A DNA stretch of 64,000 nt, from assembly GCA_021794015.1 (NCBI GenBank), contig JAJYRQ010000019.1, positions 1 through 64,000 on the forward strand, written 5' to 3'. Origin of the DNA: Deltaproteobacteria bacterium (GTDB taxonomy: Bacteria > Desulfobacterota > Binatia > Binatales > Binataceae). Below are positions 1 through 64,000 of the stretch, piece by piece; within the stretch, counting starts at the first letter, position 1, and every line of letters starts with the position of its first letter. Under the pieces are notes generated by a model. It saw nothing but the letters and a program-made list of their open reading frames with translations. It was not told where the DNA came from and did no database searches. The position numbers were made by a program, and so were the translations under genes.

Positions 1-165
1 AGGATCAAGGAGAGGGGGGACGCGCCGCCCAAGCGCAGTCGAAGGAAGAGCGGGGACGCACTCAGAGGCTCGAGGTGGCGCCAGCGTCCCCCCTCACCCT
101 CCCCTCTCCCCCCAAGGGGAGAGGGAGACAAGAACGAGCAGCGCGCGCGGGGGGTGAGAGAAGTG
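1..165. repeat. Fragments of the GC-rich TIR repeat family
   Basis: No gene is seen at the left edge. Positions 1-10 (AGGATCAAGG) and a GTCGAAGG motif near 38-46 repeat the right half of the 294-bp element at 27342-27635. Positions 88-99 carry its exact 12-base end, CCCCCCTCACCC. This is followed by a hairpin of 10 bp with a 4-base loop (102-111 against 116-125, CCCTCTCCCC type), as in the other copy. It therefore looks like pieces of two element copies or one rearranged copy. A protein reading on the minus strand across this region is low-complexity and not believed. Confidence 0.6.
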
Positions 166-287
166 CGCGCGAGCGGGTCCAGCCCGTGTAACTATATTCG
201 CCAAGGCCAGTAGGCCGAGGCCCCTCGCAGCACGGGCGCAGCCGCGGGCGCGACTGCGATGTTGTGGACGACAGCGGCCGGGCCGCG

Positions 288-653
288 CTACGGCGTCGTT
301 TCGGTGGCGCTTACGATCTCTCCGCTCGGCCCGGTCTCGAAGACGTAGTGCTTCTGTCCCGGATGGGCGTAAATGATGAGCTGGCCGCCGGTTTCCTGTA
401 TCATCTGGACCGTGGTGGGCGGCCCGAGCACCGAAGTCACGTCCTTGAGCCTTTTGCCGATCCATTCATGCGCCACATGCTGTTCGGTCTGCTGGCTTGG
501 CTGAGGCTCGGAGGGCGCCATCAACTGGGCGCATCCGCCAAGCAGCGTCCCCGCCGCCAGCGCGGCGGCTAAGGCCCCGGCCGCACGCCTCGCCGCCCTC
601 CCACTCCGGTGTCCGCTGCCCAATTGTCCCATGCCCCGATAGACTGGCTTCAT
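288..653 (-). CDS. Small outer-membrane lipoprotein, BamE/SmpA-like fold possible
   Basis: Predicted 121-residue lipoprotein. After a basic N-terminus and a hydrophobic Ala/Leu stretch there is a lipobox, Leu-Leu-Gly-Gly-Cys, near residue 40, so the mature protein is lipid-anchored. The mature part contains a segment of the type IGKRLKDVTSVLGPP, reminiscent of the small SmpA/BamE alpha-beta domain; this is a motif-level impression only. ATG at 653 is chosen because GAGGAGG lies 7 bases upstream; a TTG just before it is less likely. It follows the porin gene by 22 bases on the same strand and is probably co-transcribed, so a role in envelope assembly is plausible. Confidence 0.75.
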   Translation of the reverse strand: MKPVYRGMGQLGSGHRSGRAARRAAGALAAALAAGTLLGGCAQLMAPSEPQPSQQTEQHVAHEWIGKRLKDVTSVLGPPTTVQMIQETGGQLIIYAHPGQKHYVFETGPSGEIVSATETTP

Positions 654-675
654 CAACTCGCCTCCTCGCCCTCGC

Positions 676-2394
676 CTAGAACGCGTACTCGACGTTTAGC
701 ATAACGGTCTGCATGTTGGGCATGACCACGTTCGGGATGCTGCTCCCGGTGAAGCCCTTCGGCGCGACGTAGTTGAATTTCTGCGCCTCCGTGACCGGGA
801 AGTTGAACTGCTTGTGGTAGTACATGATCGTCTGGTAATCGAGCGCAAAGCGCAGGTACTCGTTGTATTGATAGCCGATCCCGGCAATCAGTCGGATGAA
901 GTCAAGCGGGTTGACCGGGACCTTGTAGTTCGGCTGCCAATCCTCGACCCAGCCGAACAGCGTGAACGGCGTGTTCGCGATGTGGTAATGGCCGAACATA
1001 TTGTAGCCTTCCTGGTAGGCCCGGCCGTTGTTCAAAAGCGCCGCGTACAGCGTCGAGGTGTTGAGCTGCTGCTCGATGAGCGACGGAGGCAGGTTGGTGG
1101 GCGTAAGCCCAAAGGACTCGGCCGGCCCGGTGCCGGAAAAGGCGTTGCCGGTGCTCCAGGCATTGCGCCCCCAGTCGAACTCAAACGCCAGGCCCCAGGT
1201 CTCGGTGTCGTAATGCAGTATCTCGGCGAACCGCTCGATCTCGGCGTTCCCACCCTTGAGCAGGGCGGGCGCGTTGAACAGATCAGGCGTTGTGTCGCCG
1301 TAGCCGAAATCGTAGAAGGTCGTCACTCCCAGACCGTCGAAGCGCCAGCGCGCCCCGAAGGGATAAAACGTGACGCGCGCCATGCCCTCTTGCGACACGG
1401 GACCATAGTTAATGGCATGAAAGCTGCCCTCATCGAAGAAGCCGATATTGTAGTCGATGTACTGCAGGTGCTGCGGCCCCCACCGGATCGGTCCCTGGAA
1501 CGAGATGCCGGGAAAGGTCGAGGCGATGCTCATGTTCCAGGTGACCAGGTTCACGAAGCGGTAGCCGTAGAGGTCTTCTTCCCACGGCACCAGCGGCTCC
1601 GGCTGCTGCCCGATCACCAGGACGTCGTCGCCGATATTGGGGTTGTCGGCAAACAGCTTGCCGATGACGTAGCCGTATTTCAGGCGGTAAGACATGTCGC
1701 CAACGTTCGTGTTCCCCATGGCGCCGGCGGCGCCCATGCTTTGGTTCGCCGTAGGACCTAAGGCCCGGAAAATGTTGGGCGTGATCCGCAGCGTCCAGTC
1801 GGGCGTGGGAAACCAGAAGACGTTGATGTAAGCGCGGGTGATGTCGACCGTGTTGTAGTTGTCGTTGCCCGGACCGGGGGGGTTGATGAGCGTCAGCAGT
1901 TGGGGCGCGTAACTCGTTCGCGGGTAGTAGGCATAATCGGCCCAGAACTGCCCGCCCACGGCGACCTTATTCTTGAAATTGCGGACATAGTCCTCCCAGG
2001 CCGGCTTGATCTCTTGGACCTGCTTGCTTAAGTCGGCGGTTTGGGCCTGCGTTTGCTGCACCTGCTGTTGCACCTGCTGGACAACCGCCTGCTGGCTCTG
2101 CTGCGTGGCAAACGGCAATTGCAACGGAACCCGCCCCGGCCCCGGGCGGGTGAAGACCTGCCCCGTGGTGGGATCGGTCCATAAGCGGAGCGCGAGCGCA
2201 GGAGCCGGGGCCGAGGCCGCCGTCGCGCCAGCGCCGGTGCCGGCGCTTACCGAGATGCCGGGCGAGCCGGCGCTCTGCGCCCGGACCGGCGCAGCGTTCA
2301 TCTCAATTAAGACCAGCCCTGAAAGAAAAGACGCCGCCAACCAGACCAGGAACCGCGCAGCCTTGCGGCTTACGCACTCCTCCCGACGCACCAT
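676..2394 (-). CDS. Outer-membrane porin with N-terminal coiled coil
   Basis: About 572 residues. The N-terminal signal peptide ends near an Ala-Gln-Ser junction (PVRAQS). A Pro/Ala-rich part follows, then a Gln-rich heptad region (QQVQQQVQQTQ) that should form a coiled coil. The rest is aromatic-rich alternating sequence typical of beta-barrels, ending in Val-Glu-Tyr-Ala-Phe; a terminal Phe is the usual outer-membrane barrel signal. It is probably a trimeric porin, but the substrate cannot be told. The frame is open further upstream. ATG at 2394 is preferred because GGGAGG lies 8 bases upstream; ATG at 2400 is too close to that site. The leader region contains strong secondary structure (see 2412-2514). 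Confidence 0.8.
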   Translation of the reverse strand: MVRREECVSRKAARFLVWLAASFLSGLVLIEMNAAPVRAQSAGSPGISVSAGTGAGATAASAPAPALALRLWTDPTTGQVFTRPGPGRVPLQLPFATQQSQQAVVQQVQQQVQQTQAQTADLSKQVQEIKPAWEDYVRNFKNKVAVGGQFWADYAYYPRTSYAPQLLTLINPPGPGNDNYNTVDITRAYINVFWFPTPDWTLRITPNIFRALGPTANQSMGAAGAMGNTNVGDMSYRLKYGYVIGKLFADNPNIGDDVLVIGQQPEPLVPWEEDLYGYRFVNLVTWNMSIASTFPGISFQGPIRWGPQHLQYIDYNIGFFDEGSFHAINYGPVSQEGMARVTFYPFGARWRFDGLGVTTFYDFGYGDTTPDLFNAPALLKGGNAEIERFAEILHYDTETWGLAFEFDWGRNAWSTGNAFSGTGPAESFGLTPTNLPPSLIEQQLNTSTLYAALLNNGRAYQEGYNMFGHYHIANTPFTLFGWVEDWQPNYKVPVNPLDFIRLIAGIGYQYNEYLRFALDYQTIMYYHKQFNFPVTEAQKFNYVAPKGFTGSSIPNVVMPNMQTVMLNVEYAF

Positions 2395-2411
2395 CCCCAT
2401 GGCCTCCCTGA

Positions 2412-2514
2412 CCACGCGGGATGTGCTACGCTTGCAGTTGCGAGCCTGCTCGCGGCACGGTCCGCGTGGGTTCATGCCCCGTCCGAGGATGCCCCCTCGG
2501 ACGGGGCGCTTTTT
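2412..2514 (+). ncRNA. Candidate structured small RNA ending in an intrinsic terminator
   Basis: The spacer between the porin and a small exported protein folds into nested stems. CCACGCGG (2412-2419) pairs with 2462-2469. GTGC (2423-2426) pairs with 2455-2458. GCGAG (2440-2444) pairs with 2449-2453. A terminator hairpin follows. Read on the plus strand this is a compact RNA of about 100 nt ending in a T run. No plus-strand gene precedes it, so the terminator has no other obvious client. The same pairing could instead act in the minus-strand porin leader, which abuts the porin Shine-Dalgarno site. No known RNA family was recognised. Confidence 0.4.
2476..2514 (+). terminator. Intrinsic terminator
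   Basis: A perfect 13-bp stem (2476-2488 with 2495-2507, GCCCCGTCCGAGG type), a 6-base loop, then GC and five T (2510-2514). The T run lies only on the plus-strand 3' side, so it is oriented to stop plus-strand transcription, although both flanking genes are on the minus strand. Confidence 0.75.
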
Positions 2515-2598
2515 ATCTTTGCCCGAAGCGCGCTGCCGTCCCGGACCAACCGCCGGTCACACAGCCCCGCGCCCGGAGCAATGACTGCGGGCTACGGC

Positions 2599-2931
2599 TC
2601 ACTGCCGGGCCGACTGATGCCTCTGCTCGTACTGCTGCCTCAGGTAAGACAACTCGTACTCGGTGTAGGTCTTTCCACGGCAGGCGTAAAGCACCGGCGT
2701 CGAAAGCGTGACAATCGCGCAATCCTGCACTCGGGGCGGCGGCTCGTCCTTCACACCGTCAGTGCCGCGCCCGGCACTCGTGCTGGAGTTGCCGGCCCAA
2801 GCCGCCGACCCGGCGAGCATCAGGGCCGCCACGGCTGCCAGCGCCAAGCCGCCTTTGCGCCATCCGGCCGGCGCCGCCTTGCCGCGCTTTGCCGCCTCGG
2901 TCCGGACTGGGGTCATGCCTTCCTTTTCCAT
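2599..2931 (-). CDS. Small exported protein of unknown function
   Basis: 110 residues, not assigned to a family. There is a basic N-terminus, then a hydrophobic stretch (LALAAVAALMLAG) and a cleavage site near Ala-Trp-Ala-Gly, so it is exported. The mature part has two Cys (QDCAIV and YACRGK), possibly a disulfide, a conserved-looking YTEYEL segment and a Gln/Arg-rich tail. ATG at 2931 has a strong Shine-Dalgarno, AAGGAGG, five bases upstream. It is on the same strand as the porin but separated from it by about 200 bases of structured sequence. Function unknown. Confidence 0.7.
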   Translation of the reverse strand: MEKEGMTPVRTEAAKRGKAAPAGWRKGGLALAAVAALMLAGSAAWAGNSSTSAGRGTDGVKDEPPPRVQDCAIVTLSTPVLYACRGKTYTEYELSYLRQQYEQRHQSARQ

Positions 2932-3096
2932 ACAATCCTCCTTGCGCTGCGGTGCCCTACAAGCGAGCCCGCCTTGAGCTTCCTAGGACCAGCTTGATCA
3001 CTCGTCGTTAGGGCAGAATGAATCGAAGATTAAGAATTGATGAACTGAAAGGCCGCTCAGGATAAGCGGCGACGGGCATTTTGCAGGAGAGTAGGC

Positions 3097-4101
3097 GTGG
3101 AATTTCATGAATTAGCGGCACTTAGCAGCGGTCATGTAGCCGCGCGGGCCCTCCAGACCGCGGTAAAACTCGGCCTTTTCGATAAGCTCGCCGAGGCCGA
3201 AGCGACGGCGGCAGCCCTGGCCCAGAGGCTTTCCTGCGAGCCGCGTGCGCTCGCGCTCTTGGCGAACGCGCTGGTTGCCTTGGAGCTGCTCGAAAAGAGA
3301 GACGATCGCTACGCGCTGGCGCCGGTTGCGCGCCGCTTCCTGGTGGGTTCCGCTGCTGATTATTTTGGTGCGATGGTGCTTTTCGAGGAGCGGCTCTTTG
3401 CGCTGTGGGCGCGCCTGGAAGCGTCGGTCAGGAGCGGCCGACCGGCCCGGACCGCCGACAGCTTCCAGGGAGAACGCGGCGAAACAGAGCTGTTTATCGC
3501 GGCGATGGACGACCTGGTCAGAGCGCGCGGCGACGCCCGCTTTCTTGCCGAGCGGCTGGACCTCGGCGCCGTGGGCCTGCTCGCCGACATTGGCGGCGGG
3601 CCGGGGACCTACGTCGTGGAGTTTTTGCGCCGCTGGCCCGGGATGCGTGCGGTTGTCTACGACCTGCCCGGCACGCTTGAGGTCTCACGCGCCATTCTAA
3701 AGCGCAACGCGCCGTGGGCTCTTGAGCGCCTGGCGCTTCGCGAGTTCGACTACCACACGCAGGAAATCCCCGAGCCGGCCGACGCGATCCTGCTCTCCAA
3801 TGTAATCCATCTCGAGGATGAGCAGACCTGTGCCCTGCTCGCGCAGAAGTGCTTTCGCGCGCTCAACCCCGGCGGCCTTTTTCTAATCAAGGACCACATC
3901 ATGAACGAGGCCCTGACCGAGCCGGTTGCCGGCGCGCTTTTCTCGCTGCAGCTTCTGCTGACCACGCGCGGGCGCGACTACAGCTTCAAAGAAGTGACCG
4001 CGTGGCTGGCGCGGGCCGGCTTCGCCGCGCCGACGCTCTCAAGGCTCCCATTTCCGCCCTTCACGTCGTCGGTTGCGTCGGCACGCAAGCCGGCCGACTG
4101 A
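3097..4101 (+). CDS. SAM-dependent O-methyltransferase (dimerisation plus O-MT domains)
   Basis: 334 residues, the usual length for plant-type or carotenoid-type O-methyltransferases. Residues 1-90 form a winged-helix dimerisation domain (FHELAALSSGHVAARALQ onward). Around residue 165 is the SAM-binding glycine motif, ADIGGGPGTY, and about 20 residues later the acidic VYDLPG motif. The downstream DAILLSNVIHLEDE and GGLFLIKDH segments match the family core. The start is GTG at 3097, with GGAG five bases upstream after an AT-richer stretch suited to a promoter. It stands alone, divergent from the exported protein and convergent with the VWA gene. The acceptor substrate is unknown. Confidence 0.85.
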   Translation: MEFHELAALSSGHVAARALQTAVKLGLFDKLAEAEATAAALAQRLSCEPRALALLANALVALELLEKRDDRYALAPVARRFLVGSAADYFGAMVLFEERLFALWARLEASVRSGRPARTADSFQGERGETELFIAAMDDLVRARGDARFLAERLDLGAVGLLADIGGGPGTYVVEFLRRWPGMRAVVYDLPGTLEVSRAILKRNAPWALERLALREFDYHTQEIPEPADAILLSNVIHLEDEQTCALLAQKCFRALNPGGLFLIKDHIMNEALTEPVAGALFSLQLLLTTRGRDYSFKEVTAWLARAGFAAPTLSRLPFPPFTSSVASARKPAD

Positions 4102-4145
4102 GCGGGGCGAAAAGCGCGCCGCCCGCCGCGTTTGGGCCGGCCGGA

Positions 4146-5759
4146 CTAGATGCGGCCCTGGCGGCGCGCCACGTAGTCGACCAGCAGGTATTGGCCCAGG
4201 TTTTCCGGCCGCGTGTAGAGGGCGCGGCCGCGGTTTAGCCGGGTCATCTTCTCGACGAAGGCGCGCAACTCCGAGGAATCGTCCAGCATGAAGGTGTTGA
4301 TGATAATTCCCTGGCGCGTGACTCGTTCAACTTCTTTGAGCGTCTCCTCGGCGGCGCGCGGGCTGATCCCGCCCAGCGAAAGCGGCCATTCGCAGTGCAC
4401 CCGGTTGTCGCGCAGGTAGGCGGTCGGCTGCCCGTCGGTCACAACGATGATGTGCTGGTTGCGCGCGCGCTGGCGGCGAAGAATCCGGCTGGCCAGCTTT
4501 AGCCCCTCCTGCAAATTGGTGAAAGGATCGCCCACGTTCCACGAAGCGTGCGGCAAATCGCTAAGCCGCAACTCGACCGCCCGGGTAAAAAAGCCCACCA
4601 CCGAGAAGAAGTCGCGCGGGAAGCGGGTCCGAATCAGCGTTTCCAGCGCCAGCGCCACCCGCTTGGCCGCGCCGAAGCGGCCCTCCCAGCTCATCGACCA
4701 CGACATATCCAGGCACAAAACGGTCGAGGTCGAGGTGCCGTAGTCGCTTTCGTAAACCGCAAAGTCCTGCGGCGCCAGGCCGACCGGAACGCCCGGCCGG
4801 CGGCTCAGCGCGCGTTTGAGCGTGGCTACCAGGTCAAGGTTCCACGCCTCTCCATAAACGTAGTCCCGGCTCGCGTCGAACCGCAGCTCGCCGGCCCCGC
4901 GCTCGGCCGTGCAATGAGCACCCGGCCGTCCCCGCAGCAGGCCCTGAAAGATGTCGCGCAGGGCAAGCTCTCCCAGCCGCCGCACCGCCTTGGGCGAAAG
5001 CCTCACGCCCGCGCCCTGGCGCGTCAGGTAGCCGCCCTCGTCGAGCGCCTTGAGCGCCTCCTCCAGGCGCTCGAGGGCGCGCCGGGCCTCCGGGCCGAGC
5101 AGCTTCTCGACCTGGTCGGCCGATATCCGCTCCATCTCGCCCGAGGCCAGGGCCTGCTCCAGCGCCTTCAGCGCCTGCACTTCGCGCATGAGTTCAAGCG
5201 CCTTGCGGTAGTCGGCGTCGGTGGGTCCGCGGAACAGGTCGCCGTGGCGCTCGCGAAAGGTCTCGAGGTCGCGCACGTTGTTGCGCTCCCGGGCCAGAAG
5301 CTCGCGCAGGGCCTCCGCCTCTCCGTCTCCCAAGCTTTGCTCGCCCAGCCGGCTAAGCGCTTCGGCCAGGCGCTGGGAGAGCCGCTCCGGCCGGCCTTGG
5401 GCGGGCTTTTCGGCGCTGGTGGCTTCGCCTGAGCCCGCCGGCATCATTCGGCGCGCGCGCTTAAGCAGCTCCTGCAGTTTTTCTTCGATCTCGTCGAGCG
5501 AGCGGCGCAGGTTAAACTCCTGGCAACGTTGGCGGATTCGTTCACGCGCCTTCTCGGCCAGGCTCTCCAGCCCCTTCACCTCTCCGTCCTCGAGCCGGGT
5601 TCCGCTACGCTTGAGCGCCTGGAGCACCTCTTCAACGTCGTCCGCACGCGCCAAAAGGTCGGCCAGCCCTTCGAACAGGGTATCGGCTCGCACCGGCGGC
5701 CCTGCCGAGCCGTCGGGGTAACTGTAGCGAACCCGTACCGCGCCCGGCGGCTCAACCAT
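4146..5759 (-). CDS. VWA-domain protein paired with AAA+ ATPase
   Basis: About 537 residues. The first 300 are charged, helical and rich in Glu, Arg and Leu. The last 230 form a von Willebrand A domain with a MIDAS motif DMSWSMS, a later threonine (FTNLQEG) and VVTDGQP. This architecture is typical of VWA partners of MoxR/Mg-chelatase-like ATPases, which act together to insert metals or remodel complexes. The frame extends upstream, but the start at 5759 is chosen because ATGGTTGA overlaps the stop of the ATPase gene by 8 bases, indicating translational coupling. It is the last gene of the long minus-strand operon that begins at mutL. Target unknown. Confidence 0.85.
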   Translation of the reverse strand: MVEPPGAVRVRYSYPDGSAGPPVRADTLFEGLADLLARADDVEEVLQALKRSGTRLEDGEVKGLESLAEKARERIRQRCQEFNLRRSLDEIEEKLQELLKRARRMMPAGSGEATSAEKPAQGRPERLSQRLAEALSRLGEQSLGDGEAEALRELLARERNNVRDLETFRERHGDLFRGPTDADYRKALELMREVQALKALEQALASGEMERISADQVEKLLGPEARRALERLEEALKALDEGGYLTRQGAGVRLSPKAVRRLGELALRDIFQGLLRGRPGAHCTAERGAGELRFDASRDYVYGEAWNLDLVATLKRALSRRPGVPVGLAPQDFAVYESDYGTSTSTVLCLDMSWSMSWEGRFGAAKRVALALETLIRTRFPRDFFSVVGFFTRAVELRLSDLPHASWNVGDPFTNLQEGLKLASRILRRQRARNQHIIVVTDGQPTAYLRDNRVHCEWPLSLGGISPRAAEETLKEVERVTRQGIIINTFMLDDSSELRAFVEKMTRLNRGRALYTRPENLGQYLLVDYVARRQGRI

Positions 5760-7173
5760 GATAGGCAAGGCGACCGCCGCGCTGTTCTTTGCGCAGCTTA
5801 TGATGCAGGTAAAGGCCCTCGAGCAGGAGCTCGGCGCCGGCGGCGCAAACACCCGGGCTCTCATCCCTCTCCAGGCGCGCCACAGCCTCGCTAAGCCCGG
5901 TCACCGCGCTGAGCCGCTCGAGGCACTCGCGCGCGGCGGTGCGGTCGGAAACCTCCACCGCTTGCCCGTTCTCAAAGTAGGCCACCACCGGCTTAAGCTC
6001 GTCCAGCTTGAAGTGGCGGTCAAAGACCTTCTGCACCGCCCGGTCGAGCAGCCGGCCCAGCAGCTCCTCTCCCCGGCGGTCGTCGCCGGTGTATTCCAGC
6101 TCGAGCTTGCCTGCGGTCGAGGCGTAAAGCGCATGGAAATCGCAAAGCCGGGGGACGACCTCGCTCTCGCCGTTGATGACGGCGCGCTTCTCGGCGTTGC
6201 CGATCACCGCCTCGCAGTTGTTGATCGTCACCCGCACGGAGACGCCCGAGCTTTGGTTGATCTCGCCCGAGCCGCGCGCCTCGAAGGTGATCTGGGCAAG
6301 CAGTTCCTTGATAAAGCGCGGCAGCTTAAGCGCCCGGTCCAGCGCCGCCGGGTAAGCGCACTCCTGCTCCATGATGGCGATTTCGTCCTCGAGGCGGCGG
6401 GGATAGTGGGTGCGAATCTGGACGTCGAAGCGGTCCTTAAGCGGGGTGATGATCCGCCCGCGCGAGGTGTAGTCCTCGGGGTTGGCGCTGGCCACGAAGA
6501 CCAGGTCCAGGGGCAGCCTCACCTTGTAGCCTTTTATCTGGACGTCGCGCTCCTCCATCAGGTTGAAAAGCCCCACCTGCACCTTCTCGGTCAGGTCGGG
6601 CAGTTCGTTGATGGCAAAGATGCCGCGGTTGGTGCGGGGAATCAGCCCGTAGTGAATCGTCTCCTGGTCGGCAAGGTAGCGCCCCTCGGCCACCTTGACC
6701 GGATCGATCTCGCCGATTAGGTCCCCAATCGAGACATCGGGCGTGGCCAGCTTTTCCGTAAAGCGATCGGCGCGCGAGAGCCAGGCCACTTCCAGCCGGT
6801 CGCCCAGGTTTGCCAGGCGCCGGCGGCAGGTCGGACAGATCGGCGCCCAGGGATGGTCGTTGATTTCGCAGCCCTTGACCACCGGCACGAACTCGTCGAG
6901 CAGCTCGGCAAGCAGCCTGATGATTCGGGACTTGGCCTGTCCGCGCTCGCCGAGAAAGATCATGTGATGGCCGGCAAGCAGCGCGTTTTCGATCTCGGGC
7001 ACCACCGTCTCGTCGTAGCCGACAATTCCAGGCAGGATGGAACGACCCTGCTTGAGCCGCGCCAACACGTTCTTGCGCAGCTCCATCCGCACCGGCATCA
7101 CCTCGACCCCGGCGCGCTTGAGTTCGCCGAAGGTGGTTATCCTGAGCAGCTCGCGATCCGTCACACCCAACAC
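5752..7173 (-). CDS. MoxR/Mg-chelatase-I-like AAA+ ATPase
   Basis: 473 residues. The Walker A is GERGQAKS (residues 75-82), with AKS in place of the usual GKT/S; the Walker-B-like INELPD and the sensor segment VFVASANPEDYTSRGRI follow. A Cys cluster (C102, C113, C116 in CPTC) interrupts the ATPase core and may bind zinc or an Fe-S centre. This subgroup sits near sigma-54 interaction and Mg-chelatase ATPases and normally works with a VWA partner, here the next gene. The start is GTG at 7173, three bases after the HIT stop; the ribosome site is weak, so TTG 7170 or GTG 7164 remain possible. Confidence 0.85.
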   Translation of the reverse strand: MLGVTDRELLRITTFGELKRAGVEVMPVRMELRKNVLARLKQGRSILPGIVGYDETVVPEIENALLAGHHMIFLGERGQAKSRIIRLLAELLDEFVPVVKGCEINDHPWAPICPTCRRRLANLGDRLEVAWLSRADRFTEKLATPDVSIGDLIGEIDPVKVAEGRYLADQETIHYGLIPRTNRGIFAINELPDLTEKVQVGLFNLMEERDVQIKGYKVRLPLDLVFVASANPEDYTSRGRIITPLKDRFDVQIRTHYPRRLEDEIAIMEQECAYPAALDRALKLPRFIKELLAQITFEARGSGEINQSSGVSVRVTINNCEAVIGNAEKRAVINGESEVVPRLCDFHALYASTAGKLELEYTGDDRRGEELLGRLLDRAVQKVFDRHFKLDELKPVVAYFENGQAVEVSDRTAARECLERLSAVTGLSEAVARLERDESPGVCAAGAELLLEGLYLHHKLRKEQRGGRLAYHG

Positions 7174-7176
7174 CTG

Positions 7177-7734
7177 TCACTGCAAAGCAGGCGGCTCACC
7201 GGCGCCCGGCGCGCGGAAAAGCGGCGCCAGCAGGGCAAAACTCTCCCCGAGCTGTTGCGACAGCACCTTGGTCGCGCTCACCACCGGCATAAAGTTCGTA
7301 TCGCCCTCCCAGCGCGGGACCACGTGCCAGTGAAAATGGCCCGCAAAGCCCGCGCCGGCAACCGCTCCGATGTTGGCGCCCACGTTAAACCCGTCGGGCA
7401 ACAGCGCTTGGCCGAGCCGCTTGACCGCCAGGGCGACCAGCTCGGCCAGCGCTTGGCGCTCCTCGCGGCGCAGAAGCTCGGGCGAGGCCAGGTGGCGGCG
7501 CGGCGCAATCATCAGGTGGCCGTTGTTATAAGGGTAGCGATTCAACATGACCGACGCAGCCGAATCCGCCCAAAGCACCAGCCGGGCGCGCTGCGTCTTC
7601 TCACTGAGCCGGCCGAAGCAGAAGATGCACGGCCGCCTGCCGCGGCGTCCGGCCCGGACATAGGCGGCGCGCCACGGGGCCCAAAGCCTGGCCGGGCCTG
7701 TCCCCGCTGTCTTCTCAGCCGAGCGCTTCGCCAT
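7177..7734 (-). CDS. HIT-family nucleotide hydrolase/phosphorylase
   Basis: 185 residues. It has the histidine triad HFHWHVV (H133, H135, H137), the preceding GHLMIAPRRH and NVGANIG segments, and a CIFC pair at residues 36-39 as in the Ap4A phosphorylase-like HIT branch. Expected to cleave dinucleoside polyphosphates or AMP conjugates in the cytoplasm. ATG at 7734 overlaps the end of ihfB by 20 bases. The ATPase gene follows after 3 bases, so it is inside the operon. Substrate not predictable. Confidence 0.85.
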   Translation of the reverse strand: MAKRSAEKTAGTGPARLWAPWRAAYVRAGRRGRRPCIFCFGRLSEKTQRARLVLWADSAASVMLNRYPYNNGHLMIAPRRHLASPELLRREERQALAELVALAVKRLGQALLPDGFNVGANIGAVAGAGFAGHFHWHVVPRWEGDTNFMPVVSATKVLSQQLGESFALLAPLFRAPGAGEPPALQ

Positions 7735-8017
7735 GGTCGCGGCCGTTCAGTTCAGTTTTCAACTCCTTGGCCGCGCGAAAGAACGGCACCTTTCTTGCGT
7801 CCACGACGAGCGCCGCGCCGGTCCTGGGGTTGCGTCCCGGCCGCGCGCTCCGCTCTCTCACGCCGAAACTGCCGAAACGGCGGATTTCGACCCGCCCGCC
7901 GCCGGCCAACGCCGCCGTCAGCGCCACGAAGACCCGGGCGACCAGCGCCGCGCACGCGGCGTGCGAGAGCTCGGGGCTGCACGCGGCAACCCCCTCGATG
8001 ATCTCCCGTTTGGTCAT
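7715..8017 (-). CDS. ihfB: Integration host factor beta-like / HU-family DNA-binding protein
   Basis: 100 residues from MTKREIIEGV, the characteristic beta-type IHF start. The beta arm segment VEIRRFGSFGVRERSARPGRNPRTG is intact. It bends DNA, probably as a dimer with another HU/IHF subunit. It lies directly downstream of rpsA, the same order as cmk-rpsA-ihfB in gammaproteobacteria, which supports the IHF assignment over generic HU. The frame begins with a GTG at 8032, but ATG at 8017 matches family length; neither has a clear ribosome site. The basic C-terminal tail (KELKTELNGRDHGEALG) is slightly longer than usual. Confidence 0.8.
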   Translation of the reverse strand: MTKREIIEGVAACSPELSHAACAALVARVFVALTAALAGGGRVEIRRFGSFGVRERSARPGRNPRTGAALVVDARKVPFFRAAKELKTELNGRDHGEALG

Positions 8018-8053
8018 CGGCCGGTTGCGCACGCGAAGGCCGGGCGGCGGTCT

Positions 8054-9802
8054 TCAGCGCTGCGGTTCTTTCGCCTCGCGTACGGGGCGCTTTTCGTTTT
8101 CCTCGCGGTCCAGCCGCAGCTCTTCCTGGAGAATTTCGTCCAGCGACACCCGCGCCGCGTCCTGTTCGCGCTTGAGGTAGGCCTGCACCTCTTCGCGCTC
8201 TTCCACCGTCTTGAGCGCGCGGATCGAGAGGCCGATGCGCCGCTCCTTGAGATCGACCTGCGCCACCAGCGCCTCGACCTGGTCGCCGACCTTGAACAGC
8301 GCTGCCGGCTTGTCCACCCGCTCGGTGCTTAGCTGCGAGACGTGGATTAGCCCTTCGATCCCCTCCTCAAGTTCGACGAAGACGCCAAAGTCCGCCAGCG
8401 AGCTCACCCGGCCCGAAGCCTTGGTGTTGACCGGGTAGCGCTCGGCCACGGACAGCCACGGGTCGGAGCGAAGCTGCTTAATGCCGAGGCTGATTCGCTC
8501 CTGGCCCGGGTCAACCCCGAGCACGACGACCTCGACCTCTTCGCCCTTGCGGAACAACTCAGCCGGCGCCTTGGGCCGCTTGCTCCAGGAAAAATCCGAC
8601 TGGTGGACGAGCCCGTCGATTCCCGGCTGAATCTCAACGAAGATGCCGAAATCGGCCACCGACTTGACCTTGCCCTTGAGCCGGCTCCCGGTCGGATAGC
8701 GCTGCGCCAGTTCTTCCCACGGATTGGGCTCGGTTTGCTTGAGGCCCAGGGAGATGCGCCGGTTCGCCTCGTCCACCCCCAGCACCTGCACCTCGACCAG
8801 GTCGCCCGGACTGACCACCTTGGAAGGATGGACGTTGCGCTTGCTCCAGCTCATCTCGGAGACGTGCACCAACCCCTCGACCCCTTTTTCCAGCTCGACG
8901 AAGGCGCCGTAGTCGGTGACGCTCACTACCTTGCCCTTGAGCCGGCTTCCCGCGGGATAGCTCTCGGCCGCCTTCGACCAAGGGTCGGGCATGATCTGCT
9001 TCATGCCGAGCGAGACGCGCTCGCGCTGGGGGTCGTAGCGCAGAACAACCACCTTCACCCGGTCGCTCACGCGCAGCACCTCCGAGGGATGCTGCAGCCG
9101 GCCCCACGAGATGTCGGTGATGTGCAGCAGGCCGTCGAGCCCACCGAGGTCGATGAAGGCCCCGTAGTCGGTGATGTTCTTCACCACGCCTTCGAGAATC
9201 ACGCCCTCTTCCAGGACCTTAAGCGTCTGCTCGCGCAGCGAGGCGCGCTCCCGCTCGAGCACCACGCGGCGCGACACCACAACGTTGGCGCGGGCGCGGC
9301 TGAACTTCAGAATCTGAAAACGGCCGCGCTGTCCGATGTAACGGTCGAGGTTGCGCGCCGGCCGCAGGTCAACGTGCGAGCCGGGCAGAAAGGCGGGCAC
9401 TCCGATATCCACCTGCAGGCCGCCCTTGACCTTGCCGGTGATAACGCCTTCCACCGGGGCCTCGGTCTGGTGCGCCTTTTCCAGTTCGCGCCAGACCTTG
9501 AACTTTTCGGCCTTGGCGTGCGAGAGGGTGACGGTGCCGTTGTCGGTCTCGACCCCCTCGAAGTAGACGTCAACCGTGTCGCCTTCCTTGACCGCGGGTT
9601 TCCCCTCGCGGTCGAGGAATTCGGCCAGCGCAACCTCTCCCTCGCACTTGTAGCTGATGTCGATGATTACCCGGTCCCGGTCGATGGCCAGGACCGTACC
9701 GGTCAGTACGTCACCCGGGCGCGGCGCCCGCAGGCTCTGCCCCATCAGCGACTCGAAATCATTGCTTCCTCCGACCGTCTGTTCAGGCGCAACTCTCTCC
9801 AT
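8054..9802 (-). CDS. rpsA: 30S ribosomal protein S1
   Basis: 582 residues, the full length for a six-repeat S1. Six S1 (OB-fold) domains can be counted, at about 30-100, 115-180, 200-270, 285-355, 372-442 and 457-527. Domains 3-6 share the YGAF(I/V)(D/E)L...GL(L/V)H signature. It binds mRNA on the small subunit and helps initiation. The Lys/Glu-rich tail after 540 is unstructured. ATG at 9802 has GGGAAGG about 10 bases upstream; a TTG precedes it. It sits 64 bases after tyrA::cmk and 36 before ihfB, conserving the cmk-rpsA-ihfB order. Confidence 0.97.
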   Translation of the reverse strand: MERVAPEQTVGGSNDFESLMGQSLRAPRPGDVLTGTVLAIDRDRVIIDISYKCEGEVALAEFLDREGKPAVKEGDTVDVYFEGVETDNGTVTLSHAKAEKFKVWRELEKAHQTEAPVEGVITGKVKGGLQVDIGVPAFLPGSHVDLRPARNLDRYIGQRGRFQILKFSRARANVVVSRRVVLERERASLREQTLKVLEEGVILEGVVKNITDYGAFIDLGGLDGLLHITDISWGRLQHPSEVLRVSDRVKVVVLRYDPQRERVSLGMKQIMPDPWSKAAESYPAGSRLKGKVVSVTDYGAFVELEKGVEGLVHVSEMSWSKRNVHPSKVVSPGDLVEVQVLGVDEANRRISLGLKQTEPNPWEELAQRYPTGSRLKGKVKSVADFGIFVEIQPGIDGLVHQSDFSWSKRPKAPAELFRKGEEVEVVVLGVDPGQERISLGIKQLRSDPWLSVAERYPVNTKASGRVSSLADFGVFVELEEGIEGLIHVSQLSTERVDKPAALFKVGDQVEALVAQVDLKERRIGLSIRALKTVEEREEVQAYLKREQDAARVSLDEILQEELRLDREENEKRPVREAKEPQR

Positions 9803-9866
9803 CAATATGGAACCTTCCCGGGGGATTCACGGTTTCGCCGGGCGCACAACCGTGCTACGAGGCTTT

Positions 9867-11420
9867 CTAGTCTGGCACGATTGGCCCTCCCTCTTCAACC
9901 CATTGGCGCATCCGCTCGACCACCTCCTCCAGGGCGAGGTTTGTGGAATCGATGACGATTGCGCCGTCGGGCGTCCTAAGAGGCGCCAGCTCTCGTCCGG
10001 AGTCGCGCCGGTCGCGTTCGACCAACCCTGCCAGGACCTCCTCGCACGTGGTCTTAACGCCTTGTGCCGCAAGCTCGCGGTAACGGCGCTCGGCGCGGGT
10101 TTGCACGTCCGCATCCAGGAAAAACTTCCAGTCCGCGTCGGGAAACACGACGCTTCCCATGTCGCGCCCTTCGGCCACGGCCCCTTTTTCGTCCACCGCC
10201 TGGCGCTGTAGCCGGCGCATCCGCGCTCTTACCACCCCCAGCACGGAGAGGCGCGAGGCCAGCTCGCCGATCTCCGGCCTTGCCAGCTCCTGCGTCACGT
10301 CCCGGCCGTCGAGCAGGCAGCGCCCGGCGCGAAACTCAAGCGCGGCTGCGTCAAGCAGCTCGCCCATGCGCCGCTCGCAGTCGGGGTCGTCGGCCGCCAC
10401 GCCGTGCTGGGCGGCGGCCAGCGCCGCCGCCCGGTACATCGCGCCCGTAGTTAGCAGGCCCACGCCCAGCACCTCGGCCAGCTTCGTTGCCACGCTGGTC
10501 TTGCCCGCGGCAACCGGGCCGTCGATGGTAATCACCGGGCCTTTGCGGCCGGCGCCGGCTTCCAGGCGCTGGCGCATTGCGCGGCCCTGCTCGAAAAGCG
10601 CCTCAAGCCGCTCCGGCCGGCCGCCGCGTACCGCGTCTTCCAGTTCCCCCAGCGCGACCCGGTAAGCCGCCAGCGTCTCGGCGATCGCATCGCGATTGGC
10701 AAGGCATATGTCGCGCCACATCGCGGCCGGGGACAGCGCCAGCCGGGTCATGTCGCCCAGCCCGCCCGCCCCGTAGCCGGCCGCCCATACCCCGTCGACC
10801 TGGCGGTCGTTGAGCAGGCCCGCCAGCGCCGTCGAGGCGAGCTGCGGCAGATGGCTTGCCCAGGCCAGAAGCCGGTCGTGGCGCTCGGCATCCATCCGTT
10901 CGACCCGCGCGCCTAAGGAGCGCCAAAGCGTCTCGACCCGCTCCAGGGCGTCGGCGCTGCTGCGCGCCGAAGGCGTGACGATCACGCGCCGGCCGGCGAA
11001 CAGTCCTTTGCGTGCCGCCGCCGCGCCGCTTTGCTCGCGGCCGGCCACCGGATGCGCCGCGACCAGCGCCATGGCGGGTCCCAACAGCGGCTCGAGCTGC
11101 GCGATGACCCGGCCCTTCACGCTGCCGACGTCGGTGACGACCGCTGCCGGCGCCAGGTGCGCCGCCATGAGCCTAAGCGTATCGGCCATCGCGCCTACCG
11201 GCACCGCCAGCACGCAGAGGTCGGCGCCGCGCGCCGCCTCGGCCGGGTCAAGCGCCGCCTCGTCGACGATCCCGCGCCCAAGCGCAACATCCAGGTTTCC
11301 CGCCGAGCGACCCCAACCGGCCACCCGCTCGACCAGCCCCCGACCGCGCAGCTCAAGGGCCAGCGAACCCCCGATGAGGCCCACACCGCAAACCAGCATA
11401 CGCCTGAAAAGTGCGCTCAC
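9867..11420 (-). CDS. Fused prephenate dehydrogenase - cytidylate kinase
   Basis: One uninterrupted 517-residue frame encodes two enzymes. Residues 1-288 are TyrA: NAD-binding GVGLIGGS (12-19), the HPVAGREQSG catalytic histidine segment (123-132) and the C-terminal helical part with WRDICLANRD. After a short linker (AGAGRK) residues 295-517 are cytidylate kinase: P-loop GPVAAGKTS (301-309), TTGAMYR, GRDVTQELARPE, the CMP site EGRDMGSVVFPDAD (418-430) and the lid ERDRRDS. Both halves look catalytically complete. GTG at 11420 has GGAG seven bases upstream. In the related supraoperon of other proteobacteria aroA lies between tyrA and cmk; here it is missing and the flanking genes are joined. Confidence 0.93.
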   Translation of the reverse strand: MSALFRRMLVCGVGLIGGSLALELRGRGLVERVAGWGRSAGNLDVALGRGIVDEAALDPAEAARGADLCVLAVPVGAMADTLRLMAAHLAPAAVVTDVGSVKGRVIAQLEPLLGPAMALVAAHPVAGREQSGAAAARKGLFAGRRVIVTPSARSSADALERVETLWRSLGARVERMDAERHDRLLAWASHLPQLASTALAGLLNDRQVDGVWAAGYGAGGLGDMTRLALSPAAMWRDICLANRDAIAETLAAYRVALGELEDAVRGGRPERLEALFEQGRAMRQRLEAGAGRKGPVITIDGPVAAGKTSVATKLAEVLGVGLLTTGAMYRAAALAAAQHGVAADDPDCERRMGELLDAAALEFRAGRCLLDGRDVTQELARPEIGELASRLSVLGVVRARMRRLQRQAVDEKGAVAEGRDMGSVVFPDADWKFFLDADVQTRAERRYRELAAQGVKTTCEEVLAGLVERDRRDSGRELAPLRTPDGAIVIDSTNLALEEVVERMRQWVEEGGPIVPD

Positions 11421-11518
11421 CCGATGACTCCGCGCGGCCGCCGTTTCCTGCCGAAGGCGCGCACACGCAGGCGCCCGCGGCCCTGCCGTCCGGACCGTGG
11501 GGCCTCGAAGCCGGTTCC

Positions 11519-12640
11519 CTACAACACCCGGCTCAGCGCCTCGATGAGGCGGCGGTTCTCTTCCTCGAGGCCGACGCTTATCCGCACGTGGCGCGGGAAC
11601 CCGTAGCCGTCCATCGGCCGCACGATCACGCCCCGGCGCATCAGCCGTTCAAAGACCGCGCGGCCGTCGCCCACCTCGACCAGAATGAAATTAGCCTGCG
11701 TGGGAACGAAGCCGAGCCCGAGGCGCCTTAACTCGCGCTCGAGAAAGGCGATCCCCTCGCGGTTGACCTTAAGCGTTTTTTCGACATGCTCGCGGTCGTC
11801 CATCCCGGCCAGGGCCGCGGCCTGCGCCAGCGAGGTGAGGTTGAACGGCTGGCGCACCTTGTCGAGCAGGCGCACGATATCGGGCCGGGCCACCGCGTAG
11901 CCGACGCGCAGGCCGGCCAGCCCGAAAATCTTGGAGAAAGTGCGCAGCGTCACCAGCATCCGCGCCCCGTCGTGGTCCTCGAGCGAATCGGGATAGTCCG
12001 GGTCGCGCACGAAGTCGAAATACGCCTCGTCGGCCACGATCACCACCCGCTGCGGCACCCGCTTAAGGAACTCGCGCCACTGCCCGCGCCGGTAAAAGGT
12101 GCCCGTCGGATTGTCCGGGTTGTCGAGAAATACCAGCGCGGTCTGTGCGTCGATCGCCGCGGCGATCGCCTCGAGGTCGTGCGAAAAGTCCTCGCGCAGC
12201 GCCACCGACTTGAGCGCCGCCCCCACCGCGGCCGCCGCCAAACGGTAAATGACGAAACTGTGGTCGGCGGCAAGCGCGTTAAGTCCCGGCCTCAGGAACA
12301 GCAGCGCCAAAAGGTTGATGATCTCGCACGATCCGGAACCCAGAAAAATATGCTGCGGGCTAAGCCCGTGGCGGGCCGCCACCTTGTTCCTCAAAAAGTA
12401 GGAGCCGCCGTCCGGATAACGGTTTAGCGAGGCCAGCTCGCGCCGGATCGCCTCGAGCGCCAGCGGCGAGGGGCCAACCGGGTTTTCGTTCGACGCCAAC
12501 TTGACCGCCGAACTGACCCCCAGCTCGCGCTCGACCTCTTCGATAGGCTTGCCCGGCTCGTACGGCCGAATCGCGGCAACTGACGGCAGAACCAACTCGT
12601 CGGCAGTCAACACGGTTGACGGCCCAGCACGCTTATCCAC
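11519..12640 (-). CDS. hisC: Histidinol-phosphate / aromatic aminotransferase
   Basis: 373 residues, fold-type I PLP enzyme. The SNENPVGPSP substrate segment, NPDNPTGT, DEAYFDF and the PLP lysine in TFSKIFGLAGLRVGY are all present. Position between pheA and tyrA indicates it also, or mainly, transaminates prephenate, phenylpyruvate or hydroxyphenylpyruvate, as known for the HisH-beta type aminotransferase of this supraoperon. GTG at 12640 overlaps the pheA stop by 8 bases (GTGGATAA), so the two are coupled. A 98-base spacer to tyrA::cmk holds no recognised feature. Confidence 0.93.
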   Translation of the reverse strand: MDKRAGPSTVLTADELVLPSVAAIRPYEPGKPIEEVERELGVSSAVKLASNENPVGPSPLALEAIRRELASLNRYPDGGSYFLRNKVAARHGLSPQHIFLGSGSCEIINLLALLFLRPGLNALAADHSFVIYRLAAAAVGAALKSVALREDFSHDLEAIAAAIDAQTALVFLDNPDNPTGTFYRRGQWREFLKRVPQRVVIVADEAYFDFVRDPDYPDSLEDHDGARMLVTLRTFSKIFGLAGLRVGYAVARPDIVRLLDKVRQPFNLTSLAQAAALAGMDDREHVEKTLKVNREGIAFLERELRRLGLGFVPTQANFILVEVGDGRAVFERLMRRGVIVRPMDGYGFPRHVRISVGLEEENRRLIEALSRVL

Positions 12641-13748
12641 CGGTCCACCTGGCTTCAGGATACGATCCGAGAACCTTCAAAAAAAGGGCGCGCGCCGCCA
12701 TCGCGCCGAGCGCCCGCTTGAGCCTTGTATCCTGCCGATGGCCGGCAAGGTCGGCAAAGAAAAGATACTCCCACGGGCGCCCGCGCAGCGGACGCGATTC
12801 CAGCTTCGAGACGTTGACCCGGTTGCGCGCCAGCACCGCAAGCACGCGATTGAGCGCGCCCGCCTGGTCCGGCACGGTAAACAGCACCGTCGTCTTGTCG
12901 CGCCCGGTGGGCGGCACCTCCCGCCGACCGAGCACCAAGAAGCGGGTCGTATTGTGCGCGAAGTCCTGGATGTTGGCCGCCACGACCTTGAGCCCGTAGG
13001 CCTCGGCCGCGGCTTCGGACCCGATCGCGGCGCATCCGGGCTCCTCTACGGCCCGCAGCGCGGCCACCGCGTTGGAGACCACCGCCTCGGTCTCGCAGCC
13101 CGCAAAATGCGCCTTGATGTAGTTGCGGCACTGGGCCAGCGACTGCTGGTGAGAGACCAGGCGGCGCACCCTAGCGGCGTCCCCATCGCGCGACATCAGT
13201 ACATGGCGAATCGGCAGCAACAGCTCTCCGGCGATCACCAGTTGCGTGTCAATGAGCTGGTCCAGGGTGAGTGCCACCGAGCCTTCGGTGGAATTCTCCA
13301 CCGGCACCACGCCGGCATCGGCGCCCCCGCCTTCGATCGCCGAGAAAACCTCGGCAATCGAACTTTGCGCGATGAAGACCGAGCTGCGGCCGAAGCGGCG
13401 CAGCGCCGCCTCGTGCGAGTAGGTGTGCTCCGGCCCGAGGTAGGCAACCCTGGGCGGCTGCTCCAGAGCGCGGCAGGCGGAAATTATCTCGCTGAAGATG
13501 CGCCGCAACTGCTCGTCGGAAAGCGGCCCGGGGTTGTCGGCGGTGGCCCGTTCCAAGACCGCCAACTCGCGCGCCGGCTGGTAAACGGCAACCCCGTTGC
13601 GCCGTTTGGTCCGGCCGATCCGGCCGGCCAGCCGCGCGCGGCGCGCCAGCAGCCGCTTGAGCGCAGCGTCGACTGCGTTGATCTGCTCCCTAAGCCGCCT
13701 TATGGTCTGCTCGGCGGTCGGGTTGCGGTTGGGCGCGGAGGTTTCCAC
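12633..13748 (-). CDS. pheA: Bifunctional chorismate mutase / prephenate dehydratase
   Basis: About 371 residues. Residues 1-85 are an AroQ-type chorismate mutase (RLREQINAVDAALKRLLARRARLAGRIGRTK). Then comes the prephenate dehydratase domain starting VAYLGPEHTYSHEAAL, with the NTTRFLVLG catalytic threonine motif, then an ACT regulatory domain with KLESRP, the usual Phe-feedback site. The open frame continues into accA, but GTG at 13748, 13 bases after the accA stop, gives normal length. Its ribosome site is poor, so coupling to accA translation is likely. Confidence 0.93.
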   Translation of the reverse strand: METSAPNRNPTAEQTIRRLREQINAVDAALKRLLARRARLAGRIGRTKRRNGVAVYQPARELAVLERATADNPGPLSDEQLRRIFSEIISACRALEQPPRVAYLGPEHTYSHEAALRRFGRSSVFIAQSSIAEVFSAIEGGGADAGVVPVENSTEGSVALTLDQLIDTQLVIAGELLLPIRHVLMSRDGDAARVRRLVSHQQSLAQCRNYIKAHFAGCETEAVVSNAVAALRAVEEPGCAAIGSEAAAEAYGLKVVAANIQDFAHNTTRFLVLGRREVPPTGRDKTTVLFTVPDQAGALNRVLAVLARNRVNVSKLESRPLRGRPWEYLFFADLAGHRQDTRLKRALGAMAARALFLKVLGSYPEARWTGG

Positions 13749-13761
13749 GACTTGCCAATGG

Positions 13762-14634
13762 CTACCCGCTCGGGCCGGAGTTTGCAACCGCTCCAGGCAA
13801 GAGAAAAGGCACACCCATCGCAGCAAATTTGCGCTGGCGCGCCCGCCGTAGCTTTTGCGGACCCAGCCGGGCAAGGCGCGCCAGATGCCGGCGCAGCACG
13901 ACGCCAAGCAGCCGGACGGCCGCCTCGGGGTCCGCCTGTGCGCCGCCGCCGGGCTCCGGCACGATCTCGTCCACGACGGCGAGCCGCAGCAACTCGGGAG
14001 CGCAAAGACCGAGCATCCCGGCCGCGCGCGCCACGTTTTCGGGCGTGCTCTCCCGCCACAGAATCGCCGCGCAACCCTCGGGCGTGATCACCGAGTAACA
14101 GGCGTTTTCCAGCATCAGGATGGCGTTGGCGACGCCCAAGGCCAGCGCCCCGCCCGAGCCGCCCTCGCCAACCACGCAACTCACCACCGGCACCTCGAGC
14201 CGCGCCATCAGCACCAGACAGCGCGCGATCGCCTCGGCCTGTCCTCGTTCTTCAGCACCCACGCCCGGCTCCGCGCCCTGGGTGTCAATGAAGGTGATCA
14301 CCGGCAGGCCGAAGCGCTCGGCCAGCTCGAACAGCCGAGCCGCCTTGCGGTAGCCCTCCGGATGGGGCCGGCCAAAATTGCGTTTGAGCCGCTCGGCCGT
14401 GGAATGGCCGCGCTGATGGCCGACCAGCGCAACCGGCTGCCTGCCGAAATAGCCCAGCCCCGCCACGATCGCCGGATCGTCGCGAAAACATCGGTCGCCA
14501 TGCAGCTCGAAGAAGCCCTGGCAAAGCCCGTTGATGTAATCGAGGGTCTGCGGGCGGGCCGGATCGCGAGCCAGCTTGACCCGCTCCCAGGCATCGCCCG
14601 TACTCTGCGCGCTCCGCTTCGCGCCAGCCGCCAT
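13762..14634 (-). CDS. accA: Acetyl-CoA carboxylase carboxyltransferase subunit alpha
   Basis: 290 residues. It matches the AccA core: WERVKLARDPARPQTLDYI, LHGDRCFRDDPAIV, GRPHPEGYRKAARLFELAERFGLPVITFIDTQGA and the GEGGSGGALALG oxyanion segment. It transfers carboxyl from carboxybiotin to acetyl-CoA with AccD, which is not in the window. It is about 30 residues shorter at the N-terminus than the E. coli protein, as in many other phyla. ATG at 14634 is three bases after miaA. Location inside an aromatic/translation operon is unusual but spacing is tight. Confidence 0.95.
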   Translation of the reverse strand: MAAGAKRSAQSTGDAWERVKLARDPARPQTLDYINGLCQGFFELHGDRCFRDDPAIVAGLGYFGRQPVALVGHQRGHSTAERLKRNFGRPHPEGYRKAARLFELAERFGLPVITFIDTQGAEPGVGAEERGQAEAIARCLVLMARLEVPVVSCVVGEGGSGGALALGVANAILMLENACYSVITPEGCAAILWRESTPENVARAAGMLGLCAPELLRLAVVDEIVPEPGGGAQADPEAAVRLLGVVLRRHLARLARLGPQKLRRARQRKFAAMGVPFLLPGAVANSGPSG

Positions 14635-14637
14635 TAT

Positions 14638-15663
14638 TCAGCGCTCCGAGACGGCGCTCGCCGTGTCGCGGTTTCCCCCCGGCTCGCAGCCCCGGCCTGC
14701 CGAAAAGAACCGCGCAAAGAGCGCCACTGCCCGATCCAGGTCGCGTCGCGGATCGAGCCAGACAATCGTTGCGTCTTGGCGAAACCAGGTCAACTGGCGC
14801 TTGGCAAGCTGCCGGGTGCGCCGGGCGGCCAGCGCCTGCGCCTGCGCGATGGTCAGCTCGCCCCTAAGGTGCGCCGCAACTTCCCGGTAGCCGATCGTGT
14901 TCAGAACAAGCGCCGGGCAACGCTCTGCGGCGCCCGCCAAGCTTTTCACCTCCTCGAGCAAACCTGCCGCAAGCATCGCCTCCAGCCGCCGGTCGATCAT
15001 CGCGTAGAGCACGGGCCGCTCGAGGTTGAGCCCCACGCTCAGGCTTAGATAGGCCGGGCTCTTGAAGCCGTGTCGGGCGTGATAAGCGCTTATCGGCGTG
15101 CCGGTCAGGCGGTAGACCTCGAGCGCCCGGACGGTTCTCTTCAGGTCAGCCGGCGCGATCCTCTGCGCCGCCGCGCCGTCCACCTCGGCCAGCCTCGCAT
15201 GCAGGTAGGCTTGTCCTCTTTCCCGTGCCAGCTCGATGAGCTCCTGGCGCAGGTCGGCCGACGCGCCGGGACCGGCGAACAGGCCGTCGCGCAGCGCCCG
15301 CAGGTAGAGCCCGCTTCCGCCGACGACCAACGGCCGAGCGCCGCGCCGCGCCATCTCGTCGATCGTCCGCCGGGCCAGAGCCACGAAACCGGCGGCGTCC
15401 AAAGGCTCGTCGGGCCAACAGGCGCCGAACAGGTGATGGCGAACGCGCCGGCGCGCCCGGGCGTCGGGCTGCGCCGTGCCGATGGTCATGCCGCGGTAGA
15501 GTTGGCGCGAATCTCCGGCGACGATCTCACAGTTAAGCCGCTCGGCCAGCTCAAGGGCGAACGCGCTCTTGCCCACCCCGGTGGGACCGACAACAAACCC
15601 GACCCTGATGCGCGGCCCGGGTTCCTGATTACGCGCCTGCTTAGGCGCCTGGCTCCCGTTCAT
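14638..15663 (-). CDS. miaA: tRNA dimethylallyltransferase
   Basis: 341 residues with the MiaA P-loop GPTGVGKSAFALELAERL, the DSRQLYRGMTIGTAQP DSxQ motif and GGSGLYLRALRDGLF. It adds dimethylallyl to A37 of tRNAs reading UNN codons. The start ATG overlaps the mutL stop (ATGA), the same mutL-miaA pairing found in many bacteria. The C-terminal part contains WFRQD near the end, as expected for the family. Confidence 0.96.
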   Translation of the reverse strand: MNGSQAPKQARNQEPGPRIRVGFVVGPTGVGKSAFALELAERLNCEIVAGDSRQLYRGMTIGTAQPDARARRRVRHHLFGACWPDEPLDAAGFVALARRTIDEMARRGARPLVVGGSGLYLRALRDGLFAGPGASADLRQELIELARERGQAYLHARLAEVDGAAAQRIAPADLKRTVRALEVYRLTGTPISAYHARHGFKSPAYLSLSVGLNLERPVLYAMIDRRLEAMLAAGLLEEVKSLAGAAERCPALVLNTIGYREVAAHLRGELTIAQAQALAARRTRQLAKRQLTWFRQDATIVWLDPRRDLDRAVALFARFFSAGRGCEPGGNRDTASAVSER

Positions 15664-17663
15664 CTGCGAAAAAGCCGCTCGACCTGCGCGCGCGCGAACC
15701 GGACAAAGACCGGACGGCCGTGGGGACAGTTGGTATTGAACCGCGTGGCCTCCAAATCGGCCAAAAGCTCGCGCATCTCGGCCGCGCCAAGAATCCGGCC
15801 AACGCGGATCGCGCCGTGACAGGCCAACTGCTTAAGCCAGTCCTCGGCCACAAAGGCCTCGCCCCGCCTGCTGAACCCGACCCCACCCGCGCTGTCGATC
15901 AGGTCCTTCAGCAACTCGCAGGCGCGGGCCGCCTCGAACAGGGCGGGCGCCCCCTTGAGCACCAGCGCGCCGCCGCCGAACGGCTCGACCTCGAAACCCA
16001 GAAGTCGAAAAACCGGCAAACTGGCCTGCACAACAGCCGCCCGCGCCGGATTAAGCTCAATGGTTTCGGGCGCCAGAAGCCGCTGCACCTTAACGCCCTC
16101 GGCCTTCATCTGGTCGCTCAACCGCTCGAAGGTAACCCGCTCGTGGGCGGCATGCTGATCGACCAGGACAAAGCCATCCGCTTCCTCCAGAACGATATAC
16201 CCGGCGAAGAGCTGTCCTACCAGCCGCAGCGCGCAATAGGCGGGAGAGGCGCCTGCAGCACTGCGCGGCCGCGCTGCACCGGCCGACAAAACCGCCGCCT
16301 CAGGCAAACCCTCCAGGTTGGGCCCGGGACCTTCATCGCTCGTCCCCGCCGCTGAGCCTCGTTGCTGGCCGGCCACCGGGCGGCCAAAGCCCAGCTTAAG
16401 CGGCTGCTGCAGCGCGGCCGGCTGAGCCGTGAACGGCACCAGCCGAAGCGGACCCGAGCCGGGCTCCGCGCCGCGCAACACCGGGCTGGGCGAGGCCAGC
16501 GGCGCGGCATTGGCCGGAGCAGTTTCGGGCGCTGCCGCTCCTTGCACCGAGGCGGTCGTTTCCCGGCCTGCGGCGGCCTGCCAGGCCGGTACGTCTTGCG
16601 CCTGCGGCGCGTCGGCGGTTTCCTCCGGCCGCCCCGGCGGCAGGCCGCTGGAGGCGGCTGCGCCGGCGCCGGAAGAAGCCAGCCGCTCCCGCAGAGCGTG
16701 ATAGACCGCCTCGAAGACGGAGCCCGCCCGGCGAAAACGTACTTCGCTCTTGGTGGGGTGAACGTTGACGTCGACCTCGGTCGGTTCCAGCTCGATCATG
16801 AGGACCACCGCCGGATGGCGCCCGCGGGGCAAAAGCGTCTGGTACGCCTGCGCCACGGCTTGCGCGATCATGCGGTCGCGCACCAGGCGGCCGTTGACGT
16901 AGGCGAGCGTCATCCGGGAGGTCGGGAACGACTGATGCGCCTGCGAGGCGAGGCCGAAAACGCGCAGAGCCGGCCGGCCGGCCTCGAACGACAGCATCGC
17001 CTCGGCAAGCCTGCGCCCGTAAAGGGCCCGAAAGCGCTCAGCCAGCGCGGCCGCAGGCGCCAGGTCCAACACCTCGCGCCCGTCAACCCGCAGCCTGAAG
17101 GCGGTCGTGAAATTGCCGAGCGCCAGCCGCTGCACGACCTCCACGCAGGCGCTCTGCTCGGTCGAGCGCGTCTTGAGGAAGGCAAGCCGCGCCGGGGTGT
17201 TGAAAAAAAGATCGCGCACTTCAAGGCGCGTGCCGGGCGCCATCGCGCAAGCCTGCACGGCAACCGGCTTTGCCCCTTCAAGCTTAAGCTCCACGCCATG
17301 GGCGGCGCTCCGGCTGCGCGTGCGCAGTACGACTCGCGCCACGCTCGAGATCGCGGCCAGCGCCTCGCCGCGAAAGCCGAAGGTGCGAATCCGGTTCAAG
17401 TCGGCAATGTCGCGGATTTTCGACGTCGCATGCCTGCCGAACGACAGCGCCGCGTCCTCTTCCTCCATGCCGGCGCCGTTATCGGCCACGCCTAAGCGAG
17501 TTATCCCTGCCCCTTCAATCTCGACCTCGACCAGGCTGGCGCCGGCGTCAAAGGCGTTCTCGAGCAGCTCCTTGAGCACCGAGGCAGGGCGCTCGACGAC
17601 CTCGCCGGCCGCAATCTGGCTGGCAACGTTGTCCGGCAGCACCTGTATGAGCCGTCCCGCCAT
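15660..17663 (-). CDS. mutL: DNA mismatch repair protein MutL (endonuclease type)
   Basis: 667 residues. The N-terminal GHKL ATPase domain shows VIAAGEVVERP-type sequence, ELLENAFDAGA, DNGAGM and GFRGEALAAIS. A Pro/Ala-rich linker spans roughly residues 330-470. The C-terminal domain carries the metal endonuclease motif DQHAAHERVTFE (DQHA-x2-E-x4-E) near residue 500 and the CPHGRP motif near the end, so this MutL should nick DNA itself and the organism should not need MutH. It is the first gene of the minus-strand supraoperon, divergent from rpmB. Confidence 0.96.
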   Translation of the reverse strand: MAGRLIQVLPDNVASQIAAGEVVERPASVLKELLENAFDAGASLVEVEIEGAGITRLGVADNGAGMEEEDAALSFGRHATSKIRDIADLNRIRTFGFRGEALAAISSVARVVLRTRSRSAAHGVELKLEGAKPVAVQACAMAPGTRLEVRDLFFNTPARLAFLKTRSTEQSACVEVVQRLALGNFTTAFRLRVDGREVLDLAPAAALAERFRALYGRRLAEAMLSFEAGRPALRVFGLASQAHQSFPTSRMTLAYVNGRLVRDRMIAQAVAQAYQTLLPRGRHPAVVLMIELEPTEVDVNVHPTKSEVRFRRAGSVFEAVYHALRERLASSGAGAAASSGLPPGRPEETADAPQAQDVPAWQAAAGRETTASVQGAAAPETAPANAAPLASPSPVLRGAEPGSGPLRLVPFTAQPAALQQPLKLGFGRPVAGQQRGSAAGTSDEGPGPNLEGLPEAAVLSAGAARPRSAAGASPAYCALRLVGQLFAGYIVLEEADGFVLVDQHAAHERVTFERLSDQMKAEGVKVQRLLAPETIELNPARAAVVQASLPVFRLLGFEVEPFGGGALVLKGAPALFEAARACELLKDLIDSAGGVGFSRRGEAFVAEDWLKQLACHGAIRVGRILGAAEMRELLADLEATRFNTNCPHGRPVFVRFARAQVERLFRR

Positions 17664-17730
17664 CGCAAGGGCCTCTGCGCTCGCGCCCCAACCTTAGACC
17701 ATCGTATGTTCCGGTCGAGGACTCAAGCCC

Positions 17731-17771
17731 GCCGGCCGGCGCCGCCGTCCCGGCGCCGGCCGGCTCTTTTT
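17731..17771 (+). terminator. Terminator-like hairpin upstream of rpmB
   Basis: A 14-bp perfect inverted repeat (17731-17744 with 17751-17764, GCCGGCCGGCGCCG type), 6-base loop, then TCTTTTT. It lies on the plus strand in the rpmB leader, about 75 bases before its start, between the divergent mutL and rpmB genes. It could attenuate rpmB transcription or stop antisense transcription from within mutL. Confidence 0.6.
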
Positions 17772-17843
17772 AGAGGACCGTCGATCGCGTAGACTACTGG
17801 TGCGCCTGGGACCCAGGCGCCAGGCCAGGCTGGAGAATGTCGG

Positions 17844-18032
17844 ATGAGACAGTGCGCCATTTGCGGCAAGAAGCCCTCGGTGGGCAACAACGTCAGCCAC
17901 GCCAACAACCGGACCAAGCGACGGTGGCTGCCCAACTTGCAGCGCGTCCGGGCCAAAGTCGCCGGCTCGGTCAAACGGCTAACCGTGTGCACCCGATGCA
18001 TCCGAAGCGGCCGGGTAAGAAAAAGCGCTTGA
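17844..18032 (+). CDS. rpmB: 50S ribosomal protein L28
   Basis: 62 residues: [33 protein letters not shown] matches bL28 closely, with CAIC and CTRC pairs forming the zinc-binding (C+) version. GGAG lies 8 bases before ATG 17844. It is monocistronic or leads into the small exported protein 76 bases later. A terminator-like hairpin in its leader suggests transcriptional attenuation. Confidence 0.96.
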
Positions 18033-18108
18033 CCATGGCATCCGCCAAGGCCGGTTCTCACAGCCGCCGGCCGGCCCGTATCAGGCTCAGCCGCGCGCGA
18101 AGGTCGGT

Positions 18109-18579
18109 GTGTCTTCCCCAACGTTAGGGGTCTGCCGGGGCCGGCCAGGAGTCGGCTGCGGGGCAAACCGGTGGTCTTTCCACCTGCCGGCGCGCCGGGG
18201 TGCCGGTCTTGCGCTGGTGCTGCTGCTGGCGGCCTCTCCAGTCTTTGCCGGCACCGTGCGGGGCGTTCTGGTCGACAAGCGCGGGCGGCCCGACCCCGAC
18301 CAGGTGCTGCGCTTCGAAAATCGCGTAAGCGGCGACATCTACCTGGTGAAGACCCGGCGTGACGGCGTTTTCGCCGCGCAACTTCCGCCCGGGACTTACT
18401 ACTTACGCAACAGCCAAGGCCGGCCGCTGCTCACCGGCATCGCCTGCGACAAATCTTCACTCGACCTGGGCACCGTCAGCGAGCCGGCGCGTCCAAGCCT
18501 TTGGGACTTCTTCCATTCTCAATCGATGGGCGAGGCGCTGGTGAAAAGCCCCGCCCCTTCGGCCGCCAACGTCCCGTAG
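18109..18579 (+). CDS. Exported protein with carboxypeptidase-regulatory-like fold
   Basis: 156 residues. A hydrophobic segment at about 32-47 (LALVLLLAASPVFAG) is a signal peptide after a long basic lead. The mature part (GTVRGVLVDKRGRPDPDQVLRFEN ... DGVFAAQLPPGTYYLRN) resembles a carboxypeptidase regulatory-like / transthyretin-type beta-sandwich, often found in envelope proteins. GTG at 18109 is preceded by GAAGG with 5-base spacing. The C-terminal tail is Pro/Ser-rich. Function unknown. Confidence 0.7.
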   Translation: MSSPTLGVCRGRPGVGCGANRWSFHLPARRGAGLALVLLLAASPVFAGTVRGVLVDKRGRPDPDQVLRFENRVSGDIYLVKTRRDGVFAAQLPPGTYYLRNSQGRPLLTGIACDKSSLDLGTVSEPARPSLWDFFHSQSMGEALVKSPAPSAANVP

Positions 18580-18654
18580 CCCAGAACCCACACGCCAAGG
18601 CGCCCACACGCTCAAGGGCCGGAGGTCGCCGGCGCGCGCAAAGGCCGACAGGCG

Positions 18655-19644
18655 TCAGCCGCCGATCTGGTACATCGAGCGGACCTGCGTTGAGCGGCCT
18701 TCGAGCAAATGATGGCCGGTGGGCTTCAACTCGACGGCACGGCGCAGGATGCGGGCCAAGGCCTGCGTCCCCTGGTCGGAGCGCAGCGCCTTGCGAACGT
18801 CCAGCTCGTCGTCGTTAAGCAAGCAGAGGTGGAACTTGCCGTCGGCCGTTAGCCGCATCCGGTTGCAGGTCCCGCAGTAGGGCTCGCTGACCGGGCTGAT
18901 GAAGCCGACCACGCCGCGCGCGCCCGGCAGCCGGTAATTGCGCGCCTCGTCGGAAAGATCGCCCTGTTCCAGCGCGGTCAGCGCTCCCAGGGCCGTTTCG
19001 ATGCGCCGGCGCGTTTCGATGTTCGACACGTAGCGCTGGATCGACAGCGACGCGCACTCGCCGCCTCCAAGCGGCATCAGCTCGATAAAGCGCACCTGCC
19101 AGTCGCGCTCAAGCGTAAGCCGCGCCAGCTCCACGGCTTCCTCCTCGTTGTAGCCGGCGGCCACCACCACGTTGAGCTTAATCGGGACCAGGCCGGCCGC
19201 TTCGGCCGCCATGATACCGTCCCATACCGCGGCAAAATTTCCCCAGCGCATCTGCCGTTCGAGCGTTGCCGGGTTGAGACTGTCAAGGTGAATGTTCACC
19301 CGTTTAAGCCCGGCCCGCTTGAGCGGCTGTGCGAGCCGCGGCAGCAGCAGCGCGTTGGTGGTCAGCGCCAAGTCTCCCACGCCGTCGATTGCGGCGAGTC
19401 GCGCGACGATCTCGAGCAGGTCGGCCCTAAGGGTGGGCTCGCCCCCGGTCAGGCGGAACTTTGCGAAGCCGATGCTGACGGCAACGCGGACCAACTGCTC
19501 GATCTCGACCGCGGTGAGCAGCTCGGGGCCGGGCAGAAACCGCAGCCCGTTAAGGGGCATGCAGTAGACGCACCTCAGGTTGCATCGGTCGGTAACCGAG
19601 ATGCGCAGGTAATTGATTTCGCGGCCAAAGCCGTCGCGCGGCAT
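18655..19644 (-). CDS. moaA: GTP 3',8-cyclase (molybdopterin step 1)
   Basis: 329 residues. N-terminal radical SAM cluster CNLRCVYC, SAM site TGGEPTLR, C-terminal second cluster CGTCN...C (C-x2-C-x13-C) and the terminal Gly-Gly required in MoaA. It converts GTP to 3',8-cyclo-GTP for molybdenum cofactor. Molybdoenzyme-linked genes fdhD and a nitrate-reductase-associated protein occur 22 kb away. A promoter candidate lies about 75 bases upstream (19721-19750). No Moco riboswitch was seen in the leader. Confidence 0.96.
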   Translation of the reverse strand: MPRDGFGREINYLRISVTDRCNLRCVYCMPLNGLRFLPGPELLTAVEIEQLVRVAVSIGFAKFRLTGGEPTLRADLLEIVARLAAIDGVGDLALTTNALLLPRLAQPLKRAGLKRVNIHLDSLNPATLERQMRWGNFAAVWDGIMAAEAAGLVPIKLNVVVAAGYNEEEAVELARLTLERDWQVRFIELMPLGGGECASLSIQRYVSNIETRRRIETALGALTALEQGDLSDEARNYRLPGARGVVGFISPVSEPYCGTCNRMRLTADGKFHLCLLNDDELDVRKALRSDQGTQALARILRRAVELKPTGHHLLEGRSTQVRSMYQIGG

Positions 19645-19720
19645 TTAGGCTTCTTCGACCGTCCACGCGGCGCCATGCGCGTTGTGTAACGGCACGTCGG
19701 CATATTCAGGGCGCGTTGTT

Positions 19721-19750
19721 ATTCTATCCCCCTTGACGCAGCACTTACAA
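19721..19750 (-). promoter_or_regulatory. Sigma70-like promoter candidate for moaA
   Basis: On the minus strand, TTGTAA (19750-19745) is followed by an 18-base spacer and TAGAAT (19726-19721). Transcription would start near 19713, giving a leader of about 70 bases to the moaA ATG. Confidence 0.45.
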
Positions 19751-19774
19751 TTGCCGGGCGGCTGGGGTCCTTCC

Positions 19775-20098
19775 TCAACCCTGCGTCAGCGGGCGCTCCG
19801 GCTCCGGAGTACAAAGGGCGCAGCCGCAAAGCGCGCGCAATTGCGCCACCGTGAAAAGCGTTTCGTGGCCGTCCGCCCACGCCGCGAAGACGCCCTTCTC
19901 GCCCAGCCGGCAAAACTGCACCAGCCGCTGAGCTTGCGCCCCGGGAACACCCTTGGCCGCGCCGAGGCAACTCCGGCACGGGCAGCGCCGCCGCAAGCTC
20001 TGCAGCGGATAGATGCTGTCATGGCCGTCCGACCATTGAATGCCGACGGCGTAGCGGCCGACCTCTCTCAGCTCCTTTATGGTCGCGACTTTCTTCAC
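19775..20098 (-). CDS. DUF971 (gamma-butyrobetaine hydroxylase N-terminal-like) protein
   Basis: 107 residues. YAVGIQWSDGHDSIYPLQSLRRRCPCRSC is the DUF971 signature, and CGCALC near the end gives further Cys, so metal or Fe-S binding is possible. Stand-alone members occur next to Mrp-type Fe-S or molybdenum genes; here moaA follows on the same strand, 130 bases downstream. The start is GTG at 20098. Biochemical function not established. Confidence 0.8.
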   Translation of the reverse strand: MKKVATIKELREVGRYAVGIQWSDGHDSIYPLQSLRRRCPCRSCLGAAKGVPGAQAQRLVQFCRLGEKGVFAAWADGHETLFTVAQLRALCGCALCTPEPERPLTQG

Positions 20099-20265
20099 CC
20101 CTGGCCTCGTTGAGCCTCAGCGCCGGCGCGCTGCGCCCGCCGCCGGCAACGATACCATTTTCGGCCGGCGCGGGAAAACGGGGTTATCGCGTCCGCACCT
20201 GCCCGGCAGCGGCCCGCTGACCGCGCCGGGGCCGATGCCCGAGCCAAGCGGCCGCGCTCTCCGCA

Positions 20266-21516
20266 TCACTTCACAAAGGCCGGCACGACCGGCTTGGCAT
20301 TGGCCGTTTGCGCCGGCCAGATTGTCATCTGGCGGCCGTTCTGCCACTGGATCATCACCCCGGTGAAGTAGCCTTTGCCGTACTTAAGCCCGTGGGTGAA
20401 CTGTGAATCGCGGCCGTAGAACTCGACCCGCCCGATCGTCCCGACATAATCGGTCTTTTCAAGGGCGCCAACCAGGGGATCGGGGTCGGTCGAACGGGCC
20501 CGCTGCACGGCCTGCTTGAGGACATAGACCGCATCGTAGGTCGTGTAGGCGTCGTAAGGCGGCGCCGACCCGAAGCGCTTGATGTAGGCGTCGCTAAACG
20601 GAATGCTTTTCGGGCTGAGCGCCGCGCCCGGGCCGCAGGCGGTCTGCGTGACCACCGTCTCAGTGGCGCCGTTGGTCGACTTCCAGAAGGTGCCGTCGCC
20701 CGCCTGAGCGCTCACGCCGGCAAGCAGCGCCGGCACCTGCAGGTTGTGCCACTGCAGCGTGGGCTTGAGGCCCGTATGCGACCAGCCGGCGATGATCACA
20801 TTGGGATGGGTCGCTTCGATCTTGTTGTAGATCGGCGTGAAGTCGGTCGTGTCGGGGGAGAAGCGGATGTGGCCCGTCACCTTGAGCCCCGCCGCGGGCA
20901 GACAGCGCAGATAGGAATCGTCAAGCGGCATGGTCCACGCCGCGTCCTCGCTCATGACAAAGGCGCGCGAGTAGCCGAGCTTGCGCACCAGGACGTCACG
21001 GGCGAAGTCGCAAACAGCGCGCCCGATAAATTCCGAGTTGAGCCATTGATGGAAGACAAAACGGTAACGGGCGTAGTCGTCGTGAATCAGCTTGGTGATG
21101 TCGTTGCTGGCCGAGCCGGTCACGATGAACGGGCGATGGAGCCGCGCCGCCCAGGGCTCCAGCGGCAGCGTCACCTCGCTGATGAAGGTCCCGATCACGG
21201 CATCGACGCGGTCCCGCTCCACTGCGCGCTGGAAAGCGCGCACCGCCTCGGCTGCCGAAGCGTGGTCGTCGTACTTGAAAAGCACCACCGGCCGGCCGTC
21301 GATCCCGCCGGCAGCGTTGATTTCGTCCACCGCCAGCGTGGCCGCATTGATGATCGCGATGCCGTCAACGTGGGCAAATGTGCCAAGTGCCCCGATTCTC
21401 ACCGGCCCCTTGCTTTGCGCCCGCGCGCCGGTCTCCGCCATCCAGCCGCCCACGGCGGCGGCCACAACCGCAGCCGACAGCAAGACGCCCCATCCGCCGA
21501 GCCTCGAGCGTTTCAT
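20266..21516 (-). CDS. Periplasmic substrate-binding protein, branched-chain amino acid type
   Basis: 416 residues with a signal peptide (WGVLLSAAVVAAAVGGWMAETGARAQS). The mature part follows the Peripla_BP_6 pattern: VRIGALGTF, LAVDEINAAGGIDGRPV, VDAVIGTFISEVTLPLEPWAA and YDAVYVLKQAVQRA. It would bind an amino acid, amide or aromatic acid for an ABC importer of the Liv type. No permease or ATPase genes are next to it, so it is solitary. ATG at 21516 has GGAGG with 8-base spacing. Confidence 0.88.
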   Translation of the reverse strand: MKRSRLGGWGVLLSAAVVAAAVGGWMAETGARAQSKGPVRIGALGTFAHVDGIAIINAATLAVDEINAAGGIDGRPVVLFKYDDHASAAEAVRAFQRAVERDRVDAVIGTFISEVTLPLEPWAARLHRPFIVTGSASNDITKLIHDDYARYRFVFHQWLNSEFIGRAVCDFARDVLVRKLGYSRAFVMSEDAAWTMPLDDSYLRCLPAAGLKVTGHIRFSPDTTDFTPIYNKIEATHPNVIIAGWSHTGLKPTLQWHNLQVPALLAGVSAQAGDGTFWKSTNGATETVVTQTACGPGAALSPKSIPFSDAYIKRFGSAPPYDAYTTYDAVYVLKQAVQRARSTDPDPLVGALEKTDYVGTIGRVEFYGRDSQFTHGLKYGKGYFTGVMIQWQNGRQMTIWPAQTANAKPVVPAFVK

Positions 21517-21640
21517 AGACCGAAACCTCCTTCCTCCCGGTTAATCCCACGCCAACGGCCCCCGCGAGTAACGATGGCCTTGCGCGCCGCCCCGCGCGAT
21601 GCAACCGACAGCCCCTGCGGTCGCCTACCGCCGGACATCG

Positions 21641-21646
21641 TATAAT
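21641..21646 (+). promoter_or_regulatory. Consensus -10 box (TATAAT)
   Basis: A perfect TATAAT in otherwise GC-rich spacer, between the divergent substrate-binding protein and lipoprotein genes. No good -35 is seen 16-18 bases upstream, so activator-dependent or fortuitous. It would give a leader of about 155 bases to the lipoprotein start at 21807. Confidence 0.3.
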
Positions 21647-21806
21647 CCATGGGGCGCAGGAGGGGCCGCCAGCGGCTTGCTTGTCAGCCCCGCTTTGCTC
21701 CGGCGCGGGAAACGGAATATAAGCTTTCAGGTGCTGGTGCCCCATGAACAAGGTCTCCCAGGGCGGCCCGGCGCGCAAGCAGCAGCGCTCTGCCGGGTGG
21801 AAGACG

Positions 21807-22133
21807 ATGATGTGCGGCCGTCTGATGGGCCCGGCGTTAGCGCTGATGCTGCTTTCGGGCTGCGCGACGATCCCGACCCACCCCACGCAGGGACAGGTCG
21901 AGGAGCTAACCCGTGAAGTCGCGCGCCAGGAGCGTATCGCCCGCCTCGACGGGTCGCTCGACCCTTATCCCAAGGGGCTGAAGGAGTACCAGACCGGCCT
22001 CGCCGACTATGACGCCCATCGCTACCACGACGCCTACGAACACCTTTGGGAGGCGCGCCGCTACTTTCGCCAAAGCCGCAGCGCGGCCTGGATGCACACT
22101 TTCCTCTTCGGCAGCGGCGGCTTGGCACCCTAG
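21807..22133 (+). CDS. Small lipoprotein of unknown function
   Basis: About 108 residues from ATG 21807, or 129 from an earlier ATG at 21744. The short signal MMCGRLMGPALALMLLSGC ends in a lipobox Leu-Ser-Gly-Cys. The mature part is charged and helical (VEELTREVARQERIARLDGS; YQTGLADYDAHRYHDAYEHLWEARRYF), like a single TPR-type helical pair. The later start is preferred because the lipobox then sits about 19 residues from the N-terminus and GGAAG is close upstream. Function unknown. Confidence 0.65.
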   Translation: MMCGRLMGPALALMLLSGCATIPTHPTQGQVEELTREVARQERIARLDGSLDPYPKGLKEYQTGLADYDAHRYHDAYEHLWEARRYFRQSRSAAWMHTFLFGSGGLAP

Positions 22134-22213
22134 CACCCGCTGAGGGCCCGGCGCTTGCGCCTCTCACCGCACTTGGCTTCGGCCCCGGCGGCGATGCCAG
22201 GCGCGGTCTCGAC

Positions 22214-23356
22214 CTAGCGCGAGGCCCTTGCCCGCTTGGCCGCCGGCGCGCCGGATTCGGGCCGCACGACGAACTTGCGGTCGAGCTCTTTCATCTTCTC
22301 GACCACGCCGCCGTACTCGAGCTCGGAGTAAGGCAGCATCGCCGGCCCGGAAAAGCCCTGGCGCCGGATTTCGGCCGCCTTCTCGGAAACCTTGAGCCTC
22401 ACCCAGTCCCAGAAGGGATGATCGAAAACGTCGACCGCCTCGGTGAACCGCCCTTCATGCACGCAAAAGGCCGCGCCGGTAACCACCGGCGGCCCGTCGA
22501 AAAAGGAGATGGTTGCGTTAAGCCGCGACGGCATCAACGGCCCGTTATGGCTGCCTCGCATCGTCCCCGCCACGTAATGGCCGATCCGGTAGGGCGACAG
22601 CACCTCCCCGGTGGCCGGGAAACTGCCCTGCGTTCTCACCAGCGCCACCGGATCGTCCTTGCCGGTGTAGGTGCCCGCGATGTTGTGCAGCCGCGAGGTC
22701 GAGACCGCCGCCGCGATCTCGCCGCCAGCCCTGGCGCGTACCGACTCGATCACAAAGCGCTGGTTGTCGCGCAGCAGGCAGGCGATATCGTAGAGCTCCT
22801 CGGGAGTGTTAAGCTCGATTACCCGGTCGCCGTGGGTGTGGCTCACGTCCATGATGGTGAAAGTAAAGCCCTTGGCCAGACGCGGCGACAACAGCAGACC
22901 GGCGCAATGCATCGGGTCCGCAAACGACAGGTAAAGCGGCAGATTGTAGGCGCCGGGATCGGTCTTGTCGGCGGCAAAAAAGAGAAACGGCTCGGCGGGC
23001 CGCTCGTCAAACTCCAGTTCGCACGAGGCCGGGCCAAGCCCCCTTACGTTGCCGGAAAAGGCATCCTTCAGCAGGTCCTGCCCGGCACCGTAAAGACCCT
23101 GCTCCTTGGCCACCTGCGTTCCCGCGACGAAGGCGTCCCACGCAAGCTTGTGTATGTCGGCGTTGTCGCGGCCGTGGCAATGCGACATCAAAAGCGCGAT
23201 ATCGTCGCCGGTCGAGCTCACGTACCAGTCGGTCAAGAGCGTCTTGCCGCGCTCCTTAAGAAACTGCTCGACCGTTTGCCTGAGCTTGCCGCTCGGCTTG
23301 ATATGGCCTCCGATCGACCCGATGTCAGCCTTGATAACCGTAAGCGTGGTCCTCAT
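22214..23356 (-). CDS. Bifunctional fructose-1,6-bisphosphate aldolase/phosphatase
   Basis: 380 residues, full length for the archaeal-type FBP aldolase/phosphatase (type V FBPase). It begins TLTVIKADIGSIGGH, whose aspartates and histidine bind Mg, and continues with DDIALLMSH, GNVRGLGPA, FLFFAADKTDPGAYN and MRGSHNGPLMP. It condenses DHAP with glyceraldehyde-3-phosphate and dephosphorylates the product, a one-way gluconeogenic enzyme frequent in archaea and deep bacterial lineages. ATG at 23356 has GGAGG nine bases upstream. The Lys/Arg-rich tail is extra. It implies gluconeogenic or autotrophic growth. Confidence 0.95.
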   Translation of the reverse strand: MRTTLTVIKADIGSIGGHIKPSGKLRQTVEQFLKERGKTLLTDWYVSSTGDDIALLMSHCHGRDNADIHKLAWDAFVAGTQVAKEQGLYGAGQDLLKDAFSGNVRGLGPASCELEFDERPAEPFLFFAADKTDPGAYNLPLYLSFADPMHCAGLLLSPRLAKGFTFTIMDVSHTHGDRVIELNTPEELYDIACLLRDNQRFVIESVRARAGGEIAAAVSTSRLHNIAGTYTGKDDPVALVRTQGSFPATGEVLSPYRIGHYVAGTMRGSHNGPLMPSRLNATISFFDGPPVVTGAAFCVHEGRFTEAVDVFDHPFWDWVRLKVSEKAAEIRRQGFSGPAMLPYSELEYGGVVEKMKELDRKFVVRPESGAPAAKRARASR

Positions 23357-23486
23357 TGCGTCAAACCTCCGACGTCATTACGCAGTTAGCACCCTGCACC
23401 GGCGCTCCCCGACGCGCACTGGCTGCGCAGAGCCGGCAGGTGCTTGCCGCGCGGGCAACCAAGCGCTCGGCGCGGCTCGTTCTCGC

Positions 23487-23798
23487 CTAGCCTGTCGGGG
23501 CTGTCCGGCGCCCCTTGGGAACGAGCGCAGAGCCCTCCCGGCCGCAGCAGCCGGCGCATCCCGCCCCTGCACAGTTGGTCCCCCCATGCGCTGTCCGACC
23601 GCCGGCAACGTAGTAGCCTTCGGCTTCGAGCCGCCGAGCGCTAACCCATTCAAGGTCGCCTGCAACCGGCGTGTCGCACCTCACGCAAAGGCGGACTTCG
23701 CCCCCCTGCTCGAAGCTAAGATGGGTCAGCACTCGCCGGCCGCAAACCGGGCAGTCTGCCATCGGGAACGACGACTCGCCGTCGAAACCATCGTTCAT
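23487..23798 (-). CDS. Small zinc-ribbon protein
   Basis: 103 residues. CPVC (16-19) and CVRC (38-41) form a zinc ribbon. A second Cys-rich tail (NCAGAGCAGCCGR) could bind metal too. A YYVAGG segment links them. No family name can be given. Upstream ribosome site is weak. It is divergent from the DUF1122-like gene. Coding is supported by the paired cysteines and absence of any better frame. Confidence 0.55.
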   Translation of the reverse strand: MNDGFDGESSFPMADCPVCGRRVLTHLSFEQGGEVRLCVRCDTPVAGDLEWVSARRLEAEGYYVAGGRTAHGGTNCAGAGCAGCCGREGSALVPKGRRTAPTG

Positions 23799-23853
23799 CT
23801 CTGCGCCCGCGACCGCTATGGTATGCCAGGATTGGGCGGATACGCAAACCTCA

Positions 23854-24618
23854 ATGAAAGCGCTTGAACCTCAGGCGCGAGCGCTGCTGGCGCCGCTGAA
23901 AAACCTGGCCACCCGGGGGGTTAGGCTACGGGTGGCCGACCTTCGCGCTCTTAGCTCGCGCGCGGGATGGTTTCGCGTTGCGATCGGGGCGGTCAAAAGA
24001 AAAGCCGGCCGCGAAACGCTTTACACACCCCTGATGGAAGGCATCCTCAGCCTGGGCGGTCGTGGCGTCAAACCATGGGTTGAATGCCGGATTTTCGCCC
24101 GCCCGGCGGCACAGGACGGAACAACCCTTGACGCCCGCAAACTGCGATTGGAGCAGACGCTTATCGAGGCCCTTGCTCAGATCGTTCCTCCCGGCGGACA
24201 TCTCATGGTCGATTATGAAAGTCCCGGCCAAGAGCAGACCTTCGAAGAACTGAACGCCGGCATTCCGCCGCCTGCGAGCCACCTGGGCGCGCTGATGCTC
24301 CAGGCAGGGTTTCGCGGCGACTTCAAGGACTGGTACTTCTCGGAGGGCGGCCATGAAGGGCCGCGCAAGCTCCAAGGCAACAAGCCGCCTGACGCCGCCG
24401 CCGAGGCGCGCGCGCTAAAGCGGCACCGCGCCGCGCTGGCCGCCTTCGTGGCGATGCCGGCGCCGGCCGCCTCGGCCCAAGCGGCGGTTTTTCTGCGTGC
24501 GCGACGGCGCGCCCGCGCGCTCCTGCACCGCCTCGCCGCGCCCCGCCGACAGACCCGTTGGGCTGCCCCTGCCCGGCCGGCGCGCCCCCAAGGTCAACGC
24601 CATCGACCGCGCCCCTGA
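23854..24618 (+). CDS. DUF1122-like conserved protein
   Basis: About 254 residues. The core HLMVDYESPGQE..FEELNAGIPPP..HLGALML, KDWYFSEGGHEGPRKLQG recalls the DUF1122 family of archaea and bacteria (recognised from motif memory, not searched). The DYE and KDWYF-EG blocks suggest an acyl- or methyl-transferase-like enzyme, but no function is known. ATG at 23854 gives the conserved start; the frame is open upstream and the ribosome site is poor. The last 60 residues are Ala/Arg-rich low-complexity sequence and may be a drifted tail next to the decayed island. Confidence 0.6.
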   Translation: MKALEPQARALLAPLKNLATRGVRLRVADLRALSSRAGWFRVAIGAVKRKAGRETLYTPLMEGILSLGGRGVKPWVECRIFARPAAQDGTTLDARKLRLEQTLIEALAQIVPPGGHLMVDYESPGQEQTFEELNAGIPPPASHLGALMLQAGFRGDFKDWYFSEGGHEGPRKLQGNKPPDAAAEARALKRHRAALAAFVAMPAPAASAQAAVFLRARRRARALLHRLAAPRRQTRWAAPARPARPQGQRHRPRP

Positions 24619-24667
24619 CCTCGGCCCGCCCGCCGCAGCCGCGCAAGGGCGCGCTCGCGGTGGCGCT

Positions 24668-25231
24668 TCAGCCGATCTTTTCCTTGTCAAGCGCGAAGTG
24701 GCCGGGCTTCTTTTTGGCGCGAAACAGAGGAACCGTACAACTGCCCATCGCGAGCCACTCTCGGACCAACTGCTCATCTGGCGAGCTAATCTCGCAGCCG
24801 AGGATAACTCCGGCTAGCGCGTCCTGCGGCAGGGGATGCCAGCGATGCATCACCTCCCGCTTCGAGCCCGGCGGTAGCGGAGACCAGCCTTGCCTCTCCT
24901 CGGGAGTGTACCATTCCGGCTGCAATATGACCCGCCACTCCCGCTCGTAGCTCCAATCGCTGGATTTAGTCATCAGCCACTTCGCAAACATCTCATGCGG
25001 CTGCGAGCTAAAAAAGACGTCAGCCGACGGGTACTCCTCCGAGTACTTCACCCTCCCCGGGTCCTGACTGCCGTACCGGAGGGAGCGACGCCGCAGCTTG
25101 AGACAAATTCCCCGATGGCCGTCCGCATAATGCGACCACATGAGGATGTTGTCCCAAGCCTCGGAAAGAGAGAGCACTCCTGAATTGTCGACGTGATCCT
25201 GGATTTCCTTATTGATACCTGCACAATATAA
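24668..25231 (-). pseudogene. 5'-truncated DUF2971 protein fragment
   Basis: The frame encodes SGVLSLSEAWDNILMWSHYADGHRG, the diagnostic core of DUF2971 (a family often in defence or accessory islands), plus WLMTKSSDWSYEREWRV and a C-terminal part. Family members have about 90 further N-terminal residues. Here the frame is open only to a stop at 25232-25234, and sequence beyond it is repeat-like. A GTG at 25177 could give a 169-residue product, but it starts inside the conserved core. GC content is lower than in the neighbours. Read as the 3' end of a broken gene. Confidence 0.7.
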
Positions 25232-25234
25232 TTA

Positions 25235-25597
25235 CACGGTCCTGCTCGCGGCGCACTCTCTTTGTCATTCCCGCGCGCGGTGCTCGCCGCACGGCAGCTT
25301 GCCCGACCTGCCTGCCGCGCCTGCCTGTGCGTGCCCACACGCGAACAGGCCGGGCGCGACGCAGGCAGGCCAACGGGAGCGCAATGCCACGGCGAAGGCC
25401 GTCTCCATCCCTGCCGCCATGCAATGGCCTGGCGCGCGCGAGGCCTGCCCCGAGCCCTGCCGAGGGGAATCCCGGATTGCGGTGCCCCGACAACGCGAAA
25501 AGATCGGGATTCCTTCGCGCGGCAGCAAGACCACGGTCGCAAGAGAGCACGGGCGAGAACGGCACACCGAGGCACTCCGGGGAGCACCGAGCGGTCG
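25235..25597. repeat. Non-coding repeat debris with inverted repeats
   Basis: About 360 bases without a believable gene. It begins near GTCATTCCCGCG, includes GGAATCCCG (25466-25474) inverted at 25505-25513, and GCCTGCCTG inverted about 45 bases later as CAGGCAGGC. Such CATTCCCG/GGGATTCC palindromes are typical dispersed intergenic repeats. It separates the DUF2971 fragment from the type ISP fragment and probably marks rearrangement. Confidence 0.5.
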
Positions 25598-26532
25598 CTA
25601 TGATACGCCGCCCGCGCCGGGCCATTGGTAGGCCGATCGGATTACTGCTTCGTAATTGGCGTCGAGCGCCGGCTCAAGGAGAAGAATCGCCGCAATGCGC
25701 CGGGCCGTCTGCCTCACCTCGGTGACCTCATCGAGCGTAAGTTTGCGCCCCAGAATCTCGCGCTCGCGGTAGCTGAGCCACTTCTTGGCCACCTGGTAGC
25801 CGCCGATCCGGTAGTCCCAAACGCGAGACGGGATGTTCTTCCAGCACACGAAGTCGTTGAGGTAGATGTCATCGGTGCGCGCGCCGAGACAGCTAATTGA
25901 GCGCTCGCGCGAGAGCCCCAGCGCGCAAGCGCCCGCGGCCAGGCCGGCAGTTTCATTCGAGGTGTAGTCGCGCTCGACCACGCGGCCTTTGCCCGGCATC
26001 ACCGCGCCGGCGTCGCCGGCGCGGCCCCAACCGGCGGTGAGATCGAAGTCGCCAGTGGTCGGGTTGAGCGGCAAACCGCCCTCGCGCTCAATTCCCGCGA
26101 TGATCCGGAGTTCAGGACGGATGGTGCCTGTTGTGACGCCCTCGACGCCATGTTCCGTATCGAGCAAGGAGGCGATTCTGCGTCCGAGCGAGGCCGACTC
26201 GACCAGCGTGTCCTTGGTCGCGGGCAGTGGGATCCGCGGCCAATCGCTGCGGACTCCATCTCGATTCTCGTTGAGATACCGGGGCGAATAGCCGATGGCC
26301 AGCGCGTGCAGCCAAATCAAGGCCGCGGCGTCAGCCTCAGAATCGAGTCCTGCCGCGCCCAGCGCCCCCAAGGTAGTTCCGAGCCGCTGGTGAGAGATTG
26401 GCAACCGTCTCGCCGGCAGGCTTGGCAATCAGCGCGGCTTGGCCCGGGTCCACCGCGTGCGCACCTCTCTTGGGCTCTTGTTCAGGCGGCTCGGAAAGTG
26501 TCGCGCGCGGCCCGATATTGCGTCGTAGTCAC
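25598..26532 (-). pseudogene. Type ISP restriction-modification enzyme, C-terminal fragment with frameshift
   Basis: The frame contains GYSPRYLNENRDGVRSDWPRIPLP and, near the end, VWDYRIGGYQVAKKWLSYRERE, which are characteristic of the C-terminal target-recognition part of type ISP (single-polypeptide translocating) restriction-methylation enzymes. No helicase, nuclease or methylase part remains. At the five-base C tract 26365-26369 (G tract on the coding strand) the frame breaks. Removing one base joins upstream ANLSPAARNYLG to downstream ALGAAGLDSEADAAAL, giving a continuous family-like sequence back to a GTG at 26532. So the piece is both truncated and frameshifted. Confidence 0.7.
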
Positions 26533-26595
26533 ACACGCGGCCCCAGGAGAAAGAGGGAGGGCCGAGGCCTCACCACGGCCCTCTGGCCAGCGCCC

Positions 26596-27341
26596 TCAGG
26601 CTTGGCGTTGCAAACGCTCCGCTAACAGCTCATCCTTTGCGCGGAGGACAATATTCGCTGCTTGAGTCCAGTACTCAGTGTCGTGACCCAGCTCGTTGAC
26701 GCCACGAGCTACTCTGCTTTTCGCGGCAAGGGTCTTGTAGAGGTCCTCGGCACAGCGGCTGAATACCTCTTTGGGATCGAGCTTCCACCGGTAGCAATCC
26801 CCGCGCAGCTCGAGTAGTTCCCGAAACGCGGCGGCGAGAGGAAGTGAGGCCGCCAAATCCATCTGATGCCCGGTCTCGTAGGTGGTGCCGGGTCGCACAT
26901 AGGGTCCTCGGAGTGACTTGACGGCTCGAAGACCTCCGAAGCGCTTTCCCTTAACTGTATCGCCGCGGCTGAACTCCGCCTGTATGAACTCCGGCAAGGT
27001 AATGACGTCAACCGCAACGCTGTGGAGTTTGCGGAACTCTTCCCGGAACTCCTCGCTCGTAAAAAGGTCGAGGGCTTTGCCCTTGGAACGGTACATCTGC
27101 GTCGGCTGAACCGTCCTCCATCGATCGCGCAAGAAACAGGCCATTCGCTGCACGATCTCGCGGACATCCCATTCCTTGTCCTCGTTCTCCCGAAAGGCGA
27201 CCAGTGACACGTCGAAGCCGCCGTCCCTTCGGCTCCGCTCAGCAACCGCCCGGCCGCAACGAAGCGTGTCACGCATCCTGGCGTTGCGCTCCCGTTGGTC
27301 GAGGATAGCGCGAAGCAAGGAATCTCTGCGTCTGCCGACAA
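26596..27341 (-). pseudogene. Truncated accessory protein, possibly AIPR-like
   Basis: A convincing coding stretch of about 245 residues: SLVAFRENEDKEWDVREIVQRMACFLRDRW, VQPTQMYRSKGKALDLFT, LPEFIQAEFSRGDTVKGKRFG, GTTYETGHQMDLAASLPLAAAFRELL. The open frame runs on into the 294-bp repeat (27342-27635), where it becomes low-complexity, so the original N-terminus is lost. No family is recognised with confidence. The VQPTQMYRSK and HQMD..LPLAAAFREL blocks vaguely recall C-terminal parts of abortive-infection AIPR-type proteins. Its place among restriction and DUF2971 fragments supports a defence origin. Confidence 0.5.
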
Positions 27342-27635
27342 CCCCCCTCACCCGCGCCTGCGGCGCGACCTCTCCCCCCAGGGGGAGAGGGATAACAAAA
27401 ACAGAGCCTGGCGGGGGCTTGTTGGTGGCACGGAGCGCTCTCCTCTTTCCTTTCCTACTGGATGTTCTCCCGTGGGTAAGAAGAAAAGGAAGCCAGCCTC
27501 CGTCCAGCATCTTCGCCGCCGGGGAAGCAGAAAAAGCACAGCGCCACTTCTTTTCCCATTCCTCTCCCCCGCCGGGGAAGAGGATCAAGGCGCCGCCCTG
27601 AGCGGAGCGCAAGCGGAGTCGAAGGGTGAGGGGGG
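27342..27635. repeat. 294-bp element with 12-bp terminal inverted repeats
   Basis: Ends are perfect inverted repeats, CCCCCCTCACCC (27342-27353) and GGGTGAGGGGGG (27624-27635). Inside the left end is a CCTCTCCCC hairpin (27369-27377 with 27382-27390). Near the right end is CGGAGTCGAAGGG. The same end sequence and hairpin recur at 88-125. No transposase frame is visible. It may be a non-autonomous element or a genome-wide spacer repeat. The following 216 bases to 27851 show no gene. Confidence 0.65.
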
Positions 27636-27851
27636 GCCATGCGGCCGACAGAACGCGCCGCCTCTGTCAGTCTGGCGCGAGATGCTGCCTGCCGGCGCCG
27701 CGCGCGGCGCGGCAAGCAGGCGACTCGGCCGGCGGACGCGCCTCCTTCGGGGCACCCGAGCGGCAGTTAGCGATAACGGACATTCTCGTGGGACTCGGAT
27801 ATCGCGCCGGGCACCGGAGCGAGCAAGCGTGGCGGCGTGACTGCGGCGCGG

Positions 27852-28331
27852 TCAGGGGAGGCGGCGCAGGGCGGTAAGCGTCTTCTGCCAGCCGCGCACA
27901 ACCTCGGCCGGGTCGGCATCCTCGCAGGCGTAGCGCGGCCCCTGGACTAGCGGAAATCCTTCGTGAAGGTCGGATTCGACGCGGTTGACCTCGATCTCGA
28001 AGCATTCCACGTCCGCGCCGGCCGCCGCCATCCCAAGCCGGCGGACCGTCCCCTTCGCGTAGAGCACCGTGCGCGGTGCCATGAAGCCGAGCAAAACCGC
28101 GCCGCCGGCGCCCAGGTTGTCTGCCGTCCGGCTTTTCGGCCAAAGGGCAAGTCTTACCGCGCGCGGCCCCACGACCAGCACTTCGCCGGCGCTTAGCATG
28201 AACGCTCGGGGGCAACCGTCGGGGTCAACGCTGACGCCCAGGCAGATGAGGCCGAGCTTCGCCTCCAGGTTGGTCCCGTCGAAGGCTGACACAAACTCAG
28301 GCGGCAGCGTATCTCCCAGCAAGCGCGCCAT
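27852..28331 (-). CDS. Pyridoxamine-5'-phosphate-oxidase-fold protein
   Basis: About 159 residues with a split-barrel flavin-binding pattern: GLICLGVSVDPDGCPRAFMLSAGEVLVVGPRAVRLALWPKSRTADNL then VLLGFMAPRTVLYAKGTV. In this fold the first barrel strands bind FMN or F420. The assignment rests on pattern, not alignment. GTG 28337 and ATG 28331 are both possible starts. It follows ubiX by about 30 bases on the same strand, and UbiX makes prenylated FMN, so a flavin-linked role fits. Confidence 0.55.
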   Translation of the reverse strand: MARLLGDTLPPEFVSAFDGTNLEAKLGLICLGVSVDPDGCPRAFMLSAGEVLVVGPRAVRLALWPKSRTADNLGAGGAVLLGFMAPRTVLYAKGTVRRLGMAAAGADVECFEIEVNRVESDLHEGFPLVQGPRYACEDADPAEVVRGWQKTLTALRRLP

Positions 28332-28361
28332 TAACACGCCCTCGTTGCGCGCCGGGCCTAC

Positions 28362-28961
28362 TCAATCGCCGCCTTGCGGCCGGCGCGCCGCGCGGCCCTC
28401 GCCCCAGCGCTCGAAAAGCTGGTGGTCGAATCCTAGGAGGTCGAAAATCTTGCCGATCGTATGGTCGATCAGGTCGTCGATCGTCTTGGGTCGGAAGTAA
28501 AAGCCGGGCATCGGAGGCACAATCAGCGCGCCTATCTCGGCGGCGGCGGCCATGGCCCGCAGATGCCCCAAATGAAGCGGGGTCTCGCGCGGCACCAAGA
28601 CCAGCGGACGCCGCTCCTTTAAGCATACGTCGGCGGCGCGAACGAGCAGGTTGTCTCCCTGGCAGTGGGCCACGGCCGACAGCGTCTTCATCGAGCAGGG
28701 AATCACCACCATGCCGGCGGTACGAAACGAGCCGCTGGCTATCGATGCGGCCATGTTCTCGACCGAATGAAGCACCGTGGCGGCGCCGGCCAGCGACTGC
28801 GGCGTCGCGCCCACCTCGTGCGCCAGCGTCACCTTGGCCGCGTCGGTCATCACGAGGTGAATTTCCGTATCGCCTCGCTGGCGCAGCCGTTCGAGGAAGC
28901 GGACGCCGTAAATGACGCCGCTTGCCCCGGTGATTCCCACTATGAGCCGCCGCGAAGCCAT
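28362..28961 (-). CDS. ubiX: Flavin prenyltransferase UbiX
   Basis: 199 residues from MASRRLIVGITGASGVIYG. The FMN-binding GITGASG, VIPCSMKTLSAVAHCQGDNLLVRAADVCLKERRPLVLVPRETPLH and IVPPMPGFYFRPKTIDDLIDH are all classic UbiX/Pad1 features. It prenylates FMN for UbiD-type decarboxylases; no ubiD is in the window. ATG at 28961 is selected by family length; no good ribosome site is seen. Probable operon with the flavin-fold gene downstream. Confidence 0.95.
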   Translation of the reverse strand: MASRRLIVGITGASGVIYGVRFLERLRQRGDTEIHLVMTDAAKVTLAHEVGATPQSLAGAATVLHSVENMAASIASGSFRTAGMVVIPCSMKTLSAVAHCQGDNLLVRAADVCLKERRPLVLVPRETPLHLGHLRAMAAAAEIGALIVPPMPGFYFRPKTIDDLIDHTIGKIFDLLGFDHQLFERWGEGRAARRPQGGD

Positions 28962-29163
28962 CGCTGGATGCTTGAGCTTATAACGTTGGTACGCGCCAGT
29001 CAGCACCCGGCCGGCCGCGCGCGCCGTCGGGGCGAAAGCGGCTCTGCCCGGCGGGTCAGTTCCGTTCGCTCACGCTCGCCTTGGCGCTCGGCGCACGCCT
29101 CGACAACGCTTCAGCGCCGCCGAAAGAGCGCGCCCCGCTGAGCGCGAACGGCGCAGCCATGCT

Positions 29164-30795
29164 TTAGCCGGCCTTCCCGGCTGCCGAAGGCGCCCCTTTA
29201 CCGTAAAGATCGCGCAAGCGGCTCTTAAGGAATTTGCCGGTCGAGCCGCGGGGGATCGCGTCGGTAAAAACGTAAGCATCGGGCAGCCACCACTTGGGCA
29301 CCTTGGGCCTCAGGAATTCGGCCAACTGCTCGGGCGTTGCGCTCTGGCCCGGCTTGAGCACAATCACCGCCAGCGGCCGCTCGTCCCATTTGGGATGCGG
29401 CACGGCAATTACCGCCGCCTCGGCCACCGCCGGATGTCCCATCAGGAAGTTTTCCAGGTCCAACGAGCTTATCCATTCGCCGCCCGACTTGATGACGTCC
29501 TTGCTGCGGTCGACTATCTTGACGTAGCCTTCGGCGTCGACGACGGCGATATCGCCGGTACGCAGCCATCCGTCGGGGCTGAACTTCTCGGGGCTGGGCG
29601 CCGTTTTGTAGTAGCCTCCGCTAATGAACGGGCCGCGCACCTCGATTTCGCCCATCGTCTGGTCGTCGGGCGGCACTTCCTTGTCGTTGGCCATCACCCG
29701 GAGCTCGACCAGCAGGGCGGGCAAGCCCTGTTTTACCCGGATGGCGTAGCGCTGGTCTTCGCCGAGCTTCTCCAGCTTCGGCTTAAGGCGCGAGACGGTA
29801 CCCATCGGCGAGGTTTCGGTCATGCCCCAGGCGTGCAGCAGCGTTATTCCGAGGCGGTCGAAAGCGCGCATCATCGCCTCGGGCGCCGCCGACCCTCCGA
29901 CGACCAGGGTCAGCCCCGGCAACAGTCGCCAGCGCTTGGGCTCTCGCTCGAGCGCCTGCAGCACGCCCATCCAAAGGGTGGGCACGCCGGCGGCCAGGCC
30001 GACCTGTTCCCGCTCCATCAGGTCGAGGATGCTCTCGGCGTCGTAGTAAGGTCCGGGGAAGACCTGCTTTATTCCCAGCGCAGTATTGATATACGGAGCG
30101 CCCCACGCGTTGACGTGGAACATCGGCACCAGCGTCAAGTAGGTCGTTCCGGAAGGCGTGCCGATGGCGTCGGCCAGCCCGACATTCATCGCGTGCAGCA
30201 CGGTCGAACGATGCGAATAGACCACGCCGAGCGGCTTGCCCGTGGTGCCCGAGGTGTAGCACATCCCGAGCGGGTCCTTCTCGTCGATCGTGGGATAGGT
30301 GAACGCGTCGCCGCCCGGGGCGATAAACTTTTCGTAGTCGTCAAAGCCGTCCGGAGTCGGGTTGCCGGTCAAGCGCACGACGATCACGCGCTCGAAATTG
30401 ACCTGGGAGCGAAACTGCTCGTACAAGGGCAGCAGAATGTCATCGACAATCAGGAAGCGGTCCTCGGCGTGGTTGACGATGTAGGCGATCTCCTGGGGAT
30501 GAAGCCGCAGATTGAGCGTGTGGAGCACGCCGGCCGAGACCGGAACGCCGAAATAGGCTTCGAGGTGCGCGTAATGGTTCCACATGAGCGTCGCCACCCG
30601 GTCGCCCTTCTTGAGCCCGGCCCGGGTCAGGGCCGCAGCCAGCGCCCGGGCCCGCCGGTAAAAGTCGCCGTAGCTCTCGCGGTGGAGCGACTTGTCGGGC
30701 ATCCGTGAGACGATCTCCGTATCGGGGAAATACCGGCCCGCCCGCTCCAGAAACCGCACCAAGGTCAAAGGGTAGTCCATCATGGTCGAGCGCAT
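29164..30795 (-). CDS. Long/medium-chain acyl-CoA synthetase (AMP-forming)
   Basis: About 543 residues. The AMP-binding P-loop [19 protein letters not shown]5-like [12 protein letters not shown] and the later [35 protein letters not shown] are intact, and the C-terminal lysine motif is [13 protein letters not shown]. It activates a carboxylic acid, probably a fatty or aromatic acid, to its CoA ester. ATG at 30795 has GGAGG 8 bases upstream; an earlier in-frame start is rejected because of low-complexity sequence. A 10-bp hairpin abuts the Shine-Dalgarno. Confidence 0.92.
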
Positions 30796-30808
30796 ACGAC
30801 TTTCCTCC

Positions 30809-30832
30809 GCCGGGCCCGCAGGCGGGCCCGGC
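30809..30832 (-). promoter_or_regulatory. Hairpin abutting the acyl-CoA synthetase Shine-Dalgarno
   Basis: GCCGGGCCCG (30809-30818), four-base loop, CGGGCCCGGC (30823-30832). In the minus-strand mRNA the stem ends directly at the GGAGG ribosome site. It could modulate translation, or it may simply be a GC-rich palindrome. Confidence 0.3.
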
Positions 30833-31072
30833 GCCCAAGCGAGCCGCAAGCGCCGGCCCGAGCGCCGGCAGAAAGCAGCCCGATAGCCGTCAACTCCGGA
30901 CCGGGCGCCAGGTTGCCCTTCGAACTCCCGCAGCTCCCTCCCTGCCTGAAACGGCAGCAAACCGCTATACCGCGGCGTCCCTGAGCTACGCTTTCAATCT
31001 ATCGCGAACCCCGGGTCCGGCCAACGGCAAAAACGACTAACGCTGTCGAGCAGCACCAGCGGTCGCCTTTAC

Positions 31073-32092
31073 TCAACCAACGCTCGGACGCGCCCTGAAC
31101 AAGCTCGTATAGCTGCGCGCGGCGCGAAACTGCGTCCCGGCCGCCGGCTGCTCGGCGCGCGCACCCAGGTCGAGCACCATGCACTTGACCGAACCGCCGC
31201 CCTTGGCCAGAAACTCGCTCACGTCAACGGTCACCGGCTCAACGCCCCGCTCCCGGACGGCACCGAGCAGCGCGCCGCTCACTCCCCGCGGGAGTATCAG
31301 GAAGAGCCGGCCGTCAAAATCGGTCTGGAGGGCGTTGGCCGCGTAAAGCCGGCCGTCGCTCTCGGACAACGCGATCAGGTTGTCTTTGTAGGCGTCGCCA
31401 AGCCGCTCGCGCGAGGCCGGCGTCAGCCCGGCCATGTAGGCGAGCAGAAATTCCCGATTGGGACCGAACGAACACAAAACCGTGTCGCCGTGGTAATGCG
31501 CCTCCAGCCGCAACTCAAGCTCGATCACCGGCCGAGGCGCCACAGCGGCCGCAAGCTCCTTAAGCGCCGACCGGTCGGAACGAAACCCGTAGACCCGGCG
31601 CCAAGGCGGCAGACCGAGGCGCGGCACGAAACGCTGGCGCTCGATCGGCCCCCAGCAAAAGACCATCCGGGGCCCCGCCGGAAAAAAGTCCGCCTCGCCT
31701 TCGAAACGCGCCTCGACGGCGCGCGTCGCGTAGCCCATCCGGGAGAGAAATTCCTGGTAGACCGGCCGCTCCGCCGCCCGCGTATCAATCAGGTTGGAAA
31801 GGTAAAAGATGCGCCCGCCGGCGCTGGCCCCGGCCTCGGGCGCCGGCGCCAGGAAGCCGGCGTTGGCGGGATAGACCAGCCCGCTAAGCCCGCGATGCGC
31901 TTCTATTACGCACACCTCGCAACCGTGCGCGACCAGCGTGGCGGCCAATGCATGCCACTGCGCGCGGGCGCGTGCGGCATCGACCCGCTTCCTCAGGCCC
32001 AAAAAGTTGCGAGTGTGCGGATTGGCGCCTCCGATGACGGAGAAATAGGTCGGCTCTCCCATCACCACGGTGCGCGGCACGGTAAAGCTCAC
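31073..32092 (-). CDS. Amidinotransferase-superfamily hydrolase (DDAH-like)
   Basis: About 339 residues. N-terminal strand VPRTVVMGEPTYFSV, internal YPANAGFLAP (Asn-Ala-Gly loop) and LEAHYHGDTVLCSFG with the family histidine, and C-terminal FLAKGGGSVKCMVLDLG with the catalytic Cys are the arginine/dimethylarginine deiminase-type pattern. It should hydrolyse or transfer a guanidino group; the real substrate is unclear. GTG at 32092 is preferred to the more upstream in-frame start because it begins just before the first core strand. asd lies 79 bases upstream on the same strand. Confidence 0.8.
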   Translation of the reverse strand: MSFTVPRTVVMGEPTYFSVIGGANPHTRNFLGLRKRVDAARARAQWHALAATLVAHGCEVCVIEAHRGLSGLVYPANAGFLAPAPEAGASAGGRIFYLSNLIDTRAAERPVYQEFLSRMGYATRAVEARFEGEADFFPAGPRMVFCWGPIERQRFVPRLGLPPWRRVYGFRSDRSALKELAAAVAPRPVIELELRLEAHYHGDTVLCSFGPNREFLLAYMAGLTPASRERLGDAYKDNLIALSESDGRLYAANALQTDFDGRLFLILPRGVSGALLGAVRERGVEPVTVDVSEFLAKGGGSVKCMVLDLGARAEQPAAGTQFRAARSYTSLFRARPSVG

Positions 32093-32171
32093 CCCGGCGC
32101 AGCCCGCCGCGCCGGGGCTGCAAGCCGGAGCCAATACGCTCTGCCAAGCGCCGCCAACTCGACTGGACGGC

Positions 32172-33251
32172 TCAACCGAGGTAGCCGGCGTGACGCAGAA
32201 ACTCCGCCATGAGCACGGCGCCGCGGCCGGCGCCCATGGCGGCGTTGTGGCTGACCAGCAGGTACTTGACGCCGTTGGGCAGCACCTCGTCGGCGCGAAT
32301 CCGGCCGACCGAGGTGGTCATTCCGCGCTCGGCGTCGCGGTCAAGGCGCGGCTGCGGCCGCAGCGGATCGCGGTGCACCGTGATCATCTGGCGGGGGGCG
32401 CTGAAAAGTCCAAGCGCGGCGAACTCGCGCCCGAATTCCTCCAGCGCCACCCTCACCTCGTCCAACGTAGCCCGCCTTGCAAGCGCCACGCTCACCGACT
32501 CGGTGTGCCCGGCCAGGACCGGCACCCGCGTGCAGGTTGCGCTGAGCGCCAGAGGATGCCCTACAATCCCGGTAGCGGACACCTTGCCCAGAACCTTGGC
32601 GGTTTCGATCCGCACCCTTTCCTCTTCGCGCGGGATGAACGGAATCACGTTCTCGACGATGTCGAGCGCCGCTAGGTCGCGCCCGGCGCCTGAAATGCCC
32701 TGCATCGTGGTGACCACCGCCGCCTGCACGCCAAAACGCTCTGCCAGCGGCTTCAGCGTGATCGCCAGGCCGGTCGCCGTGCAGTTCGGCAAAGTCACCA
32801 GAAAGCCGCGCCAGCCGCGCCTTTGCCGCTGCTCCCCGATAAGCTCAACATGGTCATGGTTGACCCCGGGGATGACCAGCGGAATATCGGCTTCCATCCG
32901 GTAAGGGCGCGCCGTGCTGACCGTAGGCACCCGGCTGGCGTAGATTGGCTCGAGTTCGCGCGCCGCTTCCGACTCGACCGCGGCAAAGACGATCCCAATC
33001 CCGTTCAGGTCGACCGAAAGCGCGTCTTGCACCGGCAGCGAAAGGGCCGCTTGCGGCGGCTCCCCGCCGGCCACGTACCAGCGGCGGGCGCCGCTGGCCG
33101 GGTCGCTTATCGCCTCGGCAAACGTCTTGCCCGCCGACCGCTCGGAAGCCGCCAACGCGGCAATCTCGAAGTCGGGATGGCCGTCCAAGGCGGCCAACAC
33201 CTGCTGGCCGGCGATGCCCGTTGCGCCGATCACGGCGGCTTTGATTCTCAC
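32172..33251 (-). CDS. asd: Aspartate-semialdehyde dehydrogenase, archaeal type
   Basis: 359 residues. GATGIAGQQV is the NADP motif, LPNCTATGLAITLKPL contains the catalytic Cys, then QGISGAG and GHPLALSATCTRVPVLAGHTESVSVAL, matching the archaeal/fungal ASD branch rather than the E. coli branch. It makes aspartate semialdehyde for lysine, threonine and methionine. GTG at 33251 has GAGG 5 bases upstream; the longer open frame above it is rejected. Divergent from the SAM-riboswitch operon that uses homoserine-family amino acids, a sensible pairing. Confidence 0.93.
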   Translation of the reverse strand: MRIKAAVIGATGIAGQQVLAALDGHPDFEIAALAASERSAGKTFAEAISDPASGARRWYVAGGEPPQAALSLPVQDALSVDLNGIGIVFAAVESEAARELEPIYASRVPTVSTARPYRMEADIPLVIPGVNHDHVELIGEQRQRRGWRGFLVTLPNCTATGLAITLKPLAERFGVQAAVVTTMQGISGAGRDLAALDIVENVIPFIPREEERVRIETAKVLGKVSATGIVGHPLALSATCTRVPVLAGHTESVSVALARRATLDEVRVALEEFGREFAALGLFSAPRQMITVHRDPLRPQPRLDRDAERGMTTSVGRIRADEVLPNGVKYLLVSHNAAMGAGRGAVLMAEFLRHAGYLG

Positions 33252-33436
33252 GCTCGCCTCACTTGGAAGAACCCGCTGCCGCCAGCCTTCATGTCGGTCG
33301 GGGCTGTCCCGCACCACTTTCGCTAACGGGGCGCGGCCCTGCGCCGTCGCGCCAAAGCCAACACTAACGCTTCGGACTTGTCGTTTCCAGAACGGGACTG
33401 CCCCCCCTCGACCGACCTGACCGAAAGGTCGGGCGC

Positions 33437-33465
33437 TTGACTTACGCGGTTTGCGATGCCATTCT
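33437..33465 (+). promoter_or_regulatory. Weak promoter candidate for the SAM-riboswitch operon
   Basis: TTGACT (33437-33442), 17-base spacer, CATTCT (33460-33465). The -35 is good, the -10 poor. A start near 33472 would place the transcript end just before the riboswitch P1 stem. Confidence 0.35.
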
Positions 33466-33484
33466 GTTATCGCTGTTGTCACAG

Positions 33485-33605
33485 GCAGCCTTATCGAGAG
33501 CGGCGGAGGGACTGGCCCGAGGATGCCGCAGCAACCGGCCCGGCCACGGGCGCTGGTGCTAAGTCCTGCAGGATTCCCGGTCGGGAGTCTTGGGAGATAA
33601 GGCGA
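33485..33605 (+). promoter_or_regulatory. SAM-I (S-box) riboswitch
   Basis: The P1 stem is CCTTATC (33489-33495) with GATAAGG (33596-33602). Between them are the hallmark blocks in order: GAGAG, GGAGGGACTGGCCC, GCAGCAACC, GGTGCTAAGTCCTGCAG and the closing GGGAGATAAG. A short palindrome GGCGAGAA-G-TTCTCGCC follows directly (33601-33617) and shares bases with P1, so it may be part of the switch. No T run follows, which argues for translational or Rho-dependent control. It should repress the downstream thiF-like and thrC-like genes when SAM is high, tying the operon to methionine supply. Confidence 0.93.
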
Positions 33606-33685
33606 GAAGTTCTCGCCCTGTCGCCCCGGGGCTGGCGCCATCAGATACAGGTTGACCGCTGCAAGGCACAGCAGGGGCATCCGGA

Positions 33686-34402
33686 ATGGATGGCAGGCCG
33701 ATACTTATCGTGGGCGTTGGAGGGTTGGGGGTGCCCGCGGCGCTGACCCTGGCAAAGCGGGGTGCCGGGCGGATAGCGCTCATGGACCCGGACCGGGTCG
33801 AACTCTCGAATCTTCCGCGCCAGGTTATCTTTTCCGCCGCTCACGTCGGGTTGCCCAAGGCAGTGGCCGCGCGGGAGCAGCTAAAGCGCAGGTTCCCCGG
33901 CCTGGAGATCGATTGTCTACCCTGGGCGCTTGGGCCCGACAACGCCGATTCGGTGGTGCGCCGGTTCGGCTTTGTCATCGACGCCACCGACAGTCCGGCT
34001 GCCAAGTTTCTCATCAACGATCGATGCGTCGCGCTGCAAAAACCGTTCGTCTACGGGGGCGTGCTGGGGTTTTCCGGGCAGGCGATGACCGTGGTTCCGG
34101 GCCGCAGCGCCTGTCTGCGATGTCTTTTCGAGGAGCCGCCGCAAGCGGGCGAGGCCGCCAGTTGCCGCCAGGCCGGCATCGTGGGGCCAGTGGCTGCAGC
34201 CGTGGGGATTGTGCAGGCCGACGAGGCGATACGCTGGCTTCACGGCGAGCCGCCGGCGCTTGAGGGACGGCTTCTGACATTGGAGGCGGCCAACGTTGCT
34301 CGAACGCGGGTAATCGACGTGCGCGCGCGGCCGGGATGCCCGTGCGGGGCGGCGCAGCGCGCGCAAATGAGCGAAGACCATGAACTTTGTCGCCAGCCTT
34401 AA
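33686..34402 (+). CDS. ThiF/MoeB/HesA-type adenylyltransferase, catalytic half
   Basis: 238 residues. The ATP loop GVGGLG is at 10-15; DPDRVELSNLPRQ follows at 34-46; VIDATDSPAAKFLIND carries the catalytic Asp; CLRC (143-146) and CPC (218-220) should bind zinc; Cys160 lies in SCRQAGIVGPV, the site used for acyl-persulfide in ThiF/MoeB. The protein starts right at the first Rossmann strand: the usual N-terminal RYSRQ arginine segment, which in MoeB reaches into the partner's ATP site, is absent, and an in-frame stop at 33653 rules out a longer start. First gene after the SAM riboswitch; overlaps thrC by 23 bases. Expected to adenylate the MoaD-like carrier. Confidence 0.88.
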   Translation: MDGRPILIVGVGGLGVPAALTLAKRGAGRIALMDPDRVELSNLPRQVIFSAAHVGLPKAVAAREQLKRRFPGLEIDCLPWALGPDNADSVVRRFGFVIDATDSPAAKFLINDRCVALQKPFVYGGVLGFSGQAMTVVPGRSACLRCLFEEPPQAGEAASCRQAGIVGPVAAAVGIVQADEAIRWLHGEPPALEGRLLTLEAANVARTRVIDVRARPGCPCGAAQRAQMSEDHELCRQP

Positions 34403-35642
34403 ATGCCGGGAGTGCGGCGAGCACTACCCGGTTGAACCACTGCATGTTTGCGAGACCTGCTTCGGTCCGCTCGAAGTCGCTTACGACTACCAGGCGATCC
34501 GGGAAAGGCTCTCGCGCGAGGTGATAGCGCGCCGCCCGCACAATCTTTGGCGCTACCGCGAGCTGCTCCCGGTCAACGGCGACCCCGTAACCGGCAGCGA
34601 CTCGGGCTTTACCCCTTTGCTGCATGCCACGCGCCTGGGCGCCGAACTGGGAGTTAAGCGGCTCTATTTGAAAGACGATACCGTCAACCACCCGACGTTG
34701 TCCTACAAGGACCGGGTGGTGTCGGTGGCGATGGCCAAGGCTCGCGAGTTCGGCTTTACCACGGTCTCGTGCGCTTCCACGGGCAACCTGGCAACCGCGG
34801 TTGCCGCGCACGCCGCGCGAGCCGGGCTCGATTGCTGCATCTTCATGCCGGAAGGCGTGGAGGCCGGCAAGATCGTCGGCTCGGCCGTCTACGGAGCCCG
34901 GGTCATCATCGTGCGCGGCAACTACGACGACGTAAACCGGCTCTGCACCGAGATCGCCGACAAGTACGGCTGGGCCTTTGTGAACATCAACCTGCGCCCC
35001 TACTACACCGAAGGCGCCAAGACCTTCGGCTTCGAAGTGGCCGAACAGCTCGGCTGGCGTCTGCCGGACCACATCGTGCTGCCCACGGCGGGCGGGACGC
35101 TGCTGCCCAAAGTCGCCAAGGGCTTTCACGAGCTGGTCGAGGTGGGGCTGCTGGCGCCGGCGCCCTGCCGAATCCACTGCGCCCAGGCCGCAGGCTCAGC
35201 GCCCGTGGTCAGCGCGCTGCACAAGGGCACCGACCTTATCACCCCGGTAAAACCTGAAACGATCGCCAAGTCGATCGCGATCGGCAACCCGGCCGACGGC
35301 TACTACGTCCTGGGCGCGGTGCGCGAAAGCGGCGGCTGGGGCGAGTCCGCCAGCGACGCGGAAATCGTCGAGGCCATGAAGCTGCTGGCGCGCACCGAAG
35401 GCGTCTTCGCCGAGCCGGCCGGAGGCACCACCCTGGCGGTCACCTTAAAGCTGCTCGCCCAAAAGCGCATCCGCCCCGACCAGACGGTAGTTGTGTCGAT
35501 CACCGGCAACGGCTACAAAACCCTTGAAGCCGCCGCCGGCAGCGTCGCGCAGCCCCTGGTCATAAGCGCGCGGCTTAAGGAGTTCGACGCGCTCTTTGAA
35601 CAGCTCAAACAGGACCGGCACCCGTTTGCCGGCGTGGCCTAG
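34380..35642 (+). CDS. thrC: Threonine synthase-like PLP enzyme
   Basis: 420 residues. An N-terminal zinc knuckle has Cys9, 12, 24 and 27 (CRECG, CETC), as in bacterial and archaeal type threonine synthases. The PLP lysine is K110 in LSYKDRVV, followed by CASTGNLATA, LPTAGGTLLPK, AIGNPADGYY and ITGNGYKT. Normal role: O-phosphohomoserine to threonine. Control by a SAM riboswitch and co-transcription with a sulfur-carrier system raise the possibility that it, or the neighbouring cysteine-synthase-like enzyme, makes homocysteine from O-phosphohomoserine; this is inference. The TAG stop is contributed by the end of the 161-bp repeat. Confidence 0.88.
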   Translation: MNFVASLKCRECGEHYPVEPLHVCETCFGPLEVAYDYQAIRERLSREVIARRPHNLWRYRELLPVNGDPVTGSDSGFTPLLHATRLGAELGVKRLYLKDDTVNHPTLSYKDRVVSVAMAKAREFGFTTVSCASTGNLATAVAAHAARAGLDCCIFMPEGVEAGKIVGSAVYGARVIIVRGNYDDVNRLCTEIADKYGWAFVNINLRPYYTEGAKTFGFEVAEQLGWRLPDHIVLPTAGGTLLPKVAKGFHELVEVGLLAPAPCRIHCAQAAGSAPVVSALHKGTDLITPVKPETIAKSIAIGNPADGYYVLGAVRESGGWGESASDAEIVEAMKLLARTEGVFAEPAGGTTLAVTLKLLAQKRIRPDQTVVVSITGNGYKTLEAAAGSVAQPLVISARLKEFDALFEQLKQDRHPFAGVA

Positions 35643-35799
35643 CAGGATGTTGAAAAAGTCCTTTCAACATCCTGCTCCCTCACTCTTATCTCTCCCAGAG
35701 GGAGAGAAGGTGTGGGAAAGAAGCCATCTTTTACCCAGGGTGTTGAGAATGGAACTACGCCTGATAGCGAGCTTGAGGGGTTTCTCAACACCCTGCTAG
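35639..35799 (+). repeat. 161-bp palindromic mobile-type repeat, copy A
   Basis: Ends are related inverted repeats, CTAGCAGGATGTTGA and TCAACACCCTGCTAG. Each end is itself a hairpin: AGCAGGATGTTGAAA with a 6-base loop and its complement at the left, CAGGGTGTTGAGAA and its complement at the right. A third hairpin (TCTCTCCC/GGGAGAGA, 35689-35707) is central. A second copy (54878-55038), same length and orientation, differs at about five positions by eye. No transposase inside. REPIN- or MITE-like. It lies between thrC and the sulfur-carrier gene and supplies the thrC stop codon. Confidence 0.85.
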
Positions 35800-35910
35800 A
35801 CCGCGCCCTAGCATGCGGCCCGGAGCGCGCCGGCGCCGGCAAAACAAAGACGCGGCCGGCGTGTCCGACAGAATGCCGGCCAAAGAAACGGAGGAGGCTA
35901 ACCTTCAGCC

Positions 35911-36189
35911 ATGACTGTCCGAGTACGGATACCAACCCCGCTGCGCAAACTCACCGGCGGCAGCGACGAAGTAAGCGTCGAGGGCGCCTCGGTGCGCGCC
36001 GTAATCGACAACCTTGAAGAGCGCCATCCGGGCGTGCGCGAGCGGCTGCTTGACCAAAAAGGCGACCTCAGGCGGTTTGTCAACGTTTACCTCAACGGCA
36101 ACGACATCCGCTTTCTCAACGACCTCAACTCAACGGTCAAGGATGGCGACGATATCTCAATCGTCCCGGCAATCGCCGGCGGGCGCTGA
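35911..36189 (+). CDS. MoaD/ThiS-family sulfur carrier protein ending Gly-Gly-Arg
   Basis: 92 residues with the ubiquitin-like fold pattern: VRVRIPTPLRKLTGG, VRAVIDNLEERHPGVRERL, VNVYLNGNDIRFL and DGDDISIVPAIAGGR. Mature carriers end in Gly-Gly, whose carboxylate is adenylated and thiolated. Here an extra Arg follows, so one residue must be removed first, as known for sulfur carriers that are processed by a JAMM/M67 peptidase (for example the Wolinella homocysteine carrier). No such peptidase gene is seen in the window. GGAGG lies 13 bases before ATG, rather far. The cysteine-synthase-like gene overlaps its end. Confidence 0.88.
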   Translation: MTVRVRIPTPLRKLTGGSDEVSVEGASVRAVIDNLEERHPGVRERLLDQKGDLRRFVNVYLNGNDIRFLNDLNSTVKDGDDISIVPAIAGGR

Positions 36190-37189
36190 GCGGCAGCCTG
36201 TCCCGGCCGCCCGCGCCCGCAGCGTGCTCGAGCTTATCGGCGACACGCCGCTGCTCGAGATTAGGAAGATCGCCGCTGGGTTGCTGCGGCCCGGCGTCAG
36301 GGTCTTCGCCAAGCTGGAGGGCTTCAACCCCGGCGGCTCGGTCAAGGACCGGGCGGCGGCCAAAATGATCGAAATCGGGCTGGCGCGGGGCGAACTTAAG
36401 CCGGGCAAGGTGATAATCGACTCCACCTCGGGCAACACCGGAATTGCGCTGGCGATGGTCGGCGCCGCACTCGGCTACCAGGTGGAACTGGCGATGGCCG
36501 CCAACGCCAGCCGGGAGCGCAAGCAGATTCTGGCCGCCTTCGGCGCCAAGGTGAACTTCTCCGATCCGCTCGAGGGATCGGACGGAGCGATGATGCTCTG
36601 CCGGCAAATGATCGCGCGCGCTCCCGAGCGCTACTTCAAGCCCGATCAGTACAACAACGAGGCCAACCCGCTGGCCCATTTCGAAACCACCGGGCCTGAA
36701 ATCTGGCGCCAGAGCGCAGGCCAGGTGACCCACTTCGTCGCCGGCATCGGCACCGGCGGAACGGTCATGGGCACCGGACGCTACCTCAAGTCGCGCCGGC
36801 CGGAGATTCGCGTCATCGCAGTCGAGCCGGACGACCCGATGCACGGGCTGGAGGGGCTAAAACACATGGCCTCCTCCATCGTGCCCGGCATCTACCACGA
36901 AGAGGAACTCGACGACAAGCTGCCGGTAAGCACCGAGGACGCCTACGAAATGGTCTACGCGCTGGGCCAGATCGAGGGCCTGCTGGTGGGCCAGTCATCG
37001 GGTGCGGCGATGGTTGCGGCGCTGCGCGTGGCGCGCCAGCTCAAGCAAGGATTCGTGGTCACGCTTTTTCCGGACTTCGGCGACCGCTACCTTTCCACCA
37101 ATCTTTGGGTGGGATGGCAGCGCTGGCGGCGCGAGGATTTCGCCAGGCGGCTGGACAAATGGACCGGACGCGCGAACGCTACTACCTGA
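36143..37189 (+). CDS. Cysteine synthase / sulfhydrylase (CysK/CysM family)
   Basis: About 348 residues from ATG 36143, or 321 from GTG 36224. VLELIGDTPLL, the PLP lysine in NPGGSVKDR, TSGNTGIALAM, THFVAGIGTGGTVMGTGRYL and LFPDFGDRYLS define the beta-family sulfhydrylase. It replaces the leaving group of an activated serine, or possibly homoserine, with sulfide or protein-bound thiocarboxylate. The adjacent MoaD-like and ThiF-like genes favour the protein-bound sulfur route known for mycobacterial CysO/CysM. The 36143 start has AAGG just upstream and overlaps the carrier gene by 47 bases, suggesting coupling; the start is uncertain. Confidence 0.9.
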   Translation: MATISQSSRQSPAGAERQPVPAARARSVLELIGDTPLLEIRKIAAGLLRPGVRVFAKLEGFNPGGSVKDRAAAKMIEIGLARGELKPGKVIIDSTSGNTGIALAMVGAALGYQVELAMAANASRERKQILAAFGAKVNFSDPLEGSDGAMMLCRQMIARAPERYFKPDQYNNEANPLAHFETTGPEIWRQSAGQVTHFVAGIGTGGTVMGTGRYLKSRRPEIRVIAVEPDDPMHGLEGLKHMASSIVPGIYHEEELDDKLPVSTEDAYEMVYALGQIEGLLVGQSSGAAMVAALRVARQLKQGFVVTLFPDFGDRYLSTNLWVGWQRWRREDFARRLDKWTGRANATT

Positions 37190-37404
37190 CCTATCCCCGG
37201 ACGCTTATCCGGGAGCCGCTGCTTTACCATCTGGTCAAGAAATTTGACCTGATGTTCAACATTCGGGGCGCCAGCGTCTCCGAGGAAATCGGCCTGGTCG
37301 CGCTTGAGTTTGAAGGCAGCCCGAGCCAGATCGAACGCGCCATCAAGTGGCTGCGCGAATCCGGAGTGATCGTCGAGCGGATCGAAAAAAACGTGATCGA
37401 ATGA
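37159..37404 (+). CDS. NIL-domain protein
   Basis: 81 residues. YYLTYPRTLIREPLLYHLVKKFDLMFNIRGASVSEEIGLVALEFEG is a stand-alone NIL domain (ferredoxin-like fold named for the Asn-Ile-Leu motif), also found at the C-terminus of the methionine importer MetN, where it binds methionine. NIL proteins are linked to homocysteine formation in methanogens. ATG at 37159 overlaps the preceding gene by 31 bases. In this operon it may act as a methionine sensor or as part of sulfur transfer. Confidence 0.88.
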   Translation: MDRTRERYYLTYPRTLIREPLLYHLVKKFDLMFNIRGASVSEEIGLVALEFEGSPSQIERAIKWLRESGVIVERIEKNVIE

Positions 37405-37479
37405 CCGGGCCGCGCCGGCCGGAGCACCGCCTTTGGGGACCGCCCCGGCCTCCGGCGCCGCGCTGCGGGTAGGCCGGCC

Positions 37480-38139
37480 ATGCTGAGCGACAACCAGATC
37501 GAGCGTTACAGCAGGCAGATTATCGTCGCCGGCTTTGGCGGCCGCGGCCAGGAGCGGCTGCTAAAGGCGCGGCTTTTAGTGGCCGGCACTCCTGTGCCGG
37601 CCGGCCCGCTTGCCTACCTGAGCGGCGCCGGAGTCGGCACGGTTTATCTTACCGGATGGGACGCGGCGTTTGACGCTCCGGGGCTGCTCTCCCAATTGCA
37701 CGAGGCGAACGCCGATTCGGCGATTTTGCCCTTGGCGGCCGGAGCGCCGCTGCCGGCAAGCGACCTTACGCTGGCTTTCATCGCGAGCGCAGCGCAGGCC
37801 TTGGCAGCCGAGACGCGGCTTGCCGCGCGCGCCGAGCCTTTTTTGGCGGTCTGGCTCGACGGCAAGCCGCGCCTCGCCATGCTGCCAACGCGCCCGCCCT
37901 GCCTGCGCTGTATCGGGGAGCGGGTTGCAGCCGGCCCGGCGGCAAGCTCGGCGCTTGCCGATTTTGCCTCGATGGTCGCGTGCGCCGAGGCGCTCAAGCT
38001 TCTAGCGTTGGAGCGCGGGCCGGATGCTCCGGCCGGCTCCCGGCTACTCGACTTTGACGGCTACAGCTCGAGGATTCGCCCGGTTGCGCGGCGCACCGTC
38101 GTGCCGCCATGCGCCTGCGCGGCCCTTTCGCCCGGTTAA
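37480..38139 (+). CDS. Degenerate ThiF/MoeB-like protein, pseudo-E1 half
   Basis: 219 residues. It begins with the MoeB-type N-terminus IERYSRQI (residues 7-14) and GGRGQERLLKARLLVAG, aligning with the lead into the ATP loop, but the loop GxGGLG is replaced by GTPVPA (36-41) and the DxDxVxxSNLxRQ block and persulfide Cys are missing. The zinc ligands remain as CLRC (141-144) and CAC (211-213), the latter sharing the C-x-C spacing of the first ThiF-like protein. So it cannot adenylate alone. It keeps exactly the segment the catalytic paralogue lacks, suggesting a heterodimer. Last gene of the SAM-controlled operon; start ATG 37480 with a weak AGG site. Confidence 0.8.
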   Translation: MLSDNQIERYSRQIIVAGFGGRGQERLLKARLLVAGTPVPAGPLAYLSGAGVGTVYLTGWDAAFDAPGLLSQLHEANADSAILPLAAGAPLPASDLTLAFIASAAQALAAETRLAARAEPFLAVWLDGKPRLAMLPTRPPCLRCIGERVAAGPAASSALADFASMVACAEALKLLALERGPDAPAGSRLLDFDGYSSRIRPVARRTVVPPCACAALSPG

Positions 38140-38250
38140 GGGGCGGGCCTGCCGGCGGCCGGTTTCGGCCGGTGGATTCCCCCGGCCCGGCCGCAAACGG
38201 GTGCCCCCGGGGGCAATTGGTACACGCCTGGCCGGCGCTCCTGGACGCGC

Positions 38251-38739
38251 TTACTGCTTGTAGCCGAAACGGCGGAGTAGCGCCCTGCGTGCTTGCTGGT
38301 CGGCGTCGCTCTCAACGCCTTTGGGCGAACTCCCGTCGATCACCCCAAGTACGCCCCGCGCGCCGCCATGGGCGGCCACCAGCACCCCGATCGGGTTGGC
38401 GCTGGCGCAGAAAACGCTGCAGACCTCGGCGACCGACTTGACCTGGTTGAGCACGTTCACCGGGAAAGCATTGCCCAGCATCACAACGAAAACGTGCCCG
38501 GCCCCGATCTTCTGGGCAGCCTTGACCGCGTGGGCTTCCAACTCCGGGTCGGTGCCGGCGCGCCGGACCAGGCAGGGACCGGACGCTTCGCAGAAGGCCA
38601 GGCCGAACTTGATCCCCGCAACGGCCTGGAAAAGCGCCTCGTACAGGTCCTCCACCGTCTTGATGAAGTGGGCCTGCCCGATGATGACGTTCACGTCGGC
38701 CGGTTTCTCAACTTCGACCACCTCAAGGGCAACTGTCAT
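38251..38739 (-). CDS. Adenosine-specific kinase family protein
   Basis: 162 residues matching the adenosine-specific kinase family (PF04008) along its whole length: NVIIGQAHFIKTVEDLYEAL, GIKFGLAFCEASGPCLVRRAGTD, AGHVFVVMLGNAFPVNVLN, VCSVFCASANPIGVLVA and RGVLGVIDG. The family was first described from hyperthermophilic archaea and is scattered in bacteria. It overlaps no neighbour; the SH3-domain gene lies upstream 18 bases away on the same strand. Physiological role uncertain. Confidence 0.9.
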   Translation of the reverse strand: MTVALEVVEVEKPADVNVIIGQAHFIKTVEDLYEALFQAVAGIKFGLAFCEASGPCLVRRAGTDPELEAHAVKAAQKIGAGHVFVVMLGNAFPVNVLNQVKSVAEVCSVFCASANPIGVLVAAHGGARGVLGVIDGSSPKGVESDADQQARRALLRRFGYKQ

Positions 38740-38757
38740 GGACGCCTCCCTGCGGCT

Positions 38758-39636
38758 CTACTCCAGGGCGCGCGCCGGGATGAAGCCTTCAAGTCCGCTG
38801 CGCATGCGGATTTTGATGTAGCCCAGCGATATCCCAACGACGTGTACCAGGTGCCCCTTGTGAACCCGGGCAAGCCGCCGGCTCAAGTGGTTGGGAGCGG
38901 CGAGCACGGGCGAATTGCGGGTCAGCACAAAGACCTTGTCCGCCGGCGCCGTAAGCGCCAGCGCTGACATCGGGACGAAGCCGCTTGCGCCGTCGCGCGT
39001 CCGTATCCGCACGTAGCTTGGGGTGGAACCGGTAACGACCACGTAGCGTCCGGCCGGCAGCCGGGCCAGGTGCGCGCCTTTGCGCGCTGGCTTTGCGTAG
39101 ACCCAGGAGTCGTGTGCCACGCGCAGCCGGCCCTTGGCCGACTCAACACGTGGCGCGCGGTGAGGCGCGGAGGCCTTGCCGCGCGACGGCGCCGGCGGCT
39201 TCGCGCCGCTCGGCGCGCTGGCGGGGGCGGCCAGCGTGCGGCCGTGGGGTTGCTCGGCCTGCGCAGCGCCGGCCGGCGCGTTCGGCTCCGACGCTTCGGG
39301 TGGGGGCGCCTCGGGCCGGCCCGGCTCGGCTGCGGGAGAGGTTTCAGTTGCCTGCGCGCTCCGAACAGCCGCAGCTTGCGGCCATGCGCCGCCCAAGCAG
39401 GGTTCGACCGCCGGGACACACTCAAACGACAGCCCCGGCCTGCCGGCTGCCGTCTCGGCTTCCCCGCCAGGCAGGGCAGCCCACGCCCAGCCGCCGGCGC
39501 TCATCACTGTGGCCAGTAGCGCCGCGCCGACGCGAAGCGCCGCGCGGCGCCGTCGGTTGGCGTTGTCGAGCCGGGAGAAATCCCCGCCGCGCGGGCTGCC
39601 GGGCGCAGCCGCGACTCCTCTCAGCATGCGCCGCAT
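38758..39636 (-). CDS. Exported protein with two bacterial SH3-like domains
   Basis: About 292 residues. A long basic N-terminus precedes a hydrophobic signal (VGAALLATVMSAGGWAWA). Then comes a Cys-containing segment and a Pro/Ala-rich linker. Two SH3b-like repeats follow (RVAHDSWVYAKPARKGAHLARLPAGRYVVVTG ... FVPMSAL and VFVLTRNSPVLAAPNHLSRRL ... GFIPARALE). Such domains bind peptidoglycan or peptides in the envelope. The start overlaps the radical SAM stop (ATGCGGCGCATGCTGA); ATG 39636 or 39627. Partner unknown. Confidence 0.75.
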   Translation of the reverse strand: MRRMLRGVAAAPGSPRGGDFSRLDNANRRRRAALRVGAALLATVMSAGGWAWAALPGGEAETAAGRPGLSFECVPAVEPCLGGAWPQAAAVRSAQATETSPAAEPGRPEAPPPEASEPNAPAGAAQAEQPHGRTLAAPASAPSGAKPPAPSRGKASAPHRAPRVESAKGRLRVAHDSWVYAKPARKGAHLARLPAGRYVVVTGSTPSYVRIRTRDGASGFVPMSALALTAPADKVFVLTRNSPVLAAPNHLSRRLARVHKGHLVHVVGISLGYIKIRMRSGLEGFIPARALE

Positions 39637-41390
39637 ACGGTACAGCGGGTCACGTCGCAGGGTTTGCTTTGATGCTCGTAATGCGCCTTTTTGCGCTCGG
39701 ACAGCAAGAACCATTTGTGCACGTGATGGTCGATGAAATCCCACGGCAGCAGCTCCTCCGGGTCGTAGCGACGAGTCACAAAAAAGTCCGGGGCCGGGTA
39801 GCCGTTGCCGTTGCCTTCGGCGATCTCACGGCGAATTAGCTGCAAGCCGCGCCAGATTTGCCCCGGCTCGTCGCACTGCTCCCTGGCCAGCCGCTCCAGG
39901 ATACCGCCAATGCGCCGGTCGCCGCGCGACACCAGGGTCTGGAAGTAGGCCTCGCGCGGCGACTCAGCGTCGAGTTCCACCCCGCCCAGACGCCTTAGGC
40001 CGTCGCGCAAAAGCCGCAGTTTGCGCTTAAGCGCCGGCAGCTCCTCCATCGGGTCCCACTGAAACGGCGTCCAGGGTTTGGGCACGAACGGGTTGACCGA
40101 AAGTGCAATCCGGCCGATTCGCTGGCGCCCGGCTTTGGCCGCCTCGAGGATTTTGCCGGTCAACTCGACGATCGCGCCGAGGTCCTCCTCGCGCTCCTCC
40201 GGCAGGCCCACCATGAAATACAACTTGAGGCTTTCAATTCCCTCGCCGATGAGCGTCCGGGCTGCGTGCAGTATCTGAGCCTCGGTGAGATTCTTGTTGA
40301 TCACCTTGCGCATCCGCTCGCTGCCCGCCTCGGGCGCCAGCGTTACGCTGCGGTTGCCGCTTCTTGCCAGCGCGGCCGCCAAGTCGGGCGACACGCAGTC
40401 CGCCTTGAGCGAAGAGGGCGAGAGACGGCCGCCCAGGTCGGCAACGTGGCCGGCCACGCTCGCCACGCCCGGCACGCTGGCCATCTCGGCGCCCACCAGG
40501 CCGATCACTTTGCGCTCGGACAATCCGCGGCTCGCCTCGCCTATCAGGACCTCGGCCGGGCGGTAGCGGATGGGGCGGTACATGAACCCGGCGGCGCAGA
40601 AACGACAGCCCCATTGGCAGCCGCGGCTCGCCTCGACCAGGTACATATCGGGAAAGACCGACTCTTCGGTAAGGATGAGGGAGCTGGTGGTGAACCGTCC
40701 GAGGTCCGAGACCAGCCGCCGGCGCACCCGCGGCTTGCCGACTCCGTCGTAGGCCAGCGCCGCGAGCCGGCCCGTCGAATCGTAGCTCGGCAGCCAGCGA
40801 CTTGGCTGGTAGGCGCCCTCGATCTCGGCGAGCCGGTCAAGCAGCGCGGCCCAGTCAAAGGCGCGATTTTCCCGGTAACGCGCCAGGAACTCGGGCACCA
40901 TCTCCTCGCCTTCGCCCACCAGGAACAGATCGACGAAATCGGCCAGCGGCTCGGGATTAAGGAAAACCGCCGAGCCACCCGCAACGATGAGCGGATAACC
41001 GCCGGCGGCGCGCTCGCCGCTGCGCAGCGGAATCCCTGCCATACGCAAAATCGCAAGGACATTCAGGTAGTCGGTCTCAAACGAGACCGAGAATGCAATA
41101 ATCTCGAACTCACTAAGCGGCATCCCGCGTTCGAACGAAAGCAGACGTTCCCGCCCGGACCACACCAGCGGCCGCTCATCGGCGTCGGGCAAAAACGCCC
41201 GGTCGGCTGCCACGCGCGCGTCGGCCTCGAAGATGCTGTAGACGGCCTGAAAGCCGAGATTGCCCATCCCCAGCCGGTAAACGTTGGGGTAGACCAGGCA
41301 GAGCGCGATATCGCCGCCGGGTCGGCGCTGGTAGAGGACTTTCTCCCGTGCCCGGCGCTCCAGCGCCCGCTTACGAAGTGTAAACATCAA
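39621..41390 (-). CDS. B12-binding-domain radical SAM protein (TIGR03960-like)
   Basis: 589 residues. Residues 1-200 look like a cobalamin-binding-type Rossmann domain (LCLVYPNVYRLGMGNLGFQAVY, FSVSFETDYLNVLAILRMAG, AGGSAVFLNPEP). The radical SAM motif CQWGCRFC follows near residue 270, then SLKADCVSP and TLAPEAGSERMRKVINKN. The C-terminus is Cys-rich (CDVTRCTVCGAC). It resembles the family usually fused or adjacent to a DUF2344 protein that precedes ribonuclease or ribosomal genes; no DUF2344 part is here. Reaction unknown. Start ATG 41390 or 41387. Confidence 0.85.
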   Translation of the reverse strand: MMFTLRKRALERRAREKVLYQRRPGGDIALCLVYPNVYRLGMGNLGFQAVYSIFEADARVAADRAFLPDADERPLVWSGRERLLSFERGMPLSEFEIIAFSVSFETDYLNVLAILRMAGIPLRSGERAAGGYPLIVAGGSAVFLNPEPLADFVDLFLVGEGEEMVPEFLARYRENRAFDWAALLDRLAEIEGAYQPSRWLPSYDSTGRLAALAYDGVGKPRVRRRLVSDLGRFTTSSLILTEESVFPDMYLVEASRGCQWGCRFCAAGFMYRPIRYRPAEVLIGEASRGLSERKVIGLVGAEMASVPGVASVAGHVADLGGRLSPSSLKADCVSPDLAAALARSGNRSVTLAPEAGSERMRKVINKNLTEAQILHAARTLIGEGIESLKLYFMVGLPEEREEDLGAIVELTGKILEAAKAGRQRIGRIALSVNPFVPKPWTPFQWDPMEELPALKRKLRLLRDGLRRLGGVELDAESPREAYFQTLVSRGDRRIGGILERLAREQCDEPGQIWRGLQLIRREIAEGNGNGYPAPDFFVTRRYDPEELLPWDFIDHHVHKWFLLSERKKAHYEHQSKPCDVTRCTVCGAC

Positions 41391-41532
41391 CTCCGCTCGA
41401 CCACCTTGTGGGCACGCGCCGCCCCGGCAGAGCAGCGCCGCCTAGCCGGCGCGCTGCGCGCAAGCCGACCCCGTATCTCAACGCTTTGCGGCTCCCGTTA
41501 CCTGCGGCAATTGTAACCCGCCGGCCGGCGGC

Positions 41533-42540
41533 TCAGAAGCGGATGCGCTCGGGGCGGGAGTAGGTGTTGAAACCGGCCTCGCGCAAAAACCCGACCAGAG
41601 TGATCCCCACCTCGCTGGCCAGCTCCACCGCCAGCGAGGTCGGCGCCGAGACCGCGGCCACGATGGGCGCGCGGGCGGCAGCGGCTTTTTGCACGATCTC
41701 GAAGCTTAAGCGCCCGCTGACCACGAGCACCATCCCCGTTGCAGGCACCATTGCATTGAGCAGCGCGTATCCGAGCACCTTGTCTACGGCGTTATGGCGG
41801 CCGACGTCCTCGCGAATCACGAGTGGCCTGGGTGCGGCCGATTCGGTCCCGCCTGCCATCCGAGGCTCGCCGCCGTGCGCCACCCCTTTGGCCGGAGCGG
41901 GCGAGGCGACAAACAGCGCCGCAGCGTGCAGGCCTCCGGTTGCGGAAAAGCCCCGCTGCGCCCGGCGCATCGCCGGAGCCAGCTTAAGCAGCTCAGCGGC
42001 CGACACCGTGCTTGGGTCCGACAACGGCGCGAGCCGGCGGCAGAGCGACTCGATGCTGGTCTTGCCGCACAGCCCGCAACTCGACGACATGACGAAGTTG
42101 CGCTTGAGGCGCTGGCGCAGGCTGTCGGCCGGCACGCCGAGGACAACGTCGAGCAGGTTAGGCTCCAGAGCGCCGCCTCGGCTGCGGACTCGGCGGATCT
42201 CGGCAATCTCCCTGCCGGTCTCGACGAACCCTTCGGCCAGGAGAAAGCCGGCGGCCAACTCTTCGTCGTGCCCCGGCGTCCGCATCGTAACGGTGAATCT
42301 TTTTCCGCCCAGACGAATCTCGAGCGGCTCCTCGACCGCCAGGGAGTCGTTTTCTTCGCGCACGACTCCCGAGCGCCAGCGCCGCGAGCTCCACGCTCTG
42401 ACGGCCTGCGGCAAATCGTCTGACGCCGGCTCGCAGGCTGCCGGCGCAGGCCCGGGCAGCGCCTTTTCGCCGGATGCGAGCGGCGGCGCCGATTGTTCCG
42501 CCTGTTGCTGACTCCGCGGTGGCATCGCTTCTTGCTTCAT
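41533..42540 (-). CDS. fdhD: Formate dehydrogenase accessory sulfurtransferase FdhD
   Basis: 335 residues. The FdhD core shows VEEPLEIRLGGKRFTVTMRTPGHDEELAAGFLLAEG, the catalytic CGLC pair in SSSCGLCGKTSIE and REDVGRHNAVDKVLGYAL. It passes sulfur to the molybdenum/tungsten cofactor of formate dehydrogenase. The N-terminal 55 residues (Pro/Gln-rich) and an insertion near KGVAHGGEPRMAGG are not typical. ATG at 42540 is chosen; the frame is open upstream over the divergent gene. Consistent with moaA elsewhere in the window. Confidence 0.94.
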   Translation of the reverse strand: MKQEAMPPRSQQQAEQSAPPLASGEKALPGPAPAACEPASDDLPQAVRAWSSRRWRSGVVREENDSLAVEEPLEIRLGGKRFTVTMRTPGHDEELAAGFLLAEGFVETGREIAEIRRVRSRGGALEPNLLDVVLGVPADSLRQRLKRNFVMSSSCGLCGKTSIESLCRRLAPLSDPSTVSAAELLKLAPAMRRAQRGFSATGGLHAAALFVASPAPAKGVAHGGEPRMAGGTESAAPRPLVIREDVGRHNAVDKVLGYALLNAMVPATGMVLVVSGRLSFEIVQKAAAARAPIVAAVSAPTSLAVELASEVGITLVGFLREAGFNTYSRPERIRF

Positions 42541-42565
42541 CCTAACATATGCCCTGAGAGGCGGC

Positions 42566-43042
42566 ATGGTAAGGCGCTTTGCTTTTGAAGCCGAGGTCTG
42601 GGAGAAGCTTGAGTTCGTTCCGCTCGCGGTGCGCCGCAAGCTCGACCGCGCCGGCGTCAAGCTCAGCCTGGCACAATGGCGTGCCCTCGGACCGGGAGAA
42701 CGGCTTGCGCTTTGCCATCTACCGTGCGACACGGCCGAAGAGCTGGACGCGCTGCGGCTTTTCCTGGGCGAAGCGGTGCGCCGGACCAGCGACGAAAAGC
42801 TCCAGCTCCTTGACAACCAACAGGGGGCGGCGAGCGAGGTTTCGCCGCCGCCGCCAATCCTTGCCGAGCGCGCCGGCGCTTTGGGCTTCTCGCTTACCCA
42901 GGCACTGTGGGACCGGCTCGACCCCGATGAGCGCTACGCCCTGGCCAAGCTGGGTGGAGGGCGCGAGCCGCGCCGCAATTTTGCGGCGGCGCTGGCCGAG
43001 CTTCTGGGCCCCCACGCCACATCGAAACCCAGAAGCACGTAG
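42566..43042 (+). CDS. Nitrate-reductase-associated protein (Nitr_red_assoc family)
   Basis: 158 residues. RFAFEAEVWEKLEFVPLAVRRKLDRAGVKLSLAQWRALGPGERLALCHLPCDTAEELDAL matches the small family found beside assimilatory nitrate reductase genes in cyanobacteria and others. Longer than most members because of a C-terminal second helical block. It starts 25 bases from fdhD in the opposite direction, so both may share a control region; both relate to molybdoenzymes. Function unknown. Confidence 0.75.
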   Translation: MVRRFAFEAEVWEKLEFVPLAVRRKLDRAGVKLSLAQWRALGPGERLALCHLPCDTAEELDALRLFLGEAVRRTSDEKLQLLDNQQGAASEVSPPPPILAERAGALGFSLTQALWDRLDPDERYALAKLGGGREPRRNFAAALAELLGPHATSKPRST

Positions 43043-43270
43043 TTGGCTTGTCGGATGCCAGCATAGCTCCGGCTGCGAGGGCCCAGACTCACCGCCCACG
43101 CTGGTCCAACGGGCATAACGTGTCTCAGGAAAAGGGGCCTCGGCGCTGCGCGGCGACCGGCCCGCGGCGTGCCATAAGTTCATTACCCCAAAAGTGTCAC
43201 CCCTGCACTCAACGAGTACAAACGCTCGCATCGGCCTCTATCCCGACGTAGGCTTAATCAGGGAGTGCCC

Positions 43271-43612
43271 GTGGGGACGATCAGGCTGTACGACCTGCTG
43301 CGGCGCCGAGCGCTTATCACCCGCGAGTCCGCCGCCACGTTGCGCCAAGCGCTAGACTCGGCCGTTGGGGCTGACTGCGAGTTGGTCGTTGACTTCGCGG
43401 AGGTGGACGCCGTTACACCTTCGTTCATCGACGAGCTGCTCGCGCTGATCGAAGATGCGGCAAGGCGGGCGGGGAGGCCCGGTCTGCGGGCGTTGTTCCT
43501 CAACGCACCCACCCGGTTGTCGGCAAAGTTTGTTGCAATCGGCAAGGGCCACGGCACGCGCATGGTTGAAACCGGGACCAACTCCTGGGAGATTACCCTA
43601 CCCGCCGCCTGA
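43271..43612 (+). CDS. STAS-like domain protein (DUF4325-like)
   Basis: 113 residues. TRESAATLRQALDSAV, CELVVDFAEVDAVTPSFIDELLALI and the C-terminal GTRMVETGTN resemble the STAS-like DUF4325 family, small anti-sigma-antagonist-like proteins often paired with ATPases. GTG at 43271 has GGGAG six bases upstream and is preferred to GTG 43265. No partner kinase is adjacent. Confidence 0.65.
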   Translation: MGTIRLYDLLRRRALITRESAATLRQALDSAVGADCELVVDFAEVDAVTPSFIDELLALIEDAARRAGRPGLRALFLNAPTRLSAKFVAIGKGHGTRMVETGTNSWEITLPAA

Positions 43613-43689
43613 CGCCGTCGGTCGGCACCCACGGCGGCAAACCGGCCGCCCGGGGGAAGGTTTGCGGCGAACCCAATATCCGGCGGTCC

Positions 43690-44498
43690 TCAGAAGGGGC
43701 GCAACGGCACGGTCAGTCCGTTGTAAACCGCCAAGCGGGGACCGTAGGCGGATTGAAAAACGCCGATCCCGGTCGGCGGCCTGATGAGGTTGGTTCGGTC
43801 GAAGATGTTGATTAGCACCACCTCGACCACCGCGAAGATTACCTTCATCTGGTAGTTGGTCAGCACCACCTGAGGCTCGGCATACGTCCGGGGCCTCGCC
43901 GCCGGCCCCGACTGGTCGCCCGCCAGCCAGCGTATCATCGGCACCGCCAGCACGCCGTTTGAGTCCGCGGGGAAGTAGGCGTTGGTGGCGAAATCGCTGT
44001 CGCCAACGACGATCAGCCTGAACCGTGGAGCGCCGGCGCCAGCGCCAGGCCATGGCCCGCTTGCCGCCACCGCCAGAGTGCGCGGACCAGGCGCCGGCGC
44101 GACGCCTGCCGCAGCGGCGCCGGGGCCCGCGCGGGCGCAAGTCCCTTAAGCTCGGCCATGAAGGTCAGGAACTCGACCACCCGCATATGGTTGTAAAGCG
44201 GGATTTCCTCGGGCACGTAGCCGATTTGCGACCGCAGCCGGACGGGGTCTTCGAGCGCGTCAACGCCACCCACCAGGGCTTTGCCGCTGGTAGGCCTCAG
44301 GTAACCGGTAAGGATGCGCAGGGTGGTGGTCTTGCCCGAGCCATTGGGGCCCAAAAGCCCCACAACTTCGCCCGGCTGGACCGAAAAGGAAAGGTCCTTG
44401 AGCGCCCGGCGCGGGCCGTACCACTTGGTCAGGTTGTCGACAACGATTGCCGGCGCGCGGACTGCTTGGCCGGACCGGTCTGGGCCGGGAGCGTCCAT
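43690..44498 (-). pseudogene. Deletion-fused remnant: ABC ATPase N-terminus joined to GldG-like C-terminus
   Basis: The 5' part (44498 to about 44140) encodes an ABC ATPase with Walker A GPNGSGKTTT, QIGYVPEEIPLY and FLTFMAELKGLAP, then stops matching before the LSGGQ signature and Walker B. In another frame from about 44130 to 43690 comes PGPRTLAVAAS, RLIVVGDSDFATNAYFPADSNG, MIRWLAGD and QMKVIFAVVEVVL, the C-terminal end of the GldG/auxiliary protein of ABC-2 exporters. In intact loci ATPase, permease and GldG genes lie in this order, so one internal deletion removed the ATPase C-terminus, the permease and the GldG N-terminus. Confidence 0.75.
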
Positions 44499-44657
44499 TG
44501 ATGCACCCATCCTGCGGCTGGCGCCAGCTTGCCTGAGGAGAGACAAACTCCGGATTCGCCCGCGCGGCCCCGCCCAATTGCAGCGAGGCCGCGTGTTTCG
44601 AGCTTTCCTGGCGGCTGGGCTCCGGGCGCGCGCCCCGGGCCTAAACCCTCAACGGCT

Positions 44658-45563
44658 TCAGTCGTAATACTCCGGCGCGTGCTTGTGGGCCTTAAAGACG
44701 TCCGGGTCGTGCGCGAAAATTACGTCGCCGTTCTCCGCGTCGCGTACTCGCTTAATCCACTGATACCCCTCAAGCGTGCCGGCTGGGCTGTAAACCAGAC
44801 CGATGCTGGGAAGAATGTCCTTGTCGAGGTTTTCCTGGAGGTAGCAGGCGTCGCTGGTCAGCACGACAGTGCCGGTGTGCGGCAGGCGCACGACCATTAT
44901 CTCGCTTCCCGGCGTATGGCTCACCGAGCGATGGATGTAAATACTGCCGTCGCCAAAGAGATCGAGGTCACCGTTTAGCTGGATCACCTTCTGGGCGTTC
45001 GGCAGCGGGTTGCCGATGCCCGCACGCAGCATCGCAAAGTCAGCCGTGATGTATGGCGAGGCGGCGCCCGGAGGCGGCCAGAAAGCGGCCTCAACCTCCG
45101 AGGTCTGGAAAACTACCGTGGCATTGGGGAACAACCCTACGTTGCCGGCGTGATCGAGATGCATGTGGCCGAGGACCACGTACTTGATGTCCCTCGGGGT
45201 CATGCCGATCTTGCGCAACTGGGTCAGCATCGCGAGGCTCGGCTTCTGGTCGGGTTTGTAAACCTGGAATAGCGGGCCCCAATAGTTCGGATCCTTGATG
45301 ACCTTGTCGTTGACCCCGGTGTCGAACATGACGTTGCCCTTGGGGTGCTTGATGACGAAGAAGGCCACCGGGATCGTAACGGGGACGTTGGGCGCCCCGG
45401 TCTGCAGCGCCGCCTTGGCAAACGGGCCAAGCCAATGCGAGGTAAAAACGTACAGGCGCATCCCTTCGGGCGAAGCTGCGAGCGCTCTTGAACTTAGCCC
45501 CAAGGCCAGCACAAGGGCAATCGCCATGCCCAACCGCCATCGTCCAAGACCTATCTGACGCAT
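44658..45563 (-). CDS. Exported metallo-beta-lactamase-fold hydrolase (N-acyl homoserine lactonase-like)
   Basis: 301 residues. A signal peptide (AIALVLALGLSSRALAAS) precedes the MBL core: DTGVNDKV, HMHLDHAGN (H133, H135, D137, H138), SVSHTPGSEIMVV with the next His and VVLTSDACYL with the bridging Asp, and a late AHDPDVF His. This arrangement is closest to AHL lactonases. Export to the periplasm is unusual for AiiA-type but known for some related lactonases. ATG at 45563 has AAGGAGG 8 bases upstream. Substrate unproven. Confidence 0.85.
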   Translation of the reverse strand: MRQIGLGRWRLGMAIALVLALGLSSRALAASPEGMRLYVFTSHWLGPFAKAALQTGAPNVPVTIPVAFFVIKHPKGNVMFDTGVNDKVIKDPNYWGPLFQVYKPDQKPSLAMLTQLRKIGMTPRDIKYVVLGHMHLDHAGNVGLFPNATVVFQTSEVEAAFWPPPGAASPYITADFAMLRAGIGNPLPNAQKVIQLNGDLDLFGDGSIYIHRSVSHTPGSEIMVVRLPHTGTVVLTSDACYLQENLDKDILPSIGLVYSPAGTLEGYQWIKRVRDAENGDVIFAHDPDVFKAHKHAPEYYD

Positions 45564-45865
45564 ATGAAATTCCTCCTTCCCGCTTGCTTAGCCCTCGAGC
45601 AAGCAAGGCTGCGATACCGGTCTGCGGCTGGCCCGGCCCCCTCTGGCACATAACCATTCCCGCTTCCCGGCATCAGGCTTCCCGACATCAGCAAGCGCTA
45701 GCAAAACCCCCGCGCCTTTGCAGGCTTTAGCCCTGGTCGTGTCTCCTGCCGGCACCTCGGCCGCGACGGCGGGGCGACGGCAGCCGGCGTCCCCGGGGAG
45801 AGGCTCGACCTGTGTGCGCCGCGCCCGGCGCGAATCGCGAGCTTTGCCCCCATCCGTCCGGGCGT
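45564..45865. other. 302-bp spacer without recognised feature
   Basis: Between thiD and the lactonase gene, both on the minus strand. Short frames here are Arg/Pro-rich and shadow-like. Only the lactonase Shine-Dalgarno at its edge is functional to the eye; the lactonase promoter must lie here. Confidence 0.5.
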
Positions 45866-46666
45866 TTATCGAACCCGTCCGGCGGGAGCGAGATGGCCCA
45901 TCAGCGGGCGGCCGTTGCCCGGACGAAAACTTCGCGCCAGCCACTTCTGCACGAAACGGCCCGCCTTCGCCACCGCCGGGCGGAGCTCGACGCCGCGCGC
46001 CAGCAGGGCGGCCACCGCCGCCGAAAAGGCGCATCCTGTGCCGTGCGCGCCGTGGCCGGGTACCCGGGCGTGCCGGAATTCGACGAAATCGCTGCCGTCA
46101 TAGAACAGGTCCACGACCTCGCGCCCGGCCGCGAAGTGACCGCCCTTGACGACCACCGCCCGCGCGCCCATCCTGACGATCTCCCGCGCCGCCCGGCGCA
46201 TCGCCTGCAGGCTTGAGCCTTCGACTGCGCTGAGCGTGCGCGCCTCGTCGGCATTGGGCGTAACCAGCGCCGCCAGCGGTATCAGCCGCCTGGCCAGCAG
46301 CGCGACGGCATCGCCCGGCAGCAGCGCAGCGCCGCCCGATGCGAACAGCACCGGGTCAACCACCGGGGCCGGCAAACGCAGCACGCGCACCGCCCGGGCG
46401 ACCGCCTCGATAGCCTGCGCGCTGCCCAGAACGCCTGTCTTGAGCGCGCGCGGCCGCCGCTCTGCCACGGCCGCGTCGATCTGAGCCCTGACCATCGCAG
46501 CCCCGACCGGCTCAACGAGCCTCACCTCGCGGCTGTTCTCCGCAATCAGCGCGCTCACCGCGCACAAGCCGTAGACGCCGAGCGCGGCAAAGGTCCGCAG
46601 GTCGGCCTGTACGCCCGCGCCGCCGCTGGGATCGCTGCCCGCAATCGTAAGCGCAACCGGAACCAC
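45866..46666 (-). CDS. thiD: Hydroxymethylpyrimidine/phosphomethylpyrimidine kinase
   Basis: About 266 residues. TIAGSDPSGGAGVQADL, the KTGVLGS segment, VVDPVLFASGG, TPNADEARTL, VVVKGGH and the anion-hole motif GTGCAFSAA are all ThiD. It phosphorylates HMP and HMP-P for thiamine. GTG 46666 with GAGG 5 bases upstream gives a normal start; a TTG at 46681 is the alternative. No TPP riboswitch motif was found upstream. Confidence 0.95.
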   Translation of the reverse strand: MVPVALTIAGSDPSGGAGVQADLRTFAALGVYGLCAVSALIAENSREVRLVEPVGAAMVRAQIDAAVAERRPRALKTGVLGSAQAIEAVARAVRVLRLPAPVVDPVLFASGGAALLPGDAVALLARRLIPLAALVTPNADEARTLSAVEGSSLQAMRRAAREIVRMGARAVVVKGGHFAAGREVVDLFYDGSDFVEFRHARVPGHGAHGTGCAFSAAVAALLARGVELRPAVAKAGRFVQKWLARSFRPGNGRPLMGHLAPAGRVR

Positions 46667-46884
46667 CCTGGCCTCAGACAACTCATTGCCTGCCAGCCTG
46701 TCGCGGTCAAGTCCCGGCCGCCTTGCTCCCGGCGCACAACCTCGCCCCAGGCCACCGAGCGCGCCTGCCCGACATGGAGCTTTCGGCGAAACCGGCTTGT
46801 TGTGGAGTAAGCCGAAATGATAGTCAAAGGATTAAGCGGGCCTTTAAGGGCGCCGCTCGATGAAAGGCCGAGCAACGATCAGCG

Positions 46885-48600
46885 GTGAACACGCAGGAAC
46901 AGGAATTTCTGAATCTTCCGTTCCGACAGAAACTTGAGTTTCTTCACGGGCTCTCGGCGCGCCAGCGCCGAGACCTGATCCTGTCGGCGCCCGAGGCGCA
47001 GCGGCTGGTTCGCTCGTTTTCGCCTGAGACTTTGTTCTACACGCTCAAGGAAATCGGCATCGCCGACGCCGGCGACCTGCTCGGGCTGGCGCATCCGGAG
47101 CAGGTGAAATGGCTGGTTGACCTCGACTGCTGGCAGCGCGACCGGGTCGACCTCAAGCGGATGGCCGAATGGATCGAGGCGCTGGCAGAATCGGGGCGGC
47201 AACAACTCATGGACGCCCTGATGGAGCTCGACCAGGAGCTGGTGGCGCTGTGGTTGCGAGCGTACGTCAGGGTGTACCGGGTCGACGATCCGCAGGGTCT
47301 GGGAGAGGTCACCTCGGAACGCTTCATCCACTTCGACGATCACTACCTGATTGAACTAATCCGGGACGACCCGGTGGCGGCGCATCTGCTGGAATTCGTC
47401 GAGGAAGCCTTTCAGCGCGATTACACCTATTTCACCGGTCTCATGGAGGAGACGTACTGGGGGCTGGAGGCGGAGTTGGAGGAACGCGCCTACGCACTTA
47501 GGGGTACGCGGCTCGCCGACCGGGGTTTCCCCGATTTTTTCGAGGCGCAGAGCGTGTTTGCCTACCTGAATCCGGCTGAATTTGAGAGGATTCGAGCCAC
47601 CCACGTGCGTCCGATCCGGGCGGACGTTTTCGGGAGCAACGGCCTGGCGACTCCAGCCCTTGCTTTGACTCCGGCCGGCGACCGGTCGTCGTTTTTCAAT
47701 CTTGCCCTGAACGCGGGTTTCGACCAGGAGGCGCAGCGCGAACTGCGCATCGAAATGGCCCTGGTGGCCAACCAGGTGCTGGTTGCGCGCGCGGTAGACT
47801 TGGGCGATCCCGAAGCCATCAAGGAGACCGCTCAGCTCACGCATAATTACTTGAACCTGGGCCTCGAGCATCTTGCCGCCGGGAGCCTGGAAGAAGCAGT
47901 GGAACATCTGCGCCGCACCCATCTCAAGCTGCTTTTCCGGCTCGGCCTGAGCCTTACGGTCGACCTGCGCACGCGGGCGCAAGCCGTGGTGTCGGCGCTC
48001 GGGCTGGAGCCGCGAGCGGGACTTGCAGTGCCCTACCTCGACTCGCCTTACCGCGAAGCTCTGGCCGGTTTTCTTGAACGGCGGCCGCGCTTTTTCTGCG
48101 GCCTTGAAGGCGCACGCGGCTCGATCGAAAGCCGCGATTTCGAGGCCGTGCGCGATCTTCACCTGGCGCACCGCGCGCTCGATCAGGTGGAGGCGATACC
48201 TGCCCTGTTCAAGAGGCTGTTGGGTATCGACGTTGCCGGTCCCTCCTTCCGGGCGGGCGTTGCCGGCCGCGCCGTAACTCTGAGCCAGTTGCTGCTGACA
48301 GCGCTGGCGCGCGCTGAGGTGGACGGCCGACTGGAGCCCGCGCCGCTGGCAGCCGGGCAACTCGGCAAAGTCTACGCGGCGGTAATGCGCGCGGGCGGCC
48401 CGCCGGCGCGCCTTGACGCGCGGTTTGTTGCGCGCGTTGAAGAGCGGCTGGGCGCCGCCCTTGATTGCGACAGCCTGAGTCGGAGCCGGCAGTTCGTTGA
48501 CTCCTGCCTAAGCCTCCTGGAAGAGGACCTGGCCGAACTAAGCCCCAAAGCGCTGCCGGACCCTCGCTTTATCCGCTCGCTGTTGGTTCGCCCCGATTAA
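46885..48600 (+). CDS. DUF6178-like large cytoplasmic protein
   Basis: 571 residues, no signal or membrane segment. LPFRQKLEFLHGLSARQRRDLILSAPEAQRLVRSFSPETLFYTLKEIG, HPEQVKWLVDLDCWQRDRVDL and LDQELVALWLRAYVRVY recall the DUF6178 family of Desulfobacterota-like genomes (memory-based). It is helical throughout, with repeated acidic/aromatic motifs. Function unknown; no operon partner. GTG at 46885; weak ribosome site. Confidence 0.65.
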   Translation: MNTQEQEFLNLPFRQKLEFLHGLSARQRRDLILSAPEAQRLVRSFSPETLFYTLKEIGIADAGDLLGLAHPEQVKWLVDLDCWQRDRVDLKRMAEWIEALAESGRQQLMDALMELDQELVALWLRAYVRVYRVDDPQGLGEVTSERFIHFDDHYLIELIRDDPVAAHLLEFVEEAFQRDYTYFTGLMEETYWGLEAELEERAYALRGTRLADRGFPDFFEAQSVFAYLNPAEFERIRATHVRPIRADVFGSNGLATPALALTPAGDRSSFFNLALNAGFDQEAQRELRIEMALVANQVLVARAVDLGDPEAIKETAQLTHNYLNLGLEHLAAGSLEEAVEHLRRTHLKLLFRLGLSLTVDLRTRAQAVVSALGLEPRAGLAVPYLDSPYREALAGFLERRPRFFCGLEGARGSIESRDFEAVRDLHLAHRALDQVEAIPALFKRLLGIDVAGPSFRAGVAGRAVTLSQLLLTALARAEVDGRLEPAPLAAGQLGKVYAAVMRAGGPPARLDARFVARVEERLGAALDCDSLSRSRQFVDSCLSLLEEDLAELSPKALPDPRFIRSLLVRPD

Positions 48601-48717
48601 AGCCGCAGCGCCGACAATTCGCCCTGCCTCGCTCAAGAGGCGCCCCCCCAGCCGCAAGCGCGGCGAAACCTCGGCAAGGCTACCCGAGAAACCCAAAGAA
48701 AAGGACCGCCGAAAGAC

Positions 48718-49659
48718 CTACCGGCTCGCGCTCAGCCCAGGGCCCTGAGCGCCCTCAAGGCCAAGCGCCCGGCAAAGCCCCTCGCTCAAAGCAACGAGCT
48801 GCTTCGCCAGCGGCGTATCAGGGTACTGCCGGATGAACAGAAGCCCGCGGTCGGAGGACTCCGCAAAGCGCGGGTCAAAGGGCAGCCTGGCAAGCACCGA
48901 CAGGGCCATCTCTCGACCAAGACCTGCAAGATGACCGTCGGGGAACAACGGCTTGACCGTGTGACAGGCCTCGCAACTGAAGCCGGCCATGGTCTCCACG
49001 ATTCCGAGCAGCCGCCCGTCTCCTCGTTTCAATCCGGTCACGGCATTCCTGAGGGCCGACACGCACAGAGCAGTTCCCTGGCTCACCAGGAGAATGCCGA
49101 CTTGCGCGGCGCAGCCGGCCAGCACCGTAAGCTGGCGAAAGCCCCTGGCCAGGTCTACAACCACAAGGTCCAGCGGACCCAGGGCCGCCGATTCGAAGAG
49201 CCGGCGCAGCGCCGCAACCGGCTCCCAGGCGCCCTCGTTTCCGGCATCCTCGCCCGGCGGCCACTGCTCGCCGACTGACGCCAGGCCAGCCTCTCGCAGA
49301 GGCCCGCCGCCTTCCGGCACGCAGGCGGCCAAGCGAAGCCCCAAGGGACCGGCCAGGGGCTCAACTCGCCCGTTCTGGTCGTACCACCAGCGGGGCGGTT
49401 TAACTCCGAGCAGCCGGGCCACGTCCTCGCACCCCGGGTTGGCGTCGATAAGCCCGACCCTAAGCCCCTTAAGCGCCGCCGCTGCGGCTAGGTTGACAGC
49501 CAGTGTGCTCTTGCCGACGCCGCCCTTGACCGCGCCGACCAGCAGCACCGCGCGCACGCCCTGCAGCCCGGTAGCGGGGGCCGGGGATGCGAACTGGTGC
49601 GTGGCGTCTGCTGCCGGCACCGGTTCGCGGTTGGAGCCGTCAGGCGCTCTGTCAGTCAT
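48718..49659 (-). CDS. Mrp/MinD-type P-loop ATPase
   Basis: 313 residues. The deviant Walker A GAVKGGVGKSTLAVNLA, DANPGCEDVARLLG switch I, VVVDLARG Walker-B-like and MAGFSCEACHTVKPLF with a CxxC pair place it near Mrp/ApbC Fe-S scaffold ATPases, though it is divergent. The CxxC would bridge an Fe-S cluster between two subunits. It lies upstream of no obvious partner; the DksA-like gene is 153 bases upstream on the same strand. Could also be a ParA-like positioning ATPase. Confidence 0.75.
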   Translation of the reverse strand: MTDRAPDGSNREPVPAADATHQFASPAPATGLQGVRAVLLVGAVKGGVGKSTLAVNLAAAAALKGLRVGLIDANPGCEDVARLLGVKPPRWWYDQNGRVEPLAGPLGLRLAACVPEGGGPLREAGLASVGEQWPPGEDAGNEGAWEPVAALRRLFESAALGPLDLVVVDLARGFRQLTVLAGCAAQVGILLVSQGTALCVSALRNAVTGLKRGDGRLLGIVETMAGFSCEACHTVKPLFPDGHLAGLGREMALSVLARLPFDPRFAESSDRGLLFIRQYPDTPLAKQLVALSEGLCRALGLEGAQGPGLSASR

Positions 49660-49811
49660 CGCCCATCACGGAACCGCGACAGGGTTGTACTGCCGGGAAG
49701 GGGCCGCGACGAGGTCTGCAGCCGCGCCCTGGTGTCGAGGCCGAGCAGCGCGCCGCCGGTCCGGGCCCAGTCTCGCGCAGGCTGCGGCGGTCGCGGCCAC
49801 CGGGGCGTGTT

Positions 49812-50264
49812 TCATGTTTCCTCGTCGTCGTTGTCCGAGGGGCCCAGTCTGCGGTAAACGGTGGGACCTTCGTCGTAGCGGCGGCGCGCCTTGGCCTCGC
49901 GCTCCTGCTCCTGCTGGCAGTCCCTGCACAGCCGGGTAAATGGCAGGGTGCGCAGGCGCTCCTCGGCAATTTCCATGCCGCAGGAATCGCAAATGCCGTA
50001 GTTGCCCTCCTGGATTCGTTCGAGTGCATCGTCGATCTGCTTGATCTTGAGATGGTCACGGGCCGACAGGATGAAGTTTATCTCACGGTCGCGCTCTTCA
50101 GAAGCGAGGTCGTAAGTGTCCATGCCTTCGTCTTTGCCCGCCTCGCGACCGGCGCGCAGCTCCGAGTTCATCTCGACCAAGTGGCGGCTTTTCATTTCGA
50201 GCAGTTCGGCGCGCATTTTGTCCAGAAACTTCTTGCGTCTCTGAGGGCCGGTTTTTTTCTCCAT
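49812..50264 (-). CDS. DksA/TraR-type RNA polymerase regulator
   Basis: 150 residues. A long N-terminal coiled coil carries a tip motif DTYDLA (D49, D52, A54; DxxDxA as in true DksA), then a C4 zinc finger CDSC-x17-CRDC. This predicts secondary-channel binding and ppGpp-dependent control of rRNA and stress genes. The C-terminal tail is acidic. ATG at 50264 has AAGGGTG upstream. It follows rimO by 16 bases of spacing and may be co-transcribed. Confidence 0.88.
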   Translation of the reverse strand: MEKKTGPQRRKKFLDKMRAELLEMKSRHLVEMNSELRAGREAGKDEGMDTYDLASEERDREINFILSARDHLKIKQIDDALERIQEGNYGICDSCGMEIAEERLRTLPFTRLCRDCQQEQEREAKARRRYDEGPTVYRRLGPSDNDDEET

Positions 50265-50280
50265 AAAGTTTCACCCTTGG

Positions 50281-51621
50281 CTAAAGGCAAGCGCCGACGA
50301 TATGACCTTCGAGGTCGTAGGTGCGGGCCTTGTCCACGCGCGCGCGGACGAATTCGCCGGCCGCCGCCGTGCCGCGCACAAAGACCGCACCGTCGATCTC
50401 GGGGGCTTGTCCGGCGAGCCGTCCCTGTCCCGAGCGGCCGGCTTGCGCGGCGGGGCGCTCGACCAGGACTTCGACCTCCGTGCCGACCAGGGCCGCATTC
50501 TTGCGGGCCGAGATGGCCGCCTGGGCCTCGAGCAAGCGCGCTCTGCGCGCGCGCTTGAGCGCTTCGGGAACCTGGTCCGGCAGGTTGTAGGCGGCGGTGT
50601 TCTCCTCGCGCGAGTAAGTAAAAACGCCGACCCGGTCGAACTGCTGCTCCTCGACGAACCGCCTCAGTTGCGCGAAGGCCCGCTCCGTCTCGCCGGGAAA
50701 TCCCACCACGAACGAGGTCCGGAGCACCACGCCGGGCACCTTTTCCCGCACCCGGTCCAGGAGCCGGCGCAAAGCGGCGCCGGCGCGTTCCCGGCGCATG
50801 GCGCGCAGCACTTCGTCGGCCGCATGCTGCAGCGGCATATCAAGGTACTTAACCACCTGCGGCAGATCGGCGACCGCCCGCAAGAGCTCGTCGCTCACGA
50901 AATTGGGATAACAGTAGAGCAGCCGTATCCAGCGCACGCCCTCGATTGCCGCCAGCCGCTCGAGCAGCTTTGCCAGCGAAGTCGGCGGCTGCAGGTCGCG
51001 CCCGTAGGCGGTCAAGTCCTGCGCGATCAGGTTAAGCTCCCGGGCACCGCCGGCCGCCAGCCGGCGCGCCTCGGCGACTACGTCATCGATCGGCCGGCTT
51101 TCATGCCGGCCGCGAATCTTCGGGATGATGCAAAACGCGCAGCGGTGATTGCAACCCTCCGATACCTTGAGGTAGGCGCTGAAAGACGGCGTCACCGGGA
51201 GCGCCGGCGCTTCGGCGGCGGGCAGCAGATGCGCCGCCCCGGGGTAAGGCACCGGGCGGACTCCCTGTAGGCGGGCCTTGCGCAAAAGTCCCGGCAGATC
51301 GACGAAATTGCCGGTGCCGACGAACACGTCCACCTCGGGCAGCGCCTCGAGCAATTCGGCTCCGTAGCGCTGGGCCAGACATCCGGCGACCACGAGCTGG
51401 CGGCCGGCGCGTCCTTTCTTTAGCTCAGCCGCCTCCAGGACTGCCTCGATCGACTCTTTCTTGGCCTCCTCGACGAAGGCGCAGGTGTTGACCACCAGCA
51501 CTTGCGCTTCCCGGGGATCGAGCGTCGGCTCGAAACCGGCGTTTTTGAGCGCGCCCAGCAAAAGCCCGCTGTCAACGAGGTTCTTCGGGCAACCCAGGCT
51601 TACCAGATGTACCTTCTCCAT
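50281..51621 (-). CDS. rimO: Ribosomal protein S12 methylthiotransferase RimO
   Basis: About 446 residues. MEKVHLVSLGCPKNLVDSG opens the N-terminal Fe-S domain; VNTCAFVEEAKKESI and GCLAQRYG add further cluster Cys. The radical SAM motif CNHRCAFC and IPKIRGRHESR follow, and a C-terminal TRAM domain is present. RimO adds a methylthio group to Asp of S12. ATG at 51621 is chosen over GTG 51639; neither has a clear ribosome site. Confidence 0.94.
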   Translation of the reverse strand: MEKVHLVSLGCPKNLVDSGLLLGALKNAGFEPTLDPREAQVLVVNTCAFVEEAKKESIEAVLEAAELKKGRAGRQLVVAGCLAQRYGAELLEALPEVDVFVGTGNFVDLPGLLRKARLQGVRPVPYPGAAHLLPAAEAPALPVTPSFSAYLKVSEGCNHRCAFCIIPKIRGRHESRPIDDVVAEARRLAAGGARELNLIAQDLTAYGRDLQPPTSLAKLLERLAAIEGVRWIRLLYCYPNFVSDELLRAVADLPQVVKYLDMPLQHAADEVLRAMRRERAGAALRRLLDRVREKVPGVVLRTSFVVGFPGETERAFAQLRRFVEEQQFDRVGVFTYSREENTAAYNLPDQVPEALKRARRARLLEAQAAISARKNAALVGTEVEVLVERPAAQAGRSGQGRLAGQAPEIDGAVFVRGTAAAGEFVRARVDKARTYDLEGHIVGACL

Positions 51622-51776
51622 GGCGACTTGAGCCGGCACGCCGGGCCGACCAGCGGCTTGCGCGCCCTCGCCTCTGTGAGGGGCGAGATCGTCGAGGTCG
51701 TATATGTTTATCCTGCAGACAGGGCTTTCGCAACTACCATCGGACGCGCCGGCAAAAGCTCACCTACGCCGCGCCT

Positions 51777-52571
51777 TCAAGGCAGGTCGGGAAGCCGTAC
51801 CACGTCGGCTCCCGCCGGCGCATCGAAGACAAACAACGACGGATCGAGCGCGAGGTTCACTTGCACACCCTCGAACCGCACCTCGGTTGAGTCCCCCAGG
51901 GCGTCGCGCATCGCAACGGACATCGGCAGATAGGTCCGGGGGTTGAACCCCACCTTCACCGGCTCGCCGCCTTCCTTGGGGACCAGTCGAAGGTGGACCA
52001 GACCGTCATGCGCCGGCGCTTGCGGGATGCTGCAATCAAAAGAGGCACGCAGGCCCTGCAATCCCAGCAAAAAGGCGGCAACGTTTGACTTGAGCGCCCG
52101 GCCAAGCGGCATCTCAGCCACCTCGCGAAGGTCGGGGTCATAGCTGTAAATAAGCTTTCCGTCGCTGACGATGGTTTGTCCGTCAGGTGCAGCAAACTCC
52201 CAGCGCATCCGGCCCGGTCTGGCGTAATAGACGGTCCCGCGGCGGCGGCGGCTCAAGCCGCCCACGCTGACGGTGGCTTCCGTGAAGCGCGCCTTAAACG
52301 AGGAGACACGGCTGAAGCTTTGCTCGACGCGATTCGCCAGAGCGAGGGCTTCTGCACGGCCGCTGCCGCCGGCTTCGCCTCGGTTGCCCGCGCCGGCTGC
52401 GGCCGGCGCCGCCTGCGCCGAAGCCGGGGTTATCCATAGCAGCGGCAAGAACAGGCCCAGGGCTAAAACGCCCGCTGGCAGGAGGGCGCGCCCCGCCCAA
52501 AATGCCGCCGGGCCTCGCCCCGGCGCCGCCCAGCCGCAAGCCCGGCGCCCCCTTTCAACCGCGCAGCTCAT
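51777..52571 (-). CDS. lolA: Outer-membrane lipoprotein carrier LolA
   Basis: 264 residues. A signal peptide (LLPAGVLALGLFLPLLWITPASAQA) is followed by an Ala/Gly-rich linker and the LolA barrel: VEQSFSRVSSFKARFTEATVS, RGTVYYARPGRMRWEFAAPDGQTIVSDGKLIYSYDPDLREV and FEGVQVNLALDPSLFVF. It chaperones lipoproteins through the periplasm. ftsK lies 13 bases upstream, the common ftsK-lolA pair. The linker is longer than usual. Confidence 0.93.
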   Translation of the reverse strand: MSCAVERGRRACGWAAPGRGPAAFWAGRALLPAGVLALGLFLPLLWITPASAQAAPAAAGAGNRGEAGGSGRAEALALANRVEQSFSRVSSFKARFTEATVSVGGLSRRRRGTVYYARPGRMRWEFAAPDGQTIVSDGKLIYSYDPDLREVAEMPLGRALKSNVAAFLLGLQGLRASFDCSIPQAPAHDGLVHLRLVPKEGGEPVKVGFNPRTYLPMSVAMRDALGDSTEVRFEGVQVNLALDPSLFVFDAPAGADVVRLPDLP

Positions 52572-52584
52572 CGAGCAGGCCGGG

Positions 52585-54828
52585 CTAGCTTTGCCAAGAG
52601 GAGCGCCGCGCCAGGCGAACTTCGCGTGGCCTCACTCCGTCGGAAGGGCCGACCAGCCCTTCCTGCTCCATTTGCTCGACGATTCGGGCCGCCCGGTTGT
52701 ATCCGACCCGGAGCCGGCGCTGGAGCATCGAGACCGAGACTTGGTTGCTCTCGAGCACGATTCTTACCGCCTCGTCGTACATGTCGTCGCGCCCGCCGTC
52801 AGCGCCGTCGCCCTCGGCCTCGTCGGCGGTCCGTGTGTCGAGAATCTCCATGCGATACTCGGGCGCGCCTTGGCCGCGCAGAAATTCCGTCAACCGCGCA
52901 ATCTCGCGCTCGGAAACAAAAGGCCCGTGAAGCCGGCGCGGCGTCAGACTGCCGGGCGGCATGTAGAGCATATCACCCGCGCCGAGCAGCCGCTCGGCGC
53001 CGCCGACGTCCAGGATCGTGCGCGAATCGACGCGCGAGGCCACCTGAAACGAGATGCGCGCCGGCAGGTTCGCCTTGATGACTCCGGTGATGACGTCGAC
53101 CGAAGGTCGCTGAGTGCTCAGGATCAGGTGAATGCCGGCGGCGCGCGCCTTTTGCGCCAGACGAGTTATGTCGCGCTCAACCGACTTCCCTTCAAGAAGC
53201 AGCAGGTCGGCCAGCTCGTCAATCACGAGCACAATGCTAGGCAGCGGGCGGTGAACCAGGGGCTCGCCTCCCGAGCCGCCGCCGCCCTGCGCCTCGCCGC
53301 CGGGAGGCGGCACCGCCCGCCGTCCGGCCCCGGCCGCCAAGGCGCGGTTGTAAGCGTCGAGGTTGCGCGCCTTAAGGTCATGCATCAGCCGGTAGCGCTG
53401 TTCCATCTCCTGCGTGGCCCAGAGAAGCGCGGCGGCCGCTTTTTTCACCTCGCACACCACCGGCACCAGGAGGTGCGGGATACCGTCATAAGCCGACAAT
53501 TCGAGCATCTTCGGGTCGATAAGGATGAAGCGTGCCGCCTCCGGGCCGGCGTTCAACAGGATCGAGGCCAGCATCGCATGGATCGCCACCGACTTGCCGG
53601 TGCCGGTGGCGCCGGCGATCAGCAGATGGGGCATGGCGGCCAAATCGGCCACCACCGGCTGCCCCGCAATATCCTTGCCCAGGGCAATCGCCAGCCGGTT
53701 TTGTGCCGCGGCGAACTCGGGAGCTTCGATAATCTCCCTCAAGTAGACCTTCTCCCGGCGCCGATTGGGCACCTCGATTCCGACCGCCGCTTCGCCGGGA
53801 ATCGGGGCCTGGATACGGACCGGAGCCGCCAGCGCCATCGAGAGATCGTCGGCCAAGCTGACAATCTGGCCCACTTTCACGCCTACGCCCGGCACAAACT
53901 TGTACATCGTGACCACCGGCCCCGGCTGTACCTCGACGACGCGGCCTTCAACCGCGAAATCAAGCAGCTTCTGCTCGAGCAGCCGGGCGCTGCGCTCGAG
54001 CAGCGCCGGGTCGCAGTCGCGACGCTCGGGCGGCGGCGCGTCGAGCATCGAGAGCGGCAAAGGCCAGCTCGTGCCGCCGCGGCGCCGGCCAGGGCTCGGC
54101 GCGGGTCTGGTCGCCGGCAGCGAGTTTTCATTTGCCGCCCGCCACGGCGCAACTTCCAGACTTTTCGCCGCACCCGCTGCCGCCAAGGGCAGTGCTGCGG
54201 TCGCTGAAGCGGCAGGCTCGAGGGTATGCTCATCTTCCTCGAGCGGGACAACCATCTGAGCGGGGTCTCCGGCCGGCGCGTCAGCCTGCAGGCGCCGCCG
54301 CAGACTTTTCGGTACCCGAAACACGCCTCGGAGAATCTCTGCCGGAGTAAGCTTCAGCAGCGGAACCAGGCCCGCAAGCAGCACAATTGCCGCGGTGAGC
54401 AGCGCCCCAACGCCGCTAAGGTAGCGCTCCAGGAGATCGGCGAGCCCCCCGCCCACCAAGCCGCCGGCCGATTGACCGCCGAAAAAGCCGGCCAGCGCCG
54501 CCAACGCGGCCAAAGCCGCCAAGCCGCCCGCGCCGCCCGCCAACAGCTGCCGCCAACTCTCACCCTGCCACAGCCGCAGAGCCAACCATCCAACAAGCGG
54601 GAACAGACCAAAGACGCCCCACCCCGCAAGCACAATCAGATGCTCGGCCACCGACGTGCCGACCGGCCCGCCCAGCCCAACCGGCCAGCCGAACTGGTCG
54701 GCCCCGGCACACAACAACCCGAAAATGGCCGCAGACCAAAGCGCCAGGGCAGCGGTCTCTCGCGCCGCCCGCGCTTTCCACGACGGCTCACGCGCCGGCA
54801 CCACATCAGTGAGCAGGACCGGCGTCAT
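52585..54828 (-). CDS. ftsK: DNA translocase FtsK/SpoIIIE
   Basis: 747 residues. Four or so N-terminal membrane helices occupy the first 150 residues, then a short Pro/Ala linker. The translocase motor has Walker A GATGTGKSVAIHAML and Walker B SIVLVIDELADLLL. The C-terminal gamma winged helix is SVSMLQRRLRVGYNRAARIVEQMEQEGLVGPSDG. It moves chromosome DNA through the division septum toward dif. ATG at 54828 has AGGAG 7 bases upstream. The 161-bp repeat copy B ends 50 bases before the start, so it lies in the promoter region. Confidence 0.96.
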   Translation of the reverse strand: MTPVLLTDVVPAREPSWKARAARETAALALWSAAIFGLLCAGADQFGWPVGLGGPVGTSVAEHLIVLAGWGVFGLFPLVGWLALRLWQGESWRQLLAGGAGGLAALAALAALAGFFGGQSAGGLVGGGLADLLERYLSGVGALLTAAIVLLAGLVPLLKLTPAEILRGVFRVPKSLRRRLQADAPAGDPAQMVVPLEEDEHTLEPAASATAALPLAAAGAAKSLEVAPWRAANENSLPATRPAPSPGRRRGGTSWPLPLSMLDAPPPERRDCDPALLERSARLLEQKLLDFAVEGRVVEVQPGPVVTMYKFVPGVGVKVGQIVSLADDLSMALAAPVRIQAPIPGEAAVGIEVPNRRREKVYLREIIEAPEFAAAQNRLAIALGKDIAGQPVVADLAAMPHLLIAGATGTGKSVAIHAMLASILLNAGPEAARFILIDPKMLELSAYDGIPHLLVPVVCEVKKAAAALLWATQEMEQRYRLMHDLKARNLDAYNRALAAGAGRRAVPPPGGEAQGGGGSGGEPLVHRPLPSIVLVIDELADLLLLEGKSVERDITRLAQKARAAGIHLILSTQRPSVDVITGVIKANLPARISFQVASRVDSRTILDVGGAERLLGAGDMLYMPPGSLTPRRLHGPFVSEREIARLTEFLRGQGAPEYRMEILDTRTADEAEGDGADGGRDDMYDEAVRIVLESNQVSVSMLQRRLRVGYNRAARIVEQMEQEGLVGPSDGVRPREVRLARRSSWQS

Positions 54829-54877
54829 GGTCGGCTCCTGCGGCAACGACTCACCGAGCTTGTGGCTCACGCCTCCT

Positions 54878-55038
54878 CTAGCAGGATGTTGAAAAAGTCC
54901 TTTCAACATCCTGCTCCCTCACTCTTATCTCTCCCAGAGGGAGAGAAGGTGTAGGAAAGAAGCCATCTCTTACGCAGAGTGTTGAGAATGGAACCACGCC
55001 TGATAGCGAGCTTGAGGGGTTTCTCAACACCCTGCTAG
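54878..55038 (+). repeat. 161-bp palindromic mobile-type repeat, copy B
   Basis: Same ends (CTAG...CTAG), hairpins, length and orientation as the copy at 35639-35799, with about five substitutions by eye. It occupies the region directly upstream of ftsK (minus strand), so it may carry or disturb the ftsK promoter. Confidence 0.85.
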
Positions 55039-55492
55039 AACTCGCCCAAAACGTCCAGCGCCGTCGCGGACAGCTCAGGACAAGCAGCAAACGAAGCCCC
55101 GGCCCCTGTTATCTCGCAGCCGCCCGAAAGCCAAAGTGGCTTAAGCCGTTGGCGCGGCCCGCCGGTGTGCCGCGAGTTGACAACGGCCGGCTTTTCTCGC
55201 CCTCATCCGCCCCTGGGACCCCTGCGCCGGCGCTGAGCGCTGTGGGCAATTTTGACCTTCCGCAATGCCGTTGGCGAGCAGACCCCAACGCCGCCTCCTT
55301 ACCACCTCGCCGGCCATTATACCTCAGCCCGCAAGGCCCGATGAACAGGGCCACGGTAGTGCGTCCTAAGGCCGCGCCAGCATGCTGCCAGGATAGCCGC
55401 GGCCGGGGGCGCGACGGCCCATTACCACACGCCTTGGCGGGCGCTTGCTTTTTGGCCATGGCCCGCGCTACGGTGCGCAAGGGTAAAGGGCC
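55039..55492. other. 454-bp divergent spacer between ftsK repeat and ssb
   Basis: No convincing gene: a minus-strand frame at 55109-55480 is Arg/Gly/Ala-rich without family features. A weak -10-like TTATAC lies near 55317 in the ssb direction. It should hold the ssb promoter. No tRNA or known RNA motif was recognised. Confidence 0.5.
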
Positions 55493-55903
55493 ATGTCAGT
55501 AAACAAGGCGATTATCGTCGGCAACCTCGGGCGAGACCCCGAGGTCCGCCACCTACCGTCGGGCCAGGTGGTCGCATCCTTCTCGGTTGCGACCACCGAG
55601 CGCTTCAAAGGCCGCGACGGCCAACCCAGGGAAGCCACCGAGTGGCACTCCGTGGTGGTCTACGGCAAACAGGCCGAAACCTGCGCCCAGTATCTCAAGA
55701 AAGGCCGGCAAGTCTACGTCGAAGGCCGCCTTTCGACGCGGCAGTGGGAAGCCAAGGACGGCAGCGGCAAACGGTCGCGGACCGAGATCGTCGCGCTGCG
55801 CGTCCAATTCCTCGGCGGCAAACCTTCCGCCGGCGCCGAAGAGCCCGAGGAATTGGCCGCCGAGACCACCCCTCCCCTGGAAGACGAAGACATCCCCTTC
55901 TAG
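55493..55903 (+). CDS. ssb: Single-stranded DNA-binding protein
   Basis: 136 residues. [34 protein letters not shown] is the OB-fold N-terminus; [33 protein letters not shown] continues it, and the acidic tail ends DEDIPF, the protein-interaction peptide. Tetrameric ssDNA binding in replication and repair. The tail linker is short. AAAGGG precedes ATG 55493. Confidence 0.97.
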
Positions 55904-55939
55904 CTGGCTCCTCCGGCAGTTCCACCCAGGCCCACCACC

Positions 55940-56380
55940 TCATGGCTCGCCGCCAGACGCCGGCTTCCCCCGCAGTTGTGCGGTTTTGCCGACCCGCAAA
56001 CGGGTCAGCCCGGCCCCTGGTTTTCGCCTAACGAGTTGAGGCAGTAAGGACGGCTGCCCCACAAGCACAGCAATGAGGTGCGCCTCAAGCGCCGCGCAGA
56101 ACTCCGCGATGGCGACCCGGCCGTAACCGGCCGGAAGCCCACCCAGCCTTTGCCTTGCCCGCCGCATCAGCGAACGCGCCCCGGCCAGCTTGCCGCGCTC
56201 TAGCTGGATAAGGGCGGCCGCGGCCTGAATGAGCCCTTGCAGCAGCTCCCGCTCAAGACCGGTGCTTTGCCGCCAAAGCGCCTCCCACACCTCGTGCGAC
56301 TCAAAGAATTTACCGCGATTGAAGAGCTGGACGCCCCGAAGGAACGCAACCCGGTTCGCTCGGTCGTCGCAAACCACCAC
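55940..56380 (-). CDS. DUF309 family protein
   Basis: 146 residues. FLRGVQLFNRGKFFESHEVWEALWRQSTGLERELLQGLIQAAAALIQLERG is the DUF309 signature helix pair with the HEVWE motif. The remaining C-terminal half is Arg/Leu-rich and less typical. The start is GTG at 56380. Convergent with ssb. Function unknown. Confidence 0.8.
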   Translation of the reverse strand: MVVCDDRANRVAFLRGVQLFNRGKFFESHEVWEALWRQSTGLERELLQGLIQAAAALIQLERGKLAGARSLMRRARQRLGGLPAGYGRVAIAEFCAALEAHLIAVLVGQPSLLPQLVRRKPGAGLTRLRVGKTAQLRGKPASGGEP

Positions 56381-56511
56381 AAGCGGTCTGTCCCGCGCTA
56401 GAGCCGCGTACTCGCAGCTTGACCGGCCCTTGACTCGCAGGTCGCACAGCAGCCGGCGCCAGGCCGGCGAGGCGGCTTGGCGCCCACCTTGCGGCCGGGC
56501 GCACTCCGGTC

Positions 56512-58209
56512 CTAGGCGAAGAGCATCTCCGACATCGCGCCGCCCGGCGGAATCATCGGCATCACCGCCTCATCGCGCGGAATCACGATATCGACCAGCA
56601 CCGGCCCCGGCGTCTGGAAGGCTTCCTTCATAACCGGCGCAAGTTCCTCAGCCTTCTCGATCCTAAAGCCCCGGATTCCGTAAGCCTCGGCGATCTTGAC
56701 GAAGTTGGGCACGGACATCGCGGAATAGGAGTAGCGCTCGTTGTAGAACCTTTCCTGCCACTGCCGCACCATGCCGAGGAAGTAGTTGTTGAGCACCAAC
56801 ACCTTGATGTCGATACGCTGCTCCGCAACGGTACCGAGCTCCTGGAGGTTCATCTGGATGGACCCGTCGCCGGAAACGACCACCACCTGGCGGTCGGGGG
56901 CGGCGAACTTGGCGCCGATGCCGGCCGGCAGACCGTAACCCATTGTGCCCAGGCCCCCCGAGGTGAGCAGCGAGCGGGGACGCTCGAAAGGAAAGAGCTG
57001 GGCGACCCACATCTGATGCTGGCCAACGTCGGTGGCAACGACGCACTCGCCGCCGGTCAGCTTGTGAAGCTGCTCGATGACGGCCACCGGAGAGACCTGA
57101 CCGTCACGCCTGCCGTTGGCGTAAAGCGGCCTCTGCTTGGCCCACTGGAGAATCTGCTGGTGCCACCTGGTCCAGGCCGGGCGGCGTGCGCCCAAACTCT
57201 CCCGCCCTCTGACTGCGGCCAGTATTTCCTTCAGGACCAGCTTGATGTCACCGACGATCGGGATATCCACCTCGACATTCTTGGAGATGGACGACGGGTC
57301 AACGTCAATATGTATGATGCAGTTCGCCTTGGGCGCGAAATCGGACAGCCGGCCGGTTACCCGGTCGTCAAAGCGCGCGCCCACCGCCACCAGACAGTCG
57401 GTGTTGCAGACCGCGGTGTTGGTGGCGTAGGAACCGTGCATCCCGAGCATTCCCAGGCATAACGGGTCGGAGGCCGGAAGCGAGCCGAGACCCATCAGCG
57501 TCTCGCATACCGGAACGCCCAGGCCGCGCGCCAGTTCGGTCAGCTCTGCCGCCGCACCCGACCATTGGACTCCACCCCCGACGTAAAAGAGCGGCCGATC
57601 GCTGCGCTCGATGGCGGCAACCGCCAGCTCGATCTGACGCGGATTGCCCTTAAGGGTCGGCTTAAAGCCGCGTATCTCCACCTTGTCGGGGTACTTGAAG
57701 GCGTGTTCCTGCTGCTGCACGTCCTTGGGCAGATCGATCAGCACCGGACCCGGCCGCCCGGTCGTCGCCACGTAAAAGGCCTCTTTGAAGATGCGAGCCA
57801 GGTCCTTGACGTCCTTCACCAGGTAGTTGTGCTTGGTGCAGGGACGCGTGATGCCGACAATATCCGCTTCCTGGAAGGCGTCGTTGCCGATAAGCGTGGT
57901 CGGCACTTGGCCGGAGATGACGATTATCGGCGTCGAGTCCATGTAAGCGTCGGCAATCCCGGTCACCGCATTGGTGGCGCCCGGCCCCGAGGTCACCAGC
58001 ACCACGCCGGGCCGCCCGCTTGCGCGAGCGTAGCCCTCGGCCATGTGGGTCGCTCCCTGCTCATGGCGGACCAGCACATGCTTTATCTTGGAGTCAAGCA
58101 GCGCGTCGTAAGTCGGCAGGATCGCTCCGCCGGGGTGACCGAAGACCACCGTGACGCCCTCGGCGATAAGGCTTTCAATAACGATTTGCGCCCCGGTGAG
58201 CTTTTTCAT
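56512..58209 (-). CDS. ilvB: Acetolactate synthase large subunit
   Basis: 565 residues, complete ThDP enzyme. FGHPGGAILPTYDAL, RHEQGATHMAEGYARASG with the catalytic Glu, GPGATNAVTGIADA, FAD-binding middle domain and the ThDP motif GDGSIQMNLQEL...NNYFLGMVRQWQE. It makes acetolactate or acetohydroxybutyrate for branched-chain amino acids. No ilvH regulatory subunit or ilvC is adjacent, so the operon is split. ATG 58209. Confidence 0.96.
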   Translation of the reverse strand: MKKLTGAQIVIESLIAEGVTVVFGHPGGAILPTYDALLDSKIKHVLVRHEQGATHMAEGYARASGRPGVVLVTSGPGATNAVTGIADAYMDSTPIIVISGQVPTTLIGNDAFQEADIVGITRPCTKHNYLVKDVKDLARIFKEAFYVATTGRPGPVLIDLPKDVQQQEHAFKYPDKVEIRGFKPTLKGNPRQIELAVAAIERSDRPLFYVGGGVQWSGAAAELTELARGLGVPVCETLMGLGSLPASDPLCLGMLGMHGSYATNTAVCNTDCLVAVGARFDDRVTGRLSDFAPKANCIIHIDVDPSSISKNVEVDIPIVGDIKLVLKEILAAVRGRESLGARRPAWTRWHQQILQWAKQRPLYANGRRDGQVSPVAVIEQLHKLTGGECVVATDVGQHQMWVAQLFPFERPRSLLTSGGLGTMGYGLPAGIGAKFAAPDRQVVVVSGDGSIQMNLQELGTVAEQRIDIKVLVLNNYFLGMVRQWQERFYNERYSYSAMSVPNFVKIAEAYGIRGFRIEKAEELAPVMKEAFQTPGPVLVDIVIPRDEAVMPMIPPGGAMSEMLFA

Positions 58210-58419
58210 CGCATCTGCCCGCTGTTAGCGATCCCGGCGCATCCACAGTTAGGCCGCCCGCGAGCCCGGCTCTTTGGCGCGGCCACCGCAAGTTCACGCG
58301 CCCTGCCGTGCCGGGATGGCGCTGGCCGTAACATTTCGACGATTAGCGTTAAGTTTAGCGCGGCGCGGCGCAATTAGCCAGCGGGCTTTGCGCACTCCCG
58401 ACAAAGCTCCGGACGGCTC

Positions 58420-60027
58420 TCACAGACGCAGTATGAAACGCGCCTCGCCCAGGCGGACTTCGCTCCGGTCGCGGACCACGGCGCTGACATGCACCGGCTC
58501 TCCGTCCACAAAGGTGCCGTTGGTCGAGTTGAGGTCGGTTATCTCGTAGAAGCCGCTGCGGCGGGTGAGGCGCGCATGGACTCGGGAAACGCTAACGTGC
58601 GCGATGACGAGATCGTTTTCCGTCCCGCGCCCCAGCGTGGCCTCCTCCTTGAGCAGGCTGTATTCGGCGGCCAGTGCGCCGCGCGGCTCGACCGTCATCA
58701 ACCGGGCCGCAGGCCTCGCCGCGTCCGCAACCGCCGGCGAAGACGCGCTGGCCGCCGCTGCCGGCGGGCGTGGCGCTGCGCTGCGGGCCGAGGGCGACGG
58801 CCCCGGCCGCTCCCGCTCCATCGCGACCGCTTCCAGCTCCTGCCTGGGAACCCCCAGCTTAAGCCGCGACAGAAGCAAAAGGCCCAGCGCCGCCGCCAGC
58901 GGCACGGCACCGTTCCACCAGCGAAGCGAAAGCTGTCCTCCTCCCGCGCCGCTGCCGGCGGCCTCAACACAGCTTGCAGCGCCTCCCACCCCCGGCATCT
59001 GGTACGAGGTCTCGGCCTCCCCTGCCTGCCCCTCGTAATTCACCTTGAGCACCACCGTCCGCTCGGTGCCGTCCTCGACCGGGCATGGACTCTGGTAAGC
59101 GAGCGAATACTGAGTGGCGATCGAGTGGCCGATCTCGCGCACCAGGTCCGGAAAGCGCGACTCATGGGTAACGATGTTGTAGAGCCGGCCACGCGTGGCG
59201 CCCACGATCTCGGCGTACTGCGGCGCAATAAACGGCGGCGGCGCCACCGCGTAGAGCGTGAGACCGTCGCGCTTAAGCGTCGCCGCAACCTCGCGCCCTG
59301 TGAGCGCGGTCACCTGCTCGCCTCGCTGATGGTGCGCCCAGAAGGCCGCATCGTGCGCCGAGAAGGCCGAGCCGTCCCCGGCGTAGTGGCACGGCGCGTC
59401 GGTGATCAGGATGAGAATGCCCTGCGCGTTGGGCCGAAACGGAAAAGCCGCCGCGTAAGCCAGCGCGTCGAGCTGGTCCTCCGGGATGTCTCCCCCTCCG
59501 CTGGCGTGCAGCGAGCCGACCCAGCCGATGAATTCGTTCACGTCCGAGGTCATCCGGTTGCGGTAAGCGCAGTTGCAGTCGGCGTACTTCGACACCACGT
59601 AATCTTCGAAGGTCACCAGCCCCAGCCGATAGTCGCGCTTGTGCGCGGCCAGGTCGCGGACGAAAGCGATCACGTTCTGCTTGACCGCGTCGATGTAAGG
59701 CTGCATCGACTCGGTCACGTCCATGACGAAGACGATATCGACCGGGCGGCCCTGGCTCAGGCCGCGAAAGTCAACTATCCTGGCCGGCTTGCCGTTCTCC
59801 AGGATTTTCACCTGGTCGGGCCTGAGCGACGCAAGCGGCGTACCGTTGAACCCGGTGACGCCAAAATCGAGCTGGACGGTGCCGTTGCCGGCAAAGTTCT
59901 GAAGCCCGGGGTTTCCGGGTAAGACCTGAAGGGCCGGCCAGGCGGGCGCCGCAATCAAAAGGCCGATGACCGCCAGCAGCGGGAGCAAAGGCCACGGCGC
60001 AAGCCTGCTTGTCTCAACGCGCTCCAT
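58420..60027 (-). CDS. Membrane-anchored VWA-FHA protein
   Basis: 535 residues. A signal/anchor (LLPLLAVIGLLIAAPAWPA) precedes a VWA domain with a MIDAS DVTES (threonine variant of DxSxS), GGDIPEDQLDAL and ILITDAP. A transmembrane helix (AVPLAAALGLLLLSRL) follows, then a Pro/Ala linker and a C-terminal FHA domain, LGRGTENDLVIAHVSVSRVHARL...DLNSTNGTFVDG. The VWA part would be periplasmic and the FHA part cytoplasmic, able to read Thr phosphorylation. ATG at 60027; the frame is open upstream. Partner kinase not present. Confidence 0.85.
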   Translation of the reverse strand: MERVETSRLAPWPLLPLLAVIGLLIAAPAWPALQVLPGNPGLQNFAGNGTVQLDFGVTGFNGTPLASLRPDQVKILENGKPARIVDFRGLSQGRPVDIVFVMDVTESMQPYIDAVKQNVIAFVRDLAAHKRDYRLGLVTFEDYVVSKYADCNCAYRNRMTSDVNEFIGWVGSLHASGGGDIPEDQLDALAYAAAFPFRPNAQGILILITDAPCHYAGDGSAFSAHDAAFWAHHQRGEQVTALTGREVAATLKRDGLTLYAVAPPPFIAPQYAEIVGATRGRLYNIVTHESRFPDLVREIGHSIATQYSLAYQSPCPVEDGTERTVVLKVNYEGQAGEAETSYQMPGVGGAASCVEAAGSGAGGGQLSLRWWNGAVPLAAALGLLLLSRLKLGVPRQELEAVAMERERPGPSPSARSAAPRPPAAAASASSPAVADAARPAARLMTVEPRGALAAEYSLLKEEATLGRGTENDLVIAHVSVSRVHARLTRRSGFYEITDLNSTNGTFVDGEPVHVSAVVRDRSEVRLGEARFILRL

Positions 60028-60310
60028 ACGCAGGAACCATCGTGATTCTCCGAATCGCCGGCCCTCACAGTCAAGGGCCTGAGAAAAAAAGACGCCTGCC
60101 GATCCCAGCCGCACCGGCGATCCCGCCGCCGGCTTGCGCCTTGCGATTGCTTAACGCCCGCGCAACCGTACGCGCGTGGCGGCTGCCAGGCACCCAGGCA
60201 GAGCTGCGCCAGGCCCTTGGCCTCAGGGCTCTGTGCTTCGCCCTTGCCTTTCGCGCCCCAGTCAGTTATCGGGTTGCCATAGACGGCGCGCCAATGCGAG
60301 TCCCCAAACG

Positions 60311-62128
60311 GTGCAACACTCTCGTCTTTTGCGTATAAGCCTCCTCCTGGCTTTTGCAACGCTCGCCGCCGCCGGGCTGCTCCTCTCATGGCAACCGGGG
60401 CGACATGCGCCCCAGACGCCCAGCGCCGCGGCGGCAACACCCGTTCCCTCCGGGCAGAGCGTGGTGCAGGTGGCGCTGACTGCGGCGCCGCTTACCGGCA
60501 CCGGCCTGCCCAGCGGCGCCCGAGTCTACCTCAATCCCATCGAAGCCAGGATTTATCCCTGCTCGACCGTGCCCTGCGATCCCGGCGCCGACGCAAGCGT
60601 AAGCGACTCGGACCCCAACTGGCAGGTGATCCCCGTGCCGCCGGGAATTGGGAACAATCTTTCCGGGCAGGAGGGTTTTCCGCCCGTCTCCACCCAGAAT
60701 TTCTTTGCGCTGCTCTTTTTCGGTGTCGGGCCGGCGCCCTCCATCGGCGGCACTTCTCCCGGGGTCGAGCAGATTGATCTGGCTGACCCGGCCCTGCAGG
60801 GGCAGGCGCGGCTTTTCTCAGCCTTCCCCGTGCCTGCAACGACTTACTCCCAGGCGGAGCTGATTCTTGACCCGACCGATCCGGGCCATATCGTGCTCGA
60901 CCCATCCTGCGGCAACCAGTGCAGCGGCTGTCCGCTCTACCAGGCGGTCTTGCAGCCGAAGGGGCCGCTGCGCGCCACCTATCCCAGCCCGGGCTTTGCG
61001 GTCGCCAGCACGCCCTTCCAGGTGCTGCTGCTCCAGGTCAATCTTAATCCGGTCAGCTGCACAACCAGTCCGAACACCTGTACGATTGCCCCGTCGATCA
61101 CGCCAATCGGCGACACGTCGCCATACATGGGCTCGATAAGCGGAACGATCACCGGCCCGCCGCCCGCCTCGGGCAACGCGATCCTGGTCAGCGCCGAGCC
61201 CAGCGGCACGGGAAAGACGGCCACGACGCAAACGGCGCAATGCCCAACGGGCAAAACCACGAACCCCCAAACCTGCAGCTACAGCCTTTTTCTTCCGGCC
61301 GTTTCGGCCGGGACCGCGTACGACCTTGTGGTTCAAGGCCTGGGCCTCACCTCCGGCCTGGCCGGCAACCTTGTCGCCTTCCCAGGGCAGCAGCTTACCA
61401 ACTCCAACACGAGCTTCACCCCGACCACAAGCTCGCACGCTGCGCTCAGCGGCTCGATCAGCGACAAGGAGAGCGGCACGCCGCTTCCCGGCGCGACGGT
61501 CGAGGTGTTGCAACCCGGCCAGAATTACCCAGGCGTGAGCTGCGCGACGTTACCGACGCCAACCGGATGCGTCGTGGTTGCCGCCAGCGGCACCGACGAC
61601 CAGGGACGCTACCCGATGCCCGGGCGCAACTACGCGCCGACCCCGTTTGGCCGGCTGCCGGTCGGCACCTACACGCTCAGGGTGACGGCGCCCGGCTACG
61701 CCGCCAAGACCCAGGCGGTGAACTGCACCACCAGCGGCTGCTCGGCCGCCAGCGTAAGCTTAGGGCGCGGCAGCTTTAGCGGCCAGTTGACGCTGTCGTC
61801 GGCCGCCACCTCGATGCTCTACGTCACCGTGACGGCCGAGCTCCACGGCAGCATCCCCGCGCAATCGGTCAACGCAACGACGGTCGTCATCCCCCAAGGC
61901 CAGCAGACGAGCGCAGACTTCACGCTGGACGTTCCATACCTGGGCGCCACGCTGGCCGACGGAACCACCGTGTCATTGTACGATATCGTCGCGTCGATTC
62001 ATTCCGGCGGCGGTTTTTCCGACGCGCAGTTCGGGCCGCCGATCACGCTTGCAAGCTCCGTGAGCGCGCCTCCCGAGAGCACTGAGCCGACAGCTCTGCC
62101 CTCGCTTAACGCGCTCACCTGCCCCTAA
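60311..62128 (+). CDS. Large secreted Thr/Ser/Pro-rich protein with carboxypeptidase-regulatory-like domains
   Basis: About 605 residues from GTG 60311 (start uncertain). Hydrophobic signal SLLLAFATLAAAGLLL. The mature part is rich in Thr, Ser, Gly and Pro with many paired Cys (PCSTVPC, CGNQCSGC, CTTSPNTC), suggesting disulfides. Repeated beta-sandwich-like blocks (SGSISDKESGTPLPGATVEVLQPG ... DDQGRYPMPG ... LPVGTYTLRVTAPGYAAKTQAV) are carboxypeptidase-regulatory-like. It is likely a surface or adhesin-type protein. The OPT transporter follows after 9 bases. Confidence 0.7.
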   Translation: MQHSRLLRISLLLAFATLAAAGLLLSWQPGRHAPQTPSAAAATPVPSGQSVVQVALTAAPLTGTGLPSGARVYLNPIEARIYPCSTVPCDPGADASVSDSDPNWQVIPVPPGIGNNLSGQEGFPPVSTQNFFALLFFGVGPAPSIGGTSPGVEQIDLADPALQGQARLFSAFPVPATTYSQAELILDPTDPGHIVLDPSCGNQCSGCPLYQAVLQPKGPLRATYPSPGFAVASTPFQVLLLQVNLNPVSCTTSPNTCTIAPSITPIGDTSPYMGSISGTITGPPPASGNAILVSAEPSGTGKTATTQTAQCPTGKTTNPQTCSYSLFLPAVSAGTAYDLVVQGLGLTSGLAGNLVAFPGQQLTNSNTSFTPTTSSHAALSGSISDKESGTPLPGATVEVLQPGQNYPGVSCATLPTPTGCVVVAASGTDDQGRYPMPGRNYAPTPFGRLPVGTYTLRVTAPGYAAKTQAVNCTTSGCSAASVSLGRGSFSGQLTLSSAATSMLYVTVTAELHGSIPAQSVNATTVVIPQGQQTSADFTLDVPYLGATLADGTTVSLYDIVASIHSGGGFSDAQFGPPITLASSVSAPPESTEPTALPSLNALTCP

Positions 62129-62137
62129 GTACCGCCT

Positions 62138-63952
62138 TTGAACCGACACGGCACCGACCAGGCTGAAGGGCCGACGCCGTTGCAGGCGGTCGGTACGCCA
62201 CGGGAATTCACCCTAAGAGGGGCGCTCCTCGGCATTGCGCTGGCGCTCGTTCTCGGTGCCGCCAACGCCTACCTTGGCCTTTACGGCGGGCTCACCGTGT
62301 CGGCCAGCATCCCGGCGGCGGTGGTCGCGATGGCTGTCCTGGGCGCCTTTGGCGAGGCCAGCGCCCTGGAGAACAACGTCGTGCAGACGATTGCGTCGGC
62401 GGGTGAGGCGGTTGCGGCGGGGGCCATCTTCACTTTTCCGGCGCTGATTATCCTGGGTGGGATGACGCGCCTTCCCTACGTTGAAGTGACGCTCTTGTGC
62501 GCCGTCGGCTCGCTGCTCGGAAGCCTGCTCGTCATTTTCCTGCGCCGGCCCTACGTCGTGGAGGAGAGGCTGCCGTTTCCCGAGGGGCGCGCCTGCGCGG
62601 AGGTGCTGCGCGCGGGCGAGGCGAGGCGCGAACAGGCACGGCCGCTCTTTTGGGGCGGCCTCGGCGGCGCGCTGGTCAAGGCGGGACAAGGTCTGCTCGA
62701 CATGCCGGCCGCGCAATTCGCCGCCGCAGGCAGGATCGGCAAAGCCGTCCTGGCGGGCTCGATGAACCTTTCGCCGGCGCTTTTCGGCGTCGGCTATATC
62801 GTGGGAATCCGCATTGCGTCGCTGGTTTTCCTGGGCGGCGCGATCGGCTGGTGGATCGGCATCCCGACGCTTTCGCTCTACCGCCGCACCTCCGCAGCCC
62901 TGCCTGCGGCAGAAGCCGCAGCAGCGCTCTGGAGCGGCGATATCCGCTACATGGGAGTGGGCGCGATGCTGGTGGGCGGCGTGGTGACCCTCTGGCAGCT
63001 TGCGGGGCCGATCGGCCGGGCCCTGCGTTCCAGCGTCGCGCTGGCGCGCGCCGGCCGGGTCGCCGCACGCCACCAGCCGCGCGAGGAGACCGACATTGCG
63101 CCGATCGTGGTTGCCTGGGGCGTGCTGCTCGGCGGGGTGCTGGCCTTTGCGGTCTGCCTGCTACTGGGAGCCGGCTGGGCGCTGAGCGCGGGACTTGCGC
63201 TGATGCTGGTGGTGGTGGGCTTTTTCGCAGCCGCGGTGGCCGGCTACCTCACCGGCATCGTCGGCTCTTCCAACAGCCCGGTTTCCGGGGTCACGGTAAT
63301 CGTCCTTCTGCTGGTGGCGGCAGCCCTGCGCTGGCTGGGGGCGCCCAGCGCGCTGGGCGCGCGGCTTTCGCTGCTGGCAGCCAGCGTTATCTGCACCGCG
63401 GCGGCGATGGCGGGCGACTCGCTGCATGACCTGGCCACCGGCTTTCACCTGCGCGCCACGCCGCGCGCCCTCGAGACCGCCGTCACCCTGGGAGCGCTGG
63501 TCTCGGCCCTGGTGATGGCACCCGTCTTGAACCTGCTGATTCAGGCCTACGGAATCGCCGGCACGGCCAGCGCCAAAGCCGGGGCCCTAGCCGCCCCGCA
63601 GGCTTTCCTGATGGCCAAGGTGGTCGAGGGTGTCTTCGTCGGAGACCTGCCGCTAAAGACAATCGGCGCGGGAGTCCTGCTGGCACTGGCGCTGGCCGCG
63701 GGCGATGAACTCTTGCGCCGGCGGGGATGGTCGTGGCGGATAGCCGTGATGCCGGTTGCGCTCGGGCTTTACCTGCCGCTGGGGGTGAGCACGGCGATCT
63801 TCACCGGCGCGCTCCTGGGGCTGGCAGGCGCGCCCGAGGATGCCCGCCCACGCGGTCTGCTCCTTGCCGCGGGCCTGGTGGCCGGCGAGGCGCTGGCCGG
63901 CGTATTCATCGGCGTTTTGGTGACCGCCGGCCTTAGAGTTCCGCTTTTCTAG
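62138..63952 (+). CDS. OPT-family oligopeptide/metal-chelate transporter
   Basis: 604 residues, about 14 hydrophobic segments. FTLRGALLGIALALVLGAANAYLGLYGGLTVSASIPAAVVAMAVLG and ENNVVQTIASAGEAVAAGAIFTFPALIILG are typical OPT signatures; NSPVSGVTVI and APQAFLMAKVVEGVF appear later. It would import peptides or metal chelates. TTG at 62138 is the only start near the N-terminus, 9 bases after the secreted protein gene, so they are probably one transcript. No clear ribosome site. Confidence 0.9.
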   Translation: MNRHGTDQAEGPTPLQAVGTPREFTLRGALLGIALALVLGAANAYLGLYGGLTVSASIPAAVVAMAVLGAFGEASALENNVVQTIASAGEAVAAGAIFTFPALIILGGMTRLPYVEVTLLCAVGSLLGSLLVIFLRRPYVVEERLPFPEGRACAEVLRAGEARREQARPLFWGGLGGALVKAGQGLLDMPAAQFAAAGRIGKAVLAGSMNLSPALFGVGYIVGIRIASLVFLGGAIGWWIGIPTLSLYRRTSAALPAAEAAAALWSGDIRYMGVGAMLVGGVVTLWQLAGPIGRALRSSVALARAGRVAARHQPREETDIAPIVVAWGVLLGGVLAFAVCLLLGAGWALSAGLALMLVVVGFFAAAVAGYLTGIVGSSNSPVSGVTVIVLLLVAAALRWLGAPSALGARLSLLAASVICTAAAMAGDSLHDLATGFHLRATPRALETAVTLGALVSALVMAPVLNLLIQAYGIAGTASAKAGALAAPQAFLMAKVVEGVFVGDLPLKTIGAGVLLALALAAGDELLRRRGWSWRIAVMPVALGLYLPLGVSTAIFTGALLGLAGAPEDARPRGLLLAAGLVAGEALAGVFIGVLVTAGLRVPLF

Positions 63953-64000
63953 CTACGCGCCCCGGCGTTGCGCTCCAGGCAGCCGGTCCATAGCGCCTGA

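Follow-up and report, generated by a model that had tools for sequence, protein, structure and literature searches.

In the 64,000-nucleotide stretch of DNA analyzed here (the window), a single open reading frame of 517 residues encodes two complete enzymes, first prephenate dehydrogenase (TyrA) and then, about five residues further on, cytidylate kinase (Cmk). The frame opens with GTG and closes with TAG (Table 1). An initial annotation had proposed an in-frame TyrA-Cmk fusion at this position, and the proposal is confirmed by the single frame, by the domains assigned to both halves and by the same arrangement in four further genomes. The fusion looks real, and we consider it likely that it is a genuine two-enzyme protein with independent halves that arose by loss of aroA and then by indels at a 4-nt overlap between tyrA and cmk.

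Two enzymes in one frame

Pfam assigned PDH_N to residues 20-174, PDH_C to residues 177-277 and Cytidylate_kin to residues 297-508, each above cut-off. Scores were 120.7 bits for PF02153 and 63.5 bits for PF20463 in the TyrA half, both exceeding their cut-offs, and 214.6 bits for PF02224 and 196.5 bits for TIGR00017 (cmk; cut-off 135.6) in the Cmk half. No additional regulatory domain was found with Pfam. An AlphaFold2 model of the fusion had a mean pLDDT of 93.3, and each modelled half matched solved structures of its own family: TyrA resembled PDB entries 4wji, 3ggg and 2g5c, and Cmk matched 2cmk in Foldseek with a TMt of 0.90.

Table 1. Position and basis of assignment of the fusion gene, its parts and neighboring genes in the window
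Feature	Coordinates	Strand	Basis
tyrA-cmk fusion gene	9867..11420	(-)	Single open frame; 55-57% identity to fused relatives across both halves
TyrA half, residues 1-290 (NAD(P)-binding and dimerisation domains, C-terminal helix 269-290)	10551..11420	(-)	PF02153, PF20463, NF005694 over 2-285, model helix
Linker, residues 291-295 (last TyrA helix to first Cmk strand)	10536..10550	(-)	AlphaFold2 secondary structure
Cmk half, residues 296-517 and stop	9867..10535	(-)	PF02224, TIGR00017, alignment to E. coli Cmk 1cke, Foldseek 2cmk
pheA (chorismate mutase-prephenate dehydratase)	12633..13907	(-)	NF008865 and chorismate mutase domain
hisC (histidinol-phosphate/aromatic transaminase), upstream gene	11519..12640	(-)	TIGR01141, 334.6 bits
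rpsA, downstream gene	8054..9805	(-)	Six S1 domains; collinear in relatives
ihfB/HU-type DNA-binding protein	7715..8032	(-)	PF00216

Alignment to the A. aeolicus enzyme (2g5c and 3ggg) located the TyrA motifs GxGLIGGS, DxGSVK, HPxAG and SHLP and the Arg of DMTR, and residues S100, H123, H190 and R226 are invariant among the fused proteins. The Cmk half carries the Walker A motif GPVAAGKT together with TGAMYR, EGRDMG and ERDRRDSGR. Aligned with E. coli Cmk (1cke), it has all of the nucleotide-binding residues of Walker A, (S/T)GxxYR, GRD and RDxRDxxR, which are also kept in the fused proteins. From general knowledge of the two families, we take these residues of both halves to be catalytic. Judged by motifs kept relative to solved TyrA and Cmk structures, both active sites appear intact, in agreement with the initial annotation. 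The fusion is the one TyrA match in the window genome, and a genome-wide profile search returned no second cmk above cut-off; the sole other match, at 20.3 bits, fell under the cut-off and was rejected as a stand-alone second copy. Both halves should be catalytically active, because catalytic residues are kept, each half is the sole confident copy of its enzyme and the cell can be expected to need CMP kinase. An automatic pipeline may name one activity only, although one of the two halves, the kinase, is presumably essential. In the plasmid records, no place covered 80% of the fusion.

A dimerising TyrA would bear one Cmk per subunit at its C-terminus, held by a very short linker, with each half predicted to perform its usual reaction independently. 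We found no evidence pointing to channelling or to shared regulation between the halves.

The junction between TyrA and Cmk

In the model, the final helix of TyrA closes at residue 290 and the opening strand of Cmk begins at residue 296. Some distant TyrA rows in the underlying alignment (A2) had tails misplaced onto the start of Cmk; the model kept its high confidence, but the modelled junction calls for some caution on that account. A remnant of aroA between the domains was rejected, as the linker comprises only about five residues and neither Pfam nor NCBIfam gave an AroA match at the junction. Linker lengths among fused genes differ by whole codons.

Evidence for an uninterrupted product comes from one of the fused relatives, G003. 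In its gene, no ATG, GTG or TTG is in frame between codons -60 and +6 relative to the point where the first Cmk strand begins, and both alternative frames are free of stops between codons -25 and +20. With no nearby start and no alternative-frame stop, no single indel in this region yields two ordinary genes, and by the reading of its sequence the G003 product must be made as a fusion.

The window copy is less restrictive, with an in-frame ATG at residue 282 and an in-frame GTG at residue 296. Shifting by one frame reveals a TGA that overlaps the latter in the manner of a GTGA overlap, and the fusion in this genome could accordingly be read as a one-base assembly or sequencing error, the real tyrA ending at the TGA that overlaps a GTG start of Cmk. 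The assembly is a draft in 61 contigs and the only one found for its genus. We nonetheless regard an error as quite unlikely. Cmk would then begin at its first strand, whereas 27 of 27 separate relatives measured have a start codon for it 5-14 residues, mostly 6, before that point. Moreover, GTGA is the automatic outcome wherever Val-Ile is written GTG-AT, and this GTG also occurs in eight separate relatives, none of which depends on it as a start. Finally, the architecture recurs in four other genomes, of which G003 is inexplicable in this way.

In-frame start codons near the junction, present in both the window and G002, raise a second possibility, that the window gene yields the fusion along with free Cmk initiated at ATG 282 or GTG 296, in the region where Cmk of unfused relatives starts. 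G003 has no such start, which argues that free Cmk is dispensable in fused lineages, and we think a second product improbable.

Distribution, operon context and origin

Among 41 genomes of the window's family, five carry the fusion, and these fall in three genera: that of the window (G000), that of G002, and that of G003, G017 and G050. The G050 gene runs off its contig about 30 residues past the junction, the rest of cmk being on another contig. Separate tyrA and cmk on one contig were found in 33 genomes; the remaining three comprise one with fragments and two without a match. In other sampled genomes of the class, no match spanned both halves. Hence tyrA and cmk are not separate in all relatives of the window, four other family genomes also being fused.

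In 24 of 30 separate pairs examined, the start of cmk overlaps the stop of tyrA by 4 nt in the -1 frame (ATGA or GTGA). This overlap sits a few codons upstream of the position of the fusion linker. All four complete fused genes show the same phase shift relative to it, with gap values of 22, 25, 28 and 31, each equal to 1 modulo 3.

A synteny check bore out the gene order pheA-hisC-tyrA-cmk-rpsA-ihfB given in the initial annotation, with aroA the sole missing member of the supraoperon. By their listed starts, pheA and hisC overlap by 8 nt (12633-12640), which makes for a compact operon on the upstream side of the fusion as well. The window genome retains an intact aroA on another contig (G000:C16:27206-28480; TIGR01356, 424.7 bits), and its other EPSP-type gene is murA, for a total of one aroA and one murA; genome-wide loss of aroA was therefore rejected. 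The description of the gene as a fusion with loss of aroA holds in that aroA is out of the operon, but the loss is not tied to the fusion, being family-wide (including the 33 genomes with unfused genes), and aroA persists elsewhere. Six outgroup genomes of the class have a tyrA-cmk gap of 1.33-1.45 kb, and aroA occupies it. In contrast, family genomes with separate genes have a tyrA-cmk gap of 15-189 nt with no aroA inside, indicating that aroA left the operon before any fusion.

The relocated AroA of the family forms a clade apart from the in-operon AroA of most of the class (33-35% identity) but clusters with the protein that one other family, represented by G025, keeps in the operon (54% identity; support of 93 in a quick tree). 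This topology suggests an older replacement of AroA followed by relocation in the window's family. Both the relocated protein (L001 1474-2751) and the in-operon G025 protein (L219 6984-8225) are closer to the Betaproteobacterial type (38-45%) than to the AroA found elsewhere in the class (33-35%).

Phylogenetic analysis favored two origins of the fusion. In a PheA+HisC+RpsA tree, G002, G003, G017 and G050 form one fully supported clade with the window elsewhere, and a single clade of all five fused genomes was rejected (p-AU 0.0105), a rejection that rests on one marker set and involves a long branch for the window lineage. A TyrA+Cmk tree also splits the window from the other fused genomes, though here a single clade was allowed (p-AU 0.153). 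One common origin for the fused genes is thus disfavored, and the fusion probably arose once in the window genus and once in the ancestor of the two other genera.

These data fit a two-step route. In the family ancestor, aroA would have dropped out of its place in the operon, so that tyrA and cmk came to overlap by 4 nt (ATGA/GTGA). Overlapping gene pairs are translationally coupled (PMC10666635), and translation of tyrA and cmk would already have been coupled before fusion. Later, probably in two lineages and in one at the least, small indels at the overlap may have abolished the stop of tyrA and put cmk in the same frame. Any benefit would lie in making both enzymes at a fixed 1:1 ratio in a single pass of the ribosome. 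The family contains unfused, overlapping and fused relatives side by side, making the path from neighboring genes to a 4-nt overlap and on to a single protein traceable.

The initial annotation saw in the fusion a link between tyrosine synthesis and pyrimidine nucleotide supply, a claim that we find unsupported, since prior adjacency with a 4-nt overlap is enough to explain the event. In its adaptive form, the idea is that CMP kinase, once tethered, is modulated by the state of tyrosine or prephenate, or the other way round, so that the supply of aromatic amino acids and that of pyrimidine nucleotides are coordinated. The probable double origin of the fusion, its retention across two genera of one clade and a linker short enough to keep the domains close together are all in keeping with such a role. 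However, 33 family genomes manage without the fusion, tyrA and cmk were already adjacent and mostly overlapping, the two enzymes have no common substrate, and the protein has no extra regulatory domain detectable with Pfam. Neighbors in the same operon also fuse elsewhere in the class, as TyrA-AroA in G028. We consider adaptive coordination very unlikely. Highly improbable, too, is a functional tether selected twice, in which TyrA ligands (prephenate, tyrosine or NAD(P)) alter CMP kinase output or Cmk shapes TyrA; if true, it would be a hard-wired link of aromatic amino acid and pyrimidine supply. Overlapping pairs are enriched for subunits of one complex (PMC10666635), which leaves room for a real TyrA-Cmk interaction. 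Most likely, the fusion is due to the pre-existing gene overlap and not to linked pathways, a warning that gene fusion is not to be taken as evidence of functional linkage.

Relation to known fusions

The initial annotation knew of no TyrA-Cmk protein, and we likewise found none described in the family libraries or in the literature searched, which covered few subscription papers and yielded only TyrA synteny work or unrelated papers for the pair. No NCBIfam model among those listed spans both halves. The bifunctional models for TyrA-AroA, AroA-Cmk, PanC-Cmk and Cmk-Der gave matches to one half only, far under their cut-offs.

The closest parallels come from the same supraoperon. Like the window protein, the TyrA-AroA fusions of pseudomonads and Acinetobacter (PRK14806/NF011381) have TyrA at the N-terminus and the next supraoperon gene as C-terminal partner. 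Their partner is AroA, of the same pathway, whereas the window protein has Cmk in that place and its operon lacks aroA. Model PRK14806 matched the window protein over positions 2-285 of 733 only, with 244 bits against a cut-off of 902. AroA-Cmk (PRK11860/NF008816) resembles the window fusion in having Cmk C-terminal and joined to its upstream supraoperon neighbor, which is AroA there and TyrA here; PRK11860 matched over positions 439-656 of 662 only, with 189 bits against a cut-off of 943.

In published TyrA work, TyrA-AroA fusions are described as recurrent and independent (PMC1173090). Two loci in our sample likewise hold tyrA and aroA in one open frame: L222 (5296-8814) of G028, from another family of the class, which is an independent TyrA-AroA fusion, and L096 (951-3125), on contig JADFXF010000047.1 of a Nitrospirae MAG. 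Both fit a recurrent, adjacency-driven fusion of neighboring genes. Fusions reported in the portions of that work consulted comprise AroQ-TyrA, HisHb-TyrA, TyrA-ACT, TyrA-REG, TyrA-AroQ-PheA-ACT and fusions with AroF (AroA) (PMC1173090). TyrA is a frequent partner there, as here; the catalytic partners so described come from aromatic synthesis, unlike Cmk, and cmk figures in the same portions as a syntenic neighbor of tyrA and not as a fusion partner (PMC1173090).

Joining of Cmk to a protein of an unrelated pathway, as in the window, has precedents in the NCBIfam models PanC-Cmk (PRK13477) and Cmk-Der (PRK09518), which differ from the window fusion in partners, order and operon. TyrA-Cmk adds a fusion pair absent from the family libraries searched. 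Within those libraries and the literature covered, it is a new pairing among fusions of a kind already known from TyrA-AroA and AroA-Cmk.
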